A stretch of 64,000 bases of DNA from Planctomyces sp. SH-PL14 (GTDB lineage: Bacteria > Planctomycetota > Planctomycetia > Planctomycetales > Planctomycetaceae), in contig NZ_CP011270.1 in NCBI RefSeq assembly GCF_001610835.1, positions 682,001 through 746,000 of the forward strand. The letters are read 5' to 3'. The position numbers and the translations under genes were made by a program. Shown one piece after another: positions 1 through 64,000 of this stretch. The notes beneath the pieces were generated by a model. It saw only the letters and a program-made list of their open reading frames with translations, searched no databases and was not told the origin of the DNA. Numbering within the stretch: position 1 is the stretch's first letter; each line of letters starts with the position of its first letter.

Positions 1-1
1 C

Positions 2-349
2 GCCGACGCGGGTCGTGCTGTTTGCTGCCAGTCTTCCAGCTTTCACCTCAGCAGGAGCGCCCCCCAGACAGTCGCACGCATCCGGAGACGTGTAACAGAA
101 GTGCGGCCAGTTGCTACACATCGCAATCAAGCCGCCGCTGACGGGACTGTTGCAGTCAAGGTGATTGTAATCTGTCCAGAATGGTTGATAGCCATCATCG
201 TCCGGATCGTCCAGCGGAACAAGAAGGCACGTGCAGGCGGGGTTCGCCCAACGCCGCTTCACAGCCTCAACAGCCTTTTCATCTGAGAAGCCCCTCTGCA
301 AGGGAATCAGCCACATCAGCGAGGCCCACACACACACAGCAACACGCAT
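2..349 (-). CDS. secreted cysteine-rich protein, C-terminus cut by window edge
   Basis: Reading leftward from an ATG at 349 there is an open frame of 116 codons with no stop before the window edge, so the C-terminus is missing. A GGAG Shine-Dalgarno lies 9 nt upstream of the ATG. Residues 1-22 (MRVAVCVWASLMWLIPLQRG, then FS) look like a signal peptide, and the mature part has many cysteines (CTC, CNS, MCS, HFCY, ACDC), suggesting disulfides in an exported protein. It lies 82 bp downstream of the DUF1559 gene on the same strand and may be co-transcribed with it. I do not recognise the family. The frame itself is clear; function is unknown. Confidence 0.6.
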   Translation of the reverse strand, partial: MRVAVCVWASLMWLIPLQRGFSDEKAVEAVKRRWANPACTCLLVPLDDPDDDGYQPFWTDYNHLDCNSPVSGGLIAMCSNWPHFCYTSPDACDCLGGAPAEVKAGRLAANSTTRVG

Positions 350-431
350 TGCAAGAAACTCCCAAGTCGTCCAGCAAAATAAAACTGCCCTAAACCGCGA
401 ACCTCCAACAAGCTCCTTGTCGGGGCCACAG

Positions 432-1436
432 CTAGAACTCTCCGATAAGCCGTCCGTCAGCGATCATTCCCAGTAACTTGAACGTCTTCATCTCGATGGA
501 GTCGTCGATCGCACGGACAGCGCCGTCACCCATGCACACATGAACCATCCCGGTGTGCGGCGATGTCAACGGATTGTTTGGCCCCTTGTTCTGATGAACA
601 CCCGGCTGATTGTAATGAGAATTCGGCGGATACCTCAGAGTAGTAATGTTGTAACTATCTGTGACGATGTTTCCGACGGGGTTCAGGTAGACCGGAGGAA
701 CACCCAATGCCGCCGTCCCCGCCAGGAGGCCGACATTGTGGGCTCCATCCACCCGCATCAGAGTCGGAGGGTTGGTGGCCAGGTTCTTCGCCTGCGAGGA
801 ACACTCTCCCACCACGATCACGTTTGAGCTCCCGTCCTTCATCATCTCAACCGATGCGGTGCCATTTGGAAAGAGGGCGCCATCCGCTGAGATCTGCCCA
901 GCGTTCGAGGACAGCAGACAGCAGTCCCGGACCCGAGTGGCAGGGGTCCCATCATGATTCGTTGACCCGGCGATACCAACGTACCCGGAAATCGGGAGAT
1001 TGAATCCGCCGGTCAACACGGTCGGCGCAAGGGAGCTGGAAGGGCATCTAAAAACGGGAAGATTCTTGTTGTGGAACACCTGACCGTTCGGCGAGTTCGA
1101 CAGACCGCAATTTGGATGCTGAAAATCGAAATCTTTGAATGCGTCACCCTGCTCAATATGAGGCAGCAGGCCGACAATCCAGGATGGTCCCACTCCGCGC
1201 GGTTGCGCGCGTGCGCCAATCGGGAACGAACCGAAGGTGTCTTGATAGTTATGGAGGGCGAGGCCGATCTGTCGAAGATTGCTCCGGCACGCCGCCCGAT
1301 TGGCTATCTCCCGCGCATATTGGACCGCAGGCAGCAAGATCGCGACGAGAATGGCGATGATCGCAATGACGACCAGCAATTCGATCAGCGTGAAACCTCG
1401 CTGACGCCGTGAGGACCTTGGAAAATCCAACACCAT
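432..1436 (-). CDS. DUF1559 family prepilin-like protein
   Basis: This 334-residue protein opens with a type IV prepilin/pseudopilin leader: a basic stretch, then [18 protein letters not shown] at about residues 13-30 with the cleavage glycine followed by F and the conserved Glu at +5. The rest is the DUF1559 body with the usual C-terminal HTGM...GDGAVRAI motif. This family is hugely expanded in planctomycetes and is exported through the general secretion and prepilin peptidase route; its role is unknown. The ATG at 1436 is preceded directly by AGGAGGAG, which favours it over the longer frame starting at 1610. A GTG codon follows it, which could be an alternative start. Confidence 0.93.
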
Positions 1437-2111
1437 CTCCTCCTGCCGGAAATGACTGGGCCTAGTCACCCGGAAAACAGCCTCGACACCCGGCGGACTT
1501 GACCGGCGAAAGCGCCACCAGCCCTGGCCCGCTGCAACGAGAGAGATCGTTGCATGAAGTCCGCGAGGTGTCGAGAGTCTGTTCTCCCTCTGCGCCGAAA
1601 TCCGCGACAAAAAGTGCCACGAATTCTTCCAATTTTTTTCGATGTGCCCGCGCCGCTGAAACTGACCTGCTCGCCCCGCGGCTGACCCGCTGAGCCGTCG
1701 TACTGCAAGAACGGAACTGGGCCGAGCGCCACGGGTGTCAAACGTTCAGGGGAACCCGCATGCTCAATTCACTCGTCGCCGCCCCTAATAGATGAGCGAG
1801 CCAGCGGGGCGACTCGGACGCCGTCTATGATCACATCAGCCCGACAAGGCCCCCCCTCGGCAAGCAGAGGCCCCACAAGTCGCAACGCGGGCCTTGCCCC
1901 CAGATGACGAACGACGTTGGGTTGGGCTGAGAACACCCCGTCGTCGAGCGCGCGTTCCAACATTCGCTCGAACACCGCGCCCGCTGGCACAGTTCTGTTC
2001 GCCCGATCCCATCGTTCCGCGGCCGCCGGGTCCAGGGGCCTCGCCCCTGGCTTCGCTCGGGACGGGTTGGGCGTTACCTTTTCTCCCGCCAACACCAGAA
2101 AGAGATGTGAC
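1437..2111. other. intergenic stretch, no supported gene
   Basis: About 675 bp between the divergent DUF1559 gene and the aminotransferase gene. Open frames here lack Shine-Dalgarno sequences, family motifs or a consistent start, and look like high-GC shadows. It should hold both promoters, but I see no convincing -35/-10 pair. A fragment of the dispersed repeat's left end lies near its right edge. Confidence 0.5.
2028..2050 (+). repeat. fragment of the dispersed repeat's left end (hairpin)
   Basis: Matches the outermost left-end hairpin of the dispersed repeat (GGGTCCAGGGG followed by CCCCTGG), most like the copy at 4783. Arms CCAGGGGC and GCCCCTGG form an 8-bp stem with a 3-nt loop. The rest of the repeat is absent. 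It lies about 60 bp upstream of the aminotransferase start, so it would be in the leader or promoter region. Confidence 0.4.
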
Positions 2112-3227
2112 ATGAGCGAGCGGTGGATTGCGGACCGGATGCACAAGATCGATGCCTCGGGCATCCGCAAGGTGTTCGACCTCGCGGCCACGATGAAGAA
2201 CCCGATCAACCTCAGCATCGGGCAGCCGCACTTCGACACCCCGGAACCGATCAAGGCCGCCGCCCGCCAGGCCATCGACAACGGCCGCAACGCCTACAGC
2301 CAGACCCAGGGGATCAAGCCCCTCCTCGAGAAGATCCAGGCCTCCGTCCAGGCGGAGTACGGCCACGCGGACCGCAAGGTCTTCATCACCAGCGGTACCA
2401 GCGGAGGCCTGATGCTCGCCCTCTCGACGCTGGTCAATCCCGGCGATGAGGTGATCGCCTTCGACCCCTGGTTCGTCATGTACAAGCACCTGACGACCCT
2501 CGCCGGCGGCAAGTGCGTCCAGCTCAGCACCTACCCGGACTTCCGCATCGACCTGGACAAAGTCCGCGCCGCGATCACCGATCGCACCAAAGTCATCCTC
2601 TTCAACAGCCCCGCCAACCCCACCGGCCGTGTGGCGACGGAAGAGGAAGTACGCGGCCTCGCCGAGCTGTGCCGCGAGAAAGACATCTGCCTCATCAGCG
2701 ACGAGATCTACCGCGCCTTCTGCTACGACCGCCCCTTCGTCAGCCCGGCGAAATACAACGACCAGACCCTCGTCATCGACGGCTTCAGCAAGTCGCACTC
2801 CATGACCGGCTGGCGGGTCGGCTGGTGCCACGGACCGGAGCACGTCCTCCAGCAGATGATCAAGCTCCAGCAGTTCACCTTCGTCTGCTCGCCGCATCCG
2901 CTGCAGTGGGCGGCGTCGGAAGCCTGGGACTTTGACGTCTCGGAACACGTCGCCGACTACCGCCGCAAGCGGGACCTGATGAAGGCGGAGCTCCAGGAGG
3001 ACTTCGAGATCATCGGGGCCGACGGCGCGTTCTATCTGTTCCTGAAGACCCCCTGGGGAACGGGCACCGAATTCGTCAGGAAGGCGATCGAGAACGAGCT
3101 CCTCATCATTCCGGGGAACGTCTTCAGCTCGCAGGACACGCACTTCCGGCTCTCGTACGCCGCGCCGGACGACACGCTCCGGAAGGGGGCCGCCGTCCTG
3201 CGGAAGATCGCCCGTGAGGGAGCATGA
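2112..3227 (+). CDS. class I/II PLP-dependent aminotransferase (aspartate aminotransferase-like)
   Basis: A 371-residue fold-type I aminotransferase. Seen in the sequence: substrate-side motif LSIGQPHFDTP (about 34-44), SPANPTGR (166-173), SDEIY with the PLP-pyridine Asp (about 197), and the Schiff-base Lys in DGFSKSHSMTGWRVGW (K227). A C-terminal HFRLSYA carries the carboxylate-binding Arg. It probably transfers amino groups between an amino acid and 2-oxoglutarate in the cytoplasm; the exact substrate cannot be read. The frame is open upstream to 1917, but that extension has no conserved sequence and the ATG at 2112 starts the family alignment. Its stop overlaps the next start in an ATGA, so translation of the kinase gene is probably coupled to it. 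Confidence 0.93.
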   Translation: MSERWIADRMHKIDASGIRKVFDLAATMKNPINLSIGQPHFDTPEPIKAAARQAIDNGRNAYSQTQGIKPLLEKIQASVQAEYGHADRKVFITSGTSGGLMLALSTLVNPGDEVIAFDPWFVMYKHLTTLAGGKCVQLSTYPDFRIDLDKVRAAITDRTKVILFNSPANPTGRVATEEEVRGLAELCREKDICLISDEIYRAFCYDRPFVSPAKYNDQTLVIDGFSKSHSMTGWRVGWCHGPEHVLQQMIKLQQFTFVCSPHPLQWAASEAWDFDVSEHVADYRRKRDLMKAELQEDFEIIGADGAFYLFLKTPWGTGTEFVRKAIENELLIIPGNVFSSQDTHFRLSYAAPDDTLRKGAAVLRKIAREGA

Positions 3228-4747
3228 TCTCGCACCGCCCACGAGCCACCGTTCGATCGCTGGAGGCCGTCACGAAGCAGTCGTGGTGGCGCAGGACGAC
3301 GCGCCCGTTGCGGGTGCGGGTCATCCTGTGGAACGCCGGCGTGGTGTTGTTTACCTCGCTGACGCTGCTGCTGGCGGTCCGGGTGCAGGTCGAATTCACG
3401 CTGCGGGCGGAGCTGGACGGCATCCTCCTCGATGAGCTGGAGGAAGCGGCCGGGGAGATCGCCCCGGGAAACAACTTCCCGGCGACCCTCGATGAGGTCG
3501 TCCTCACGCGGATTGTCGACCGCGAGACCTATGGTCACGGACATCTCCAGGAGTACGTTGAAATCCTCTCGGCCGATGGCGAAGTCCTGGCGATCAACCG
3601 GACGGCCCCGCTCAACCGCCCCTCGCCGATGGAGCTGCCGAACAAGACACCGCTGACGATCGGCGGCTACCGGATCGTGAAGCAGTCGCTTCCGAAGAAC
3701 ACGCAACCCGCGCGGGCCGTCGTCACCGTCGGGGCGCAGGCGTCGATGATTGACGACCAGATGCGGACCCTGGACCGGATTGTGATTCTCACGGCGCTGA
3801 CGTCGCTGATCGCGGCGCCGCTCGTCGGCTACTGGCTGGCGGGGAAGGCGATCGACCCCGTCTCGCAGATGACCGCCACCGCCGCGGGACTGCATCCGGA
3901 GAAGCTCGACGAACGCCTGCCGATCCGGGGGACGGGGGACGAGCTCGACCAGCTCGCCATGACGGTCAACCAGCTCCTCGACCGGATCTTCGCCTACCTG
4001 CAGGAGCACCGGGAATCGCTGGCGAACGCCGCCCACGAGCTCCGGAGCCCCCTGGCGGCGATCCGCAGTTCCGTAGAGGTGACGCTCCAGCAGCCGCGTC
4101 CGGTGGCGGAGTACGAGGAGCTGCTGGAATCGATCATCGAACAGGGGGCAGCCCTCGAGATCCTGGTCAACCAGCTCCTCCTGATCTCCGAGTCGGAGCG
4201 GGAGCACCTGGAGACGCACAGCAGCGTCCTCGACCTGCGGGACGTCGTCTCGCGATCAGCGAGCATGTTCCGCGGGGTCGCCGAGCTGAAGGAGATCACC
4301 TTCACGGCTGACGATCTCCGCTCCGCGGAGGTGGCGGGGAACAAGTTCCACCTCCGGGAGGTCGTGAACAACCTGCTGGACAATGCCATCAAGTTCACCG
4401 AGACGGGTGGGACGGTCCGGGTCACGCTTCAGGAGGACGCCGGAGCTCAGGAGGCGGTCCTGACGATCCGCGATTCCGGGATGGGGATTGCGGCAGAGGA
4501 TCTCCCCCGTGTCTTTGACCGCTTCTTCCGGGGGGATCGATCGCGTTCCCGCGACACCCCCGGGACGGGTCTGGGGTTGGCGATCTGCAAGGCGGTTGTC
4601 GAAGGCCACGGCGGGACGATTCGAGTGGAGAGCGGGGCGTCGGGAACGATGTTCGAGGTCCGGCTCCCGCTCGCGTCCCATCCCGCGAGCCGGCGGATCA
4701 GTTCCTCCGAGCCATCCGCAGCGAGTGATACATCTCCCCACAATTGA
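3224..4747 (+). CDS. two-component sensor histidine kinase
   Basis: 507 residues. Two membrane helices (about 31-52 and 186-206) bracket a periplasmic sensor of roughly 130 residues; a HAMP-like linker follows. The kinase core is complete: H-box HELRSPLAAI with the phospho-accepting H271, N-box NNLLDNAIKF (about 382-391), G1 DSGMGI (417-422), F-box FDRFF (431-435) and G2 GTGLGLAIC (447-455). It should autophosphorylate in response to an envelope signal and pass phosphate to a response regulator. No regulator gene is adjacent, so it is an orphan here. It starts within the aminotransferase stop codon (ATGA). Confidence 0.95.
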   Translation: MISHRPRATVRSLEAVTKQSWWRRTTRPLRVRVILWNAGVVLFTSLTLLLAVRVQVEFTLRAELDGILLDELEEAAGEIAPGNNFPATLDEVVLTRIVDRETYGHGHLQEYVEILSADGEVLAINRTAPLNRPSPMELPNKTPLTIGGYRIVKQSLPKNTQPARAVVTVGAQASMIDDQMRTLDRIVILTALTSLIAAPLVGYWLAGKAIDPVSQMTATAAGLHPEKLDERLPIRGTGDELDQLAMTVNQLLDRIFAYLQEHRESLANAAHELRSPLAAIRSSVEVTLQQPRPVAEYEELLESIIEQGAALEILVNQLLLISESEREHLETHSSVLDLRDVVSRSASMFRGVAELKEITFTADDLRSAEVAGNKFHLREVVNNLLDNAIKFTETGGTVRVTLQEDAGAQEAVLTIRDSGMGIAAEDLPRVFDRFFRGDRSRSRDTPGTGLGLAICKAVVEGHGGTIRVESGASGTMFEVRLPLASHPASRRISSSEPSAASDTSPHN

Positions 4748-4782
4748 CCAGAACACGTTCGCTGGATGGTTGTCCGAAGAAC

Positions 4783-5036
4783 CGGGGTCCAGGGGCTCGC
4801 CCCTGGTGGGGGATGCAAGGGGGCCTGTCTTGTTTTTTTGGCCCCCTTGCCCGCCGGAGGCCTGGCCGTCGAGAGATGTCTGAAGGAGCACGTGTCCAAG
4901 CGCGGCCAAGGTGCGGGATACCCCCTCACCAACACGCGGGGATTCAGAGCGAGCGTTGAGTCCTCACCGCCGGTCCCTCAAAGCAGACGTCCGTTGTCTG
5001 CCACAGTTCCTCAGGGAAGCGCCTCCGGCGGCAAAG
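4783..5036 (+). repeat. dispersed intergenic repeat, copy A
   Basis: Starts 35 bp after the kinase stop. It has the left-end hairpins, the core (GTCGAGAGATGTCTGAAGGA), and GCCTCCGGCGG at the right, but lacks the terminal right-end hairpin and the ACGTTGGG box, so it is truncated. The left hairpin loop is enlarged with a T-run (stem arms AAGGGGGCC and GGCCCCCTT). An extra 15-bp match to copy E lies 13 bp outside the left end (4756-4770). Confidence 0.85.
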
Positions 5037-5580
5037 GCACCACTGAACAGGCGCCCCGTACCGTCGATGGTCGGCCGGATGAGCCGATCATGCCAATCTC
5101 CCCGCCTCTGGCAGTCGTAGGGGACTCCGCCGGCGGGAGCGGATGCCCGAAGGGAGCGAAGACGCCGTGGAAAACGCCCCTGGCGGAAGAATGTAAGGAA
5201 CGTTCCCGCCAAGTCTTCAGCCAAGTTGACAGCCGCAGAAAATGGGTGATAACGTAGGGAAACTGTCGTTCCGCATGGCCCAGGGCGTGCTTTCCGTGGA
5301 TTTCTGCGGAGACAGCGACTTGGGGCAGCGGGCTGCCGGGCCTCCCGGCGTCCCCCTTGCGGCCCGGCTCGTAATGCCCTTCCTCAGCGGGGCTTCGGAT
5401 GATCGGTTTGATCCGTCCGCGGCCCTGATGTCCCTCAAGTCGTTATCCATTCGCGTTTCGAACCTTGCCGGGTGGGTCGTCGCAGCCGCCGCTGCCCGGA
5501 ACGGTGTTCAGACGGTCGATGTTTTGCCCTTCCCCGCACGACGAGGGGAAGGCGGGACATCCCTGTTGAAGGACCTCCCC
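5037..5580. other. intergenic stretch or unlikely N-terminal extension
   Basis: The reading frame of the next gene is open from 5242, but residues encoded by 5242-5580 look like random high-GC sequence and place the signal peptide more than 130 residues inside. I treat this as non-coding leader. No other gene or clear promoter is seen. Confidence 0.4.
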
Positions 5581-6981
5581 GTGCCAGATTGTTCCGATCT
5601 TTCGCTCGGTCAGTGCCGTCCTTCGCCCCGCTCCGTACGCATTCTCTGGGCGCTGCTGGCCGTTCTGATCGCCGCCGCTCCGGCCCGGGCGATCGCCGAG
5701 TCGGCCGCCGCGCCGCCCGAGATCGCCAATGAGGACTGGGGGAAGAAGAACAACTTCCCGATGACGAAGGCGGCGAAGGAATCCAATCCCGCCGGGGCCA
5801 GCAAAGACCTGCTCATCAACGGCGCCAAGTTCTACGTCGACCGGATGACGATCCCGGAGAATCAGGCCGCCCTCGTTACCAAGACCGATCAGTACTTCAA
5901 CAACTACATCTACGGCCCCGGAACGAGCAAAGCCGCCGAAGCGATTCTGCATCAGGCGACGATCGACCGCTGCAAGGAGCTCCTTGAACGGAACCCGCCG
6001 CACCCGCCGGTCGTGACCGTCAATCTGGTGGGCGTTCTCAGCCGGCTCGTCGCCGCGAAGCCGAACCTCACCAAGGGGACTCCGGCCGTTCCGCTCGTGG
6101 CCACGGCCGATCCGCTGATCGCGGTCCTCGACTCGGCTGTCCTCCCGGTGGAGACCAAGATCCGAGCCGCCAAGGCGCTCGGCACGATCGGACTCAATGC
6201 CGTCAACGGCGTTCCGGGGGGCGATCTGGCGATCACCAAGCGGGACGCCATCGTTGGAGCGCTGGTCCGCGGGCTGAAGTCGAAGGCCGCCGAGGGAATG
6301 ACGGTCGGTCCCTGCTGGTATCGCGAAGCCCTTGTCGAAGCCATCGGAAGCTGTGACCTTCCGATGACCCTGGCGGGCGGGTCCGATCCGATTGACGCCC
6401 TGATGGACCGCATGGTTGACCGCAAGGAGAACACCAAGGTCCGGGCCGCGGCCGTGCGAGCCACCTCCCAGCTCTCGCTCAACGGGTCGTTCAACGTCCC
6501 GCTGATCGTCCACGAGACCGCAATCGTCGCCTTCCATCTGGGGCATGAGTACAACACCACGCTGCCGGCGAAACGATCCGGGGCCTTCAAGTGGTCGGCG
6601 GCCTACCTGTACTTCTCCTTCAAGCCGGAGAACCCGCAGACGGCCCTGGCCCCGAAGCTGTGGGGCTTCCTGCAGGTCTCGCAGCGTCCGGGGCTTGCCG
6701 CCCAGAAGCCGCTCGTCGACGCGGCCTATGCCGCCTGCAAGCCGATCCTGACGACGCTGCTGAACCCGGCGAATCCCGCGGTCGTCCCTGTGGTGGACCT
6801 CAATACGGCCCTGGAATGGCTGGAGAAGAACGCGCCGGCCAATCGCAAGGTGACCGCCAAGAGCCCCGCGATCCCCGATCCCAAGACCCGCGGCGCCTAC
6901 GAAACGGGCCCGCCGGCCGCGAACGTTCCCGCCACTCCGGCGGCCGGACCGATGGCCGCCCAGCAGGCGGGCGGCGGCTGA
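5581..6981 (+). CDS. secreted alpha-helical (HEAT-like) protein
   Basis: I chose the GTG at 5581 because it places an apparent signal peptide (VRILWALLAVLIAAAPARAIA) at residues 19-39; the frame is open back to 5242. A GAAGGA lies 7 nt upstream. The mature protein (total 466 residues) is rich in helical segments with repeated conserved Ala/Leu spacing, such as IRAAKALGTIGLNAV and VRAAAVRATSQLSL, which resembles HEAT-type repeats, and it ends in a Pro/Ala/Gly-rich tail. It is probably a periplasmic scaffold. No enzymatic motif is visible. Confidence 0.7.
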   Translation: MPDCSDLSLGQCRPSPRSVRILWALLAVLIAAAPARAIAESAAAPPEIANEDWGKKNNFPMTKAAKESNPAGASKDLLINGAKFYVDRMTIPENQAALVTKTDQYFNNYIYGPGTSKAAEAILHQATIDRCKELLERNPPHPPVVTVNLVGVLSRLVAAKPNLTKGTPAVPLVATADPLIAVLDSAVLPVETKIRAAKALGTIGLNAVNGVPGGDLAITKRDAIVGALVRGLKSKAAEGMTVGPCWYREALVEAIGSCDLPMTLAGGSDPIDALMDRMVDRKENTKVRAAAVRATSQLSLNGSFNVPLIVHETAIVAFHLGHEYNTTLPAKRSGAFKWSAAYLYFSFKPENPQTALAPKLWGFLQVSQRPGLAAQKPLVDAAYAACKPILTTLLNPANPAVVPVVDLNTALEWLEKNAPANRKVTAKSPAIPDPKTRGAYETGPPAANVPATPAAGPMAAQQAGGG

Positions 6982-7157
6982 CCTCCGGCCCGCTCTCACG
7001 GTCGGGAATGCCGCCGCAGGTCTGGTGGCGGTCTCGTCCGGCCGATATCTTCGCAGGTGAGTTTTGATGGATGTTCGTGCGCGGAAGGGGAATCCTCCCG
7101 CGGCCCGGTTCCTCAAATCGGCCCCTCACTCGCCGCGGCCCCGCTCACTGGAATCCC

Positions 7158-7775
7158 ATGACGATCTCAGTCACCGAGTATTTCCAGACGCGCAAAGACG
7201 ACCGGAAGAAAGAAACCCGGTACATCAACGTCATCAATAAGGACAACTGCACGAGCTGCCAGTCGTGCGCGACGGTTTGTCCTGTTGACTGCATTTACGA
7301 AGTCCGGGGTGAACCTGGCCAGAGCTATCACCAGATCGATACGTCCCGCTGTATCGGTTGCCAGATGTGCTACCGGTCGCCGAATGACAGCACGGACATC
7401 TACACGCTGACGATCTGTCCGTGGAACGCGATCGACATGCTCCACAATCCGAACGTGAGTCCGGATGCGGAGTCGGTGCTGCGGCCCTACTGGAAGGGAG
7501 CCGAAACAGCTCTTCCGTGGGCCAAGCTCGAAGAGTACGGCTATCAGATCTTCCTGGACGGCCAGGTCTTCATTCCGACGAAGCGTCAGGACCTCGTCGA
7601 CATCGTGACGTGGTTCACGAAGCCTGACTGGCTCTATACCGAAGACGGCGAGACGGTCGTCCTGGTGAACCGGGTGGCGGAAGACGGCGACAAGATCCAG
7701 TTCGACGCCACGCCGGAAGGGCGGGCGCTGTTCGACTGCATCTTCCCGGGCTGGCAGCGGATCTTCATGGACTGA
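7158..7775 (+). CDS. ferredoxin-like protein with two 4Fe-4S motifs
   Basis: 205 residues with two clusters of cysteines: C31-x2-C34-x2-C37-x3-C41-P and C65-x2-C68-x2-C71 paired with a distant C87-P, plus an extra C45. This is a bacterial 4Fe-4S dicluster arrangement with an inserted loop (SPNDSTDIYTLTI). About 115 residues follow with no further cysteines except one near the C-terminus. It probably carries electrons between a reductase and a cytoplasmic partner; the partner is not adjacent. The ATG at 7158 follows a non-conserved open extension to 7071. Confidence 0.85.
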   Translation: MTISVTEYFQTRKDDRKKETRYINVINKDNCTSCQSCATVCPVDCIYEVRGEPGQSYHQIDTSRCIGCQMCYRSPNDSTDIYTLTICPWNAIDMLHNPNVSPDAESVLRPYWKGAETALPWAKLEEYGYQIFLDGQVFIPTKRQDLVDIVTWFTKPDWLYTEDGETVVLVNRVAEDGDKIQFDATPEGRALFDCIFPGWQRIFMD

Positions 7776-7777
7776 GT

Positions 7778-8089
7778 CCTGCCGGGAAGCTCGACCCAAC
7801 GTGCCACGGCAGCCTGGGGTCAAGGGGGCCACGCCCCCTTGCCGCCGGAGGCATTTTCGTTGAGGAACCGTGGTACGCAACGGACGTCCCCTTTGTGGGA
7901 CGAGCGTTGAGGACTCTCTCACCCCGAACAGCTCGCTTTGAAATCCCCGCGGGTTGGTGAGGGGTCATACGGCACGGTATCCGCGTTTAGATACGTACTC
8001 CTCCAGACATCTCTCGACGGCCAGGCCTCCGGCGGGCAAAGGGGCGTTGCCCCTCTGCACTCCCCACCAGGGTGCCCCTGGACCCCGGC
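7778..8089 (-). repeat. dispersed intergenic repeat, copy B
   Basis: Inverted copy starting within 3 bp of the ferredoxin stop. It carries the CCCAACGTGCC right-end box, both terminal hairpins, the core and the GGGTGCCCCTGGACC left end. In the core stem TGTCC/GGACA it reads TATCT/GGATA, so a G-C pair has become A-T on both sides, while another pair becomes a G-T wobble. Confidence 0.9.
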
Positions 8090-8260
8090 TTTCTCGGGCA
8101 ATGCGTCGTCCGCGCCTGCTTGCTGCACCACCCGACCACTGCCGAGTGAACACACCCATCGCTGACTGCCGACAGCCCGCACCGTGGCGGGAATCGCCAA
8201 GCGGGATAAACTGTCGCTGATCCATTCTCCCCGCTCCCATCCCATCGCGGAGTCTGTTCG

Positions 8261-11200
8261 ATGCCGGTCGCTCGCATCGCGGTCATCCTGCCCGCCCTTC
8301 TGTGTTTGGCACTTTCCGAGACGTCCCGCGCGGAGGACAAATTCCTCCTGCGGACGTTCCGGAAGCAGCAGCTCTCCGACAAGTTCTTCTGCGAAGGGGC
8401 GTCCTTCGGCGACTTCAACAAAGACGGCAAGATGGACCTCGTCGCCGGTCCCTACTGGTACGAGGGCCCGACGTTCGAGACGCAGCGCGAGTACTACACC
8501 CCCAAGCCGTTCGACCCGCACGGCTACTCGGACAACTTCTTCGCCTTCACCCGCGACTTCAACGGCGACGGCTGGACCGACATCCTGATCTACGGCTTCC
8601 CCGGCAAGGACGCGAGCTGGTTCGAGAACCCCCAGGGGAAGGAAGGTCACTGGACGCGGCATGTCGTCGTCCCGGTCGTCGACAATGAGTCGCCGACGTT
8701 CCTCGACATCACCGGCGACGGACAGCCGGAGGTAATCTGCTCGACGGGCGGGTTCTTCGGCTACGCGGCATACGATCCCAAGGAGCCGGCGAAGCCGTGG
8801 CCGTTCCATGTCATTTCGGACAAGTCGGCCGGCGGGATGTTCACGCACGGCATCGGCGTGGGAGACGTCAACGGCGACGGCCGGCTCGACATCCTCGAAA
8901 AGAACGGCTGGTGGGAGCAGCCCGCCTCGCTGGCGAACGATCCGCTCTGGAAGAAGCACCCCTTCAATTTCAGCCAGGGGGGCTCGCACATGTTCGCGTA
9001 CGACGTCAACGGCGATGGCCGCAATGACGTCATCACCGCCCTCCAGGCCCACGGCTACGGTCTCGTGTGGTGGGAGCAGGGGGGCGACAAGGCCGAGCCG
9101 ACCTTCCAGCAGCACGTCATCGTCGGCACGAAGGCGAATGAGAATCCGTACGGCGTCGTCTTCTCCCAGCCGCATGCGGTCGACCTCGTCGACATGAACG
9201 GCGACGGGCTCATGGACATCGTCTCCGGCAAGCGATGGTGGGCCCACGGTCCCAAGGGGGACGCTGAGCCGAACGCCGCCGCCGTCCTCTACTGGTTCGA
9301 GCTGTCGCGCGGCAAGGACGGCGAAGTCGACTGGGTCCCGCACCTGATCGACGACGACTCAGGGATCGGAACGCAGGTCGTTGCCGGCGATTTTTCGGGG
9401 GACGGCCAGCCGGATGTCGTCGTCGGGAACAAGAAGGGGATCTTCGCCCACACGCAGATCGTCAAAGAGGTCTCGAAGCAGGAGTTCGAAGACGCTCGAC
9501 CGCGGAAACGGCCGGAAATGGCGAGCGGCCTCAGCCCGGAGGAAGCGGCCCGGGCGATGACCGTTCCTCCCGGCTTCTCGGTCAAGCTCTTCGCCGGCGA
9601 GCCGGACGTCCAGCAGCCGATCGCCATGGCGTTCGACGACCGCGGCCGGCTGTGGGTGGCCGAAGCCTACACCTACCCGATCCGGGCTCCCGAGGGCGAA
9701 GGGAAGGACCGGATCCTGATCTTTGAAGATACCGACGGCGACGGGAAGCACGACAAGCGGACCGTCTTCAAAGAGGGGCTCAACCTCGTCAGCGGAATCG
9801 AACTCGGCTTCGGCGGAGTGTGGGTGGGTGCCTCCCCGTACCTTCTGTTCATCCCCGATGCCGACGGCGACGACAAGCCGGACGGCGAGCCGCAGATCCT
9901 CCTCGACGGCTGGGGCTATCAAGACACACATGAGACGCTGAACGCCTTCATCTGGGGGCCGGACGGCTGGCTCTACGGCTGCCACGGGGTCTTCACGCAT
10001 TCGCGGGTCGGCAAGCCAGGGACGCCGGACGACAAGCGGACTCCGATCAACGCCGGGATCTGGCGGTATCACCCGACGCGGCACGTCTTCGAAGTCTTCG
10101 CCGAGGGGACGAGCAATCCCTGGGGGGTCGACTTCAATGACAAGGGGGAAGCGTTCTGCACCGCCTGCGTCATCCCGCACCTCTACCACATCATCCCCGG
10201 CGCGCGGTACCAGCGGCAGGCGGGGCAGCACTTCAACCTCTACACCTACGACGACATCAAGACGATCGCCAAGCACCGCCACTGGACGGGGAACCAGTGG
10301 AACAACGAGGACCGCCTGAAGTCGGACGGGATCGGCGGCGGACACGCCCACGCCGGGGCAATGATCTACCAGGGGGGAGCGTGGCCGGAGAAGTACCGCA
10401 ACCAGCTCTTCATGAACAACATCCATGGAGCCCGGCTGAACCTCGACCTCCTGGCAGCCAAGGGTTCCGGCTATGAAGGGGACGGCGCTCCGGACTTCCT
10501 GTTCGCCAATGACATCTGGTCGCAGTTCATCTATCTCACCTACGGCCCGGACGGCCAGGTGACGATCATCGACTGGTACGACAAGAACCAGTGCCACCAC
10601 GGCAACTCCCCCGGCCACGACCGGACGAACGGCCGGATCTTCAAGGTCGTTTACGGCCAGACGAAGCCGGTCCAGGTGAATCTCAAGGCTCTCGGAAACG
10701 AGGAGCTGCTGAAGCTCCAGACTCACGAAAACCAGTGGTACGTCCGCCACGCGCGTCGGATCCTCCAGGAACGGGCCGCAACGGGCCGCCTCGATGAGGC
10801 ATTCCTCACCAGGATCCGTGCGGAGGTTTCGGCAGCGAAGACCCCGACGCACGCCCTGCACTTCCTGTGGACCCTGTATGACGTCGGTGGCCTGCGCTCG
10901 GACGACGTGAAAGCGTTTCTCCAGAATGCGGATCCCGAAGTCCGCGGATGGACGCTGCGGCTGGCCATGAGCGCTCCGGAAACCACGCCCGCCGACGACA
11001 TTCTCCTGCCTCTGCTCAAGAAGGAGACCGACCTGCGGATCAAGCGCCAGGCCCTTTCCGGGCTTCTGCGATCGGCTCCCGCAAGCCGGTGGGCCGCACT
11101 CGAGACGCTGCTGAGTCAGAAGGAGGGAACGGACGACCACAACCTGCCGCTCCTCCTGTGGTACGCCGTGGAGCCGTGTGTATCCCTCGATCCGGCGCGA

Positions 11201-12859
11201 GCCATGCGGATCGCCACGACGACCCCGTTCACCACCGTCGCCCGATACATCGTGCGGCGGGCCGCTTCGGAAGACCGCTCTTACGACGCTCTGTTCACGG
11301 CGATCGCCCAGACGCCGGCCGGACAGTGGCCATGGATGCTGGAAGAGGTCGTGACCGCTCTCAAGGGGCGCGGGAGAGTCGCGATGCCGAAGTCGTGGGA
11401 GAAGACCTACGACGCCCTCTCGGCCTCGTCCGACCCCAAGACCTTCCAGTACCGCGACTTCATCGCCGTGAAGTTCGGCGACCGCCGCGTCTTCGAGAGC
11501 CTGCGGGCGACGCTCGCCGATCGGGCCCAGGAACTCCCCCGCCGCAAACTGGCCCTCGACTCGCTCGTGGCGGGTGAGGACGCCGAGCTTCCCGCGGTCC
11601 TCTACGGCCTCCTCGACGACCCGGCGGTCCGCTCGCTGGCGATCAACGCCCTCCCGGCCTTCGATACCCCCCGCACGCCACAGACTCTGATCGAGGCGTA
11701 CGCCAAGCTCCCCGCCGCCGACCAGCAGGCCGCAATCGCGGTCCTGAGCGCCCGTCCCGCGTGGGTCCTGGAACTCCTCTCGGCGATCGAGAAGAAGACG
11801 ATTCCCCGCAATGACCTGACCGCATTCACGGTCCGGCAGATCGCCCGGCTCAACAACGAACAGGTGACGAAGCGGCTCAACGAGGTCTGGGGGACGCTCC
11901 GCGACACTCCGGCCGACAAGGCGGAGGATCTCAAGCGGTACAAGGTGCTGCTCAAGCCGGACTCGCTGACCAAGGCCAACCTGAGCCATGGCCGCGAGCT
12001 GTTCAACAAGACCTGCGCGGCCTGCCACACCCTCTTCGGCAGCGGCAAGCAGATCGGCCCGGACATCACCGGCTCGAACCGCGCGAATCTCGATTACCTC
12101 CTCGAAAACCTGCTCGATCCGAGCGCCGTCGTCGGCCGCGACTACCAGATGACGCTCTTCGTCATGCAGGATGGCCGCGTCCTGAACGGGATTGTGAAGC
12201 AGGAGCAAGGGGAGACGGTCCTGATCCAGACCCCGACCGACCAGGTGACGCTCGCCAAGGCGGACATCGAGGAGCGGCAGCTGTCTCCCCTCTCGCTGAT
12301 GCCCGAAGGGCAGCTCAAGCAGCTCTCGGAAGGGGACGTGCGGGACCTCGTGGCCTATGTCCAGGGACCGAGCCAGGTCCCGCTCCCCGGCGAAGGGCCG
12401 TATCTCGATCCGACGAGCGGCAAGGTGGCCAATGCCATCGAAGGGGAGTCCCTCAAGGTGATCTCCAAGACCGGCGGGAACGCGGGTCCGCAGAACATGA
12501 GCGGGTTCCCGCTGGGACGCTGGAGCGGCAAGTCGCACCTGTGGTGGACCGGTGCCCATCCCAAGGACAAGCTCGTCATCGGGTTCCCGGTCGAAGAGTC
12601 CGGGACGTACGAGGTCTTCGTCGTCCTGACGAAGGCGGTCGACTACGGCGAAGTCCAGTTCTCGCTGAACGGGAAGCCGGTCACCGGACCGATGGACAAC
12701 TTCAACGAGGGGGTCGTCAACACCCAGCCGATCTCGCTCGGGACGCACGCCCTGACGCCCGGCGAGCAGCAGCTCAACGTGGAGATCACGGGGGCGAATG
12801 CCAAGGCGGTCAAGGCCTACATGTTCGGCCTCGACTACGTCTGGCTGCGAAAGCAGTAG
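8261..12859 (+). CDS. FG-GAP / PVC-type membrane-bound dehydrogenase-like / CxxCH heme protein
   Basis: 1532 residues, one of the longest genes here. Order of parts: signal peptide (about 1-24); a 360-residue region with repeated calcium-binding FG-GAP/VCBS loops (DFNKDGKMD, DFNGDGWTD, DVNGDGRLD, DMNGDGLMD); a beta-propeller domain of the planctomycete membrane-bound dehydrogenase type starting MTVPPGFSVKLFAGEP (about 428); HEAT-like repeats; a PVC-type cytochrome c motif CAACH at about 1252-1256 with the family's downstream GPDITGSNR and LLDPSA; and a C-terminal jelly-roll-like segment that may bind carbohydrate. It is probably an extracytoplasmic redox enzyme acting on sugars or polyols. 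A sulfatase gene follows, which fits sulfated-polysaccharide use (inference). Confidence 0.93.
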   Translation: MPVARIAVILPALLCLALSETSRAEDKFLLRTFRKQQLSDKFFCEGASFGDFNKDGKMDLVAGPYWYEGPTFETQREYYTPKPFDPHGYSDNFFAFTRDFNGDGWTDILIYGFPGKDASWFENPQGKEGHWTRHVVVPVVDNESPTFLDITGDGQPEVICSTGGFFGYAAYDPKEPAKPWPFHVISDKSAGGMFTHGIGVGDVNGDGRLDILEKNGWWEQPASLANDPLWKKHPFNFSQGGSHMFAYDVNGDGRNDVITALQAHGYGLVWWEQGGDKAEPTFQQHVIVGTKANENPYGVVFSQPHAVDLVDMNGDGLMDIVSGKRWWAHGPKGDAEPNAAAVLYWFELSRGKDGEVDWVPHLIDDDSGIGTQVVAGDFSGDGQPDVVVGNKKGIFAHTQIVKEVSKQEFEDARPRKRPEMASGLSPEEAARAMTVPPGFSVKLFAGEPDVQQPIAMAFDDRGRLWVAEAYTYPIRAPEGEGKDRILIFEDTDGDGKHDKRTVFKEGLNLVSGIELGFGGVWVGASPYLLFIPDADGDDKPDGEPQILLDGWGYQDTHETLNAFIWGPDGWLYGCHGVFTHSRVGKPGTPDDKRTPINAGIWRYHPTRHVFEVFAEGTSNPWGVDFNDKGEAFCTACVIPHLYHIIPGARYQRQAGQHFNLYTYDDIKTIAKHRHWTGNQWNNEDRLKSDGIGGGHAHAGAMIYQGGAWPEKYRNQLFMNNIHGARLNLDLLAAKGSGYEGDGAPDFLFANDIWSQFIYLTYGPDGQVTIIDWYDKNQCHHGNSPGHDRTNGRIFKVVYGQTKPVQVNLKALGNEELLKLQTHENQWYVRHARRILQERAATGRLDEAFLTRIRAEVSAAKTPTHALHFLWTLYDVGGLRSDDVKAFLQNADPEVRGWTLRLAMSAPETTPADDILLPLLKKETDLRIKRQALSGLLRSAPASRWAALETLLSQKEGTDDHNLPLLLWYAVEPCVSLDPARAMRIATTTPFTTVARYIVRRAASEDRSYDALFTAIAQTPAGQWPWMLEEVVTALKGRGRVAMPKSWEKTYDALSASSDPKTFQYRDFIAVKFGDRRVFESLRATLADRAQELPRRKLALDSLVAGEDAELPAVLYGLLDDPAVRSLAINALPAFDTPRTPQTLIEAYAKLPAADQQAAIAVLSARPAWVLELLSAIEKKTIPRNDLTAFTVRQIARLNNEQVTKRLNEVWGTLRDTPADKAEDLKRYKVLLKPDSLTKANLSHGRELFNKTCAACHTLFGSGKQIGPDITGSNRANLDYLLENLLDPSAVVGRDYQMTLFVMQDGRVLNGIVKQEQGETVLIQTPTDQVTLAKADIEERQLSPLSLMPEGQLKQLSEGDVRDLVAYVQGPSQVPLPGEGPYLDPTSGKVANAIEGESLKVISKTGGNAGPQNMSGFPLGRWSGKSHLWWTGAHPKDKLVIGFPVEESGTYEVFVVLTKAVDYGEVQFSLNGKPVTGPMDNFNEGVVNTQPISLGTHALTPGEQQLNVEITGANAKAVKAYMFGLDYVWLRKQ

Positions 12860-12976
12860 CCCTCCCGCTCCGCGAGAGGAGCCCGCGGTCGGCGATGTCA
12901 GCGGGAGGCCACCGCCGACTCGTGCAGAACGGGATCCGTGGCACTCATCCCCTCCCTCTATTCCGCAAAGAGCCGA

Positions 12977-14407
12977 ATGACCCGCCTCCTCTGCAGCGTG
13001 TTCGTGCTGGCATTCGTCGCTTCGGCGCACTCCGCCGAGCGGCCGAACGTCATCATCATCCTCGCGGACGACCTGGGGTATGCGGACATCGGCCCGTTCG
13101 GCTCGACGAAGGCCAGGACGCCGCATCTCGACCGGATGGCTCGCGAGGGGATGCGGCTGACGAGCCACTACGCCGCCCCGGTCTGCAGCCCCTGCCGGGC
13201 GGCGCTGATGACCGGCTGCTATCCCAAGCGGTCCCTCCCGATCCCCCACGTCCTCTTCCCGGTCTCCGAGGTCGGTCTGCACCCAGACGAGGTGACGATC
13301 GCGGAAGTGATGAAGGGGGCGGACTACGCGACCGCCTGCATTGGCAAATGGCATCTGGGGGATCAGCCGGAGTTCCTCCCGACGCGGCAGGGCTTCGACA
13401 GCTACTTCGGCCTCCCGTACTCGAACGACATGGGGACGGCAGCCGACGGCTCCAAGAGCAACCCGGGCCAGCCGATCCCGATGCCGAAAAGGCCCGCGGC
13501 CAATCGCGCCGCGCAGCCGATGAATGACGAGTACGGTCTGCGGGGGAACGCCCAGCCCCCGCTGCCGCTCCTCGAGAACGAGAAGGTCATCGAGCGGGTC
13601 CGGATCGCCGAGCAGGCAACGCTTACAAAGCGGTATTCCGAGAAGGCCCGGGCCTTCATCCGCGAGCACCGCGGCGATCCGTTCTTCCTCTACCTCCCCC
13701 ACACCGCCGTCCACTTCCCGCACTACCCCGCCGAAGGGGCGCGGGGCCGGTCCGGAAACGGCCTCCTCAACGACTGGATCGAGGAACTCGACGACACCGT
13801 GGGGGAACTCTTCGCGGAACTGCGGGAGCAGAGTCTTGAGGAGAAGACGATCGTCTTCTTCACCTCGGACAACGGCGGGTCGATCCCGCACGGATCGATC
13901 AACACACCGCTCCGGGGAACGAAGGGCCAGACGTTCGAAGGGGGAATCCGCACGCCGATGATCGCCTGGGGACCGGGGCGGATCCCGGCGGGGACCTCCT
14001 CGGATGAGGTCACGGCAATGATGGATCTTCTTCCGACCGTGGCGTCGCTGACCGGCGCTCAGCCTCCGACCGACCGGACGCTCGACGGCCGGGACATCAG
14101 CCCCATCCTCCTGGGACGCGAGGGAGCCCGTTCGCCGCACGAGACGTTCTACTACTTCCGCGGGCTCGCCCTGGAGGCAGTCCGGTCCGGCCCCTGGAAG
14201 CTGCATCTCAAGTCCGGCGAGCTCTATCACCTCGGCCAGGACATCGGCGAAAGGGAGAACGTGGCCGCCAGCCATCCCGACGAAACGGCCCGCCTGCGGA
14301 CGCTCGCCGCCCGGATGGAAGGGGACCTCGGACTCGACGGCCGCGGGCCGGGATGCCGCGCGCTCGGGCGACACCCGAACCCGCAGCCGCTTATTCCCGC
14401 GGACTGA
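12977..14407 (+). CDS. secreted sulfatase (formylglycine type)
   Basis: 476 residues from an ATG at 12977, giving a clean signal peptide ending near SAHSA (about 20). Metal-binding DDLGYADIG is at 31-39 and the sulfatase signature CSPCRAALMTG begins at C70, the residue converted to formylglycine. IGKWHLG, SDNGG and PLRGTKG are further family motifs. It should hydrolyse sulfate esters of polysaccharides or related compounds outside the cytoplasm. It starts 117 bp after the heme protein gene and may be expressed with it. The specific substrate cannot be told. Confidence 0.95.
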   Translation: MTRLLCSVFVLAFVASAHSAERPNVIIILADDLGYADIGPFGSTKARTPHLDRMAREGMRLTSHYAAPVCSPCRAALMTGCYPKRSLPIPHVLFPVSEVGLHPDEVTIAEVMKGADYATACIGKWHLGDQPEFLPTRQGFDSYFGLPYSNDMGTAADGSKSNPGQPIPMPKRPAANRAAQPMNDEYGLRGNAQPPLPLLENEKVIERVRIAEQATLTKRYSEKARAFIREHRGDPFFLYLPHTAVHFPHYPAEGARGRSGNGLLNDWIEELDDTVGELFAELREQSLEEKTIVFFTSDNGGSIPHGSINTPLRGTKGQTFEGGIRTPMIAWGPGRIPAGTSSDEVTAMMDLLPTVASLTGAQPPTDRTLDGRDISPILLGREGARSPHETFYYFRGLALEAVRSGPWKLHLKSGELYHLGQDIGERENVAASHPDETARLRTLAARMEGDLGLDGRGPGCRALGRHPNPQPLIPAD

Positions 14408-14425
14408 GCTCGCTTCCGCCGGGGT

Positions 14426-14854
14426 TCATGACCGCCACCAGATCCACAGCGGCTGCGCCGCGCTTCCGATCGTGTAGTCCCCGCGGCCGATCCGGATGTC
14501 GTCGAGCGCTGCGAGGAGCCGAGTCATTCCGTCGCTCCCCAGGGACAGCTCGATCTCCGAGTCCTCCTCTTCGATCGACCAGTCCGCCGCGTTACCCGTG
14601 TGCGTCACCCGCAGGCGGTCGAAGGCGATGACCTGAGCCGAACAGTCTGGCACGGACAGCTCCCGCTCGGCCGGTTCGCTGAGAGGGACGGATCGGGACG
14701 GGACCCGTTCCGGATGCAGCGCCCGCAGGATGTCGCCAAACACCCGGCAGCCGGTTGCCGTTCCGGTGAAGTGCCATCCCGCGTAACTGCGTGGCGGATC
14801 GACATACCGCCAGAGAAAGATCCGGTCGGACGGACGAAGCTGCGGCCAATACAT
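14426..14854 (-). CDS. hypothetical protein
   Basis: 142 residues with a GGAGG Shine-Dalgarno 6 nt upstream of the ATG. The sequence ends GRGDYTIG...LWIWWRS, a pattern I associate with small acidic planctomycete proteins of unknown role; it has no signal peptide or membrane helix. It converges with the sulfatase gene (18 bp between stops). No function is proposed. Confidence 0.7.
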   Translation of the reverse strand: MYWPQLRPSDRIFLWRYVDPPRSYAGWHFTGTATGCRVFGDILRALHPERVPSRSVPLSEPAERELSVPDCSAQVIAFDRLRVTHTGNAADWSIEEEDSEIELSLGSDGMTRLLAALDDIRIGRGDYTIGSAAQPLWIWWRS

Positions 14855-15024
14855 ATCGCCCTCCGGATCTCGGGGTCGAACGACGCGGGACCGTCGAGCC
14901 CTCGGGAATTCTGACGGGTGGCGGCAGGAAATGCCGCCTCGGTCCTCTGGTGGAGGCCGGAAGTTGGGACCGGCCGCGGCTCTCGCCTATCGTGGCCGAT
15001 CTCCGGATCAGGAGGCCCCCGGCC

Positions 15025-15468
15025 ATGCATCTGCCCGCGACCCTGCTGTTGCTGTCTCTTCTTCCGATGGGATGCGCTGAGTTGTCCGGGCTGTCGCGCG
15101 ACCGGCGCCCCAATGAACAAACCGACCGGCTGATGTGTCAGGAACTGATGAGTCTGCTTGCCGTCGGCGAGAAGATCGAGGTCCAGGCGGGCCGCGGCCC
15201 GGAGGCACTGCACGTCACCGGACGCATCCGGGACTGGAATGCCGAGGAGCGACACGTCGTTCTCGAAAACTGCGTCGTTCACGCGAAGGGGACGGCCCGC
15301 AACCACGCCGGTCTCGGGCAAAAGTATTCGATGACGCAGCGGATCCTGGTCGACGAAACGAGCGGCGAGTCCACGATCGTCGTGGATGTCACCATCCCCA
15401 TCAGGGACATGCACCATATCGGGCCCCTGGGTGGGGCGGGCGTCGCGCCACCGATCTTCGACCGCTGA
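15025..15468 (+). CDS. small secreted protein, possible lipoprotein
   Basis: 147 residues. The ATG at 15025 has AGGAGG upstream at 9 nt spacing and starts a signal sequence MHLPATLLLLSLLPMGC; the Cys is lipobox-like but Pro at -3 is atypical, so lipidation is uncertain. The mature part looks like mixed alpha/beta with no known motif. The frame stays open upstream to 14791, but that part has no conserved features. Confidence 0.7.
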   Translation: MHLPATLLLLSLLPMGCAELSGLSRDRRPNEQTDRLMCQELMSLLAVGEKIEVQAGRGPEALHVTGRIRDWNAEERHVVLENCVVHAKGTARNHAGLGQKYSMTQRILVDETSGESTIVVDVTIPIRDMHHIGPLGGAGVAPPIFDR

Positions 15469-15603
15469 GCCTCGACAGGCCGGTTTCGCTCCCGCTTCGG
15501 TCGCGGACCGCCGCGGCAGCATGGCAAGATGTGCGCGTTCGGCGCCCCTTCTCCCGTCGCGACTTCTCGTCCCGGATCCCCCCTCCCCTGGAGACTCCGC
15601 ACC

Positions 15604-15975
15604 ATGCCCCCCCGTCCCACGACTCAGCTGCGGAAGATCTGCCTTGCCCTGCCGGAAGCGGAGGAGGTCGAGGCCTGGGGAGAGCCGACCTTCCGCATCC
15701 GGAACAAGATCTTCGCCATGCAGGCCTCGGCGGGGAACCATCACGGCGCGGGGCGGACGGCGGTGTGGCTCAAGGCCCCGCCGGGGATGCAGGAGCTGAT
15801 GATCCGGGCCGATCCGGAACGCTATTTCTCGCCCCCTTACGTCGGTCCCAAGGGGTGGCTCGGGATTCAGCTCGACCAGGATGCCGACTGGGACGAAGTC
15901 GCCCGGTTCGTGCGGGACGCCTACCGGCTGATCGCTCCCAAGCGGCTGGCAAAGCAGCTCGACGCGGAAGGCTGA
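15604..15975 (+). CDS. MmcQ/YjbR family protein
   Basis: 123 residues. The order of motifs LPEAEEVEAWGEPTFRIRNKIFAM, then WLKAPPGMQEL, then PYVGPKGWLGIQLD is that of the MmcQ/YjbR (DUF419) fold, a small CyaY-like domain reported as DNA-binding in some members. The physiological role is unclear. The start ATG at 15604 lies at the beginning of the conserved region. Confidence 0.88.
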   Translation: MPPRPTTQLRKICLALPEAEEVEAWGEPTFRIRNKIFAMQASAGNHHGAGRTAVWLKAPPGMQELMIRADPERYFSPPYVGPKGWLGIQLDQDADWDEVARFVRDAYRLIAPKRLAKQLDAEG

Positions 15976-15995
15976 GCGGTCGATCGTGAGCCGCG

Positions 15996-16718
15996 TCAGG
16001 GACGGGACGGGATGACCTGCTCGCTCTTGGGCGACTGAGTCGCAGAAGGCTGCCCGATGGGGACGTCCGTCCGCGACTGCTCCAGTTCCTCGATCAGGAT
16101 CTCCCGCCGGAGGGCCACCTGCTGGTCGTACTCCGAGAGGACGTCGAGCGCCTTATCGCGGCTCGTCACGAGTCCGATGATCAGGTACTGCGTGATCGCC
16201 AGGAAGTAGCACGCCCAGCCGACCGGACCACCGAAGAAGACCGCCAGGATCGCGAGCATCGGCGAGGCTCGGTTGAGGTGCTGGCACAGGACCCCTTTGA
16301 GGAAGGGGCCGATCTGCGTCCGGATGTTCTGCCAGAGGGGCTGCCGCCGGTCGTACTTCAGCGGCCGCGGCCCCGGGTGGATGATCGAGAAGAGCTGCTG
16401 ATCGGGCATCGCCTCGATCACCCCCATCGCCAGGAGCACCCGGCCGGCGGTGATCCAGGACTTGGAGAGGTCGTGCTCGAAATGGACCGCCAGGATGCCG
16501 GCCAGCCAGGTCTCGAAGTTGCGGGTCGCCGCGAAGAGGAGCAGCGAGGCCCGGAACCACTGCTCAATGTCTTTTTCGAACTCGCGGTCCCACGCCTGCT
16601 GGTTCGCTACCTTCCTTCGCATGGCCCGGAAGGCGGGAATCGCGACAAAACCGAGCAAGAGCCGCGTGCACGGGCGGATGATGGGGCCGAGCAGGAAATC
16701 CAGAAGGAGGGACCGCAC
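15996..16718 (-). CDS. membrane protein of unknown function
   Basis: 240 residues. N-terminal hydrophobic helix (LLLDFLLGPIIRPCTRLLLGFVAIP), a soluble middle with an SLLLFAATRNFETWLAGILAV segment, two hydrophobic helices near 155-185 and a charged C-terminal tail predicted helical (SEYDQQVALRREILIEELEQ). No catalytic motif. Convergent with the MmcQ-like gene (20 bp). Confidence 0.72.
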   Translation of the reverse strand: MRSLLLDFLLGPIIRPCTRLLLGFVAIPAFRAMRRKVANQQAWDREFEKDIEQWFRASLLLFAATRNFETWLAGILAVHFEHDLSKSWITAGRVLLAMGVIEAMPDQQLFSIIHPGPRPLKYDRRQPLWQNIRTQIGPFLKGVLCQHLNRASPMLAILAVFFGGPVGWACYFLAITQYLIIGLVTSRDKALDVLSEYDQQVALRREILIEELEQSRTDVPIGQPSATQSPKSEQVIPSRP

Positions 16719-17169
16719 GGGGACTCTTCAGATCGCGGAAAGGCCTTCGGTCGCGGGTTGGGGATACCTGCCGCGGCGCGCGGCAAGCCCTCGGCGGAAA
16801 CGATGGCAGGGGCGGGATGGATCATGCGAACTTTGACGGAGATGGTCAACGCGGGGTTCCCCCCGCCTCGAGTCCGATCGCCGTAAGACCATTTCCCGCT
16901 TGCGACTCCGTCGACCATTGTCTCCTCGATGTTCAGGGAGGGAGTCTCCTTCGGAGTCGATCGTCAAACTTTTCGGGTCGTAGCGGTTTTCCGCACGGTA
17001 GGGGAATCTCCACAATCCCGGGGAGCGGACTGTTTCCGCAGGTCGCCGGAGAGAGGTCGTTCCGTCTCCTCCCGCGGAAATGGTGTAGAGGTGAGGAGTC
17101 GCCTCTCATGACCGCCGTCTCCTGTTCCGTCTCCGGACGGTTGTCGCGGAATGCCTTCAGGATCGATTG
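16719..17169. other. intergenic stretch, divergent promoters expected
   Basis: 451 bp between a leftward membrane-protein gene and the rightward ABC operon. I saw no complete repeat copy, no RNA gene and no strong -35/-10 pair. It is GC-rich like its neighbours. Confidence 0.45.
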
Positions 17170-17943
17170 ATGATTCAGGTCGAGAATCTGAGCAAGGAGT
17201 TTTTCGATCTCGTCCGTGGATCGGTCCATGCGCTCGATGACGTGACGTTCAAGGTCGGGCCGAAGGAGATCTTCGGACTGCTGGGGCCGAACGGCGCGGG
17301 AAAGACCACCTGCCTGCGGGTCCTCAGCACCGTGCTCCTTCCGACGAGCGGCCGGGCCACGATCGCCGGCTATGACGTGGCGACGCAGCCGGAGCTGGTG
17401 CGGGCCAACATCGGGTTCATGTCCGGGAACACCGGGATCTACGACCGGATGACCGCCTACGAATTCGTGAAGTACTACGGCGAACTGTGCGGCGTCCCCG
17501 ATGAGCTGCTGAGGAGCCGCATGGAAGACCTGTTCTCCACACTCCGGATGAACGACTTCCGGGACGTCCTGGGGTCGAAGATGTCGACCGGGATGAAGCA
17601 GAAAGTTTCGATCGCCCGCACGCTGATCCACGACCCGCCGGTCCTGATCTTCGACGAGCCGACCTCCGGCCTCGACGTCCTCGTGGCCCGGACCGTCCTC
17701 GATACCGTCGATTCGCTCCGGGAGAAGGGAAAGTGCATCATCTTCTCGACGCACATCATGCGGGAAGTGGAAAAGCTCTGCGACCGGGTGGCCATCATCT
17801 ACAAGGGGCGGATCCTGGCGATGGGGACGCTGCCGGAGCTCATGGAGCGGTACGGGCGGCGGGACATCGAAGAGGTGTTCTTCGGGCTGATCGACGAATA
17901 TGACAAGGCCCTCGCCGAACAGGCCGCGGCGCACGCCAGCTGA
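17170..17943 (+). CDS. ABC transporter ATP-binding protein, NatA-like
   Basis: 257 residues. Walker A GPNGAGKT (39-46), signature STGMKQK (139-145), Walker B VLIFDEP (157-163, with D162/E163) and the switch His in STHIMREVE are all present. The usual Q-loop Gln is not evident: the segment reads [16 protein letters not shown]. This pattern is typical of NatA-like sodium exporter ATPases. It starts at ATG 17170 (a TTG lies directly before it) with CAGGA 9 nt upstream. The next gene, 97 bp away, encodes its permease. Confidence 0.93.
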
Positions 17944-18040
17944 GCGGGCGACGGCCCGTGGCCGGGGGCCGACGAGGCATCGACATAAGACGCGGGACCG
18001 GGGAACGGACGGCGGACCAGCCGCAGGGAAGAATACGGGA

Positions 18041-20563
18041 ATGACCTGGAAGAACATCAAGCTGATCTTTCTGCGGGAAGTCCGGGACCAGCTCCGGGAC
18101 CGGCGGACCCTGTTCATGGTCGCTGTCCTGCCGATCCTGCTCTATCCGGCGCTCGGCATCGGCATGATGCAGATGACGCTCACCTTCACCGAGCAGCCCC
18201 GCACGGTGGTGGTGCTGGGAGCGGAAGACCTGCCCCCTCCGCCGCTGATCGATCCCGCCAATCCGGGACGCTTCGTGGGGCGGTTCTTCGTCTCTCCGGA
18301 TGATGCCGCCAAGCTGGATGTCCTGACGGAACAGAACGTCCGGGGAAACGTTGAAAGCAAAGAGCAGCAGGCCGCGGCCGGAATGGTCGCGCTCGCGCAG
18401 AAGAACCGACCGCAGGTCGAAGAGCTTGCGGGGACGATCCGGGCCCGACGGGACCGCGATCTCGAGCTGACGGCCGTGACCGACCGGTTGCAGGCGCTGA
18501 AGCAGACGGCCGATCGGACCGAAGCCCAGAACGAAGCGATGCAGGCGGAAGAGGCCCGGGGCCGGGAGCTGGTCCGGCAGATCGATGCCGACAAGGCCCG
18601 CGAAGCCGCAATGAAGCTGGCGATCGACCAGTGGTTCAGCGAGAGCAAAATCCAGGTCCTGATCGTCGTCCCCAAGGGGTTCAAGGAGAAGGTCCAGGAG
18701 ATCGACGAGCAGCTCAAGACCCGCCAGGGGAACCTGCGGGATATCGACCAGATTCCGCGCCCGATCGTCCTGCAGAACAGCGCCGACGAGAAATCCCAGG
18801 TCGCCTATCGCCGCGTGAAAGAGGCGATGCGGGACTGGGAATCCGAAGTTCTTCAGGCCCGGCTCTCCAAGGCGGGGCTCCCCAGCACGCTCTCCTCGCC
18901 GGTGAACGCCGTCGAAGTCGACATGGCCCGGCCGGACGACATGGCGGCGAACCTGTGGAGCAAGCTCTTCCCCGCCATGCTGGTCATGATGGGGGTCACG
19001 GGGGCCTTCTATCCGGCGATCGACCTCGGAGCGGGGGAAAAGGAGCGGGGGACGATCGAGACTCTGCTTATCTCGCCGGCGACCCGCTCGGAGATCCTGG
19101 TCGGAAAATTCCTGACGGTCCTCCTCTTCAGCGTGACGACGGCCCTGCTGAACCTCGTCAGCATGGGGATGACGGGCAAGTACACGATGTCGCTCTTCGG
19201 ATCGAGCCGCTTCGGCGGGGTGGGCGACATTTCGCTCCCCCCGGCGACGTCGATCGCGTGGGTCGTCGTGATGTCGATCCCCCTCTGCAGCCTGTTCAGC
19301 GCCCTGAGCCTGGCGTTCGCCATGTTCGCCAAGAGCAACAAGGAGGGGCAGTATTACCTCACGCCGCTCCTGATGGTGACGATGGGTCTGGCAGTCGTCT
19401 GCCTGAGCCCGTCGCAGGAGATCTCGCAGTTCAACAGCCTGATCCCCGTCGTCGGGCCGTCGCTGCTTCTCAAGGCGCTCCTGCAGAGCTCGCATCCGTC
19501 GCACGAGATGTCGTACTACCTCGTGTCGGTCCTCTTGGCGAGTATCGGCTACAGCGCGGCGGCGCTGATGTGGGCGGTCTCGCTCTTCAAAAGGGAAGAG
19601 GTCCTCTTCCGCGAGGCGGAGCGGTTCGACCTCAACCTGTGGATCCGCCACGTCCTGCGGGATAAGGAGCCGACCCCGCGGGCCGCCGAGGCGGTGATGT
19701 GCTACTTCCTGATGATGGTGCTTCAGTTCGCCTCGATCGGGCTGTTTCAGGAGGCGATGGGGAGCGCGATGAAGGGCCCCAACGCCGCCCAAGAGATGCT
19801 GCGGCTGCAGATGATGTCGATGGCGATGGCGGTGCTCGCGCCGCCTGTCGTGATGACGCTCGTCCTGACGACGAACTTCCGGCGGACACTCAAGTTGTAC
19901 TGGCCGAAGCCGATCTTCCTGCTGTTCTCTGTGCTGCTCCCGTTCGCGCTGATCCCGGTCGCCAACGAAGTCCTGCAGAACCTGGAGTGGTTCTTCCCCA
20001 AGCCCCCGTCGTCCGCGTTCGACATCATCAAGGCGATGGGGAGTTCCGAAGTGCCCGTCGTGCTGGCTCTGCTGGCGGGGGCGGTCTTTCCGGCGGTCTG
20101 TGAGGAGGTGGCGTTCCGCGGGTTCATCCTGACGGGGTGGCAGCGTTCGTATCGCGGCTGGGCGGCGATCACGATGTCGTCCATCGCGTTCGGGATGATC
20201 CACATGATTCCTCACCAAGTGTTCAACGCGGTGTTCCTGGGGTTTGTGCTGGGGCTGCTGGCGGTCCGGAGCGGAAGCCTGCTGCCGGGGATCATCTTCC
20301 ACTTCCTGTTCAACGCGACGCAGCTGTTGCGGCTGCGAGTCCGGCCGGAGTGGTTTGACTCGGGGATTACGGACTGGCTGTTCACGACGACTGTCCATGA
20401 TGGAAAGCCGATGCTGGACTTCGACCTGCCGTTGATCGCGATTGCGGGGCTGGCTTCGGTTTACATGGTTTACTGGTTGTACCGGATGAAGAATGAGCGG
20501 CCCGAGGCGGCGGCGCTGGCCGAGCCGTCGCATCCGGAGACGCTCGCTTCCGTCTCGCGATAA
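18041..20563 (+). CDS. ABC-2 permease (NatB-like) fused to a CPBP intramembrane protease domain
   Basis: 840 residues. N-terminal half: one membrane helix after a cytoplasmic start, a long soluble insertion with charged helical sequence (about 95-290), and then an ABC-2/NatB membrane block. C-terminal half: CPBP (CAAX-like) protease with CEEVAFRGF (EExxxR), FGMIHM (FxxxH) and HFLFNA (HxxxN) motifs at about 687-765. The ABC partner is the preceding gene; the pair could export an ion or peptide and also cleave a membrane substrate. The ATG at 18041 is chosen over an open 47-codon extension because it begins the NatB-type segment. Confidence 0.92.
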   Translation: MTWKNIKLIFLREVRDQLRDRRTLFMVAVLPILLYPALGIGMMQMTLTFTEQPRTVVVLGAEDLPPPPLIDPANPGRFVGRFFVSPDDAAKLDVLTEQNVRGNVESKEQQAAAGMVALAQKNRPQVEELAGTIRARRDRDLELTAVTDRLQALKQTADRTEAQNEAMQAEEARGRELVRQIDADKAREAAMKLAIDQWFSESKIQVLIVVPKGFKEKVQEIDEQLKTRQGNLRDIDQIPRPIVLQNSADEKSQVAYRRVKEAMRDWESEVLQARLSKAGLPSTLSSPVNAVEVDMARPDDMAANLWSKLFPAMLVMMGVTGAFYPAIDLGAGEKERGTIETLLISPATRSEILVGKFLTVLLFSVTTALLNLVSMGMTGKYTMSLFGSSRFGGVGDISLPPATSIAWVVVMSIPLCSLFSALSLAFAMFAKSNKEGQYYLTPLLMVTMGLAVVCLSPSQEISQFNSLIPVVGPSLLLKALLQSSHPSHEMSYYLVSVLLASIGYSAAALMWAVSLFKREEVLFREAERFDLNLWIRHVLRDKEPTPRAAEAVMCYFLMMVLQFASIGLFQEAMGSAMKGPNAAQEMLRLQMMSMAMAVLAPPVVMTLVLTTNFRRTLKLYWPKPIFLLFSVLLPFALIPVANEVLQNLEWFFPKPPSSAFDIIKAMGSSEVPVVLALLAGAVFPAVCEEVAFRGFILTGWQRSYRGWAAITMSSIAFGMIHMIPHQVFNAVFLGFVLGLLAVRSGSLLPGIIFHFLFNATQLLRLRVRPEWFDSGITDWLFTTTVHDGKPMLDFDLPLIAIAGLASVYMVYWLYRMKNERPEAAALAEPSHPETLASVSR

Positions 20564-20576
20564 GGTGGACCGGCCA

Positions 20577-20900
20577 CCGGGGTCCAGGGGGTAACCCATG
20601 GTGGGGGATGCAAGGGGGCAACGCCCCATTGCCCGCCGGAGGCTTGGCCGTCGAGAGATGTCTGAAGGAGAGCGTGTCCAAACGCGGAACACGTGCAGGG
20701 TACCCCTCACCGAAGACGCGGGGAGTGCAAAGCGAGCGGTGTAGGTTGGCGGAGTGCTCAACGCGGGTTCCACAAAGCGGACGCCCGTTGCTGACCGCCG
20801 TTCCTCATAGAAGTGCCTCCGGCGGCAAGGGGTCGCCCCCTTGACCCCAGCCTGCCGTCGCACGTTGGGTTTGAGCTATCGAGCGGTGCCGGCAAGGACG
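20577..20900 (+). repeat. dispersed intergenic repeat, copy C
   Basis: Nearly complete copy starting 13 bp after the permease stop. The left hairpin has one mismatch (CCCCATTGC arm). The right end is clear: GCCTCCGGCGGCAAGGGG, the GCACGTTGGGTTTGAGC box and GTGCCGGCAAGGACG. Confidence 0.9.
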
Positions 20901-21003
20901 CGATTCGAGGCAACGTGTCCCGACAGGAGCGCGGCATTCCTTGCAGCGCGGAACACCGTGAAGCACACTGCCAACGTCCCACGACGCTCTCCGGACTGAA
21001 CCC

Positions 21004-21903
21004 ATGACCCGAGTTTTCCCCGCGTTCCTGTGCGCCGCGCTCCTGCTCGTCCTCTGCGAACAGGGCTTCGGCCAAGACCTCATCGTCGAGAAGGACATCG
21101 AATACGCGAAGGTCGGGGACACATCGCTCAAGCTCAACATCGCCCGGCCAAAGTCCGAAGAGGACAAACTCCCCTGCATCGTCTGGATTCACGGCGGCGG
21201 TTGGGTCGGCGGGAATCGTGAGTCCTTCCAGCAGGCGATCGAAGCCTCGGCTCACAAGGGATATGTCGCGGCGACAATCAGCTACCGGCTGACCGACGCC
21301 AATCAGAAGAAGCCGGCCACCAAAAATCCGTTTCCGGCGCAGATCCACGACTGCAAGGCCGCCGTCCGCTGGCTGCGGGCCAACGCGGAGAAGTACCACA
21401 TCGACCCTGAGCGGATGGGGGTGGCAGGCGGCTCCGCGGGGGGGCACCTCAGTCTCCTCGTCGGAACGACGGACGGCGACGACGGCCTCGAGGGCGACGT
21501 CCCCGCAACCGCGCCTTCGAGCCGGGTCCAGGCGGTCCTGAACCTGTTCGGCCCCACCGAAATGGTCAGCCAGCACAAGGACGGTCCGATCGCCAGGTTC
21601 ATGGTCGAAGGGCTCTGCGGCGGGACGCCCGAGGCGGTGCCCGAGCAGTATCGCCTCTGCAGCCCCGTGACCTTCGTGACCAAGGACGATCCGCCGATCC
21701 TGACCTTCCACGGAACGGCCGATGACATCGTTCCCGTCCAGCAGGCCAGGCTGCTGGACGAGAAATGCCGGGAAGTCGGGGCTCCGCACGAGCTGCGGCT
21801 TTTCGAGGGACAGACGCACAGCTTCGACGGCGCCCATTGGAAGAAGGTCATCGACGAGGCGTTCCCGTTCTTCGACAGCCATCTCAAGAAAAAGGCCGCC
21901 TGA
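21004..21903 (+). CDS. secreted alpha/beta hydrolase, esterase/lipase type
   Basis: 299 residues with a signal peptide (MTRVFPAFLCAALLLVLCEQ, cleavage near GFGQ). Oxyanion motif HGGGW (63-67), nucleophile motif GGSAGG with S144, a candidate Asp in GTADDIVP (240-241) and His in QTHSFDG (272) form the triad in family order. It resembles BD-FAE/HSL carboxylesterases that act on small or sugar esters, here outside the cytoplasm. The substrate is unknown. Confidence 0.92.
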   Translation: MTRVFPAFLCAALLLVLCEQGFGQDLIVEKDIEYAKVGDTSLKLNIARPKSEEDKLPCIVWIHGGGWVGGNRESFQQAIEASAHKGYVAATISYRLTDANQKKPATKNPFPAQIHDCKAAVRWLRANAEKYHIDPERMGVAGGSAGGHLSLLVGTTDGDDGLEGDVPATAPSSRVQAVLNLFGPTEMVSQHKDGPIARFMVEGLCGGTPEAVPEQYRLCSPVTFVTKDDPPILTFHGTADDIVPVQQARLLDEKCREVGAPHELRLFEGQTHSFDGAHWKKVIDEAFPFFDSHLKKKAA

Positions 21904-21963
21904 GCCACCGGCGATCCAGGATCCGTCCGCGTGGGCACGCCGCCCGGGAAGTCGTTTCGCAGC

Positions 21964-23784
21964 ATGTCCGAGCCCCCGACCTCGTCGCCATCGGCCGTCC
22001 CTCCCGGGCCGCCGGGCCGCGATCCGCGTCCGCCCCAGCCGCAATCCGCTCCGGTCCCTTCGGCGGGAGCCTCCGCCACCCCGGGGGGGGCCGGACCGGC
22101 CTCGCCGTTTCGTCGTCGGTTGCCCGCAATCCTGATTGCGATTCAGCTCGTCGCCGGACTGCTGACCGCGGCCGCGAAGTGCACCACCTTCGATGAGTGC
22201 TGGCACCTGCCGGTCGGGCTGCTCAACCTCCGCGAACATCGGTTCGACTATGACATTCTGAACCCGCCGCTGGCGCGGATGTGGTGTGCGATTCCGCTGT
22301 ACGTTTCGGGCGTTCAAGCGAAGGCGGTCTCGGCCCAGGAGGGTGTCGGAACGCTGTTTCAGCAGGACCACGTTCAAAACTATCGCTGGCTCTATTTCTG
22401 GGGCCGGTTGCCCAACGTGGTTCTGGCCTGCCTGCTCTCCTGGCTGCTCTACCGATACGCGCTGCACTTCCTGGGCAGCCCGGGGGCGGAGTGGACGCTG
22501 CTGCTGTGCGTGACGTGCCCCAATCTCCTGGCGCATGCCAGCGTCGTGACGACCGACGTGCCGGCCGCGGTCACGATGACGGCGGCGACGCTGTGGCTCT
22601 CCCGCTGGGTCGAAATGCCCGACAACCGCGGAGCCCTGCTGTGGGGGCTCGCGCTCGGGGCCGGGTGGGCCTCCAAGTACACGGCCCTGATGCTGCTGCC
22701 GTTTCCGGTGGTGGCGGCGGTCCTGATCGTGGGGATGCGGCGGGCGAGCGTTCTGGCCGCCGGTCGGCAACTGGTGCTGGGGATCGTGACCGCGCTTGCC
22801 GTGCTCAACGTCTGCTACCTGTTCCAGGGGACGGGGCGGTCGCTGCGGAGCTACACGCTTGAGAGCAAGTCGATGATCCGTCTGCAGCAGCGGACCGGCT
22901 TTCTGGCGAGCCTTCCTCTTCCGGTGCCGCGGGACTTCGTGCAGGGGCTCGACATGCAGCAGCGGATGCTCGAACACGAGCACCCGGTCTTCCTGAACGG
23001 CGAGTGGACGACCCACGGAAGCCGGGACTATTTCCTCTATGCCCTCCTCTACAAGCTGCCACACCTGCTGCAGATCGCGTTTGTGGGGGGCTTTGTGGCG
23101 GCCGTGTCGCGCGGCGGGGCGCAGCGGTGGCAGGTGCTGTGGCTTCTGGCGCCGGGACTGCTGCTCTTGGTCATCGCCTCACTGACGCCGATGCAGCTCG
23201 GGATCCGGTACGTGCTGCCGAGTCTCCCGATGATGTACCTATTCGGCGGGTATGGAATCTCCGTGATTCTGAACTCGCTGCCGAAGGCGCGGCCCGTCTT
23301 CGTTCCTCTTGTGGCCGTGGTCGCGCTGGCGTCGTTGCGGTATCACCCGGACCATCTGCCGTACTTCAACGAACTGGCGGGGGGGCCGCTCGGCGGGCGG
23401 AGCTATCTGGCTGATTCGAACCTGGACTGGGGACAGGACCTGTACGGCCTGCGGGACTGGATGAAGTCCGCCAATGTGCCGTCCGTCTATCTGGCCTACT
23501 TCGGGACGGTCTCGCCCACGCTTGCGGGGGTTCGCTTCGCTCCTCCGCCGGACCGGTTTCGGCCGGGGGTGTATGCGATCAGTGCGAACCTGGTGCTGGG
23601 GCGGCCCTCGGTGATTCCGCTGCCGGATGGATCGACCCGTTCCGTCGATGCGGGGGCGCTGATGCCGTTTCAGGTGCTTAATCCGATCGAACGGGCCGGG
23701 TACTCGATCGACATCTACCGCGTGACCGAGGCGGACTTGCCGGCGCTGGAAGAGGCGCGGCGGTTCATTGAGCGCGCCCGGTAA
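21964..23784 (+). CDS. GT39/ArnT-like membrane glycosyltransferase
   Basis: 606 residues, with a Pro-rich cytoplasmic N-terminus of about 45 residues followed by roughly ten membrane helices. TFDECWHLPVG (first luminal loop Asp-Glu) and DILNPPLARMW are hallmark motifs of the PMT/ArnT superfamily, and LADSNLDWGQDL is typical of planctomycete members. It likely transfers a sugar from a polyprenyl-phosphate donor outside the membrane. I start at ATG 21964 (MSEPPTSSPS), downstream of an in-frame GTG at 21931. Confidence 0.88.
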   Translation: MSEPPTSSPSAVPPGPPGRDPRPPQPQSAPVPSAGASATPGGAGPASPFRRRLPAILIAIQLVAGLLTAAAKCTTFDECWHLPVGLLNLREHRFDYDILNPPLARMWCAIPLYVSGVQAKAVSAQEGVGTLFQQDHVQNYRWLYFWGRLPNVVLACLLSWLLYRYALHFLGSPGAEWTLLLCVTCPNLLAHASVVTTDVPAAVTMTAATLWLSRWVEMPDNRGALLWGLALGAGWASKYTALMLLPFPVVAAVLIVGMRRASVLAAGRQLVLGIVTALAVLNVCYLFQGTGRSLRSYTLESKSMIRLQQRTGFLASLPLPVPRDFVQGLDMQQRMLEHEHPVFLNGEWTTHGSRDYFLYALLYKLPHLLQIAFVGGFVAAVSRGGAQRWQVLWLLAPGLLLLVIASLTPMQLGIRYVLPSLPMMYLFGGYGISVILNSLPKARPVFVPLVAVVALASLRYHPDHLPYFNELAGGPLGGRSYLADSNLDWGQDLYGLRDWMKSANVPSVYLAYFGTVSPTLAGVRFAPPPDRFRPGVYAISANLVLGRPSVIPLPDGSTRSVDAGALMPFQVLNPIERAGYSIDIYRVTEADLPALEEARRFIERAR

Positions 23785-24113
23785 GTCTTCGTTCGGACAC
23801 CGCCCTCTGCCAACGACGGATATCCGACTCGCAACCGAACGCCGCCAGCCAACTGGGTCCAGTGGCACCCTGGTGGGGAGTGCAGAGGGGCCGGTGTTGT
23901 TTTCTGGCCCTTTGCCCGCCGGAGGCCTGGCCGTCGAGGGATGTCTGAAGGAGCACGTATCCAAACGCGGACACCGTGCCGGATGCCCCCTCACCAACCC
24001 GCGGGGATTGCAGAGCGAGCGGTGAGTCCTCAACGCCGGTTCCACAAAGGGGACGTCCGTTGTGTGCCACGGTTCCGCACGAAAATGCCTTCGGCGGCAA
24101 GGGGGTGAGACCC

Positions 24114-25580
24114 AATGCTGTTCATGATCGGGCTTGTAACGTGGTCCGAAGTCGTTGGAGTTGTTGGAGATCTTCTCGGGTGGCCGGTTGGATTTTCGGG
24201 GGGCCGGGCGGCCTGTCCTGCTTCGGTCTCGGCCACCGGCGGATCTGTTTCGGGCCGACTCGACCGTCCCTGTCCACCACGGCCTGACAAAGCTGGTCCC
24301 GCAAGGACGGCATGCGGCGGACGGGGCGGCCGTGGACGACTCGACGAAGCAGACGGCGGACGGCGTCCCGAGCTTTGGCGGCAGACCAGTTCGCCGGATG
24401 CGATCCCGAGGCGATCAGTTCCCGAGCCGTCAGCAGTTGCAGTAGCCAACTCGCCAGGACATGCCAGGTCTGCTCCGCCAGCGCGCCCTCCGGCGTGCGG
24501 CTCCGCAGCGTCTGATGGCAGAGCGTCTGCTTGAGCGAGCGATAGTGCAGCTCCAGGCCCCAGCGGAGCCGGTAGATCTCGGCGGCGTCCTCGTCGGACA
24601 GCGCCCTCTCGTCGTGGATGTTCGTGACCAGCGAGACCGGTCGTTTCTGATCGTCGCGAACGACGATCAGTCGCAACACGACGGGCGGCTGGTCGCGGCA
24701 GCGGGTGGGCCACAGCGAGACCGTCTGGCCTTCGGTCTCGACCGCCCAAGCCAAGTCAGGACCGTCCAGACCGGTCAGGAGTCGGATGTTTCCCCCCACC
24801 CGCAGGACGAAGTCGTGCCGGTTCCGGGTGAGCCAGCGGCACAGCTCAAAACTGATGAAGCCGGCGTCGGCGGTCAGCAGGGAGCGGGGCGGCAGGTTGT
24901 CCCGCATGTCGTCCAGCTGTCGCCGCTCGCTCTGTGTCCCCGGCCCCAGACGGAAGTCCCATGGCAAGCCGGTTCCGATGTGCAGGAGTGTCGTCTGGAA
25001 GACCTGCGGTGTGGTCCCCTCCTTGCCGGCGCAGCCCAAGGCCTGTTCGTTGGGCGTCGTGCGAGGGGCTTCGAAGCGGGAGCCATCGACGCCGAAGACC
25101 GCCCATCCCCGGACTCGCCAGTCGTCCAGATGCTCGGCGACGAACTGTCGCAGGCGCAGGAGGATCGGATCGCGCATCCGGGGGAGACCCCGAACGCGGG
25201 CGGCCAGGAACCCGGAGAGCGAGTCGCCGATGGTCCAGGCGGGAAAGACTTCGCGGAGGATGTCGCAGGCGGCATCGAACTGCTCGCGGAGGGTCACCTG
25301 GGGCTGCCAGCTCATGATGGTGGAGACCCAGAAGATCTTCAGCGGGGTCCAGCCGGCGTTGCCGTGCGAAGAGAACCGGCTGAACCACTGTGGGGGAAAG
25401 ACCGTGGCGATCGCCTCAATGAATTCGTGACGATACGATCGCCGCTGTGGCTTCCAAGCCATCTTCGAGCCTCCGTGCATCGGGCCTGTGTCGTAGAACA
25501 ACACAACCGATGACGAGGCTCGAAGTCTTTTGCAATCCCACAGTTAACGCCAGTTCCGAGACAGAGTCGCGAACGGCGTT
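24114..25580 (-). mobile_element. IS4-family insertion sequence inside repeat copy D
   Basis: 1467 bp with one transposase gene reading leftward. The 11-bp sequence GGGTGAGACCC occurs at 24103-24113 and 25581-25591, a target duplication of the length usual for IS4-family elements. Ends are imperfect inverted repeats: AATGCTGTTC on the left, AACGCCGTTC read from the right (8 of 10). The clean duplication indicates a simple, fairly recent insertion. Confidence 0.88.
24122..25462 (-). CDS. IS4-family DDE transposase
   Basis: 446 residues. Catalytic residues in order: D126 (FGVDGSRF), D199 (TADAGF) and E304 within a perfect Y-x2-R-x3-E-x6-K signature (YRLRWGLELHYRSLK, 297-311). The ATG at 25462 has GGAGG 7 nt upstream; longer starts at 25480 and 25504 are less well supported. 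No internal stop or frameshift is seen, so it may be active. Confidence 0.93.
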   Translation of the reverse strand: MAWKPQRRSYRHEFIEAIATVFPPQWFSRFSSHGNAGWTPLKIFWVSTIMSWQPQVTLREQFDAACDILREVFPAWTIGDSLSGFLAARVRGLPRMRDPILLRLRQFVAEHLDDWRVRGWAVFGVDGSRFEAPRTTPNEQALGCAGKEGTTPQVFQTTLLHIGTGLPWDFRLGPGTQSERRQLDDMRDNLPPRSLLTADAGFISFELCRWLTRNRHDFVLRVGGNIRLLTGLDGPDLAWAVETEGQTVSLWPTRCRDQPPVVLRLIVVRDDQKRPVSLVTNIHDERALSDEDAAEIYRLRWGLELHYRSLKQTLCHQTLRSRTPEGALAEQTWHVLASWLLQLLTARELIASGSHPANWSAAKARDAVRRLLRRVVHGRPVRRMPSLRDQLCQAVVDRDGRVGPKQIRRWPRPKQDRPPGPPKIQPATREDLQQLQRLRTTLQARS

Positions 25581-25757
25581 GGGTGAGACCCCCTTGACCC
25601 CAGGCTGCCGTGGCACGTTGGGTTTGAGCTATGGACGTCGTACCGGCAAGGACGGCGTTCGAGACAACGGGGTTCAGTCCACTCCTCGACTGCCCACCAT
25701 TCGGCGAACGCACCCACCCGGATTCAGGGCGGATGCCCTGGCCGCCAGCTGCATCGT

Positions 25758-27578
25758 TCAGACCAGGACGCCGCCACGACCCGAGCGCTTCCGCTCGTTC
25801 TCGCTCAGGGCGATCTTCCGCAGCCGGATCGCATCCGGGGTGATCTCCACGTACTCGTCCGCCTCGATGTATTCGAGAGCGAGTTCCAGCGAGAGGTCGC
25901 GGGGCGGCTCCAGCTGGATCATGTCGTCCGCACCCGACGAACGCATGTTGGTCAGCTTCTTCTCGCGGATCGGGTTGACGACCATGTCGACGTCGCGGGC
26001 GTTCTCGCCGACGATCATTCCCTCATAGACCTCGACGCCGGGACCAACGAAGAACGCGGCCCGCTCAGCAAGCTTCCACAGGGCGTAAGCGGTCGTCTTT
26101 CCACCTTCCTGGGAGACCAGCACGCCATTCTTACGGCGGGCGATTTCCCCTTCGACGATGCGATAGTCCTCGAAGCGGTGGTGCATGATCGCCTCACCCT
26201 TCGTGGCGTTCAGCAGCCGGGTCTTGAGGCCGATCAGCCCGCGGGCGGGGATCAGGAACTCAAGGTGCGTATGGCTTCCCCGGCCCGCCTTCATGTCCGT
26301 CATCTGGCCGCGGCGCTGGGAGACGAGCTCGATCACCGAGCCGACGTCACCGGCCGGAGCTTCGACTTCCAGACGCTCGAACGGCTCGTGCCACTTGCCG
26401 TCGATCTGCTTGCGGATGACTTCGGGCTTGCCGACCGAGAGCTCGTAGCCTTCCCGGCGCATCGTCTCGATGAGCACGGAGAGGTGGAGCAGACCGCGGC
26501 CGGAGACCTTGAAGCATTCCTTCTGGTCGGTCTCCATGACCTTGAGAGCCACGTTCGATTCCAGTTCCCGCTGCAGGCGGTCCCGGATGTGGCGGCTGGT
26601 CACATACTTGCCGCTCTTGCCGGCCAGCGGCGACGAGTTGATGGTGAAGGTCATCGACAGGGTCGGCTCGTCGACCTTGATCCGCGGGAGCGCCTCCGGA
26701 GCAGAAGGATCGGCCAGCGTGTCGCCGATTTCGGCATCGGGAAGTCCGGTGAAGGCGACAATGTCTCCCGCCACCGCCTCCTGGACCTTCTCGCGGCCGA
26801 GTTTGGCGAACAGTTCCACCGTCTCGACCGTTTCGGAAATCTGGACTCCGTCCCCCTTGAGGATCACGACCTTCTTGCCGGGCTGGATCTTACCCCGCTC
26901 AATCCGGCCGACAGCGATCCGGCCGACGAACTCGGACCACATCAGCGACGTGACGGTCATCCGGAACGGAGCCTCGAGGTCGACTTCCGGTCCCGGGATA
27001 TTGGCCAGAACCATGTCGAGCAACGGAAGAATGGTCCCCGACTTGGCGTGCGGGTCGTCGCTGGCGAAGCCGGTCCGGCCGCTGGCGTAGATGTGCGGGA
27101 CGTCGGCGGCATCCTTGAGGCCGAGCTCCTCCATCAGGTGCATCGTCTCGAACAGGACCTCTTCGGCCCGGCTGTCCGGACGGTCGACCTTGTTGACGAC
27201 GATCAGCGGCTTGAGGCCGACTTCGAGGGCCTTCGTGAGCACGAAGCGGGTCTGGGGCTTCGGGCCTTCGGCGGCGTCGACGAGCATCAGAGCTCCGTCC
27301 GCCATCCGCAGAACGCGTTCGACTTCCCCGCCGAAGTCGGCGTGGCCAGGGGTGTCGATGATGTTGATCTTCACGCCCTTGTAGAAGATCGCGATGTTCT
27401 TGGCGAGAATTGTAATCCCGCGCTCGCGTTCCAGGTCGTTCGAGTCGAGGACGCATTCGCCCACGGTCTCCGACTCGCGGAACACCCCGCTCTGCTTCAT
27501 GAGCGCGTCCACGAGGGTCGTCTTCCCGTGGTCAACGTGGGCAATGATGGCGATATTCCGGATTTCGTTGCGTCGCAT
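25758..27578 (-). CDS. typA: translational GTPase TypA/BipA
   Basis: 606 residues with the EF-G-like order of domains. G1 [10 protein letters not shown] at about 13-22, G2/switch ERGITI, G3 [12 protein letters not shown]4 NKVDRPD, and C-terminal [30 protein letters not shown]. It binds the ribosome and helps 50S assembly and stress or cold adaptation in other bacteria. The start at 27578 ([14 protein letters not shown]) matches the family; an open 44-codon extension upstream is not conserved. It has no clear Shine-Dalgarno. Confidence 0.97.
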
Positions 27579-27937
27579 GGGCGGGAGAGAACAGACAGGC
27601 AGGAAACCGAGGGGCGTGACACACCGCGGGCGGGAGGGAGCAAACGGCCACCTCGTAAGGGCGAAGAACTTTAGCGAGCAAATTGATTGATTGGAAGGTG
27701 CCTTGCGCAAAGAAGTTGTGCAGATTGGCCGCCGCCTATCCGCGGCGGATCGCCATGTTTCGGCAAAAAGATTGCTGGCGACTGCGTTTGTGAGAAAGAG
27801 GGCCGGCCGAGCGGCGTGGTCCCGGTTTCAGACCGGTTCTTGAGCGGAAATTCTTTCAGCTTTTCACTTTGCTTCACGAGACTACCGGTTTTACGCTGGT
27901 GGTCGAAAGTCGCGGATGTGCCACCGTGCCTCTGCCG
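27579..27937. other. divergent intergenic region
   Basis: 359 bp between the leftward typA and rightward VWA genes, less GC-rich than surroundings in its middle (27670-27780). It should contain both promoters. I see no strong -35/-10 pair and no RNA gene. Confidence 0.45.
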
Positions 27938-29065
27938 ATGCGATCCTTGCCGCAGCCCCCCGCCGTTTCCGGCCCCGCCTCCGATCGGGACGCCGCGACG
28001 CGGTCGAGAAACCGTCCGGACGGGAGTTTCGTGGACCTGACGTCCCCCGCCACCCCGATCACTCGTCCCGGCCGCTCGGCAGCGGTCTGGGGGGGATTGC
28101 TGGTGTCGGTCGTCCTCCACGCCGTCGCGCTGACCGTTCTGGCCTTTGTGACGTTTCTTACGCCGTCGATGCCATCGATGGTGACCCTCGACGCCGGGCT
28201 GATCGAAGAACCGAGCCAGGTTTTCGAAGCGGACGACTGGATGCAGCGTCCCTCGGTGTTCCGCAGCGACGGGCGATCCAACGGCGGGGGCTCTAAGGGG
28301 AATTCGCTTCACCTGCCGGTGACTTCGGCGGCGGTACTGCCGAATTTCGACGCGGTCGCCTCGATCGACGCGCCGCTCAGCGATGTGGCCACTGAAGGCC
28401 CGATCAATCTGGGAGCCCGCGTGGCCGAGAAGGCGAGCGGGGTCGGGAACGGGAACGGCGCCGGGATTGGAAACGGGACGGGGAACGGCGTCGGGGACGG
28501 GAACGGCTACTTCGGAATGAAGGCCGACCGGAAGTCGATCGTCTTCGTGGTCGACGCTTCGAACAGCATGAATCACCCCTATCCGGGGATCGCCCGGACC
28601 CGGTTCGGCCGCGTGAAGCTCGAGCTCTTCAAGACGATCTCGCAGATGACGGAGGAGCAGAAGTTCTTTGTGATCTTCTTTGCCGAGGACGCCCTGCCGA
28701 TGCCGGCCCGGAACCTGGTCTCCGCTACCCCGGAAAACCAGAAGCTGGCCATGGAATGGATCGGCGGGATCCGCACCTTCGGCAACACGGAGCCGCAGAA
28801 CGCGGTCGTCATGGCCCTGAAGCTGAAGCCTGACGTCATCTACTTCCTGACGGACGGGAACTTTGACCGGGACACGGTCAAGTCGGCAAAGCGGCACAAC
28901 CCGACCAAGATTCCGATCCACACGATCGGCTTCGGCGACAACACCGGCGAAGTCCGGATGAAGGAGATCGCCGAGCTGACGGGGGGGACCTATCGCTTTA
29001 TCCCCGAGGAGCAGCCGACCCAGCAGGCGGCCGCTCCCGAGCCAGACAAGACGGCCAAGCCGTGA
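27938..29065 (+). CDS. membrane-anchored VWA domain protein
   Basis: 375 residues from ATG 27938 (start uncertain; the frame is open to 27869 and no good Shine-Dalgarno exists). One membrane helix near residues 51-75 (GGLLVSVVLHAVALTVLAFVTFL), a Gly/Asn-rich low-complexity linker (about 190-210: repeated GNG/GTG units), then a VWA domain with MIDAS motif DASNSMN and a later FLTDGNFD. The layout (short cytoplasmic N-terminus, one helix, linker, VWA) is common in planctomycetes. It probably binds a divalent metal and a protein partner in the periplasm. Confidence 0.85.
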   Translation: MRSLPQPPAVSGPASDRDAATRSRNRPDGSFVDLTSPATPITRPGRSAAVWGGLLVSVVLHAVALTVLAFVTFLTPSMPSMVTLDAGLIEEPSQVFEADDWMQRPSVFRSDGRSNGGGSKGNSLHLPVTSAAVLPNFDAVASIDAPLSDVATEGPINLGARVAEKASGVGNGNGAGIGNGTGNGVGDGNGYFGMKADRKSIVFVVDASNSMNHPYPGIARTRFGRVKLELFKTISQMTEEQKFFVIFFAEDALPMPARNLVSATPENQKLAMEWIGGIRTFGNTEPQNAVVMALKLKPDVIYFLTDGNFDRDTVKSAKRHNPTKIPIHTIGFGDNTGEVRMKEIAELTGGTYRFIPEEQPTQQAAAPEPDKTAKP

Positions 29066-29166
29066 TCACCCCGCCCTGAAGGCGGATCCGTGCTCATCTG
29101 CAGCGGATTGTTTTCGCCACAGATGCACACAGATCCCGTCGCCGGCTGAGCTGGGCGAACTGCCGA

Positions 29167-29919
29167 CTACTGCTTCATCTCGGCCAAAACAGCTCGCATC
29201 CCCTGCCCCAGGACGATCGTGTCGACCCCCGAGACGAGGAGCGTGTAACCCTTCTCGTAGTAGGGGCGGATCGAGGCGGGAGTGACGCCGAAGATCCCGA
29301 GATGCAGCCCGCTGCGGCGGCAGACGTCGGTCACCCGTTGGATCGCCGCCACGACGTCGGGATGGTCGATCTGGCCCATCAGTCCCATGCTGGCGGAGAG
29401 GTCGTAGGGGCCGATCAGAACGCCGTCGACCCGCGGAACGGCGGCGATCGCCTCGATGTTCTCGACTGCCCGGATGTTCTCCGCCTGGACGATCACGAGC
29501 GTCTGCTCGTTCGCCGACGCGACGTAGGGCTGGAACTCCAGGCCGTAGCCGTGCGCCCGGGCGATCCCGACGCCCCGCGCACCGTGGGGTGGATACCGGC
29601 TGTACTGGACGACGCGGTGAGCCTGCTCCGCCGTGTTGACCTGCGGGACGATGATCCCCGCCGCTCCCAGGTCGAGGGCCCGCTTGATCGGGACCTCTTC
29701 GCAGGCCGGGACGCGAACGAGGCAGGGGACGCGGCGGCTGACCGTCTGGAGCACCCGCTCCAGTTCCGCCGCTTCGAAGGGGCCGTGCTCGGCATCGACG
29801 AACAGCCAGTCAAATCCGGCGTCCGCGAGGATTTCGGCCACCGTTCCGGAGGGGACCGTGAGCATTGTTCCCAGCAGCAGTTCTCCGGCCAGAAACCGCT
29901 TGCGCAACGCGATCGACAT
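29167..29919 (-). CDS. HpcH/HpaI aldolase family protein
   Basis: 250 residues, a phosphoenolpyruvate-binding TIM-barrel aldolase of the 2,4-dihydroxyhept-2-ene-1,7-dioate type. Family motifs: FVDAEHGPFE, VRVPACE, LDLGAAGIIVPQVNT, YPPHGARGVG, VQAENIRAVENIEAI and VDGVLIGPYDLSASMG. It should cleave or form 4-hydroxy-2-oxo acids with a divalent metal. The ATG at 29919 has AAGGAG 9 nt upstream, but this Shine-Dalgarno lies in a perfect palindrome, which may affect translation. Confidence 0.92.
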   Translation of the reverse strand: MSIALRKRFLAGELLLGTMLTVPSGTVAEILADAGFDWLFVDAEHGPFEAAELERVLQTVSRRVPCLVRVPACEEVPIKRALDLGAAGIIVPQVNTAEQAHRVVQYSRYPPHGARGVGIARAHGYGLEFQPYVASANEQTLVIVQAENIRAVENIEAIAAVPRVDGVLIGPYDLSASMGLMGQIDHPDVVAAIQRVTDVCRRSGLHLGIFGVTPASIRPYYEKGYTLLVSGVDTIVLGQGMRAVLAEMKQ

Positions 29920-29920
29920 G

Positions 29921-29934
29921 AAGGAGCGCTCCTT
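29921..29934 (-). promoter_or_regulatory. palindrome covering the aldolase Shine-Dalgarno
   Basis: Perfect 14-bp palindrome AAGGAGCGCTCCTT one base upstream of the ATG at 29919. As RNA it can form a 5-bp stem with a GCGC loop that pairs AAGGA with TCCTT, hiding the ribosome-binding site. It could also be a binding site for a dimeric repressor. Both readings are inference. Confidence 0.35.
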
Positions 29935-30349
29935 GAGTTAAGGGGGGCCGAAGGGTACCAGCGGGTGATTTGTCTCGCATCTGTGCCCGCTGCCTGGGAG
30001 GCGAAACGGGTGCGTTCGCTGGATGGTGTTCGAGGATATGGCGTTGCGGCGGACGGGTGATCGACGGCGCCAACGCACCGGGTCCAGGGGCACCCTGGTC
30101 AGGGGATGCAAGGGGGCGACGCCCCCTTGCCCGCCAGAGGCCGTCTCGTCGAGAGATGTCTGAAGGAGTGTGCATCCAAGCGAGGACACCTTGACGTATG
30201 CCCCCTCACCACCCCGCGGGTACTGCGAAGCGAGCGGTGAGTCCTCGACGCCGGTCCCATAAAGGGGACGTCCGTTACTTACAGCGGTCCCTCATGGAGG
30301 TGCCTCCGGCGGCAAGGGGGTGAGACCCCCTTGACCCCGGCTGCCGTAG

Positions 30350-31227
30350 GGAGTGTGGACATTGAGGGTGGCGTTTTCCTCTGGAGTTGGCATCATCGGC
30401 TGCACTTCAGACCGGTCAAGGAAGACCACGATGTCCAGACGCCACGCTCTCACCGACGCGCAGTGGAACCGGATCCAGGATCTCTTGCCCGGTAAGGCTG
30501 GTGATCCGGGGAAGACGGCTGCAGACAATCGTCTCTTTGTGGACGCAATCCTGTTTGTCGCCAAGACAGGGGTTCTCTGGAGAGACCTCCCCGAACGATT
30601 CGGGAAGTGGAACAGCGTCTGGCGACGATTCGATCGCTGGTGTGAACGGAACGTCTGGAAACGACTGGCTCAGGAACTGGGCGAGTCGGATCTCGCCGAA
30701 CTCCAACTCGACTCGACGTCCGTCAAAGTGCATGTCGCGGGCCTTGGCGGTCGTCGTCAGGCCGAGGAAAAAAGAGGATGCCGACGAGCGCCGCTGTCTC
30801 GGCCGGTCTCGCGGAGGTCTGAATACCAAGGTCCATGCGGCTGTCGATGCTCAAGGGCACGTGGTCAGCATGAAGCTCAGCCCCGGCCAGGACGGTGACG
30901 GCCCGCACGGCCGGGAACTGCTTGCGGAGTTCTCCCGAGGGCAGATTGAGCACGTTCTCGCTGACACCGCCTACGACGGTGATGAAACGCGGGCCCTGGT
31001 GAAGCGGCTGAAAGCGAAGGCTTGTATCAAGCCGCACAAAAGGCGGACCAGGACGAAGCGTTACGACAAGGAGCGTTACAAGCACCGGAATCTTGTGGAG
31101 CGGTTCTTCGGCCGCATCAAGCAATTCCGTCGTGTGGCGACCCGGCCCGAAAGGACGGCCAGGAACTTTGTCGGCTTCGTCTGGCTCGCGGCCCTCATCA
31201 TGGACGTCTTGTGATTGTCCACACTGC
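30350..31227 (+). mobile_element. IS5-family insertion sequence inside repeat copy E
   Basis: 878 bp bounded by near-identical inverted ends (GGAGTGTGGACA on the left and GCAGTGTGGACA read from the right). GTAG at 30346-30349 and 31228-31231 is a probable 4-bp target duplication; with one base of ambiguity it could be 3 bp. It contains one transposase gene that needs a frameshift. Confidence 0.85.
30431..31214 (+). CDS. IS5-family transposase in two overlapping frames
   Basis: The first frame starts [15 protein letters not shown] at 30431 and runs to 30898; it carries the first Asp ([10 protein letters not shown]). The second frame, open to 31214, carries DTAYDGDE and [12 protein letters not shown], the remaining DDE residues. 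The frames change near the A6 run at about 30768-30773. Moving from one to the other needs +1 (or -2), by ribosomal frameshifting or transcript slippage at the A-run; recoding is common in this IS group. A simple inactivating indel is the alternative. Confidence 0.82.
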
Positions 31228-31256
31228 GTAGCACGTTGGGTCTGAGCTATGAGACC

Positions 31257-32733
31257 CAGCCCTTTGAAGGTGCATCCTCCTTCATGGTAAACCGGTGTCA
31301 TGTCGAGACATGCACAGGATTTCCAGGGAGGAGGCGACCATGGTTGGTCAATCGGTCCTCGACCGCTTCATTCAGCAGGCTCCGCTTTGTGTTATGGCCC
31401 GGGCGACACTTGAGAAAGTCTTCGCCCCGCAGAGATTGGATGCCCTGTTTCAACGGACGGCTGTCCGACAGTACGAACGGGAGCTTCTGTTCTCGACCGT
31501 CGTCGATCTCATGAGCCTGGTCGTCTGTCGCGTCACACCGTCCGTTCATCGGGCCTATCAGCAGAAGAAGGCCCAGATTCCCGTCTCCATCCGGGCTCTC
31601 TACGACAAACTGGGGCATATCGAACCGGCCACGTCCCGAGAACTGGTGCGGCAGACCGCCTCTGAGATGGCCGAGCTGATCCGGACGCTGCCGGCGATGG
31701 CGGCTCCCCTCCTTCCCGGATACCGGGTCAAGATTCTCGACGGCAACCACCTAGAGGGAACAGAGCATCGGCTCAAGCCGCTGCGAACTCAAGGAGGCGG
31801 AGCCTTGCCCGGCCAGTGCGTCGTCCTGCTCGATCCCCAGCTCCGCATGATCCTGGACGTGATTCCTGACCTGGATGCCTACACCCAGGAGTGTCGTCTC
31901 TGCCTGCCGCTGTTGGAGGGGATCGAACCCAAGGATGTGGTGATCGACGATCGGAACTTCTGTACGAGCGAACTCCTGTTCGGTCTGGCCCGACACGCCG
32001 CGTTCTTCATCACCCGGCAGCATCGGGGCCGGCTGCGATGGGAGGTTACCGGGAAAGCCAAATCGCTCGGCCGGGGCGATTCCGGCCGCCTGACGGAAGA
32101 GCCTGTCCGCCTGACGGATCCCACAACCGGTGAGGTCCTGCCGGTCCGCAGAATCACCATCGAGTTGGACGAACCAACCCGGGATCACGACTCCACGCTC
32201 CACTTGCTGACGAACCTGCCCGCCAGTGAGGTCACCGCAGCACAGGTCGCTGAGCTGTATCGGGAGCGATGGACGATCGAGACAGCCTTCCAGGAACTGA
32301 CGACACACCTGAGGTGTGAACTCAACACCCTTGGCTATCCGCCTGCGGCCCTCTTCGGCTTCTGCACGGCGGTTGCGTGCTACAACGTCCTGGCGGTCGT
32401 GCAGGCCGCTCTGGCTTCTGCTCATGGCCAGGAGTTCGTTGACGAGCAGTTCTCGCACTGGCGGATGTCGGATGAGCTCAGCCGCACCTACGTCGGGATG
32501 ATGATCGCGATTCCGGCGGATCAATGGGAACAGTATGGAACTCTTCCCACCGAAGCTCTCAGCCGGCAGCTCCACGTCTGGGCCCAGAGCGTCGATGTCA
32601 TGCGATATCGCAAATCGATTCGTGGTCCAAAGACACGCACCAAACGTCCAGCCGCGAGGGCTCAGCACATCTCGACCGACAGGCTTCTCAAGCAGCGGAG
32701 ATCCAACACGGGATAGCCACCTTCAAAGGGCTG
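31257..32733 (+). mobile_element. second IS4-type insertion sequence
   Basis: 1477 bp bounded by a 16-bp perfect inverted repeat, CAGCCCTTTGAAGGTG at 31257-31272 and its complement at 32718-32733. Flanks read TGAGACC on the left and CCCCCTTGACC on the right, the same point of the dispersed repeat at which the first IS4 element sits. No long target duplication remains, which suggests a deletion or recombination after insertion. Confidence 0.82.
31340..32716 (+). CDS. IS4-family DDE transposase
   Basis: 458 residues. D134 (KILDGNHLEG), D203/D204 (VVIDDRNF) and E314 in YRERWTIETAFQELT (307-321) are the likely catalytic triad; the signature's final Lys is replaced by Thr. The ATG at 31340 has a GGAGGAGG run 7 nt upstream, better than the open start at 31295. 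It differs greatly from the 24122 transposase, so the two elements are separate invaders. The frame is intact. Confidence 0.9.
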   Translation: MVGQSVLDRFIQQAPLCVMARATLEKVFAPQRLDALFQRTAVRQYERELLFSTVVDLMSLVVCRVTPSVHRAYQQKKAQIPVSIRALYDKLGHIEPATSRELVRQTASEMAELIRTLPAMAAPLLPGYRVKILDGNHLEGTEHRLKPLRTQGGGALPGQCVVLLDPQLRMILDVIPDLDAYTQECRLCLPLLEGIEPKDVVIDDRNFCTSELLFGLARHAAFFITRQHRGRLRWEVTGKAKSLGRGDSGRLTEEPVRLTDPTTGEVLPVRRITIELDEPTRDHDSTLHLLTNLPASEVTAAQVAELYRERWTIETAFQELTTHLRCELNTLGYPPAALFGFCTAVACYNVLAVVQAALASAHGQEFVDEQFSHWRMSDELSRTYVGMMIAIPADQWEQYGTLPTEALSRQLHVWAQSVDVMRYRKSIRGPKTRTKRPAARAQHISTDRLLKQRRSNTG

Positions 32734-32802
32734 CCCCCTTGACCCCAGGCTGCCGTCGCACAATGGGTTTGAGCTACGGGAGTCGTGCCGGCGAGGACGA
32801 AA

Positions 32803-33837
32803 TCAGGCCGACTGCCGCAGCGCCACGTTCGCCTCGGCTGCAGGGACTTCATTCCACCGGTTCGACCGAGCAATCGTCCCCAGGTCGTTATTCCGCGTCC
32901 CCTGCTGCAACATCTCCTTATGGGCGGCACAAGCCACCATCTGCCGGAGGTAAAACGGCTGCCGGACCACATAGTGGTGGATGATGTGCGTCGCGCCAAA
33001 GTTGAAGCAGAAGAGCTGCAGCGGCGCAACCAGCCAGCAATTCAGAATCTGGTTCTGATAGAAGACGTCCCGATCCGGAATGTCCTCGTAGTAATGACTG
33101 TACGACGACATCAGAACGAGCGAGCACTGCCGCAGGACATTGGGAAGGACCAGCAGCACCGCCAGGTCCCGCATCACGGGATACCCCTCAGGCGGCAGGA
33201 AGTGGGCGAAGTCGAAACTGGGCGCCCAGCCGTTCTGCAACCGCCAGTAGCCAAAGAACGATTCCCAGATCACGAGGAACGACAGGTACGTCGGGACCGA
33301 CATCAGCGAAAGCCGCATCGGCTGGAAGTCCGGTACGTCCTTCTTGATCTCGCGGAACAGCAAGAGCCCCGCCATCGGGTGAATCGCCACCAGGAGCCGC
33401 CGCAGGCCGAACGGAAGACCGATCCCGATCAGCCGCTCCTCGATGTCCGTCACCTGCCCGCTCTCCTGATGGTGCCGGAGATGGATCTCGCGCCGGTACC
33501 ACGGATTGAGGCTCAGCTTCGCCATCCAGATCACAAAGAACATTCCGTTCTGCGCCAGCGGCGAATGACGGAAGTACAGGTCGTGGATCAGGTCGTGTTC
33601 CAGCTCATGCAGAATCGACAGCGGCAGGGCCATCAGCGGAATCGCGCCCCACCACGGCAGCACCCCGTTCAGATACAGGGCCGCAACGATCCCCATCACT
33701 CCCAGGCTGCCGAGGAAACAGAACATCCCCAGCAGGTTCTGGCGGGCGAGAATCGGATACTTGGCCCGGAGCCGCTTTTCTTCGAGAACGATGGCGGTCC
33801 GGATCGCCTTCGTTTGAGCGGACGACTCACCCTGCAT
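32803..33837 (-). CDS. fatty acid desaturase family membrane protein
   Basis: 344 residues. Three histidine boxes in order bind the di-iron centre: HELEHDLIH (about 78-86), HLRHH (about 120) and HIIHH (about 288). Four or so membrane helices lie around them. It should insert double bonds or hydroxyl groups into acyl chains in the membrane using O2. GAGGT lies 6 nt upstream of the ATG at 33837; a GTG at 33858 is an alternative. Its stop lies 3 bp from repeat copy F. Confidence 0.9.
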   Translation of the reverse strand: MQGESSAQTKAIRTAIVLEEKRLRAKYPILARQNLLGMFCFLGSLGVMGIVAALYLNGVLPWWGAIPLMALPLSILHELEHDLIHDLYFRHSPLAQNGMFFVIWMAKLSLNPWYRREIHLRHHQESGQVTDIEERLIGIGLPFGLRRLLVAIHPMAGLLLFREIKKDVPDFQPMRLSLMSVPTYLSFLVIWESFFGYWRLQNGWAPSFDFAHFLPPEGYPVMRDLAVLLVLPNVLRQCSLVLMSSYSHYYEDIPDRDVFYQNQILNCWLVAPLQLFCFNFGATHIIHHYVVRQPFYLRQMVACAAHKEMLQQGTRNNDLGTIARSNRWNEVPAAEANVALRQSA

Positions 33838-34138
33838 TGGCGACCTCGTTCGTCTCACGGGACCCGATTTTTCGGTGATCCGGCGCGGGACGGAGACTGA
33901 AGTGAAAGATGGCAGACGAGTTCAGGATGGGCATCGGGTGGCAAATCAACCCTATTCACTCGGCTGACCGTCCGGAACCCGCGAAGCAAATTCCGGACAC
34001 AAAACTGGGAAGAATCCGGAAATCTCCCAAGCCGGGAGAACAGCTTTCCAGAGGGCAATCATAAGTATGCTACTGAGTTGGCCGCTTCGGCCAGAGAGGC
34101 GTCCGCGAGGAGTCAAAACGGTGGGGTTCGCCGATTAT
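33838..34138. other. intergenic stretch, nothing recognised
   Basis: 301 bp between the desaturase start and the end of the next leftward gene. No repeat copy or RNA gene was recognised. It should hold the desaturase promoter, but no clear -35/-10 pair stands out. Confidence 0.4.
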
Positions 34139-34810
34139 TTACGGCGCCGGCGGGAGGGACGAGGGGGGGACTGGGGAGGGGGAGAAATTCTTCACTGCGG
34201 CACGATAGGCAAGTCCCGACGAAAGCAAACCCAAAATCACCTCGATTCCCCAGAGCAGTTCCGGAACCGGTGATGGCCGGTCCACCACGTTGGAGTATCG
34301 AAAGGCAAGATAGTCCCGCGGCTCCGGCGAGACTTGTCGCCGAAACGCCTCAATGTACGGGGCTCCGGCGGGGTCGTTCGCGTCCACCGACTCGATGAGC
34401 TTCATCAGGGCCTGACGTTCCTTGTCCTGCCGCGCGGCCGCCTGGACCTCCGCCCGGTGGGCCCGGAACGAGAGGTAGGTGGCGTTAAAAAGCGCGAGGA
34501 GCGTCAGCAGCAGGACGAACCAGATCCCGCGCCGCGGCAGGCGAAATCCTTCGCGGACCGCCATCCAGCCCCCAATGCCGCCGATCGCCGCCCCCACTGC
34601 GGCATAGAGCAGCCCCAGCCGTTTCCACCCGGCCGGGAGAGACGGGGCCATCGTGGAAATCACCAGGGCCGCGAGAACCACCGCCGCCAGCCACCGCCAT
34701 CGGCTGGGGGGCGCCTTCGCCTCATCAGCGGGCGTGGACGAAGCAGCCTCCTGGGGAGCAACGCCAGGACCGACAGTCACCGGTACGGAACTTTCCGGAT
34801 CGGAACTCAC
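34139..34810 (-). CDS. membrane protein of unknown function
   Basis: 223 residues. A Pro/Ala-rich cytoplasmic N-terminus of about 35 residues is followed by three hydrophobic helices ([55 protein letters not shown]), a charged soluble region and a last helix ([18 protein letters not shown]). The start overlaps the trpS stop by 4 bp (ATGA), so the two are probably translated together. No known domain. Confidence 0.75.
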
Positions 34811-35778
34811 CGGGTCGACACTCCGCAGGCCTCCTTGGCCCGATCGAGGACCACGCGGGCCTTTTCCCGAGCCCGCTTCGCTCCGGCCGCCAGGACGTCC
34901 TGCACGTACGGCAAGTCCGCCGCCAGCGCCGCCCGCCGCTCACGGGCGGGGCCGAAGAACGCCTCCGCCTTCTCGTACAGGGCCTGCTTGGCTTCTCCGT
35001 ACCCCATTCCGCCGGCCCGGTAACGGGCCGCCAGGGCGTCCTGTTCCTCGGCGTTGGCGAACAGTTTGAAGAGAGTGAAGATCGAGCAGGTGTCGGGATT
35101 CTTCGGCTCTTCCACCGGCGTCGAATCGGTCTTGATCGACATCAGCTTCTTCCGCAGCTTCTTCGGCTCCTCGAAGACCTCCACAGTATTGTCGTAGCTC
35201 TTCGACATCTTCTCGCCGTCGAGGCCGACCACCTTGGCGGTTGCCTCCATGACACGGTAGTTGGGGAGCGTGAAGACCTCGCGGTTGTAAATCTGATTGA
35301 ACCGCTGGGCGACGTCCCGCGTTACCTCAACATGCTGAACCTGATCGACCCCGACCGGGACGAGCTGGCTGTCGTAAATGATGATGTCGGCCGCCATCAG
35401 GACCGGATACGTAAACAGCCCTGCGTCTGCGGCGATCCCCCGCTCTTTCTTGTCTTTGTAGGCGTGGCACTTGTCCAGGAGATGCATCTGCGTGACGGTC
35501 ATCAGGAGCCACGTCAGCTCCGTCACCTCCGGGATCTCGGACTGAACGAATAGCGTCGCCTGCTTCGGGTCGAGCCCCAGGGCCAGGAGGTCGAGTGCGG
35601 CGTTGAGCGTGTTCTGCCGCAGCCGCTCCGCGTCCCGGATCGTCGTCAGGGCGTGCAGGTCCGCGATGAAATAAAACGCCTGCTCGTTGTTCTGCAGGGC
35701 GATGTACTGGCTGATGGCGCCGAAATAGTTCCCCCAGTGGGGACGGCCGGTCGGCTGGATTCCGGAAAGAACGCGCAT
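34807..35778 (-). CDS. trpS: tryptophan--tRNA ligase
   Basis: 323 residues, normal length for class Ic TrpRS. The HIGH-like motif appears as HWGN in [13 protein letters not shown] (residues 10-22), and [10 protein letters not shown] (about 190-199) is the KMSKS loop. [25 protein letters not shown] lines the tryptophan pocket. It charges tRNA-Trp in the cytoplasm. It overlaps the downstream membrane-protein gene by 4 bp. Confidence 0.97.
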
Positions 35779-35909
35779 GGATCACATGGGGAACGAGGAA
35801 ACACGAATACAGGCAGTAGCCTTTATCGAGGGGAACTTGTCAATCGGAGACGAAAGGGATCGGGGCCAACGGTTGCATTCGCCGATGGGTGGTCGCCAAA
35901 CACTGGCCT

Positions 35910-36204
35910 CACCGGGTCCAGGGGCACCTTGGTGGGGGATGCAAGGGGGCCTGTGTTGTTTTTTTGGGCCCTTTGCCCGCCGGAGGCTTGGCCGTCGAGA
36001 GATGTCTGAAGGAGCGCGTGTCCAAACGCGGACAACGTGCGGTATGCCCCCTCACCTAACCCGCGGGGATTGCAACGCCAGCGGTGTATTTTGAGGGAGT
36101 CCTCAACGCAGGGACCACAAAGGGGACATCCGTTGTGTGCCACGGTTCCTCATGGAAGTGCCTCCGGTGGCAAGGGGGCGTGGCCCCCTTGACCCCAGGC
36201 TGTG
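35910..36204 (+). repeat. dispersed intergenic repeat, copy G
   Basis: Copy with full left end (hairpin with enlarged T-rich loop as in copy A), core (GTGTCCAAACGCGGACA stem intact) and right hairpin (AAGGGGGC, GTG, GCCCCCTT). The terminal GCACGTTGGG box is replaced by unrelated sequence (CTGTGGGTCGCGG). Confidence 0.88.
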
Positions 36205-36284
36205 GGTCGCGGCATGGGCGTCCATCCGCCGGGGGCGTTTTTCGCCTCGCCTCGTTCGAAAAACATTCGCTATAAGGTGGCCCT

Positions 36285-37148
36285 ATGGGACAGAGTTTTC
36301 TCCAACTTGATGCCGACCTCATCATCTCGACTGTCGAGACGTTGTCGCGGCGAATCCGGGAGCGGTTCCCCAAAGCCGGTCTCGGAAAAGTCTGCGACCA
36401 GCTCCTGGCCGTCTCCCGGCAGGCCCAGGTCCGGGCGGCCGGCATCGCACGGCCCATCTGGAGCGTGCGGCTCGGCGCCGTGGCGTTCGTCCTCGGCATC
36501 GCGGCTATGTTCGCCGTGACCTATGTGAAGCTGAATCCCCGCGACAGCCAGATCAGCACGGCGGAGTTCGTGCAGGTCCTCGAGGCGGGCTTCAACGCCA
36601 CGGTCCTGATCGGCGCGGCCCTGATCTTCTTCTTCACACTCGACACCCGCATCAAACGCCGCCGCTGCCTGGAAGCAATCCACGAGCTGCGATCGATTGC
36701 GCATATCATCGATATGCACCAGCTCACGAAGGATCCGGAGCGGCTCCTCTCGCCCGGGAGCGACACCGCGTCCTCCCCGAAACGGACCATGACCGGGTTC
36801 GAACTGAACCGGTATCTCGACTACTGCAGCGAAATGCTGGCCCTCGTCGGCAAGATCGCCGCGCTTTATGTTCAGGATTTTGCCGATGCCGACGCCGTCG
36901 CGGCGGTGAACGATCTCGAAGACCTGACCGCCAGCCTCGCCCGCAAGGTGTGGCAGAAGATCATGGTCCTCAACGAGATCCCCCTCGACCGGAGCGGCGC
37001 CCCTCCCAAATACTCCGACACGACGATGTACATCCCGGCGTCGGAGATTCCGGGTTCGCCGGGCCCCACGCCGCCGTCCGGTGCCACCACTGGTCCTCCG
37101 CCCGCCACGACACTCGGAGCCGCACTTCGCGCCAAGGAATCGTCATGA
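36285..37148 (+). CDS. two-helix membrane protein of unknown function
   Basis: 287 residues. Two hydrophobic helices (about 67-85 and 106-124, AVAFVLGIAAMFAVTYV and NATVLIGAALIFFFTL) are followed by a cytoplasmic helical domain of about 130 residues and a Pro/Thr/Gly-rich C-terminal tail. It overlaps the next gene by 4 bp (ATGA), implying translational coupling with a HEAT-repeat lipoprotein. I do not recognise a family. Confidence 0.8.
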   Translation: MGQSFLQLDADLIISTVETLSRRIRERFPKAGLGKVCDQLLAVSRQAQVRAAGIARPIWSVRLGAVAFVLGIAAMFAVTYVKLNPRDSQISTAEFVQVLEAGFNATVLIGAALIFFFTLDTRIKRRRCLEAIHELRSIAHIIDMHQLTKDPERLLSPGSDTASSPKRTMTGFELNRYLDYCSEMLALVGKIAALYVQDFADADAVAAVNDLEDLTASLARKVWQKIMVLNEIPLDRSGAPPKYSDTTMYIPASEIPGSPGPTPPSGATTGPPPATTLGAALRAKESS

Positions 37149-38044
37149 AGGGATTCGTTTCACTCGCCCGTCGCCTCCGCCTTCCGCTCGGCGCGGCGCT
37201 TCTCCTGAGCGCCGGATGCGGCGGAACGTCGACGCCCCCCAGCGACACCGCGACGGAGGTTTCGTCGGCGCCCGGCAACGGGGCCGCTCAGCCTTCGACC
37301 GCCCGCGGAGCCTCGCCACAGACTCCCGGTGTCCTGACGGTCCCGGGAGAAGGGCGCTCGCGCGATCTGGCAACGCTGTCGATTCCGCTCATCATCAGTG
37401 AGGAGGAAGGGCTCCTCGTCCCGACAGAGACCGGCCCCCCGATCTCTCCCGCCGCCGAGAAGGCCTGGCGGAACCTCATGCGGCCGGATCTCGCCGCCGA
37501 GCAGTGGGACGCGGCCCAGCAAGCCCTGGTTGAACTCGGCGCCGAGGCGACGCCGCTCCTCAACCGCGAGCTCGGCTCCTCCGAGGAATACCATCGCGAA
37601 ATCGCGGCAACCCTCGTCGCCCAGCTCGGAACTCCCTCAGAAGCGACCCAGAAGGCTCTGCTCCCGCTCCTCGACGACAAGTCTCTGTTCGTTCGCGCCA
37701 ACGCCGCCGCCGCCCTGGCGCCGGTCGCCGAGCACAGCGAGACGGTCGTCCCGGTGCTGACGAAGCTCCTCAAGGCCGACGATCCGCAGCTGCGGAAAAT
37801 GGCCGCCATGAACCTGAGCTCCTTCGGAAAGGAGGCCGCTCCCGAAGTGGCGACGCTGGCCGCCGCGTTGGAAGACAGCGACGCCGAAGTTGTCCTGCCG
37901 GTCGTCCAGCTCCTTGGCCGGATCGGACCTCGGGCGGAACCGGCGATGCAGCGTCTCCAGCAGATCGCCTTCGAGCAGGAAGGGGAGGTCAAGCGGGCCG
38001 CCCAGACCGCCATCGAACAGATCCGGACGTCGGCCAACGAATAG
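37145..38044 (+). CDS. HEAT-repeat lipoprotein
   Basis: 299 residues. The ATG at 37145 begins a lipoprotein signal with lipobox LSAGC (LLLSAGCGG), so the protein is probably membrane-anchored. After a Ser/Thr/Pro-rich linker, at least five HEAT-type repeats follow, for example FVRANAAAALAPVAEHSETVVPVL and LRKMAAMNLSSFGKEAAPEV. HEAT proteins usually bind other proteins. It is coupled to the preceding membrane protein gene by overlapping start and stop. Confidence 0.85.
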   Translation: MKGFVSLARRLRLPLGAALLLSAGCGGTSTPPSDTATEVSSAPGNGAAQPSTARGASPQTPGVLTVPGEGRSRDLATLSIPLIISEEEGLLVPTETGPPISPAAEKAWRNLMRPDLAAEQWDAAQQALVELGAEATPLLNRELGSSEEYHREIAATLVAQLGTPSEATQKALLPLLDDKSLFVRANAAAALAPVAEHSETVVPVLTKLLKADDPQLRKMAAMNLSSFGKEAAPEVATLAAALEDSDAEVVLPVVQLLGRIGPRAEPAMQRLQQIAFEQEGEVKRAAQTAIEQIRTSANE

Positions 38045-38249
38045 TCTCCCCGTGTGGCAGACGGACGAGGAACGGGCCCCGCAGCGTCCCGTTTTTCGCC
38101 CCGTTCGCTAGAGTGCGTGTGGTTCACGTGCCCCGTCCTGCCTCGCGGGCGTTCGTGCGTCGCCGATTCCTCCTCCGGAATCGGCCGCGGGCCCCGGCCT
38201 GCGGGCATCCGATCCCGCACACCGAATCGATCCGACCTTCTGGAATTTC

Positions 38250-39416
38250 ATGGACCCGCTTCCGCTGCTGCAGGACCTGATCCGCATCCCCAGCGTCAAT
38301 CCGATGGGGCGCGACCTCACCGGCCCGGAATACTACGAGACCCGGCTGACGGAGTTCCTCGTCGGCTTCTTCCGCTCGCTGGCTGTCACGTTCGAAACGC
38401 AGGAAATCGCTCCCGGCCGGCACAACGTCGTCGCCCGCATCGACCGCCCCGGCGCCCGCGAGACGATCGTCTTGGACGCCCACCAGGACACCGTTCCCGT
38501 CGACGGAATGACGATTCCGCCGTTCGAGCCGCGGATCGAGGGGGACCGGATCTCCGGACGCGGTTCGTGCGACGTCAAAGGGGGACTGGCCGCGATGCTG
38601 GCCGCGTTCGCCCGCCTGGCCAAGGCGCCGGAGCGGCTCCAGGCAAACGTCGTCATGAGCTGCACGGTCGACGAGGAGTTCACCGCGACCGGCGTCAACC
38701 GGCTGGCCAAGTCGTGGAGTGAACCAGGCGGATGCCAGCTCCTTCGCGAGCGGCCGACGCTGGCGATCATCGCCGAGCCGACCGATCTCGATGTTGTCGT
38801 CGCGCACCGCGGAGCGACCCGCTGGAAAGTCGTCACGCGGGGCCGCGCCTGCCACAGCTCCGAGCCGACGCTCGGTGTCAGCGCGATCTACCGCATGGCG
38901 AAGGTCGTGTCGGCCCTCGAAGAATTCGCGGCCGAGCTGCCGACTCTCCATCCGGCCCATCCGCTGTGCGGCGGCTCGACGCTCAGTGTCGGACGGATCC
39001 AGGGGGGCCAGAGCGTCAACATCGTTCCCGACTACTGCGAGATCGAGATCGACCGCCGCGTGATCCCCGGCGAGGACCCGCTGGGCGTCATGGACGAACT
39101 GCGGGACTACCTCCGGACGAAGGTCGATTTCGACTTCGAGATGCTCCCTCCTTGGATCGTCGGCCTGCCGCTTGGCGACGACGAAAACGGCGACCTCGCT
39201 GACCGGCTCCTGAAGGTCATCGCGGCCCAGGTCGGTCCGCGGAAGAAAGTCGGCGTTCCTTACGGAACACACGCGTCGCGGTTCGCGGCCGCCGGGGTGC
39301 CGTCCGTCGTCTTCGGTCCCGGCTCGATCCGGCAGGCCCACACGAAGGACGAATGGCTCCCCATTACGGAGCTCCGCCAGGCGACCGATATCCTGGAAGC
39401 GTTTCTCACGCAGTAG
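38250..39416 (+). CDS. M20 family deacylase/peptidase (ArgE/DapE-like)
   Basis: 388 residues. Metal and catalytic motifs in order: LDAHQDTVPVDG (His and Asp), GRGSCDVKGGLAAML (bridging Asp), VDEEFTATG (catalytic and metal Glu), AEPTDLDVVVAHRG, and YGTHASRFAAAGVP with the last His. It probably hydrolyses an N-acyl amino acid such as N-acetylornithine, or succinyl-diaminopimelate, using two zinc or cobalt ions in the cytoplasm. The substrate cannot be settled from motifs. No arginine or lysine pathway gene is nearby. Confidence 0.93.
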   Translation: MDPLPLLQDLIRIPSVNPMGRDLTGPEYYETRLTEFLVGFFRSLAVTFETQEIAPGRHNVVARIDRPGARETIVLDAHQDTVPVDGMTIPPFEPRIEGDRISGRGSCDVKGGLAAMLAAFARLAKAPERLQANVVMSCTVDEEFTATGVNRLAKSWSEPGGCQLLRERPTLAIIAEPTDLDVVVAHRGATRWKVVTRGRACHSSEPTLGVSAIYRMAKVVSALEEFAAELPTLHPAHPLCGGSTLSVGRIQGGQSVNIVPDYCEIEIDRRVIPGEDPLGVMDELRDYLRTKVDFDFEMLPPWIVGLPLGDDENGDLADRLLKVIAAQVGPRKKVGVPYGTHASRFAAAGVPSVVFGPGSIRQAHTKDEWLPITELRQATDILEAFLTQ

Positions 39417-39429
39417 CACTCAGCGAGTT

Positions 39430-40290
39430 CTAGCGCGAGACCAGCCGCATCGCCTGGCCGTGCCAGAGCCATTCGAGGTCTTCCCGGTTCCACCACTGCT
39501 TTCCGGCGGAAGGCTCGAAGATCAGGGCCCGGCCGAAGTCATCGAAGCGGAGCAGCACCACCGCGTGCGCCCGTCCGGGGACCCAGCCCTGGTCGTCGGC
39601 GTAGCTGGCCGGCGCCGTCGAGGAACTCTTGAGCCCGACATGCAGGAGGAACGGGCCTTTTCGGGATTCCAGGTCCGCGATCGTGCCGTTGATCAGCTCC
39701 ACCTGCAGCGGCGTTCCCGTCACTTTCTTCTTGAGACCGCGGTACGTTCCGCTCCAGAGGGTTCCGGAGCGGCGCGTCAGGCTCAGCGTCGCGAGCTCCG
39801 CTTCGGTCGCCTGCAGGTCATGCCATGAGAGGAGCGTGGCCGCCGCCGCGGGAGCGCACGAGACGTCTGTTGATTGGAGATGCATCCAGCTCCCTCGCGT
39901 CGATGAACGGGTCACGGGAGAGACGCCGATCAGGGGATGGAACATCGAGTAGAACCCCATCCCGAGCACGGTTCCCCCTAAGGCGAAACGCGACCATCGC
40001 GGCCGGGCGCTGTCTCCGGCGGCGATTCCCGCAATGGCGGAGCAAAAGAGGGGCAGCCAGTTTCCGAGGATGATGACGTTGGAAAGCGGCATCAGCATGA
40101 TGATCCAGTTCGACTGGTAGCCGCACTGGATATATGCCACGAGCGCGGCCGCGGTGAGGATCGCGGCCATGTTGCGGGATCTCGGCTCGATCCCCGCGGA
40201 CCAGTGGACGAGCCGGACGAAGAGCCAGGTGCTCAGCCACGTCATGAGGCCGAGTCCCCACAGCAGATCACCCTCCAGCGCAGCGGGCAT
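39430..40290 (-). CDS. membrane-anchored C39-like cysteine peptidase
   Basis: 286 residues. The N-terminal 130 residues hold three or four membrane helices. A papain-like C39-type domain follows: QSTDVSCAPAAAATLLSW carries the oxyanion Gln and nucleophilic Cys (about 144), and GRAHAVVLLRFDD the catalytic His (about 244). The domain is smaller than a bacteriocin-exporter C39 peptidase and lacks an ABC part. It probably cleaves peptides near or outside the membrane. It converges with the M20 gene. Confidence 0.78.
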   Translation of the reverse strand: MPAALEGDLLWGLGLMTWLSTWLFVRLVHWSAGIEPRSRNMAAILTAAALVAYIQCGYQSNWIIMLMPLSNVIILGNWLPLFCSAIAGIAAGDSARPRWSRFALGGTVLGMGFYSMFHPLIGVSPVTRSSTRGSWMHLQSTDVSCAPAAAATLLSWHDLQATEAELATLSLTRRSGTLWSGTYRGLKKKVTGTPLQVELINGTIADLESRKGPFLLHVGLKSSSTAPASYADDQGWVPGRAHAVVLLRFDDFGRALIFEPSAGKQWWNREDLEWLWHGQAMRLVSR

Positions 40291-40544
40291 CGCGGCACCT
40301 CTGGATCAGGCCAACGAAACAAGCGACATGTCCTGATTACGTCGTCCACTCTCCCGACGTGGGCGCAGAGGGGGGAGAAGGATCTGACGTAACCGCCACC
40401 GGCCTCTTGGATCACTCCTGCGAGCAGCGGAGTGCAGCGGGGTTGTTATTGCCAGGTTTCGTCGCGTGTGTCAATTTCGATTGTTTCGACCGGGGCGTTG
40501 AGATGTTGATTCCTGCCGAAGCTTTCGAGCCGCGTGGCCGGACC

Positions 40545-40860
40545 ACGTCCTTGCCGGCACGACTCTGCTCGCTCAGACCCAACGTGCGACGGCAGCTTGG
40601 GGGCAAGGGGGCCACGCCCCCTTGCCGCCGGAGGCACTTCCATGAGGAACCGTGGTAAACAACGGATGTCCGCTTTATGGGACCGGCGTCGAGGACTCAC
40701 CGCTCGCTCTGAAATCCCAGCGGGTTGTTGAGGGGGCACACAACACGTTGTCCGCGCTTGGACACCATCTCCTTCAGACATCTCTCGACGAGAGGGCCTC
40801 CGGCGGGCAAAGGGGCGTTGCCCCTCTGCACTCCCCACCAGGGTGCCCCTGGACCCGGTG
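40545..40860 (-). repeat. dispersed intergenic repeat, copy H
   Basis: Complete inverted copy between two divergent genes. Right-end boxes CGTCCTTGCCGGC and CCCAACGTGC, right hairpin, core (TGTCCGCGCTTGGACA, intact stem) and left end GGTGCCCCTGGACCCGG are all visible. It lies 254 bp upstream of the C39-like gene and 84 bp upstream of the FAA hydrolase gene. Confidence 0.92.
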
Positions 40861-40944
40861 AGGTCCAGCGTAAAGTCGCGATGGTTGAGTCCATCCCCCG
40901 CATCCGCGACAGTGGGACTCGACCGATTCCCTTTGAGACCCACC

Positions 40945-41754
40945 ATGCGCATCCTCCGCTACCGAGACTCCGCCGGCTCCATCCACCTCGGATGCCAGCA
41001 CGACCAGAAAAGCGTCACCCGCGTCGAAGGTGACCTCTTCGGCTCCCTCAAAGACACCGGTCAACCGGCCGAAGTCGCGGAGTGGCTCGCCCCCCTCATC
41101 CCCACGGATATCCTCTGCATCGGCCTCAACTACCGGAAGCACGCCGCCGAAGGGAACCAGGCCATCCCCGAAAACCCCGTCCTCTTCATCAAGAACAAAG
41201 GGGCCCTCCAGAACCCAGGCGCACCGATCGTCCTCCCCAAGAAGCTCCCCAGCCAGTCGGTCGACTACGAGTGCGAACTGGCCGTCGTCATCGGGAAGGA
41301 ATGCCTCAACGTCTCCAAAGCCAACGCCCTCGACTACGTCGTCGGCTACACCTGTGCCAACGACGTCAGCGCCCGCGACTGGCAGCGGAACGGCGGCGGC
41401 GGTCAGTGGTGCCGTGGTAAAACCTTCCGCACCTTCGCCCCCCTCGGCCCAGTCCTAGTCACGAAAGACGAGATCCCGAACCCCAACGACCTCAAGATCA
41501 AAACGATCCTCAACGGCGAGGTCATGCAGGACTGGACGACGAGCGACATGATCTTCGACGTCCCGACCCTCATCGAGTTCCTCAGCGCCAGCACGCTTCT
41601 CCTTCCCGGAACCGTGATCCTCACCGGCACCCCGCACGGCGTCGGCTTCGCCCGCAAGCCACCGGTGTTCCTCAAGGCGGGAGACACGGTGACGATCGAC
41701 ATCGAGAAGATCGGCCAGCTCACCAACCCGGTCGTCGACGAAGACTGGAAGTAA
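40945..41754 (+). CDS. fumarylacetoacetate hydrolase family protein
   Basis: 269 residues. LCIGLNYRKHAAEGN, the metal-binding acidic set starting YECELAVVIG, YTCANDVSARDWQ and the C-terminal PGTVILTGTPHGVGFARKPPVFLKAGD identify an FAH-superfamily C-C hydrolase or isomerase. It should act on acylpyruvates, such as products of aromatic or sugar-acid breakdown, using a divalent metal. The start at 40945 matches family N-termini (MRILRYRD); the open extension to 40843 is repeat sequence. Confidence 0.93.
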   Translation: MRILRYRDSAGSIHLGCQHDQKSVTRVEGDLFGSLKDTGQPAEVAEWLAPLIPTDILCIGLNYRKHAAEGNQAIPENPVLFIKNKGALQNPGAPIVLPKKLPSQSVDYECELAVVIGKECLNVSKANALDYVVGYTCANDVSARDWQRNGGGGQWCRGKTFRTFAPLGPVLVTKDEIPNPNDLKIKTILNGEVMQDWTTSDMIFDVPTLIEFLSASTLLLPGTVILTGTPHGVGFARKPPVFLKAGDTVTIDIEKIGQLTNPVVDEDWK

Positions 41755-41818
41755 CCACTCACGCGGCGGGAACGGCACGCGCCGTCAGCGACGTGCCGGG
41801 AACCGGCGGAGACACACG

Positions 41819-42052
41819 ATGACCGACCGACAACTGACCTGCCGCATCTGCGGCGGGACGGAACATTACTCGGAGGTCGTCCACGCCCGCGGGGGGTACG
41901 GCCCCGACCTGCTCCCGATCGGTGGCTTCTTCTCGTCACCGAAGTTCCGCATCGTCGTCTGCGGCGGATGCGGCCACATTGAGTGGTTCGTGATGGAGAA
42001 GGACCTCGAAAAAGTCCGGACGAGGTTCTACCCCTACCCGCCCGAGGAGTAG
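41819..42052 (+). CDS. small zinc-ribbon protein
   Basis: 77 residues with CRICGG near the N-terminus and CGGCGH near residue 49, a two-CxxC zinc-ribbon layout, with hydrophobic and aromatic residues in between. Family members are widespread small proteins of unknown role. It lies 65 bp after the FAA hydrolase gene and 60 bp before the polA-like gene; its stop is in the same frame as that gene. Confidence 0.8.
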   Translation: MTDRQLTCRICGGTEHYSEVVHARGGYGPDLLPIGGFFSSPKFRIVVCGGCGHIEWFVMEKDLEKVRTRFYPYPPEE

Positions 42053-42112
42053 CCGCGGCGGCCTGTCCGTCGCGAGGGACCTATTGCGGAGAGGAGAAAA
42101 CCAGGAAGCCCC

Positions 42113-43660
42113 ATGCCTCAGATCATCAATCAGAATATCAAGTACGACATGCTCGTCCTGAAGCGGGCCGGGGTCGAGATCCCGTCGCTGGGGCTCGACA
42201 CGATGATCGGGGACTACCTCCTGGATGCCGGCGCGCGGGCCCACGGGCTCGACGAACTGGCGAAGAAGTACCTGCTCCACACGATGATCCCGATCACTGA
42301 CCTGATCGGAAAGGGGAAGCAGCAGATCAAGATGAGCGATGTCCCCGTCGAGAAGGTCGCCGAGTACGCCTCGGAGGACGCCGACATCGCCTGGCAGCTC
42401 GCCGAGATCATCGAGGCGAAGCTCAAGGAACAGGGCCTCTGGGACCTCTACTGGAATCTGGAGCGGCCGCTGATTCCGGTCCTGGCCGAGATGGAGTGGC
42501 ACGGCATCAAGGTCGATGCGGACGAGCTCCGGCGTCAGAGCGCCTCCGCCGCGGAGCGACTGGAAGTCCTCGTCCGCGAGATCCACGCGATCGCCGGGCG
42601 GGAGTTCAACATCGACTCACCCAAGCAACTCGCCGTGATCCTGTTCGACGAGCTCAAGCTGCCGGTGATCAAGCGGACCAAGACCGGTCCCAGCACCGAC
42701 CAGGAAGTGCTCGAAGAGCTGGCCAAGCAGCACGAACTCCCGCACAAGCTCATGGAGCACCGCCATCTCCAGAAGCTCAAGGGGACGTACCTCGATGCCC
42801 TTCCCGAGATGGTGAATCCTCACACGGGGAAGATCCACACTTCATTCAGCCAGGTCACCGCCGCCACGGGCCGACTCAGCTCCAGCGACCCGAACCTGCA
42901 GAACATCCCGATCCGGACGGAGGAGGGCCGCCGCGTCCGCCGGGCCTTCGTGCCGTCCGAGCCGGGCTGGAAGCTCGTCTGTCTCGACTACTCGCAGATC
43001 GAACTCCGGATGCTGGCCCACTTCTGCCAGGACCCGGCCCTCGTCGACGCCTTCCAGAAGGGGGAGGACATCCATCGCCGCGTCGCCGCGGAAGTCTTCA
43101 AGGTCGCGCCCGAAGCGGTCGACTCGAACCAGCGGCGGGTCGCCAAGGCGGTCAACTTTGGCGTGATCTACGGCCAGACCGCCTACGGCCTCTCGGCGAC
43201 GATCGACATCGAGCAGGAAGAGGCCGAAACCTTCATCACGGAATACTTCCAGCGGTACGCCGGCGTCGAAAAGTTCATCAACGACACACTCGATGAATGC
43301 CGTCAGAACGGTTTCTCGACGACGATCCTCGGTCGCCGCCGGGAGATCGTGGGGATCCGCCCGCGCCGATACCGCAACCTGAACCTCCCCGAGCGAACGG
43401 CGGTGAACTCGGTCATCCAGGGCTCCGCGGCGGACCTCATCAAGCAGGCAATGATCAACGTCCACGCCAAGCTCAAAGAGACCGGCCATCCCGCCCGGAT
43501 GCTCCTCCAGATCCACGACGAACTCGTCTTCGAGGCCCCCGAGGATCAGGTCGAATCGCTCGTGGCGCTCGCCAGGCACGAGATGGAGAATGCGATCCCT
43601 GTCAGCGTCCCGATCGTCGTCGACGTGAAAAGCGGTGACAACTGGCTGGATGCGAAGTAA
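42113..43660 (+). CDS. polA: DNA polymerase I, N-terminally truncated
   Basis: 515 residues covering family A polymerase motifs A (LDYSQIELR), B (RRVAKAVNFGVIYG) and C (QIHDELVFE). Upstream lies only the last part of the 3'-5' exonuclease fold (NQNIKYDMLVLKRAG, YASEDAD). Full PolA proteins are about 900 residues, so the 5' nuclease and the first half of the exonuclease, including the Exo I Asp-Glu, are missing. Scanning the same frame upstream reaches a stop at 42050-42052 (the zinc-ribbon stop) with no alternative start, so the truncation is real in this sequence. It may polymerise but should lack proofreading and RNA-primer removal. Confidence 0.9.
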   Translation: MPQIINQNIKYDMLVLKRAGVEIPSLGLDTMIGDYLLDAGARAHGLDELAKKYLLHTMIPITDLIGKGKQQIKMSDVPVEKVAEYASEDADIAWQLAEIIEAKLKEQGLWDLYWNLERPLIPVLAEMEWHGIKVDADELRRQSASAAERLEVLVREIHAIAGREFNIDSPKQLAVILFDELKLPVIKRTKTGPSTDQEVLEELAKQHELPHKLMEHRHLQKLKGTYLDALPEMVNPHTGKIHTSFSQVTAATGRLSSSDPNLQNIPIRTEEGRRVRRAFVPSEPGWKLVCLDYSQIELRMLAHFCQDPALVDAFQKGEDIHRRVAAEVFKVAPEAVDSNQRRVAKAVNFGVIYGQTAYGLSATIDIEQEEAETFITEYFQRYAGVEKFINDTLDECRQNGFSTTILGRRREIVGIRPRRYRNLNLPERTAVNSVIQGSAADLIKQAMINVHAKLKETGHPARMLLQIHDELVFEAPEDQVESLVALARHEMENAIPVSVPIVVDVKSGDNWLDAK

Positions 43661-43694
43661 GGTCGGGCTGACGTCACGCGATGAGATAAAGTTC

Positions 43695-43712
43695 TGCGGT
43701 CTTTCGACCGCA
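43695..43712. terminator. hairpin downstream of polA
   Basis: TGCGGTC and GACCGCA form a perfect 7-bp stem with a TTTC loop, 35 nt after the polA stop. There is no strong T-run after it, so it could be a weak terminator or simply a structured 3' end. Confidence 0.35.
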
Positions 43713-43788
43713 AATCGCCTCTTTCTTCCAAGCGTCGTGCCTCCGCTGCCGTAGAAGTTGGTGGGTCTGCCAAATCCTGGAGCGGCCA

Positions 43789-44943
43789 ATGTCCAACGAC
43801 TTCCTGATCGTCGTCCTGCTTCACGCCGTTCTGGCGGTCGCTCTGGTTGTCGTGCTGGCGAGAGACGACCGGAGGAAAACTGCGGCGAAGTGGCTCCAAC
43901 GCATCACTGGCGTCGCTGGGGTGCTTTTGTTGATTCCCTTTGGAGACCTTCTGGCGGCCGCTGTCCTGCTCGCGACATCGATAATTTGCATTGTCGGCCG
44001 AACCTTCGATTGGACGTCCCGGCGAATGGCCATCGTGAGCGGGACGGCCATGCTCGGCCTGTTCAGCTTCTACTGGATCATCTATGTCGCTCAGGTTCGA
44101 TCACTGGACCGATTGCGAGAGGACTACCCGCTTGTGTCGCTGGCTCCGCGTCTGGCGCACGAATCATCGCGGTCACTGCAGGACACTCCGGACCTCATGC
44201 CGGAGGTTCGTAAAACGTTGGACGCGACGGAAGAGTTTCTGGACCGGGACAGTTGGCGCTCGCACGCCCTGGAACTGCTGCATTCGCGAGCCTCGCATGA
44301 GTTCGTGAGCGCCCCGGGCTTCGGGGTGACTCGCATGCGGCGTCCCAGTCGGCTGGCGGTCGTCCTCAAGGAGGAACCGCCGGAGCCGTTGCCATCGGCG
44401 CCGCCCGCGATTGTCGACTACCGCACGGAATCCGAGCCAGCGGCGAATGCGAAGTCTCTGAGGACGAAGCACTTCGGGGCTCGGGACCACTTTCTGGACG
44501 GCCGGGCCTTTGGTTTCGTCCGGAACCGGGACCAGGTGGCGGGATTTGAGGCCCACGCGTTCCGAAGACCGTTTGCTCCGGAGGTGGAGACCGACACGAA
44601 GCCGGTTGCCTGGAAAGTGACGAGCCTGCAGCTTGTCAGTCTTCTGAAGTTCGAGGCGCCCCAGGTTTACGACACGCCGCATTTTCCCGACATGGTGGAG
44701 CTGGTCGGTGTTCCAACGCGTTCGCTGACCCCCTTCGAGAGCGACAGTCTCCCAAAGCTGGCGACCCAGGAGGATGTCGTGATCGAGCCGGGTCAAAACC
44801 GGATCGAGATGCTGGGCTCGCTGCGAGCATCCAAGACCTGCACCGCCTGTCACTCGGTTCCCGAAGGGACACTCCTCGGAGCGTTCACCTACGTCATCTC
44901 CCGCTTCCCGGCCGCGGCGGAGGCGGTTTCCGAACTACGGTAG
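43789..44943 (+). CDS. membrane protein with C-terminal heme-c motif
   Basis: 384 residues. Three hydrophobic helices at the N-terminus (about 4-24, 40-65, 83-105) are followed by a large soluble region with no recognised fold and a single heme-c binding motif, CTACH, near residue 350 (KTCTACHSVPEGTLLGAF). Planctomycetes have many single-heme proteins of this kind. The heme must lie outside the cytoplasm. Function is unknown; possibly electron transfer or sensing. Confidence 0.85.
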   Translation: MSNDFLIVVLLHAVLAVALVVVLARDDRRKTAAKWLQRITGVAGVLLLIPFGDLLAAAVLLATSIICIVGRTFDWTSRRMAIVSGTAMLGLFSFYWIIYVAQVRSLDRLREDYPLVSLAPRLAHESSRSLQDTPDLMPEVRKTLDATEEFLDRDSWRSHALELLHSRASHEFVSAPGFGVTRMRRPSRLAVVLKEEPPEPLPSAPPAIVDYRTESEPAANAKSLRTKHFGARDHFLDGRAFGFVRNRDQVAGFEAHAFRRPFAPEVETDTKPVAWKVTSLQLVSLLKFEAPQVYDTPHFPDMVELVGVPTRSLTPFESDSLPKLATQEDVVIEPGQNRIEMLGSLRASKTCTACHSVPEGTLLGAFTYVISRFPAAAEAVSELR

Positions 44944-44949
44944 CGATCC

Positions 44950-45348
44950 TCACAGAAGACGGCTCTCGGGATAGTGGCGGCGGTGCAAAAACCAGCGGAG
45001 CGTCAGGAGGAACGCGAGCACGCCCCCTTTCACGGCAAAGAGCGGCGCCGATTGCTCCCATGACTCGCGGACGTCAGTCAGACCGAAGGCAATAAACGCC
45101 AAAGCGTAGGCGATCTCCAGTCCCGAACGGCGGTTCCGGCTCCAACGGGCGAGGACGAGCGTCGCGAAGACGAACCACGCGCCGGCTTCCGCCAGGTTGA
45201 ACCAACGGTAGGCGATATCACCCGGTCCCGCGGTCGCGGCGTCCCAGATCCACCAGGGATCGAGAAGCCACGACCGGAGATCCCGCGTGGCCAGATCGGG
45301 AACCCGCGATCGCAGGGTCACGGCGATCGAGAGCGGCAAGGTGTGCAT
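44950..45348 (-). CDS. small membrane protein of unknown function
   Basis: 132 residues with three hydrophobic segments (WFNLAEAGAWFVFATLVLARW, GLEIAYALAFIAFGL, FAVKGGVLAFLLTLRWFLH). It converges with the heme-c protein gene at 7 bp. No Shine-Dalgarno stands out and I recognise no family; the membrane-type composition is the main support. Confidence 0.6.
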   Translation of the reverse strand: MHTLPLSIAVTLRSRVPDLATRDLRSWLLDPWWIWDAATAGPGDIAYRWFNLAEAGAWFVFATLVLARWSRNRRSGLEIAYALAFIAFGLTDVRESWEQSAPLFAVKGGVLAFLLTLRWFLHRRHYPESRLL

Positions 45349-45524
45349 CGGTCAGGGCCTCAATAGCGACCGCTGCCGATCAACGCTCTGTGGCACCGCC
45401 GTGAGCTCTGTGGTTCAAAGCCCAGGGAGACTGACCAGGGCGCGTGCCCACGCAGAAACGAAGACTCGTTTGCTGTCTGGCCAGGCTGAGGAAACGGTCG
45501 ATGGTCCTGCATACGCAGGCCGGA

Positions 45525-46955
45525 TCAGACCTTTAACTCGACCGCCGCGCCGGCGAGTGCCTCCGGGTACTTACCGCGGATCGGGTCGACGACCCCGGCA
45601 ATGAAGGCGTCGACCTGTTCGGGGGAGCGGCCGATGAACCGCTTGCCGTCGAGCATGCTCTCCATGTCGACCTTGGCGAACGCCGGATCGGCCTTGAGCC
45701 GGTCGATGAGGTCGTTTGCCCGGCCGAACTCCTTCACTTCCCGCGCGGCGGCGTGGCTGTGGACGCGGATCAGTTCGTGGAGTTCCTGCCGGTCCCCCCC
45801 CTGCTGCACCCCCGCCATCATGATCTCCTCGGTCGCCATGAACGGCAGCTCTTCGTTGAGATGCTTCTCGATGACCTTGGGATAGACGACGAGACCGTCC
45901 GTGACGTTCCGGTAGATGATGAGGACCGCGTCCGTCGCCAGGAATGACTGGGCGATGGCGAGCCGGCGGTTGGCGCTGTCGTCGAGCGTCCGCTCGAGCC
46001 ACTGCGTCGCCTGCGTCTGCTCGGCGTTGGCGGTGAGCGACATCGCGAAGCGGGCCAGGGCGCACATCCGTTCGGCCCGCATCGGGTTCCGCTTGTAGGC
46101 CATCGCCGAGGAGCCGATCTGGCCGGACTCGAACGGCTCTTCGATCTCCTTGCGGCTCTGGAGAATCCGCAGGTCGCTCCCCGCCTTATGGGCCGACTGG
46201 CCGATCCCGGAGAGGGTCGCCATGACCTGGGCGTCGACCTTCCGCGAGTAGGTCTGGCCGGTCACGGGGTAGGACGAAGGGAATCCCATCCGCTCGGCGA
46301 CCATCTGGTCGAGCCGTTCGCACTTGGCGTGGTCGCCGCCGAAGAGGTGCAGGAAGGTGGCCTGGGTTCCGGTCGTCCCCTTGGCTCCGCGGAACTTGAG
46401 GCTCGCGAGGCGGTGCTCGATCTCCTCGAGGTCAAGGGCGAGGTCGTGGCACCAGAGGGTGGCCCGCTTGCCGACGGTCGTCGGCTGGGCGGGCTGGAGG
46501 TGGGTGTACCCGAGGCACGGGAGGCCGCGGTATTCGGCGGCGAACCGGGCGAGGCGGTCGATGACCTGCACGAGGCGGGAACGGAGCAGCTGGAGGCTGT
46601 CCCGCATCTGGATGAGTTCGGTGTTGTCGGTGACGTAGCAGGAGGTCGCGCCGAGGTGGATGATCCCGCCGGCGGTCGGGCAGAGTTCCTTGTAGGTCTC
46701 GACGTGGGCCATCACGTCGTGGCGGCGGATCTTTTCGTGATGGGCTGCGCGGGCGAAGTCGATGTTGTCGACGGAGGCGCGGAGTTCGGCGATCTGCCCC
46801 TCGGTGATCGGCAGTCCGAGTTCCCGCTGGCATTCGGCGAGGACGACCCAGAGCCGTCGCCAGGTGGAGTGTTTTCGCTGGTCGGACCAGATCGCGCTCA
46901 TTTCGCGCGAGGCGTAGCGGGTGTTGAGGGGGTTCTGGTAGATCTCGTGGGACAA
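45525..46955 (-). CDS. purB: adenylosuccinate lyase
   Basis: 476 residues, the usual length. It belongs to the fumarase/aspartase superfamily; [14 protein letters not shown] is the signature loop. It converts SAICAR to AICAR and adenylosuccinate to AMP in purine synthesis. I place the start at a TTG (46955), which gives [19 protein letters not shown], matching family N-termini, and has GGAG 9 nt upstream. A later ATG (MSAIWSDQ) would lose the conserved NPL...RYAS start. The open extension to 47081 overlaps the repeat. Confidence 0.94.
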
Positions 46956-47055
46956 GCGTTGGGACTCCGCGCCGTGGCAAAAGGGAGAGGGTAAAGTCCC
47001 GGGCGGTTCAACGCAAAGTCGCGGCCAGTGCGAGGTGAATGGCTGAATCGCGCGG

Positions 47056-47366
47056 CCTCCTTGCCGGCGCGGCGATGCCACCTCAAACCCAACGTGCCAC
47101 GGCAGCCGGGGGCAAGGGGGTCACCCCTTGCCGCCGGAGGCACTTCCATGACGAACCTTGGTAAGCAACGGATGTCCCCTTTGTGGAACCGGCGTTAAGG
47201 ACTCACCGCTCGCCCTTGAATCCCCGCGGGTTGGTGAAGGGGCATCCGACACGTTGTCCGCGCTTGGACACGTGCTCCTTCAGAGAGGCCCCTATGAGAC
47301 AGGCCTCCGGCGGGCAAGGGGGCGTTGCCCCCTTGCATCCCCCACCAGGGTAGCCCCTGGACCCGC
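47056..47366 (-). repeat. dispersed intergenic repeat, copy I
   Basis: Complete inverted copy. The left hairpin is perfect (arms GCAAGGGGGC and GCCCCCTTGC), while the right hairpin is shortened (CAAGGGG, TGA, CCCC). Part of the core near 47285-47305 is altered (AGAGAGGCCCCTATGAGACAGG in place of the usual sequence). Its left end lies 19 bp from the stop of the DUF1549/DUF1553 gene. Confidence 0.9.
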
Positions 47367-47385
47367 TATGGGCCGGACCGCAACC

Positions 47386-49821
47386 TCAGTGCTGGAACAG
47401 GAACTCCTTCGAGTTCAAAATCGCCCAGCCAATGTCCTCCAGCGCCTGCCGACGGTTCGCCTCACCCGAAGCGGCAATGTGCGCCTTCGCGGTCTTCAGC
47501 TCATCCGTCGTCGGCGTGCGGCAAACCCCCGACATATAAAGCGTCGAGATGATCTCATCATCCGGCTTCTGCGCGGCAATCAGCTGATTGATCCGGCCAT
47601 TGTCCGCACGCAGTTTGTTGTGGACGGTTGGCCCGTTGATCATCTGCAGCGCCTGCGACAGGTTCGAATCGCTCGACCGCTCGCACTCGCACACCATCTC
47701 CCGCTGCGGCTGCCCGAAGATCTTCAGGAAGTAATTGTCCGAAGGGGGCTCGGCCAGCTCCGTCGCCCGCGTCCCGGCCGGCATGTTCGGGAACGTCTCC
47801 GGAACGGCCGTCACGGCGCAGATCGCATCGAGCAGCTGCTCGGCGGTCAGCATCCGGGTCGTCGCGTGCGAGAAGTAAATGTCGTCGGTCTTGTTGAAGT
47901 CGTTCGTCCGCGAGCTCCGCTGATAGGTATGGCTCAACATGATCGTCCGGATCAGCCACTTGCGGCTGAACTTGTTCTGGGCGAACTGCTTCGACAGCTC
48001 ATCCAGAAGCTGAGCGTTCGACGGCGGGTTCGAGTCGCGGAAGTCGTCGACCGGGTCAACGATCCCCCGGCCGAGGAGATGCCCCCAGATCCGGTTCGCC
48101 GCCGCCTTGGCGAAGAACGGGTTGTCCGCCGACGCTAGCCAGTCCGCGAAGACGACGCGGCGGTCCTGGTCGGCCGGCACATCGACATCCCCCTTGAGGA
48201 GCAGGTGGACCTTCATCTGCTTGTTCGTCCGGGGCTGGGTCACTTCCCCGCCGGTCGAGGTGAAGATGATCTCTTCCTGCTTGTCCGCGCTCTGCTTGCG
48301 GCCCACGCGGACGAACGCCGCCCCGATGCCGTAGTAGTTGTCCTGCGACCACCGCTCAAACGGGTGGTTGTGGCACTTCGCACATTGGATCCGGATGCCG
48401 AGGAACAGCTGCACGGTCGATTCCGTGGCGTCGCTCGGATCGCGGCTCGACTTCCAGTAGTTGGCCGCCGGATTCTCGAACGTGTTGCCGCGGGCGGTCA
48501 GAAGCTCCTTGGCGAACTCGTCGAAGGGCTGGTCTTCGAGCGTGCTCTGGTAGAGCCAGCGGTTGAACTTGGCGACGCCCGTCGGCGTCAGCTTTCCGCT
48601 GTTGGCCCGCAGGACGTCAGCCAGCTTCATCGTCCAGAACGATGCATAGTCAGAGGAATCGAGGAGCTGGTCGACCAGCCGGACCCGCTTCTCCGGAGTG
48701 ATGTCGTTGAGGAACGCCTGGGTCTCCTCAAGCGTCGGCAGGCGGCCGGCGACATCGAGGTAGGCCCGGCGAAGGAACTCGTCGTCGCTGCACAGGCCCG
48801 AGGGAAGGATCTGAAGCTGCTGAAGCTTGTCGTTGACCAGCTTGTCGATGAAGTTGAATTCCGGAGGATTGTTCCAGGCGAAGCCGGGGGTCGGTTCGAG
48901 GAACGACATCTCGGCGGTGTCCATCTTGTCGAGATAGCGGGCGAGGATCGCCGCCTCCCCCTTGCCGGTCTTCTCGACGAGGCCCGCCTCCGAAACCTTC
49001 GCCACCGCTTCAGCCGACGAGCTGAAGACGGTCAGCGCGGTCAGGTCCCGCGCGGTCCCATCGCTGAAATAGCCGGTAACGAACACCTGCTGCCGCTTGC
49101 CGGTTTCCTGGAAGACCCGCTTCTTCGGATAGATCTCAATCCGGTCGAGACGCGGCTCGGTCTCCGGATCGAGGGGCATCCCTCCGGCAATCCAGCCCCG
49201 CAGGACGGTGTGGGACGCGTCCCCTTTCATGAGCCGCCGGCCCCCACCGTGGGCGACTTCCATCAGCCCCTTCTTGAGGATCAGGGAGGTGTCGGGCTCC
49301 ATGACGTTCGTCCGGCGTCCGAAGGTCTCGGACCGGAGAGTCACCATGTCGAGCGGCGGATCGTAGCCGCGGAGCGAAAGCCGGAAGCCAGCCTTGCCGG
49401 AGGGGGACCCGTGGCAGGCCCCCATGTTGCAACCCGCCTTCGTCAGAGCGGCGAGCGTTTCGAACTCGAAGCTGATCGGATCGGGCGTCCCGAACTGGGC
49501 GACGGTCACTTCCGCCGTCGCGTTTTTGTCGCCGATCTTGGCGGTCACGGTGGCGGTGCCGTCGGCGACGGGAAACGCCTTCCCCTTTTCAATCCGAACG
49601 ACTGCCGGATTGGACGATTCCAAGACCGCCGCCGCCGTTTCGTCGCGAGGTTCCGCCGCCCCGTAGGCTCCCGTCACAACGAGCTGCTGCTGCGAGCGCG
49701 GCCCGGTGAGCGTGAACTTCGCCGGGGCCAGTTCCAACGCGGTCGGGGCCGACTGCTGAGCAGTGGCCACCGTGCTCACGAGGAAAAGAACGCCGGCGAG
49801 GAAGGGCGGGAGTCTCAGCAT
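47386..49821 (-). CDS. DUF1549/DUF1553 protein with Ig-like domain and heme-c motifs
   Basis: 811 residues with a signal peptide (MLRLPPFLAGVLFLVSTVATAQ). A BIG2-like domain (about 25-110) precedes CNMGACHG, a CxxCH heme motif. Then DUF1549 (NPPEFNFIDKLVNDKL... with AKCHNHP, a second CxxCH) and DUF1553 (FADWLASADNPFFAKAAANRIW onward). This architecture is a planctomycete speciality thought to act outside the cytoplasm on complex substrates, often beside a DUF1501 protein; none is adjacent here. I choose ATG 49821 over an open 18-codon extension because of the signal peptide. Confidence 0.93.
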   Translation of the reverse strand: MLRLPPFLAGVLFLVSTVATAQQSAPTALELAPAKFTLTGPRSQQQLVVTGAYGAAEPRDETAAAVLESSNPAVVRIEKGKAFPVADGTATVTAKIGDKNATAEVTVAQFGTPDPISFEFETLAALTKAGCNMGACHGSPSGKAGFRLSLRGYDPPLDMVTLRSETFGRRTNVMEPDTSLILKKGLMEVAHGGGRRLMKGDASHTVLRGWIAGGMPLDPETEPRLDRIEIYPKKRVFQETGKRQQVFVTGYFSDGTARDLTALTVFSSSAEAVAKVSEAGLVEKTGKGEAAILARYLDKMDTAEMSFLEPTPGFAWNNPPEFNFIDKLVNDKLQQLQILPSGLCSDDEFLRRAYLDVAGRLPTLEETQAFLNDITPEKRVRLVDQLLDSSDYASFWTMKLADVLRANSGKLTPTGVAKFNRWLYQSTLEDQPFDEFAKELLTARGNTFENPAANYWKSSRDPSDATESTVQLFLGIRIQCAKCHNHPFERWSQDNYYGIGAAFVRVGRKQSADKQEEIIFTSTGGEVTQPRTNKQMKVHLLLKGDVDVPADQDRRVVFADWLASADNPFFAKAAANRIWGHLLGRGIVDPVDDFRDSNPPSNAQLLDELSKQFAQNKFSRKWLIRTIMLSHTYQRSSRTNDFNKTDDIYFSHATTRMLTAEQLLDAICAVTAVPETFPNMPAGTRATELAEPPSDNYFLKIFGQPQREMVCECERSSDSNLSQALQMINGPTVHNKLRADNGRINQLIAAQKPDDEIISTLYMSGVCRTPTTDELKTAKAHIAASGEANRRQALEDIGWAILNSKEFLFQH

Positions 49822-50004
49822 GGCGGGGTCTTTCGGGGGTGGGGGACGAACGGAATGCCGCGCGCGACAACCCATCAGTCGTACTGCATGTTATCGCAAA
49901 CCGCCGATGCGACTCGCAACCGCAAGCCGGACTTTTCTTTGAGAACGCCGGGAGGTTCTCTAAACGGTCGCGGTATCCCCAGAAAACAAACCTCGCGATC
50001 GGTA

Positions 50005-50044
50005 AACGAAAAGAGCCGGACCGCAGTCTCTGCGATCCGGCTCT
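50005..50044 (-). terminator. Rho-independent terminator for the small secreted protein gene
   Basis: On the minus strand a 15-bp stem (one mismatch) with a 3-nt loop at 50012-50044 is followed by TTTTCGTTT. It starts 43 nt after the stop of the gene ending at 50088. This is a conventional intrinsic terminator shape. Confidence 0.8.
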
Positions 50045-50087
50045 GAGAGGTCCAACGCGCCCGATGGGCGGCTTGGCCGATCGAAAA

Positions 50088-50639
50088 CTAGTTCAGGATC
50101 GAACCGGTGTCCTTGACGAGCTTGCTGACGGTGGCGCTGTCGAGCTTGCCAGCCTTGTAGGTCTCGTTGATCTTGAGTTCGCCGTTGACCCACATCATGA
50201 CGGTGGTGTCGGCTTCCTTGGCGATCTTGTAGCCTTCCGGACCGGCCTGGCCGTCGAAGGTCGTCAGCGGCGTGTGCTTGATGCCGGTCGAGTCAGCGGC
50301 CTTCTTCAGCGAGCCTGCGGCTTCTTCCGGCTTGTCCGAAAGGAGAACCACGAAGGCAGCCATGCTCTTGTCCTGGTTCGCGCCGACGACGCCGTCGACC
50401 TGCTTGACCAGCGAGGCAACCTGATCGTCCATCTGACGCGAGAAGATCGTCACGACCGGGCGGCTTCCGTACTTGCAGCGGTAGCAGAGCTTCTTGCCGG
50501 CTTCGGGACCGGTCACGTCGGTCACGTAGAACGCGCCGACCTTCGAACCAACTTCGAGGCATTCCGCCTTGTCGGCGGCCTGGGCGAAGTAGGACACCGA
50601 GACCAGGGCCGCGGCGGCCAACGCAATCATCTTCTTCAT
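50088..50639 (-). CDS. small secreted thioredoxin-like protein
   Basis: 183 residues from ATG 50639, with signal peptide MKKMIALAAAALVSVSYFAQA. After it, a CYRC motif (about 56-59) and VTIFSRQMDDQVASLVKQVDGVV suggest a thioredoxin-like fold; AAFVVLLSD and MMWVNGELKI fit its later strands. It may act in periplasmic redox or as a carrier. Lys-rich compared with its neighbours. It ends with a clear intrinsic terminator, so it is likely a single-gene unit. Confidence 0.85.
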   Translation of the reverse strand: MKKMIALAAAALVSVSYFAQAADKAECLEVGSKVGAFYVTDVTGPEAGKKLCYRCKYGSRPVVTIFSRQMDDQVASLVKQVDGVVGANQDKSMAAFVVLLSDKPEEAAGSLKKAADSTGIKHTPLTTFDGQAGPEGYKIAKEADTTVMMWVNGELKINETYKAGKLDSATVSKLVKDTGSILN

Positions 50640-51046
50640 TCCGTGTTCTCCCGTTCGAAACGTGAATACCGCCTGGACTCCGCCGTCGCAGGCCACCATC
50701 CATCGACGAATGTTAGTGGGTGGGTTGCGGAGTGGCGAGGCAAAACCGACGAATCATTTAGACAGTCTTCATCTTAGGCATCCCGCATGCCCTGCGCCCG
50801 TGATCTTGAGAAGCGCGCTATGCGCATGGTTTTTCGCGTGGAGCCGATCGAGCGGTACGACGTCGACCCTGTCAGATCGACAACAGCCAAGGCAGTTTTG
50901 ACAACAGAAAGGAGTGTCCCGCGACGCCAAGGTCTCGGCCCCATCGGACCGCAATGCACCCGCAATCCGCCCAACTCGCCACAGCCGATCAGGCGAACTC
51001 TGAGGCACCGGCCCCTGTCTACTCTGAAAGTTCGGAGTGCGATGCA
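50640..51046. other. divergent intergenic region
   Basis: 407 bp between the leftward secreted-protein gene and the rightward giant gene. It must hold both promoters. A TTGACA occurs at 50899-50904 on the plus strand, but the sequence 17 bp on is GCGACG, not a -10. No RNA gene or repeat copy seen. Confidence 0.45.
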
Positions 51047-54000
51047 ATGGTACGCTTTACCCCACTCGCCCGTCTCTACCACAATGGTCCACTTGCCGCG
51101 CCGGGTTCCGCGATCGGTCGGCTTACGGGTGGCGCGGGAACTGAAGATCGGGAAGCGATGGCATCACGGAAGTCAACGGGCCTGGAGAACTTGACGGCGG
51201 AGGATCTGGCCTCTGTCCGGGAGCTCCTGGGGCACCTGAATTTTTCCGGAGGAAAGCGGGACGCCACCTTCCTGAAACGGCTCAACTGGCTCTGGTCCCT
51301 CCTGCCGGCCGAAGGGCGGGCCGAGACCCTGCGGACATTCCTCCAGGCCCAGCTCGAAGTGGTCCAGGGAACCTCCCCGGCGTTCCAGGACACGCAGCAG
51401 GCCAAGGCCGTCATCGACCTGACACTCACGACGTTTCTCGCCGCCTACCGCGGACACCACTCCGATCTCCTGTTCCACCTGACACCGGCGGACTTCGAGC
51501 AGCCGTTCCTGATCGGAGCCTTCTTTGAGGCGGTTCTGCTCCAGGGAGCACCGTGGGACGACGTCCCGCGGATCGTCAGCGGCGCGCTGAAATACGTGAA
51601 CGACTTCGTCGGCTACCGGCCGGTGGCGATCCTCGAAAATAACCGCAAGATGGAGGTCTACGACCACGAGCGGTTCCGTCCCGTCCCGATCTACATCGAC
51701 GGTGTCGGTGTCGCCTCCGGGGTCTATCGCGAGCTGATCGACGCCACGCTGAGCTTCCTCAAGGAGGCGCCGGCCGACATTCTCGAAGACGCCTATTTCC
51801 GTCTGCCCCAGATGGAGGAGCTGGCGGTCGACGTCCGGGCCCATGACCACCTCCACCCCGCCAACAAGCGGACGAACTACATGTTCGGCGAGTGGGATCC
51901 GGATCGCGTCGACGTGAAGGGGCACTACCGCCGGTTCATCCTCCGCAAGGTGATCCTCGACGCGCTCCTGGTTTGGATTGACGATCCGAAGGTCCGCACG
52001 AGCCGCGAAGAGCGGCTGTTCGATGCCGCCGCGGCCCTCTGCGGCACGATGCTGATGGCCTCGTCGATCAGCGGCGACGGACCGAACACGCACGACTCGA
52101 ACTCCACGCTCACGTCGCTTCTGCCGGTCGTCGCCCGCCGCCGCGATGCCTTCTACGCGCGGCTCATGCAGCAAGTGACCGGAGCCCGGCTCAAGCGGCT
52201 CCGCAAGGAAGAGGAACGGACGCAGCAGCCGTTCGGGCACGTCCGGCAGTTCCTCAACATGCACCTCGCCGGCTACGGCGCCCGGCAGATCCAGCACCGC
52301 GAGCTGGCCTACATCGAGGCCCGGCTCGGCTATCCCGAAGCGAGCGCCAAGCAGGCGGCGGCGATCCCCGCCGCGTCGATCCGTTTCGAGTGCGACATCC
52401 AGTCCCGGATCACGACCGCGCAGCTCCTCCTCGCCCGCGGGGAACTGGAGCGAGCCGCGGCTCTTGTCCTCGAACTGGAAGACTTGATCCACCGCGGCAT
52501 CGACTGCGGGGCCCTCGTCGACCCGTGGAACATCCTCGGTTTCCAGGGGCAGTTTCCGCTCTTCCACACGCGGGAAGACGTCATCCCGGACAACCGCGTC
52601 GAGACCCTGCTGGAGCTCCTCGAAGGGGTCTTCGGTACGTTCTCCAAGGCGGTCAGTGAAGCGGCCGCGCAGGGGAACGGCCCCCTCCGCGAAAAGCTCT
52701 CCGCGGCGTTCCGGCATCTGACCGACTGGTGGGACCAGTTCGCCAGCTACGTCATCGAGGACCTGCCCCAGGTCCGCGGCCACGAGAGCTGGGAGTCGGC
52801 CAACCGCGTGGCGGAAGTCCTGAAGGAGTGGCGGGCCGCCGGCGAAGCGGCCGGCGACATCGGGTTCTGGCGGGAGAAGCTGGAACAGTTCGAATCGGCC
52901 CAGGCCTACGCGCTCGTCGTCGAAGCCCTGCTGGCGAAGAAGGACCACGTCGCCTCGATGGCCCTGCTGATGCAGTGGCTCAGCCAGGTCGAGCAGGCGG
53001 GTGTCGAGTCCACGCGGCACTCGATCTACTCGTCGCTGATCCAGTGGATGAAGTCGGTTACCTCCCGCGACGCCGCCGAGATGCCCGCCACGGAACGGGC
53101 GGCGGTCCTGCGGCGGATGTTCGCCTTCCTGGAATCGAACGCTGACGAATACTGGATCGTCCCCCGCATGGAGCGGGCGATCCAGCGGGCGCAGGACAAG
53201 AACCGCCCGCAGAACCGTCCCGCCAACGAGCCACCCCCGCAATCCGACGACGATGACGAAGACAACGTCTTCAGCGCCGCCTACGACGAGGTGACGTTCC
53301 GCGACAGTGCCGACGACGGTAACTGGGGGGATACGCTCGAAAACGACTTCGGCTTCCGGAACACCGAGTTCGAGCTCATCAACCGGGAGATGGAGCCGCG
53401 GCTCAAGTTCCTGAACGCCGTGGCCCAGCTGTGGCAGATGGCGGCGGTCTGCCTCGTCGCAGACGCCCATCGCGACGGCGGTCCGGACCTCAAGTTCGAC
53501 GACGCGACGCTCGCCACGATCCGCGAGTGGCACCACCAGACGCAGCGGTGGCAGATCGACCTGGCGGAGCTAATGGAGGGGGTCTGGGATCACGAGATCG
53601 CGACCCCGTCGGGCGAGCACGACGCCAACGTCGAATACGACATCCAGCTGCAGGTCAAGTTCTATCTGCTGCACCAGATCATCGCGACGCTCATCTGCCT
53701 GCGGAACGGCGAGCGGCTGCTGGCCGGCTGCCTCCCGCTCAAGCCGGATGCCCCCGCCCGGCCGGAACAGATTGTCGCCGACACGTACCGCGCCATCATC
53801 CGCCGCGACCCGGCCGGCGTGCGGAAGCATCTGCCCGACATGCTGGCGTGGCTGGAGAAGCATCCGCTCCTCTACGTCCCGTTCGAGAACAGCGGCGAGC
53901 CGTCGCCGATCCTCGAAGCCCAGGCGATGCAGTCGATCGTCCGCTTCTTCCTCCGCGAACTCCCCCGGCTCGGCCTGTTGCGGGAAACCTATCACGTCCT

Positions 54001-55246
54001 CCACACCGCCTACCGGATGGAGCGGAAGTGGCGTCCGCAGGGGCAGGCGATCACGGAGTTCGACCGCCTGTTCGACATCGCCCTGCGGAACAGCCTCGCG
54101 GCGACGATCGAATCGGTCGATTCCTGGGCGGCCGATCAGCCGGACCGCGACGCCACCGAGCCACGGCGGGCGCCGGTCGACGATCTGATCGACGCGGTCG
54201 GCGAGATCGTCGAGCCGTTCCAGCAGCTCTGGATGGAGCACAGCCGGACGATGCGGATCTCCGCGGTCGACGGCCTCCGCAACGAAGACGACTGGGAAGA
54301 CCTCGCCGAGTTCATCCAGCTCTACGGCGGCGATCTGTTCCACGCCAGCCAGCTCACCCTCGGAAACGTCCGGGCGATCCTGCACAACGGGATCGACTGG
54401 TATCTCGACTATCTCGAAGAGGAGCAGGACCCGCTCCGGCCGATGCGGCTCCTGGAGGACCTCGACGCGGGAACGCTCGACCGGTCCGACGCCGAGTGGG
54501 CGCTCGAGCAGATCTACTCGATCGTCGTCGACAAGTTTGACCGCTTCCTGGAATACAACACGACGACGACGCAGTCGGACTACGGGGAGATGTTCAACTG
54601 CCTCCTCGAGTTCCTGCGGGTCGAAGCCCGGTACGACCGGGACTCGTGGAACATGCAGCCGGTGACGCTGGTCCACGAGATGCTCTGTCGCCTCGGCCAC
54701 GCCGACGCCGCGGAGCTGTGGGAGTCGACCTACGAGGCCCAGACGCGGGACCTCGCCGAGCAACACCTCAAGGACCTGCGGCAGCTCCAGACGCGGTTCG
54801 GCATGCGGATGCCGACGATCGTCGACCATCTGAACCAGCGGTTCGTGAAGCCGCTGGCGGTGAACCGGATTTTGTCGCTCGTCGAGCAGTCGGCCAAGGA
54901 TGCGCGGGCCGGCGAGCCGCACTCGGCGTCGTTCGACAAGCTCTCGACCGAGGTCGATGAGTACCTCGAAGACTCGTGGGGATCGGGGGTCGACATTCCG
55001 AGCTGGCTCCGGTCGCTCGAGAAGGAAGTCCACGACCAGACCGAGCACAACGAGGGGGGCCGTCCCGGGACGGATGCCGAGCTCGATATGCCGCAACGGC
55101 TGCTCACTTCCGAGGAGTTCCGGGCGCAGCTGCGGGATTGGGAAGTCCCCGTCATCCGCGGCGTCGACCGCAAGCCGGAGCGCCGGGGGCGGAAGGGCCG
55201 GACGCAGCGCGGGCGGCATCGTCGGAAGCCGCCCGAGGGGACGTGA
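51047..55246 (+). CDS. 1399-residue alpha-helical protein of unknown function
   Basis: I start at ATG 51047 (MVRFTPLARLYH), which has GGAG upstream; the frame is open to 50954. There is no signal peptide or membrane helix, so it is probably cytoplasmic. Almost the whole length looks helical, with amphipathic segments and many Trp and Glu/Arg pairs, broken by an acidic linker (PQSDDDDEDNVFSAAYDE, about 735-755). The C-terminus is basic (RRGRKGRTQRGRHRRK), perhaps for nucleic-acid contact. I recognise no catalytic motif or named domain. It stands alone on its strand. Confidence 0.85.
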   Translation: MVRFTPLARLYHNGPLAAPGSAIGRLTGGAGTEDREAMASRKSTGLENLTAEDLASVRELLGHLNFSGGKRDATFLKRLNWLWSLLPAEGRAETLRTFLQAQLEVVQGTSPAFQDTQQAKAVIDLTLTTFLAAYRGHHSDLLFHLTPADFEQPFLIGAFFEAVLLQGAPWDDVPRIVSGALKYVNDFVGYRPVAILENNRKMEVYDHERFRPVPIYIDGVGVASGVYRELIDATLSFLKEAPADILEDAYFRLPQMEELAVDVRAHDHLHPANKRTNYMFGEWDPDRVDVKGHYRRFILRKVILDALLVWIDDPKVRTSREERLFDAAAALCGTMLMASSISGDGPNTHDSNSTLTSLLPVVARRRDAFYARLMQQVTGARLKRLRKEEERTQQPFGHVRQFLNMHLAGYGARQIQHRELAYIEARLGYPEASAKQAAAIPAASIRFECDIQSRITTAQLLLARGELERAAALVLELEDLIHRGIDCGALVDPWNILGFQGQFPLFHTREDVIPDNRVETLLELLEGVFGTFSKAVSEAAAQGNGPLREKLSAAFRHLTDWWDQFASYVIEDLPQVRGHESWESANRVAEVLKEWRAAGEAAGDIGFWREKLEQFESAQAYALVVEALLAKKDHVASMALLMQWLSQVEQAGVESTRHSIYSSLIQWMKSVTSRDAAEMPATERAAVLRRMFAFLESNADEYWIVPRMERAIQRAQDKNRPQNRPANEPPPQSDDDDEDNVFSAAYDEVTFRDSADDGNWGDTLENDFGFRNTEFELINREMEPRLKFLNAVAQLWQMAAVCLVADAHRDGGPDLKFDDATLATIREWHHQTQRWQIDLAELMEGVWDHEIATPSGEHDANVEYDIQLQVKFYLLHQIIATLICLRNGERLLAGCLPLKPDAPARPEQIVADTYRAIIRRDPAGVRKHLPDMLAWLEKHPLLYVPFENSGEPSPILEAQAMQSIVRFFLRELPRLGLLRETYHVLHTAYRMERKWRPQGQAITEFDRLFDIALRNSLAATIESVDSWAADQPDRDATEPRRAPVDDLIDAVGEIVEPFQQLWMEHSRTMRISAVDGLRNEDDWEDLAEFIQLYGGDLFHASQLTLGNVRAILHNGIDWYLDYLEEEQDPLRPMRLLEDLDAGTLDRSDAEWALEQIYSIVVDKFDRFLEYNTTTTQSDYGEMFNCLLEFLRVEARYDRDSWNMQPVTLVHEMLCRLGHADAAELWESTYEAQTRDLAEQHLKDLRQLQTRFGMRMPTIVDHLNQRFVKPLAVNRILSLVEQSAKDARAGEPHSASFDKLSTEVDEYLEDSWGSGVDIPSWLRSLEKEVHDQTEHNEGGRPGTDAELDMPQRLLTSEEFRAQLRDWEVPVIRGVDRKPERRGRKGRTQRGRHRRKPPEGT

Positions 55247-55270
55247 GCGGGGCGGCGGCCTCCCGTTCGG

Positions 55271-55759
55271 TCAGGTGGGGGGAGTCGAAAGACCGACCGC
55301 TTCCTTTGCGAGCAGCTCCTCGAAGTACTTGACGAAGTCCGGGTCTTCTCCTTTGAGGAGGCCCGGGAGGCGGGAGCGGAAGTCGGCGCGGTGGCACCAC
55401 TCGCGCATGTAGTCTTCCCAGGAAGACCAGCGGCGCTGCTGGGAGCGGGTCATGTTTTCCTCGTAGAGGAGGAGGAACGCGCGTTCGAAGAGGGAGATCA
55501 GCATGGAGAAGATGATGAGCATCTGCTCCTTTTGCTCGTCGCTGAGGGCTTCGGTTTCTTCGGACGAAAACAGACGCAGGTCCGGGTGTTCGAGGGCGGT
55601 CTTGAGGAACTCCTGGTAGTTGTCGGAGAGGAGCTGGTAGACCTCTTCTTCCTCGTTTTCGAAGTCGCGGCGCCGTTCGTAGAGGAAGACGAAGATGGCG
55701 AGGGGGAGACCGAAGACGGTGACGATGTAGCTGAGGAGTTCCCAGGTCTGGAGGTCCAT
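55271..55759 (-). CDS. single-helix membrane protein of unknown function
   Basis: 162 residues with one N-terminal membrane helix (LLSYIVTVFGLPLAIFVFLYERR) followed by an acidic helical cytoplasmic domain with conserved-looking aromatic and Trp residues (SSWEDYMREWC). It has no catalytic motif. It converges with the giant gene (25 bp between stops). Confidence 0.75.
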   Translation of the reverse strand: MDLQTWELLSYIVTVFGLPLAIFVFLYERRRDFENEEEEVYQLLSDNYQEFLKTALEHPDLRLFSSEETEALSDEQKEQMLIIFSMLISLFERAFLLLYEENMTRSQQRRWSSWEDYMREWCHRADFRSRLPGLLKGEDPDFVKYFEELLAKEAVGLSTPPT

Positions 55760-55816
55760 GATGGTGTCATGGTAATCGTCGGCGATGGGAGAGCGCTACT
55801 CCGGGGCGTCGAACCG

Positions 55817-56130
55817 TGGCCTTGCCGGTACGACTGTGTTCGCTCAAACCCAACGTGCCACGGCAGCCGGGGTCAAGGGGGTCTCACCCCCTTGCCGCCG
55901 GAGGCACTTCAGTGAGGAACCGTGGGACACGACGGACGACCGCTTTGTGGTACCCGCGTTGAGGACTCTCGGCTCGCGTTGCAATCCCCGCGGGTTGGTG
56001 AGGGGCCATACGACACGGTGTCCGCGCTTGGACACGCATTCCTTCCGCTATCTCTCGACGGCCAGGCCTCCGGCGGGCAAGGGGGATTCTCCCCCTTGCA
56101 TCCCCTGACCAGGGTGCCCCTGGACCCGGT
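55817..56130 (-). repeat. dispersed intergenic repeat, copy J
   Basis: Complete inverted copy between two divergent genes. In the left hairpin the loop-closing C-G pair found elsewhere is A-T (GGGGGA and TCCCCC arms), a paired change that keeps the stem. The right hairpin is AAGGGGG, TGAGA, CCCCCTT. The core stem TGTCC/GGACA is intact. Confidence 0.92.
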
Positions 56131-56212
56131 TAAGGCTCAAGATTGACGGACGGCGGAAACCAAGACCATCATGATCCCCTCTAGGGCAACTCGTTCATCG
56201 AGGAGAAGGGTC

Positions 56213-57070
56213 ATGACAAGATCGTGGCGGCGCTCGTACGGTCTGCTCGTTGCACTGTGCTTCCTTCCCGGTCTGGCCTCAGCCCAGACCTACTCGTCGT
56301 TCCGCGAAGCCATGGCGGCGGGGCAGACACAATTGCGCTCCCGCAACTTCGCCGGCAGCCAGGCCCCCCTCGAAGCGGCCCTCCAACTCGCCAAAACCGA
56401 CGAACAACGCCTCCAGGCCTACGAGGCCCTCCAGCCCGCCTACCGCCAGCTTCCGGACATCGACAAGATGACCGAGGCCTACGAATTCATCGTCCGCCAC
56501 ACCGACACCACCGCCGGCCGCTCTCTCTCCGCCGCTGCGTACGCCTCCTTCGTCTATCAACGCGGCCAGGGCGACAAAACCATCGAGCGCTACGAAGCCC
56601 GCCTCAAACAGGATCGCGACGACCTCCCCGCGCTCAGCGCCCTCTCCGCCCTCTACTCACGGACGCGGCGCGACAAGAAAGAGCGGGAGAACGAAGTCGA
56701 AACCCGCCTCAAGCGACTCAACACCGAGATGGCGGTCAAAAAAGCCGAGACCCTCGAACAGCAGGCCGAGGAGAACAAGATGATCTCCGCCTGGCTCTGG
56801 AAGAATGCCGCGATCGCCTGGCTCGAAGCGGAAGACCCGCCGCGAGCCCGGAAGGCCGCCGAGAAATCCCTTCAGGCCCCGCCGGAAGCCCGAACAGAGA
56901 TTCTGACCATGATGTGGCGGGAAGGACTCGGCGACGTCTTCCTTGCCGCCGGAGACAAGCCGGCGGCCACACGGGAATACGCCGAGGCCGTGAAGGTCGC
57001 CCCGTCCGACCCCCTCCGAAAGAACGTCGAAAAGAAACTCGGCGCGCTGGAGACGGCCGAGAAGAAGTGA
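56213..57070 (+). CDS. secreted TPR-like protein
   Basis: 285 residues. AGGAG lies 7 nt before ATG 56213, and a signal peptide follows (MTRSWRRSYGLLVALCFLPGLASA). The mature part consists of helical hairpins of TPR type, for example FREAMAAGQTQLRSRNFAGSQAPLEAAL and GLGDVFLAAGDKPAATREYAEAVKVAP. It probably binds proteins in the periplasm. Frame open upstream to 56171 without conserved sequence. Confidence 0.85.
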   Translation: MTRSWRRSYGLLVALCFLPGLASAQTYSSFREAMAAGQTQLRSRNFAGSQAPLEAALQLAKTDEQRLQAYEALQPAYRQLPDIDKMTEAYEFIVRHTDTTAGRSLSAAAYASFVYQRGQGDKTIERYEARLKQDRDDLPALSALSALYSRTRRDKKERENEVETRLKRLNTEMAVKKAETLEQQAEENKMISAWLWKNAAIAWLEAEDPPRARKAAEKSLQAPPEARTEILTMMWREGLGDVFLAAGDKPAATREYAEAVKVAPSDPLRKNVEKKLGALETAEKK

Positions 57071-57085
57071 ACCCCCGACCAAACC

Positions 57086-58216
57086 TTACGGAAGGACGGT
57101 CCAGCCCGGCAGGCTGAAGACGAGTCCACAGCACGCGGTCCCCGGCATCGGCTGGGGGGCAAAGATCGGAACCGGCGGCCCGTAGACCGGGAGATCCAGC
57201 CAGGGAACGCCGACGGTTTCCTCGGTCTTCGGAAGGACCCAGATGTTCCGGTAGACCACCGGATTGCCGTGGTCCTGGAGCTTGATCGGGAGCGGGTTGG
57301 GGCCTTCGGGCTGACCGGCTCCCGTCTTGCTCGGAATCTCCCGGTTCTCGTGGATCGGCACCCCGTTGTGCCAGACCGAGATCCGCATATTGGCGATCTT
57401 CTTCCCCGCGTTGTCAAACCGGGGCATCGTCAGATCGATGTCGTATGTCTGCCACGCGAGGGGCGGCAGCGCCATGTTGAGATTCGGTCGCACCAGCCGG
57501 TACACCGCGCCGCATTCGTTCTCGATCCCCGGGAACCCGAACGAGTCGAGAACCTGGATCTCATAACGGTTCTGGAGGTAGAAGCCGCTGTTGCCGCGGT
57601 CCTGTCCCCGGCCGAGCGGCTTGTAGGGGAGCCGGAACTCGCCGTGGAGCCGGAAGCTGCCGAACGACCGCTTCGTTTCCGTCCCCGCCATCAGGAAGCC
57701 TTCGGGCGTGACCTTGGCCCCCTTCCATTCCTCCGTCCCGCGTCCATCGAACAGGACGATCGCCTGTGACGGAGCCGGAGCCCCGAGCGTCGGACTGCCG
57801 CGGCGCTGCTTGAGCAGGCGGCCGGACTCTTCGCCCAGCTTGTTGTAGAGCGTCGCCTGCTGGCCATCGATGACGGCGTCGTAGAGATCCCCCTTCAAGT
57901 GCAGGACGTCGTCTCGCCGCTCTCCCACAAGGGGAATCCGCTCCCGCCGCCATGAGGTCGTCCCCGGCAGTCCTCCGAAGAACTTGACCGCCTCGAACTG
58001 CCCGTCGCCAACGGCAATCACCTGCAGCCCCACCAGGACGCTGCTCCGGTCGCTCGGCAGGGGACGCTGATAACCGAGGTACTCCCCCTGAAGCGGGAAA
58101 TCCGCGTCCGTCTGACGAGGGTCCGTGTAGACCGCGATCGGCGTCTTGTCGGCGGCCTGGAGAGACGGAGTGCCGCAAAGAGCGGCGACCGCGAGCGCGA
58201 GCAGGCGAATTCGCAT
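57086..58216 (-). CDS. DUF1080 (3-keto-disaccharide hydrolase-like) protein
   Basis: 376 residues with signal peptide MRIRLLALAVAALCGTPSLQA. A DUF1080 jelly-roll domain spans about 150-330: IVLFDGRGTEEWKG, FGSFRLHGEFRLPYKP, NSGFYLQNRYEIQVLDSFG, ECGAVYRL and NPVVYRNIWV. Related domains hydrolyse 3-keto-glycosides; here it is likely a periplasmic carbohydrate enzyme. An N-terminal extension of about 130 residues is specific to this subgroup. It converges with the TPR gene (15 bp). Confidence 0.93.
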   Translation of the reverse strand: MRIRLLALAVAALCGTPSLQAADKTPIAVYTDPRQTDADFPLQGEYLGYQRPLPSDRSSVLVGLQVIAVGDGQFEAVKFFGGLPGTTSWRRERIPLVGERRDDVLHLKGDLYDAVIDGQQATLYNKLGEESGRLLKQRRGSPTLGAPAPSQAIVLFDGRGTEEWKGAKVTPEGFLMAGTETKRSFGSFRLHGEFRLPYKPLGRGQDRGNSGFYLQNRYEIQVLDSFGFPGIENECGAVYRLVRPNLNMALPPLAWQTYDIDLTMPRFDNAGKKIANMRISVWHNGVPIHENREIPSKTGAGQPEGPNPLPIKLQDHGNPVVYRNIWVLPKTEETVGVPWLDLPVYGPPVPIFAPQPMPGTACCGLVFSLPGWTVLP

Positions 58217-58372
58217 GGGACGAGAGTCTTCTGGTGAGGCGCAACGTTGCGCCTCAAAGTCTCCCCGAGCCCCAGTCCGCGGGCAAGAAAAAGTCTCCCG
58301 GCGGACGAACGGTTTCGCCGCCCGACTGCCGTCGGCCGGCGCGACAGCCCCAACGCGAAAAACCCGAACCGG

Positions 58373-58780
58373 TCAGGCCTTGGCGGTCTCGACCGGCGGC
58401 CGGAACGCATCCTGGACCGGGATGACATACTGGCGGTCGAGGGCCTCCGTAAAATCGTAGACCGCAAAGAAGTCGGAAAGCTGGTCCCGATCGGTCTTCC
58501 GCATCTCGCCCCGCTCGATCAGCTCGAACACGATCCGCCCGAAGTCGTCGGTCGCCCGGACGCCCCAGTGGTGAAAGACGGTGATCGCCAGCAGGCCGAA
58601 CTTCTTCAGCGCCAGCTCGCGGACCCCTTCCATCAACTCCTGGCCGGAGATGTGGGCATCGTCCTCGGTCCCGCCGCGGGAGACCCGCTTCAGCTTCTCC
58701 TGCGTGAACTGCAGGGCCTCAAAAATGAACCGATACGCGTCCCGGTTGTACTTCAGTCGAGTCTGCCTCGAAACGCTCAT
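58373..58780 (-). CDS. Minf_1886 family protein
   Basis: 135 residues, matching the Minf_1886 family as I remember it: [16 protein letters not shown] near the start, [48 protein letters not shown] and [14 protein letters not shown]. The family is found mainly in Planctomycetes and Verrucomicrobia; its function is unknown. No signal peptide, so cytoplasmic. Confidence 0.9.
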
Positions 58781-58963
58781 CGCTCACCTCACCGCCCGGA
58801 GTATGGCACCGGACCTTTCGAATATATGACGATCTGGGACTCCAGGAAAGCCCATCCTGAGTCCGGAAAAGGCAAACAGGGAGCTGGAAGGCCCGGGATT
58901 CCCGGAGCCTCGCTCCCTGTCCGATCACAAATTTCCATGTCGGGCGTCGCAGGACGCCTCCGC

Positions 58964-59242
58964 TCAGCCTTCGGCCAGCGGCTTCTTCTTCTCGGTGATG
59001 CTCGGGCTGTTCGGCGCCATTTCGGCGTTCAGCTGCTTGTAGTCCGCCCACTGCTCGGGGAGGTTGTCTTCGTGGAAGATCGCCGCGACGGGGCATTCCG
59101 GAACGCACGCTTCGCAGTCGATGCACTCTTCCGGATGGATGAAGAGGATCTGTTCCCCTTCGTAGAAGCACTCAACGGGGCAAACAACGACGCAATCGGT
59201 GTATTTGCATCCGAAGCACGGTTCCGCGACAACGTGAGTCAT
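58964..59242 (-). CDS. fdxA: 7Fe ferredoxin (FdxA type)
   Basis: 92 residues. The first cysteine set C-x2-C-x4-C-x3-CP ([17 protein letters not shown]) and the second [12 protein letters not shown] match ferredoxins carrying one 3Fe-4S and one 4Fe-4S cluster. It should carry electrons in the cytoplasm at low potential. It is short compared with FdxA of proteobacteria (about 107). A good -35/-10 pair lies about 170 nt upstream, giving a long leader. Confidence 0.92.
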
Positions 59243-59634
59243 GGCAGCCCTCTCTCGTGGAGCTTCAACTGGAGTGACAGGGACGTGGGTATTCAGGTAC
59301 GGACGTGATCAGAGCACGACTCGTGCCCGCGGCCGTTGCAGGACCAACCTGCCGGAACCGCTGGCGACCACCAGACGGTTCGTTGTCGCCCGCTTGCGGG
59401 GGCGTTCGACGTGGTTTTAGGTCGACCCCCTGGGGCTGTCAAGGACACAGTTTTTCGCCAAAAATCGTTTCCTTGACCTGAGATCGATCGTCAACTCGGA
59501 GCCGCTTCCCGCGCGGACCGCGCCTCTTCAGGCTCCCTCCGGCAACCCCTGTTGACCGGCAGGCGATTTCTCCCGTACGTTCCGGCTAAAGTCGCCGCAG
59601 GACGCGGCCGCGCTGCCCCCACGGACGGGAACCG
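59243..59634. other. divergent intergenic region with a promoter toward fdxA
   Basis: 392 bp between fdxA and the LptF/G gene. It contains the promoter listed separately. No RNA gene, repeat copy or strong rightward promoter was recognised. Confidence 0.5.
59414..59442 (-). promoter_or_regulatory. sigma-70-like promoter for fdxA
   Basis: On the minus strand TTGACA (59442-59437), a 17-bp spacer and TAAAAC (59419-59414; 4 of 6 to TATAAT). Transcription would start near 59407, leaving a leader of about 165 nt before the fdxA ATG. The -35 is a perfect consensus, uncommon in this GC-rich window. Confidence 0.5.
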
Positions 59635-60825
59635 ATGCGCCTCCCGATCTCCATTCTGCAACGCTATCTGCTGGGCGAGATCCTGCGCGTCTTCGTGTTC
59701 GTGCTGATCGTCCTGACGGTCCTGGTGATCTTCGCCGGTGTCGTCCAGCAGGCGCTGGAACGGGGACTGAGCCTCCAGCACACGCTCAAGATCCTGCCAT
59801 TCATCGTCCCCAGCATGATGCCGTTCACGATCCCGGCGGCGCTCCTGCTGACGGTGTGCGTCGTCTTCGGGCGGATCGCCGGCGACAACGAGATCATCGC
59901 CGCCAAGGCGGCGGGTATTAACGTCCTCTCGCTCCTCTGGCCGGCGTTCTTCCTCGGAGCCGCCGCCAGCGTCACCTGTCTCGTCCTGACCGATCAGGTG
60001 ATTCCCTGGGCGGAGCGGAAGATCGAGACCACGATCGTCCAGGCTCTCGAGGAGATTTTCTTCGAACAGCTTCGGGTCAACCGGTCCTTCGTGGATCGGT
60101 CGAAAGGGATTCACATCATCGTCGGCGGGATCGAAGGGCAGACGCTCAAACAGGCGATGATCCAGCACGCCCAGCGTTCCGGCCGGGTCACGACGATCTA
60201 CGCCGACGAAGCGACGATCAAGATCGACCTCGAGCGCCGCCTGCTCCTCGTATCGATCTCCGGAGGGTACGTCGACGTCCCGGGCGCGGGACGGCTGACG
60301 ATGCACCGCCCCTGGACCGAAAAGATCCGACTTGATCCGACCACCAGCAAGCCGAAGGCGCGGCACCTTCCGATCCATGTCATCGACGAGGAACTGGCGA
60401 TCTCGGACGCCGTCCGGGACGAGCTCCGCGAGCGGCAGGCGGTCGAATGCCTGTTGGAGATGGGCCGCGGCCGCGCCGAGCGGTGCGGCTCCGCGCTCGG
60501 CCAGCTCCCGACCAAGATCGCCGTCGCGGACGACTGGTATCACAAGCTGCGGACCGAGTACCACAGCCGCTACGCGCTGGCCTGCAGCTGTTTCTTTTTC
60601 GTGCTGCTGGGGAGTCCCTTCGCCATCCTGATGGCCAAGAACCAGGCTCTGACGAGCTTCCTCATGTGCTTCGGCCCGATTGCCGGCGGGTATTACCCGC
60701 TGATGCTTGGCCTGATGACGCAGTGCAAGTCCGGGAACCTCGACCCGAGCTGGTCGATGTGGCTCGGCAACGGAGCTCTGGCCGTTGTGGGTTGGCATGT
60801 CTTGCGGAAGGTGCTGCGGCACTGA
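59635..60825 (+). CDS. LptF/LptG family permease
   Basis: 396 residues. Three membrane helices at the N-terminus and three at the C-terminus surround a soluble beta-jellyroll part (about 140-250). MRLPISILQRYLLGEILRVF, the GRIAGDNEIIAAKAAGI stretch and a C-terminal LPTKIAVADDWYHKLRTEYHSRYALACSCFFFVLLGSPFA match YjgP/YjgQ. It forms part of the pump that moves lipopolysaccharide or another lipid to the outer membrane. Only one permease is here; LptB and a second permease are not in the window. Confidence 0.93.
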   Translation: MRLPISILQRYLLGEILRVFVFVLIVLTVLVIFAGVVQQALERGLSLQHTLKILPFIVPSMMPFTIPAALLLTVCVVFGRIAGDNEIIAAKAAGINVLSLLWPAFFLGAAASVTCLVLTDQVIPWAERKIETTIVQALEEIFFEQLRVNRSFVDRSKGIHIIVGGIEGQTLKQAMIQHAQRSGRVTTIYADEATIKIDLERRLLLVSISGGYVDVPGAGRLTMHRPWTEKIRLDPTTSKPKARHLPIHVIDEELAISDAVRDELRERQAVECLLEMGRGRAERCGSALGQLPTKIAVADDWYHKLRTEYHSRYALACSCFFFVLLGSPFAILMAKNQALTSFLMCFGPIAGGYYPLMLGLMTQCKSGNLDPSWSMWLGNGALAVVGWHVLRKVLRH

Positions 60826-60897
60826 CCCGCGTCTGGCTGGACTGAAAGCGGGCCGGTGAGGCGGGGACTCAGGGACGTTTCCCGCTGGCTCTAACCA

Positions 60898-61237
60898 CGT
60901 CCCTGCCGGCGCAGCGTTGTTCTCTCAAACCCAACGTGCCACGGCCACTGGGGTCAAGGGGGTCTCGCCCCCTTGCCGCCGGAGGCGCTTCCCTAAGGAA
61001 CCGTGGTAAGCAACGGACATCCACTTTGTGACACCGGCGTTGACGATTCCCTCAATCGACACAGCTCGCTTCGCAATACCCGCGTCTTTGGCGAGAGGGT
61101 ATCCGACACGTTGTCCGCGTTCGGACACGTGCTGCTACTGACGGTGTCCGACGGGCCAGGCCTCCGGCGGCAAGGGGCCAAGAAAATTACACAGGCCCCC
61201 TTGCATGCCTCACCAAGGGCGAGCCCCTGGACCACGG
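60898..61237 (-). repeat. dispersed intergenic repeat, copy K
   Basis: Complete inverted copy between convergent genes; its left end lies 5 bp from the next gene's stop. The core stem TGTCC/GGACA is intact. The left hairpin has an irregular enlarged loop (AAGAAAATTACACA). Several other core positions differ from the majority, so it is one of the more diverged copies. Confidence 0.9.
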
Positions 61238-61242
61238 CTGCT

Positions 61243-62394
61243 TTAGAACGTCAGCATGACCCGCATGATCCCGGTGGCCCCCAGGTCACGATCCCCGATC
61301 TGACTCTCCCACTCCAGCCGCCGCGCGAAGACACAGCCAAGTTCGCACTGCCAGCCGAAGCCCGTCTTGTCTTTGTGCTCGATCCCGCCCACGAACTGAA
61401 GATCGCGATACGTCATGAGGTCGTCGGTTCCGCCACCCGCCGGACGCCGCACAGCCCACGTCCCACCGCCCAGCTCTCCCGCCACATACGCCCACCGCTC
61501 CCGGTCGCCGTCCGAGTAGTATCGATAGGCGACCCGCGGCCGCGGCAGGCTCAGCTCATAACGGAGCCAGTCGTTGGGGACGTAAATCACCCCCAGGATC
61601 GGAAACCACGGAAGGTCCTTCCGGCCCAGATAGCTGGCCCCGAACAGGAACTGCGTGTCCGGCTTCCACTGGTAGAGGCCGAACGCCCGCGCGGTGAGCC
61701 GGAATCCGTCGTTGGTATTCTCGAAGTCCGAGAACACCCCCGGCGCCACGGTCAGCTGCGACATCCAGATGCCGTCCTGAGACCGCCATCCGAGGGTCGT
61801 ATCGACCGAACCGTCGTAGACCTGCTTCGGCACGCCGTCCGGTCCATCCTTGGGGCCGTTCAGGAAGTGCCATGCGAACCGCGGCGAGATCCACAGGTAC
61901 GGAGCGTTGGGGAACTTGATGGTCCCCCGGTATTCGGCGTTGGTGAAGCCGATCCCGTCCTCGGTCCGGGGGACGATGTCGAATGTGAGACGGCTGCTGC
62001 TCCACTCCGCCGCGTGGGTTCGCGGCTGGGGGAGGCACTGTTCCGGCTGAAGTACGCTCTGGTCCCGCCAGTCGGGCGTGGCCATCCCTTCCGGCGGATA
62101 CGCCAGTCCGTCGGGCCCGCGTCCCTCGAAGGGATCGTTTTCGAAGGGGTACTGCACCGGCTGTGTTTCGATGACGACCGGTTCGGAGCCGTCTTCGCTG
62201 CGGAGGACTTCCTCCCACGACGAGAGCGAGTCCTGAATCGGTTGCCCGCCTCTGGTCGCCGGCCCGCTCGTCATCCGAACGCCGTCCGGATGTGAATCCG
62301 GAAGCTTCGGGCGCGCGACCTCGGCCGCGGTCAGCGGGGACGCCAGTCCCGCCAACGCACAGAGCCAGGTGCTGACTCGCCGGCGAATCGTCAC
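61243..62394 (-). CDS. DUF6268-like outer-membrane beta-barrel protein
   Basis: 383 residues from a GTG at 62394 that begins a signal peptide (VTIRRRVSTWLCALAGLASPLTAAEV) and has GGGAG upstream. After a Pro-rich linker, about 250 residues alternate hydrophobic and polar as in amphipathic strands, with many aromatics (LWISPRFAWHFLNGP, FRLTARAFGLYQW, FLFGASYLG) and end in the strand ATGIMRVMLTF, an outer-membrane type C-terminus. Resembles DUF6268 as I remember it. The frame is open to 62493, but that part lacks a signal. Confidence 0.78.
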   Translation of the reverse strand: MTIRRRVSTWLCALAGLASPLTAAEVARPKLPDSHPDGVRMTSGPATRGGQPIQDSLSSWEEVLRSEDGSEPVVIETQPVQYPFENDPFEGRGPDGLAYPPEGMATPDWRDQSVLQPEQCLPQPRTHAAEWSSSRLTFDIVPRTEDGIGFTNAEYRGTIKFPNAPYLWISPRFAWHFLNGPKDGPDGVPKQVYDGSVDTTLGWRSQDGIWMSQLTVAPGVFSDFENTNDGFRLTARAFGLYQWKPDTQFLFGASYLGRKDLPWFPILGVIYVPNDWLRYELSLPRPRVAYRYYSDGDRERWAYVAGELGGGTWAVRRPAGGGTDDLMTYRDLQFVGGIEHKDKTGFGWQCELGCVFARRLEWESQIGDRDLGATGIMRVMLTF

Positions 62395-62719
62395 GCGGTG
62401 GAAACTCCCTTTTCCGGGCACGCGGGAACCTGGGCGGAACCTGTCCGCCGTTCTTCGTGGGGGCTGTATCGCCGGACAGTCCATTGGCGTCAATCGCCCC
62501 TCACCCCGCCGGCCATTTCACCGGCAGCTCCTGCCACCGGGGCATCCGCCTTGGCCGCGGTGGCCGTGGTAAAGATGGGAATGAGCGAGCGGGAGCCGCG
62601 TCGCCGAAGACGGCCTTCGAACATTGCTCGCGTCCCTCCCCGGTTGACGATGTCTCTTCGGCAAACGATCTTGTCCGCAGCGTTCGCCTCCCACCTTTCT
62701 TTGAGTCGACAGAAACGCA
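62395..62719. other. divergent intergenic region
   Basis: 325 bp between the outer-membrane protein gene and the oxidoreductase gene. It should carry both promoters; none is clear. No repeat copy or RNA gene was recognised. Confidence 0.4.
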
Positions 62720-63772
62720 ATGACTGTTCGCATCGGACTTCTCGGCATCGGTTTCATGGGGATGACGCACTTCGAAGGTGCCCGGAAGCTGGAGGGGGGG
62801 AAGATCGCGGCGATCTGCACGCGGAGCGAGAAGAAGCTGGCGGGGGACTGGTCGGATATCCAGGGGAATTTCGGTCCGCGCGGCAGCACCGAGGTCGACC
62901 TGAGCGGCATCAAGACGTATCGCGATCACAGCGAGATGTTCCGCGATCCGGACATCGACCTCGTCGATATCTGTCTCCCGACCGACCAGCACGAGTCGAT
63001 GGTGCTGGATGCTCTGGCGGCGGGAAAGCACGTCCTTGTCGAGAAGCCGATCGCGATCGACCTCGACGCCGCAAAGCGGATGGTCGACGCCGCCCAGAAG
63101 GCGGGGAAGCTGCTGCTGGTCGGCCAGGTCCTGCCGTTCTTCCCGGAGTTCCGCTGGGTCCGGGAGACGGTCGAGAGCGGGCAGTACGGGAAGCTGCGGG
63201 CAGCCGCGTTCCGCCGCGTGATTGCGGAGCCGAACTGGTCGGCGGGAATGAACGATTTCCGAAAGCTCGGCGGCTGGGGGATCGACCTCCACATTCACGA
63301 CAACCACTACATCGGTTTGCTCTGCGGCGTTCCGAAGCAGGTCTTCTCGCGCGGCCTGCTGATCGATGGTCTCGTGAACCACGTCTGCACGCAGTACCTC
63401 TACGATGACCGGGACCTGACCGTCAGCGCCATCAGTGGCGGGATTGCGGCGGCGGGGCTGAAGTTCGCCCACAGCTTTGAGATCTTCCTGGAGCGGGCGA
63501 CGCTTCAGTACGACGCCGGGACTTACGGCGACTCGTGGACCGTGAACCGCCCGCTGACGCTCATCACGAGCGACGGCCAGGTCTCGACGCCGGCTCCCGG
63601 GGGCGGAACCGAGTGGTGCGCGGCCTTCACGGACGAGCTCCAGGCAGCGGTCAACAGCGTCCGGACGGGGACGCCTGCTCCCGTCCTGAGCGGGGAACTC
63701 GCTTACAACGCCCTGCGTCTGTGCCATGCTGAGGCGGAGAGCATCGCCACGGGGAAGCCGGCAGCGATTTGA
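62720..63772 (+). CDS. Gfo/Idh/MocA family oxidoreductase
   Basis: 350 residues. N-terminal Rossmann fold with GIGFMGMTH (8-16) for NAD(P) binding, LPTDQHESMVLDALAAGKHVLVEKPIA with the catalytic-region EKP, and WGIDLHIHDNHY with the active-site Asp/His. It probably oxidises or reduces a sugar or inositol derivative in the cytoplasm; planctomycetes carry dozens of these. Repeat copy L begins 48 bp after its stop. Confidence 0.94.
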   Translation: MTVRIGLLGIGFMGMTHFEGARKLEGGKIAAICTRSEKKLAGDWSDIQGNFGPRGSTEVDLSGIKTYRDHSEMFRDPDIDLVDICLPTDQHESMVLDALAAGKHVLVEKPIAIDLDAAKRMVDAAQKAGKLLLVGQVLPFFPEFRWVRETVESGQYGKLRAAAFRRVIAEPNWSAGMNDFRKLGGWGIDLHIHDNHYIGLLCGVPKQVFSRGLLIDGLVNHVCTQYLYDDRDLTVSAISGGIAAAGLKFAHSFEIFLERATLQYDAGTYGDSWTVNRPLTLITSDGQVSTPAPGGGTEWCAAFTDELQAAVNSVRTGTPAPVLSGELAYNALRLCHAEAESIATGKPAAI

Positions 63773-63820
63773 CGCGGGCGCTCGGAGCTATGCCTGTCCG
63801 ACGGTGTCCGGGCTAGCGCC

Positions 63821-64000
63821 GCGTCCTTGCCGGCGCGGCTCTGTTAGCTCACTCCCAACGTGCGACGGCAGCCGGGGTCAAGGGGGTCTCACCCCCTTGC
63901 CGCCGGAGGCTCTTCCATGAGGAACCGTGGGACACAACGGACGTCCGCTTTGTGAGATCCGCGTTGAGGACTCCCTCAAACCACACCGCTTGCTTTGCAA
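63821..64000 (-). repeat. dispersed intergenic repeat, copy L (cut by window edge)
   Basis: Inverted copy with the right end (GCGTCCTTGCCGGC, CCCAACGTGC), the CAAGGGGG-TCTCA-CCCCCTTG hairpin, GCCGGAGGC and the first part of the core. The left half lies beyond the window. Confidence 0.88.

Follow-up and report, generated by a model that had tools for sequence, protein, structure and literature searches.

In the 64-kb stretch of planctomycete DNA analysed here (the window), an open reading frame on the + strand (42113-43660; ATG start, 515 aa) encodes the C-terminal piece of polA, consisting of the second half of the 3'-5' exonuclease domain and a complete family-A polymerase domain. A plausible Shine-Dalgarno ribosome-binding site (AGGAAG, 42103..42108, + strand) precedes the start codon. 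Directly upstream and in the same frame lies a small zinc-ribbon gene of 77 aa (41819..42052, + strand), preceded by an FAA-hydrolase family gene (40945..41754, + strand) and by a minus-strand copy of a dispersed repeat of ~320 bp (40546..40860; 40546-40881 in the repeat listing). A sequence-only reading of this locus had reported that the upstream frame is stopped within 63 bp, which is correct: 20 open codons separate the ATG from a TAG 63 bp upstream (42050-42052), the stop codon of the zinc-ribbon gene.

The C piece is matched by the NCBIfam PolA model TIGR00593 only from model position 381 of 890, and by the Pfam exonuclease family PF01612 only from profile position 79 of 173 (positions 79-172; 42122..42424, + strand), opening at a beta strand. 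Both matches confirm the earlier proposal that the gene starts inside the exonuclease fold, at a point that presumably corresponds to about residue 417 of E. coli Pol I (HMMER alignment and standard Klenow numbering). Pfam DNA_pol_A is complete (residues 137-512), and motifs A (DYSQIELR), B (RRVAKAVNFGVIYG) and C (QIHDELV), already described as intact, are all present in the polymerase domain (42521..43648, + strand). The AlphaFold model (mean pLDDT, 91.9) has the Klenow/Bst fold, with Foldseek TM-scores that reach 0.94 (E. coli Pol I, 8oo6). Three catalytic residues of the exonuclease are found on this piece, D12 (in NIKYD, 42146-42148), Y85 (42365-42367) and D89 (42377-42379), their roles being assigned from the established Klenow DEDDy numbering. 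A profile search of the genome, a single contig of 8,442,773 bp (100% complete), returned the C piece as the sole PF00476 match. The suggestion that the gene is a shortened paralogue therefore fails, the genome being without any other PolA.

The other suggestion, that a rearrangement had left the N-terminal part at another place, was borne out. A separate 418-aa open reading frame (the N piece; G000:C1:1740251-1741507) is located behind a glutamyl-tRNA-synthetase-like gene on the same contig, ~1.01 Mb from the C piece. It consists of a whole 5' nuclease, an exonuclease stretch running from FCLDLETSN to MKPILEGAD, and a tail, LSGAVAPVSPVVRKAPAPVARPENGDSAKTQGRLFG. The tail is new, comprises 35 residues without similarity, looks disordered and ends in QGRLF-G. 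The FEN-like 5'-3' exonuclease domain of PolA1, with its conserved carboxylates, is thus present in this genome on a gene of its own, and the three domains that PolA1 unites in one polypeptide are divided between two genes. The N piece is not a solo 5'-3' exonuclease devoid of other Pol I domains, as it extends into the exonuclease domain (PF01612 positions 3-72), where the catalytic D and E lie. Its nuclease is the only PF02739 match in the genome (at 1,740,260; profile search), and the cell therefore has a 5' nuclease for Okazaki primers. The sequence-only reading held that a cell with this PolA alone would need another enzyme for this task; the nuclease is supplied by the second half of what was ancestrally one gene.

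The two pieces are complementary in their coverage of PF01612 (N piece, positions 3-72; C piece, 79-172) and scarcely overlap or leave a gap; the C piece resumes the domain with MPQIINQNIKYD after MKPILEGAD of the N piece. In a model of the fused enzyme of a relative, Thalassoglobus neptunius (L077), the region is formed by a helix (367-378), a loop and a strand (384-387), and the cut falls in the loop. Within the exonuclease fold, the models thus place the cut after helix alpha-A and before the strand that follows it, at which the C piece starts. The N piece is predicted to contribute strands 1-3 and helix A, with the catalytic D and E, and the C piece the remaining elements, with D12, Y85 and D89. 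All residues of the DEDDy site of the DnaQ-like 3'-5' exonuclease are intact, divided as D and E on the N piece and D, Y and D on the C piece.

Two routes to such a layout were considered and rejected. A split intein of the DnaE type is not indicated, since the Pfam search found no intein domain in either half and the intein N and C parts are absent at the cut, where the N piece has a 35-aa tail and the C piece a leader of ~3 aa. Duplication followed by complementary loss is likewise disfavored, as tblastn of the regions around both pieces revealed no remnant of the other half.

The genomic neighborhoods are uninformative about the direction of the rearrangement. Neither half carries the neighbors of relatives' polA, and polA gene order is conserved only among more distant family members, so synteny does not tell which half moved. 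The block of FAA hydrolase, zinc-ribbon gene and polA, whose comparison had been recommended in the sequence-only reading, is not conserved in relatives: their FAA-hydrolase orthologues are located elsewhere than polA, and no homologue of the zinc-ribbon gene was found in the polA or FAA loci examined.

The dispersed repeat occurs near both pieces, with a copy beginning 14 bp past the stop of the N piece (G000:C1:1741521-1741841). About 11 copies plus fragments are present in the window, in both orientations and roughly 75 to 92% identical; in addition to the copy upstream of the FAA-hydrolase gene, they lie at 4774-5037, 7789-8088, 20555-20915, 23839-24113, 30064-30347, 35900-36202, 47042-47365, 55806-56131, 60883-61237 and 63811-64000. 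Genome-wide, 1,187 first-look candidate places were obtained in 8.44 Mb, of which the best 40 were scored (87 to 92% identical). The repeat contains imperfect inverted repeat arms and is unusually abundant for a bacterium; an Rfam search around one of the copies gave no hit above threshold. A repeat-mediated break was considered but is at best a possibility, as the repeat sits just beyond the N piece and not at the cut. The same many-copy repeat 14 bp after the N piece could mislead an assembler, and a mis-join could then have separated the parts of a normal gene. Such an error is very improbable here. The homology of the N piece stops ~105 bp short of the repeat, inside unique sequence; no repeat lies between the zinc-ribbon gene and the C piece, the nearest copy being ~1.25 kb upstream; and two independent mis-joins would be required in the same codon region, leaving complementary halves, a start codon and a ribosome-binding site.

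The nearest relatives by sequence all possess a fused gene of ~900 aa, with identities of ~59 to 64% in the N part and 66 to 73% in the C part, and polA was fused in 70 of 70 loci from GTDB genomes passing the length and completeness filter. Four other genomes with apparent splits by open reading frame length (G020, G127, G068 and G057) were rejected, as each half runs off a contig end. A degenerate-looking second polA with an interrupted frame and one internal TGA (L091 and L176; G093:C6) was observed in a genome with an intact polA on another contig. Neither PF00476 nor PF02739 was found in the relatives G046 (98% complete) and G091 (92% complete), which may reflect assembly gaps. In the tree of the N part, this genome groups with the genera of G027 and G028 (99% bootstrap for the three), and the tree of the C part recovers the same two genera (84% with G027 and 45% for the three). 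Overall N and C topologies differ (AU test, p of about 0.03), a difference that applies across the entire set rather than to this genome alone. Because the relatives are fused and both halves group with the same genera, sequence comparison indicates that polA underwent a lineage-specific fission after divergence from the genera of G027 and G028, with vertical descent of both halves from one fused gene.

At positions invariant in the fused relatives, the split enzyme deviates at 5 of 96 in the 5' nuclease, 0 of 19 on the N side and 2 of 46 on the C side of the exonuclease, and 2 of 160 in the polymerase, counts that fall within the spread seen among fused genes. With the tree fixed, terminal branches measured 0.265 for the 5' nuclease, 0.352 for the exonuclease and 0.117 for the polymerase. 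The resulting ratio of 5' nuclease to polymerase (2.26) is the highest of 18, followed by 1.42, and that of exonuclease to polymerase is about 3.0, one fused gene being close at about 2.8. The high rates may reflect relaxed constraint on the nuclease parts or decoupling of rates after the split, and the ratios do not tell whether the proofreading site still works or has been lost. The split was seen in one genome only, the sole member of its genus compared, and could be recent, which would make the lack of decay uninformative. E. coli survives with either part of Pol I, and such a distribution would also fit a harmful break that arose only lately in the strain sequenced, with both halves transcribed, Pol I function impaired and the split unfixed in the species. 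We consider this improbable, as the C piece has its own start and a plausible ribosome-binding site, the N piece has gained a new in-frame tail, and the two pieces differ in relative rates, which takes time.

The QGRLF sequence of the tail occupies residues 413-417 of the 418 of the N piece and resembles a sliding-clamp motif of the QxxLF type, a clamp reading that rests on a five-residue match noticed after the fact. Similar sequences (QPSLF, QGALF, QGQLF or QATLF) occur in the linker after the 5' nuclease in the Pol I of several planctomycetes. Furthermore, an exonuclease loop GKGKxQ(L/K)(K/Q)MF (QLKMF/QKKMF) is common in planctomycete fused polA (L009-L062 type), including many near relatives. 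This motif also resembles a clamp-binding site and is lost in the split enzyme, which has QIKMS where relatives commonly have QLKMF, a change that counts against the two-subunit interpretation favored below. In one other genus of the family, three genomes (G080, G100 and G165; 98 to 100% complete) encode a 5' nuclease only (L069:1956-3032, L070:1823-2824 and L173:2426-3598), in which the linker diverges but the C-terminal RQQ(S/T)LFE is conserved; the QGRLF-G end of the N piece resembles this C terminus. No orthologous Pol I polymerase domain was found in these three genomes, from which the polymerase of Pol I has apparently been lost; other members of that genus have fused polA. A survey of >3000 bacteria described PolA2 of Actinobacteria as the first family-A polymerase of bacteria in which a clamp motif was identified (PMC12926913). 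Given this claimed first place, the planctomycete QxxLF-type motifs are leads worth testing.

The occurrence in the same family of solo nucleases that end in QxxLF favors the main rival interpretation, in which the two pieces are independent enzymes. The N piece would be a solo flap nuclease that reaches the clamp through QGRLF, and the C piece a polymerase no longer able to proofread. The exonuclease fragments would then stay only to help each piece fold or bind DNA. Loss of the exonuclease active site in about half of bacterial Pol I orthologues and the common replacement of the domain by solo 5' nucleases (PMC12926913) favor this interpretation, as do the fast nuclease and exonuclease parts relative to the polymerase in this genome. 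We regard it as possible but rather doubtful, since the two half-domains keep all five catalytic residues and have changed at hardly any of the invariant positions, and since half a sheet from an RNase-H-like fold, its hydrophobic strands conserved, is unlikely to be a free-standing appendix on the N piece.

The interpretation that we favor, with modest confidence, is a fissioned polA from which the cell makes Pol I as two polypeptides, a two-subunit Pol I. A fuller version, a naturally split Pol I in which proofreading is rebuilt in trans without an intein and the flap-nuclease subunit has its own clamp motif (heterodimeric Pol I), is put forward more tentatively. In such an enzyme, the two exonuclease fragments would dock non-covalently, the divided RNase-H-like fold serving as the docking interface. 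Docking would restore the DEDDy proofreading site, with D and E from the N piece and D, Y and D from the C piece, and would hold the flap nuclease next to the polymerase. Through its C-terminal QGRLF, the N piece may also bind the sliding clamp, which would take the nuclease to Okazaki junctions. If correct, Pol I tolerates division into two subunits with active-site residues retained on both sides, providing a natural split-enzyme system that would allow a direct test of whether it matters in vivo that flap nuclease, proofreading and polymerase are linked.

Pol I is the textbook single-chain enzyme with three activities. The split enzyme shares with canonical Pol I (PolA1; TIGR00593) the three domains, the catalytic residues, the sequence and common ancestry with the fused polA of neighboring genera, and differs in being split within the exonuclease fold and encoded by two genes that lie ~1 Mb from each other. 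The halves of cyanobacterial split dnaE are also far apart in the genome and are spliced by a split intein; here, too, the halves of a replication-polymerase gene lie far from each other, but neither has an intein domain. In the split PolB of Methanothermobacter, the cut lies within the polymerase domain. A precedent for one polymerase formed from two polypeptides, as proposed here, is PolB of Methanothermobacter thermautotrophicus (Kelman 1999, as cited in PMC7776575 and PMC3984812), although that enzyme is archaeal and belongs to family B. The 5' nuclease is kept by nearly all bacterial genomes examined, and separate 5' nuclease and polymerase genes are already known (PMC12926913). In the combination of a PolA1-like protein lacking the 5' nuclease with a solo 5'-3' exonuclease, nuclease and polymerase are likewise on separate polypeptides, but the separations described there (PMC12926913) involve whole domains, whereas here the proofreading domain itself is cut and half of it stays with the nuclease. 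A literature search of limited scope found no earlier report of a Pol I cut inside the proofreading fold. The QGRLF of the N piece is similar to the QxxLF-type clamp-binding motif of another family-A protein, PolA2/APEX (PMC12926913), which in these actinobacterial polymerases is located in a loop of a dead exonuclease and not, as here, at the C terminus of a nuclease piece. A heterodimeric Pol I, if true, would have a layout resembling that of archaea and eukaryotes, where FEN1 and polymerase are separate.
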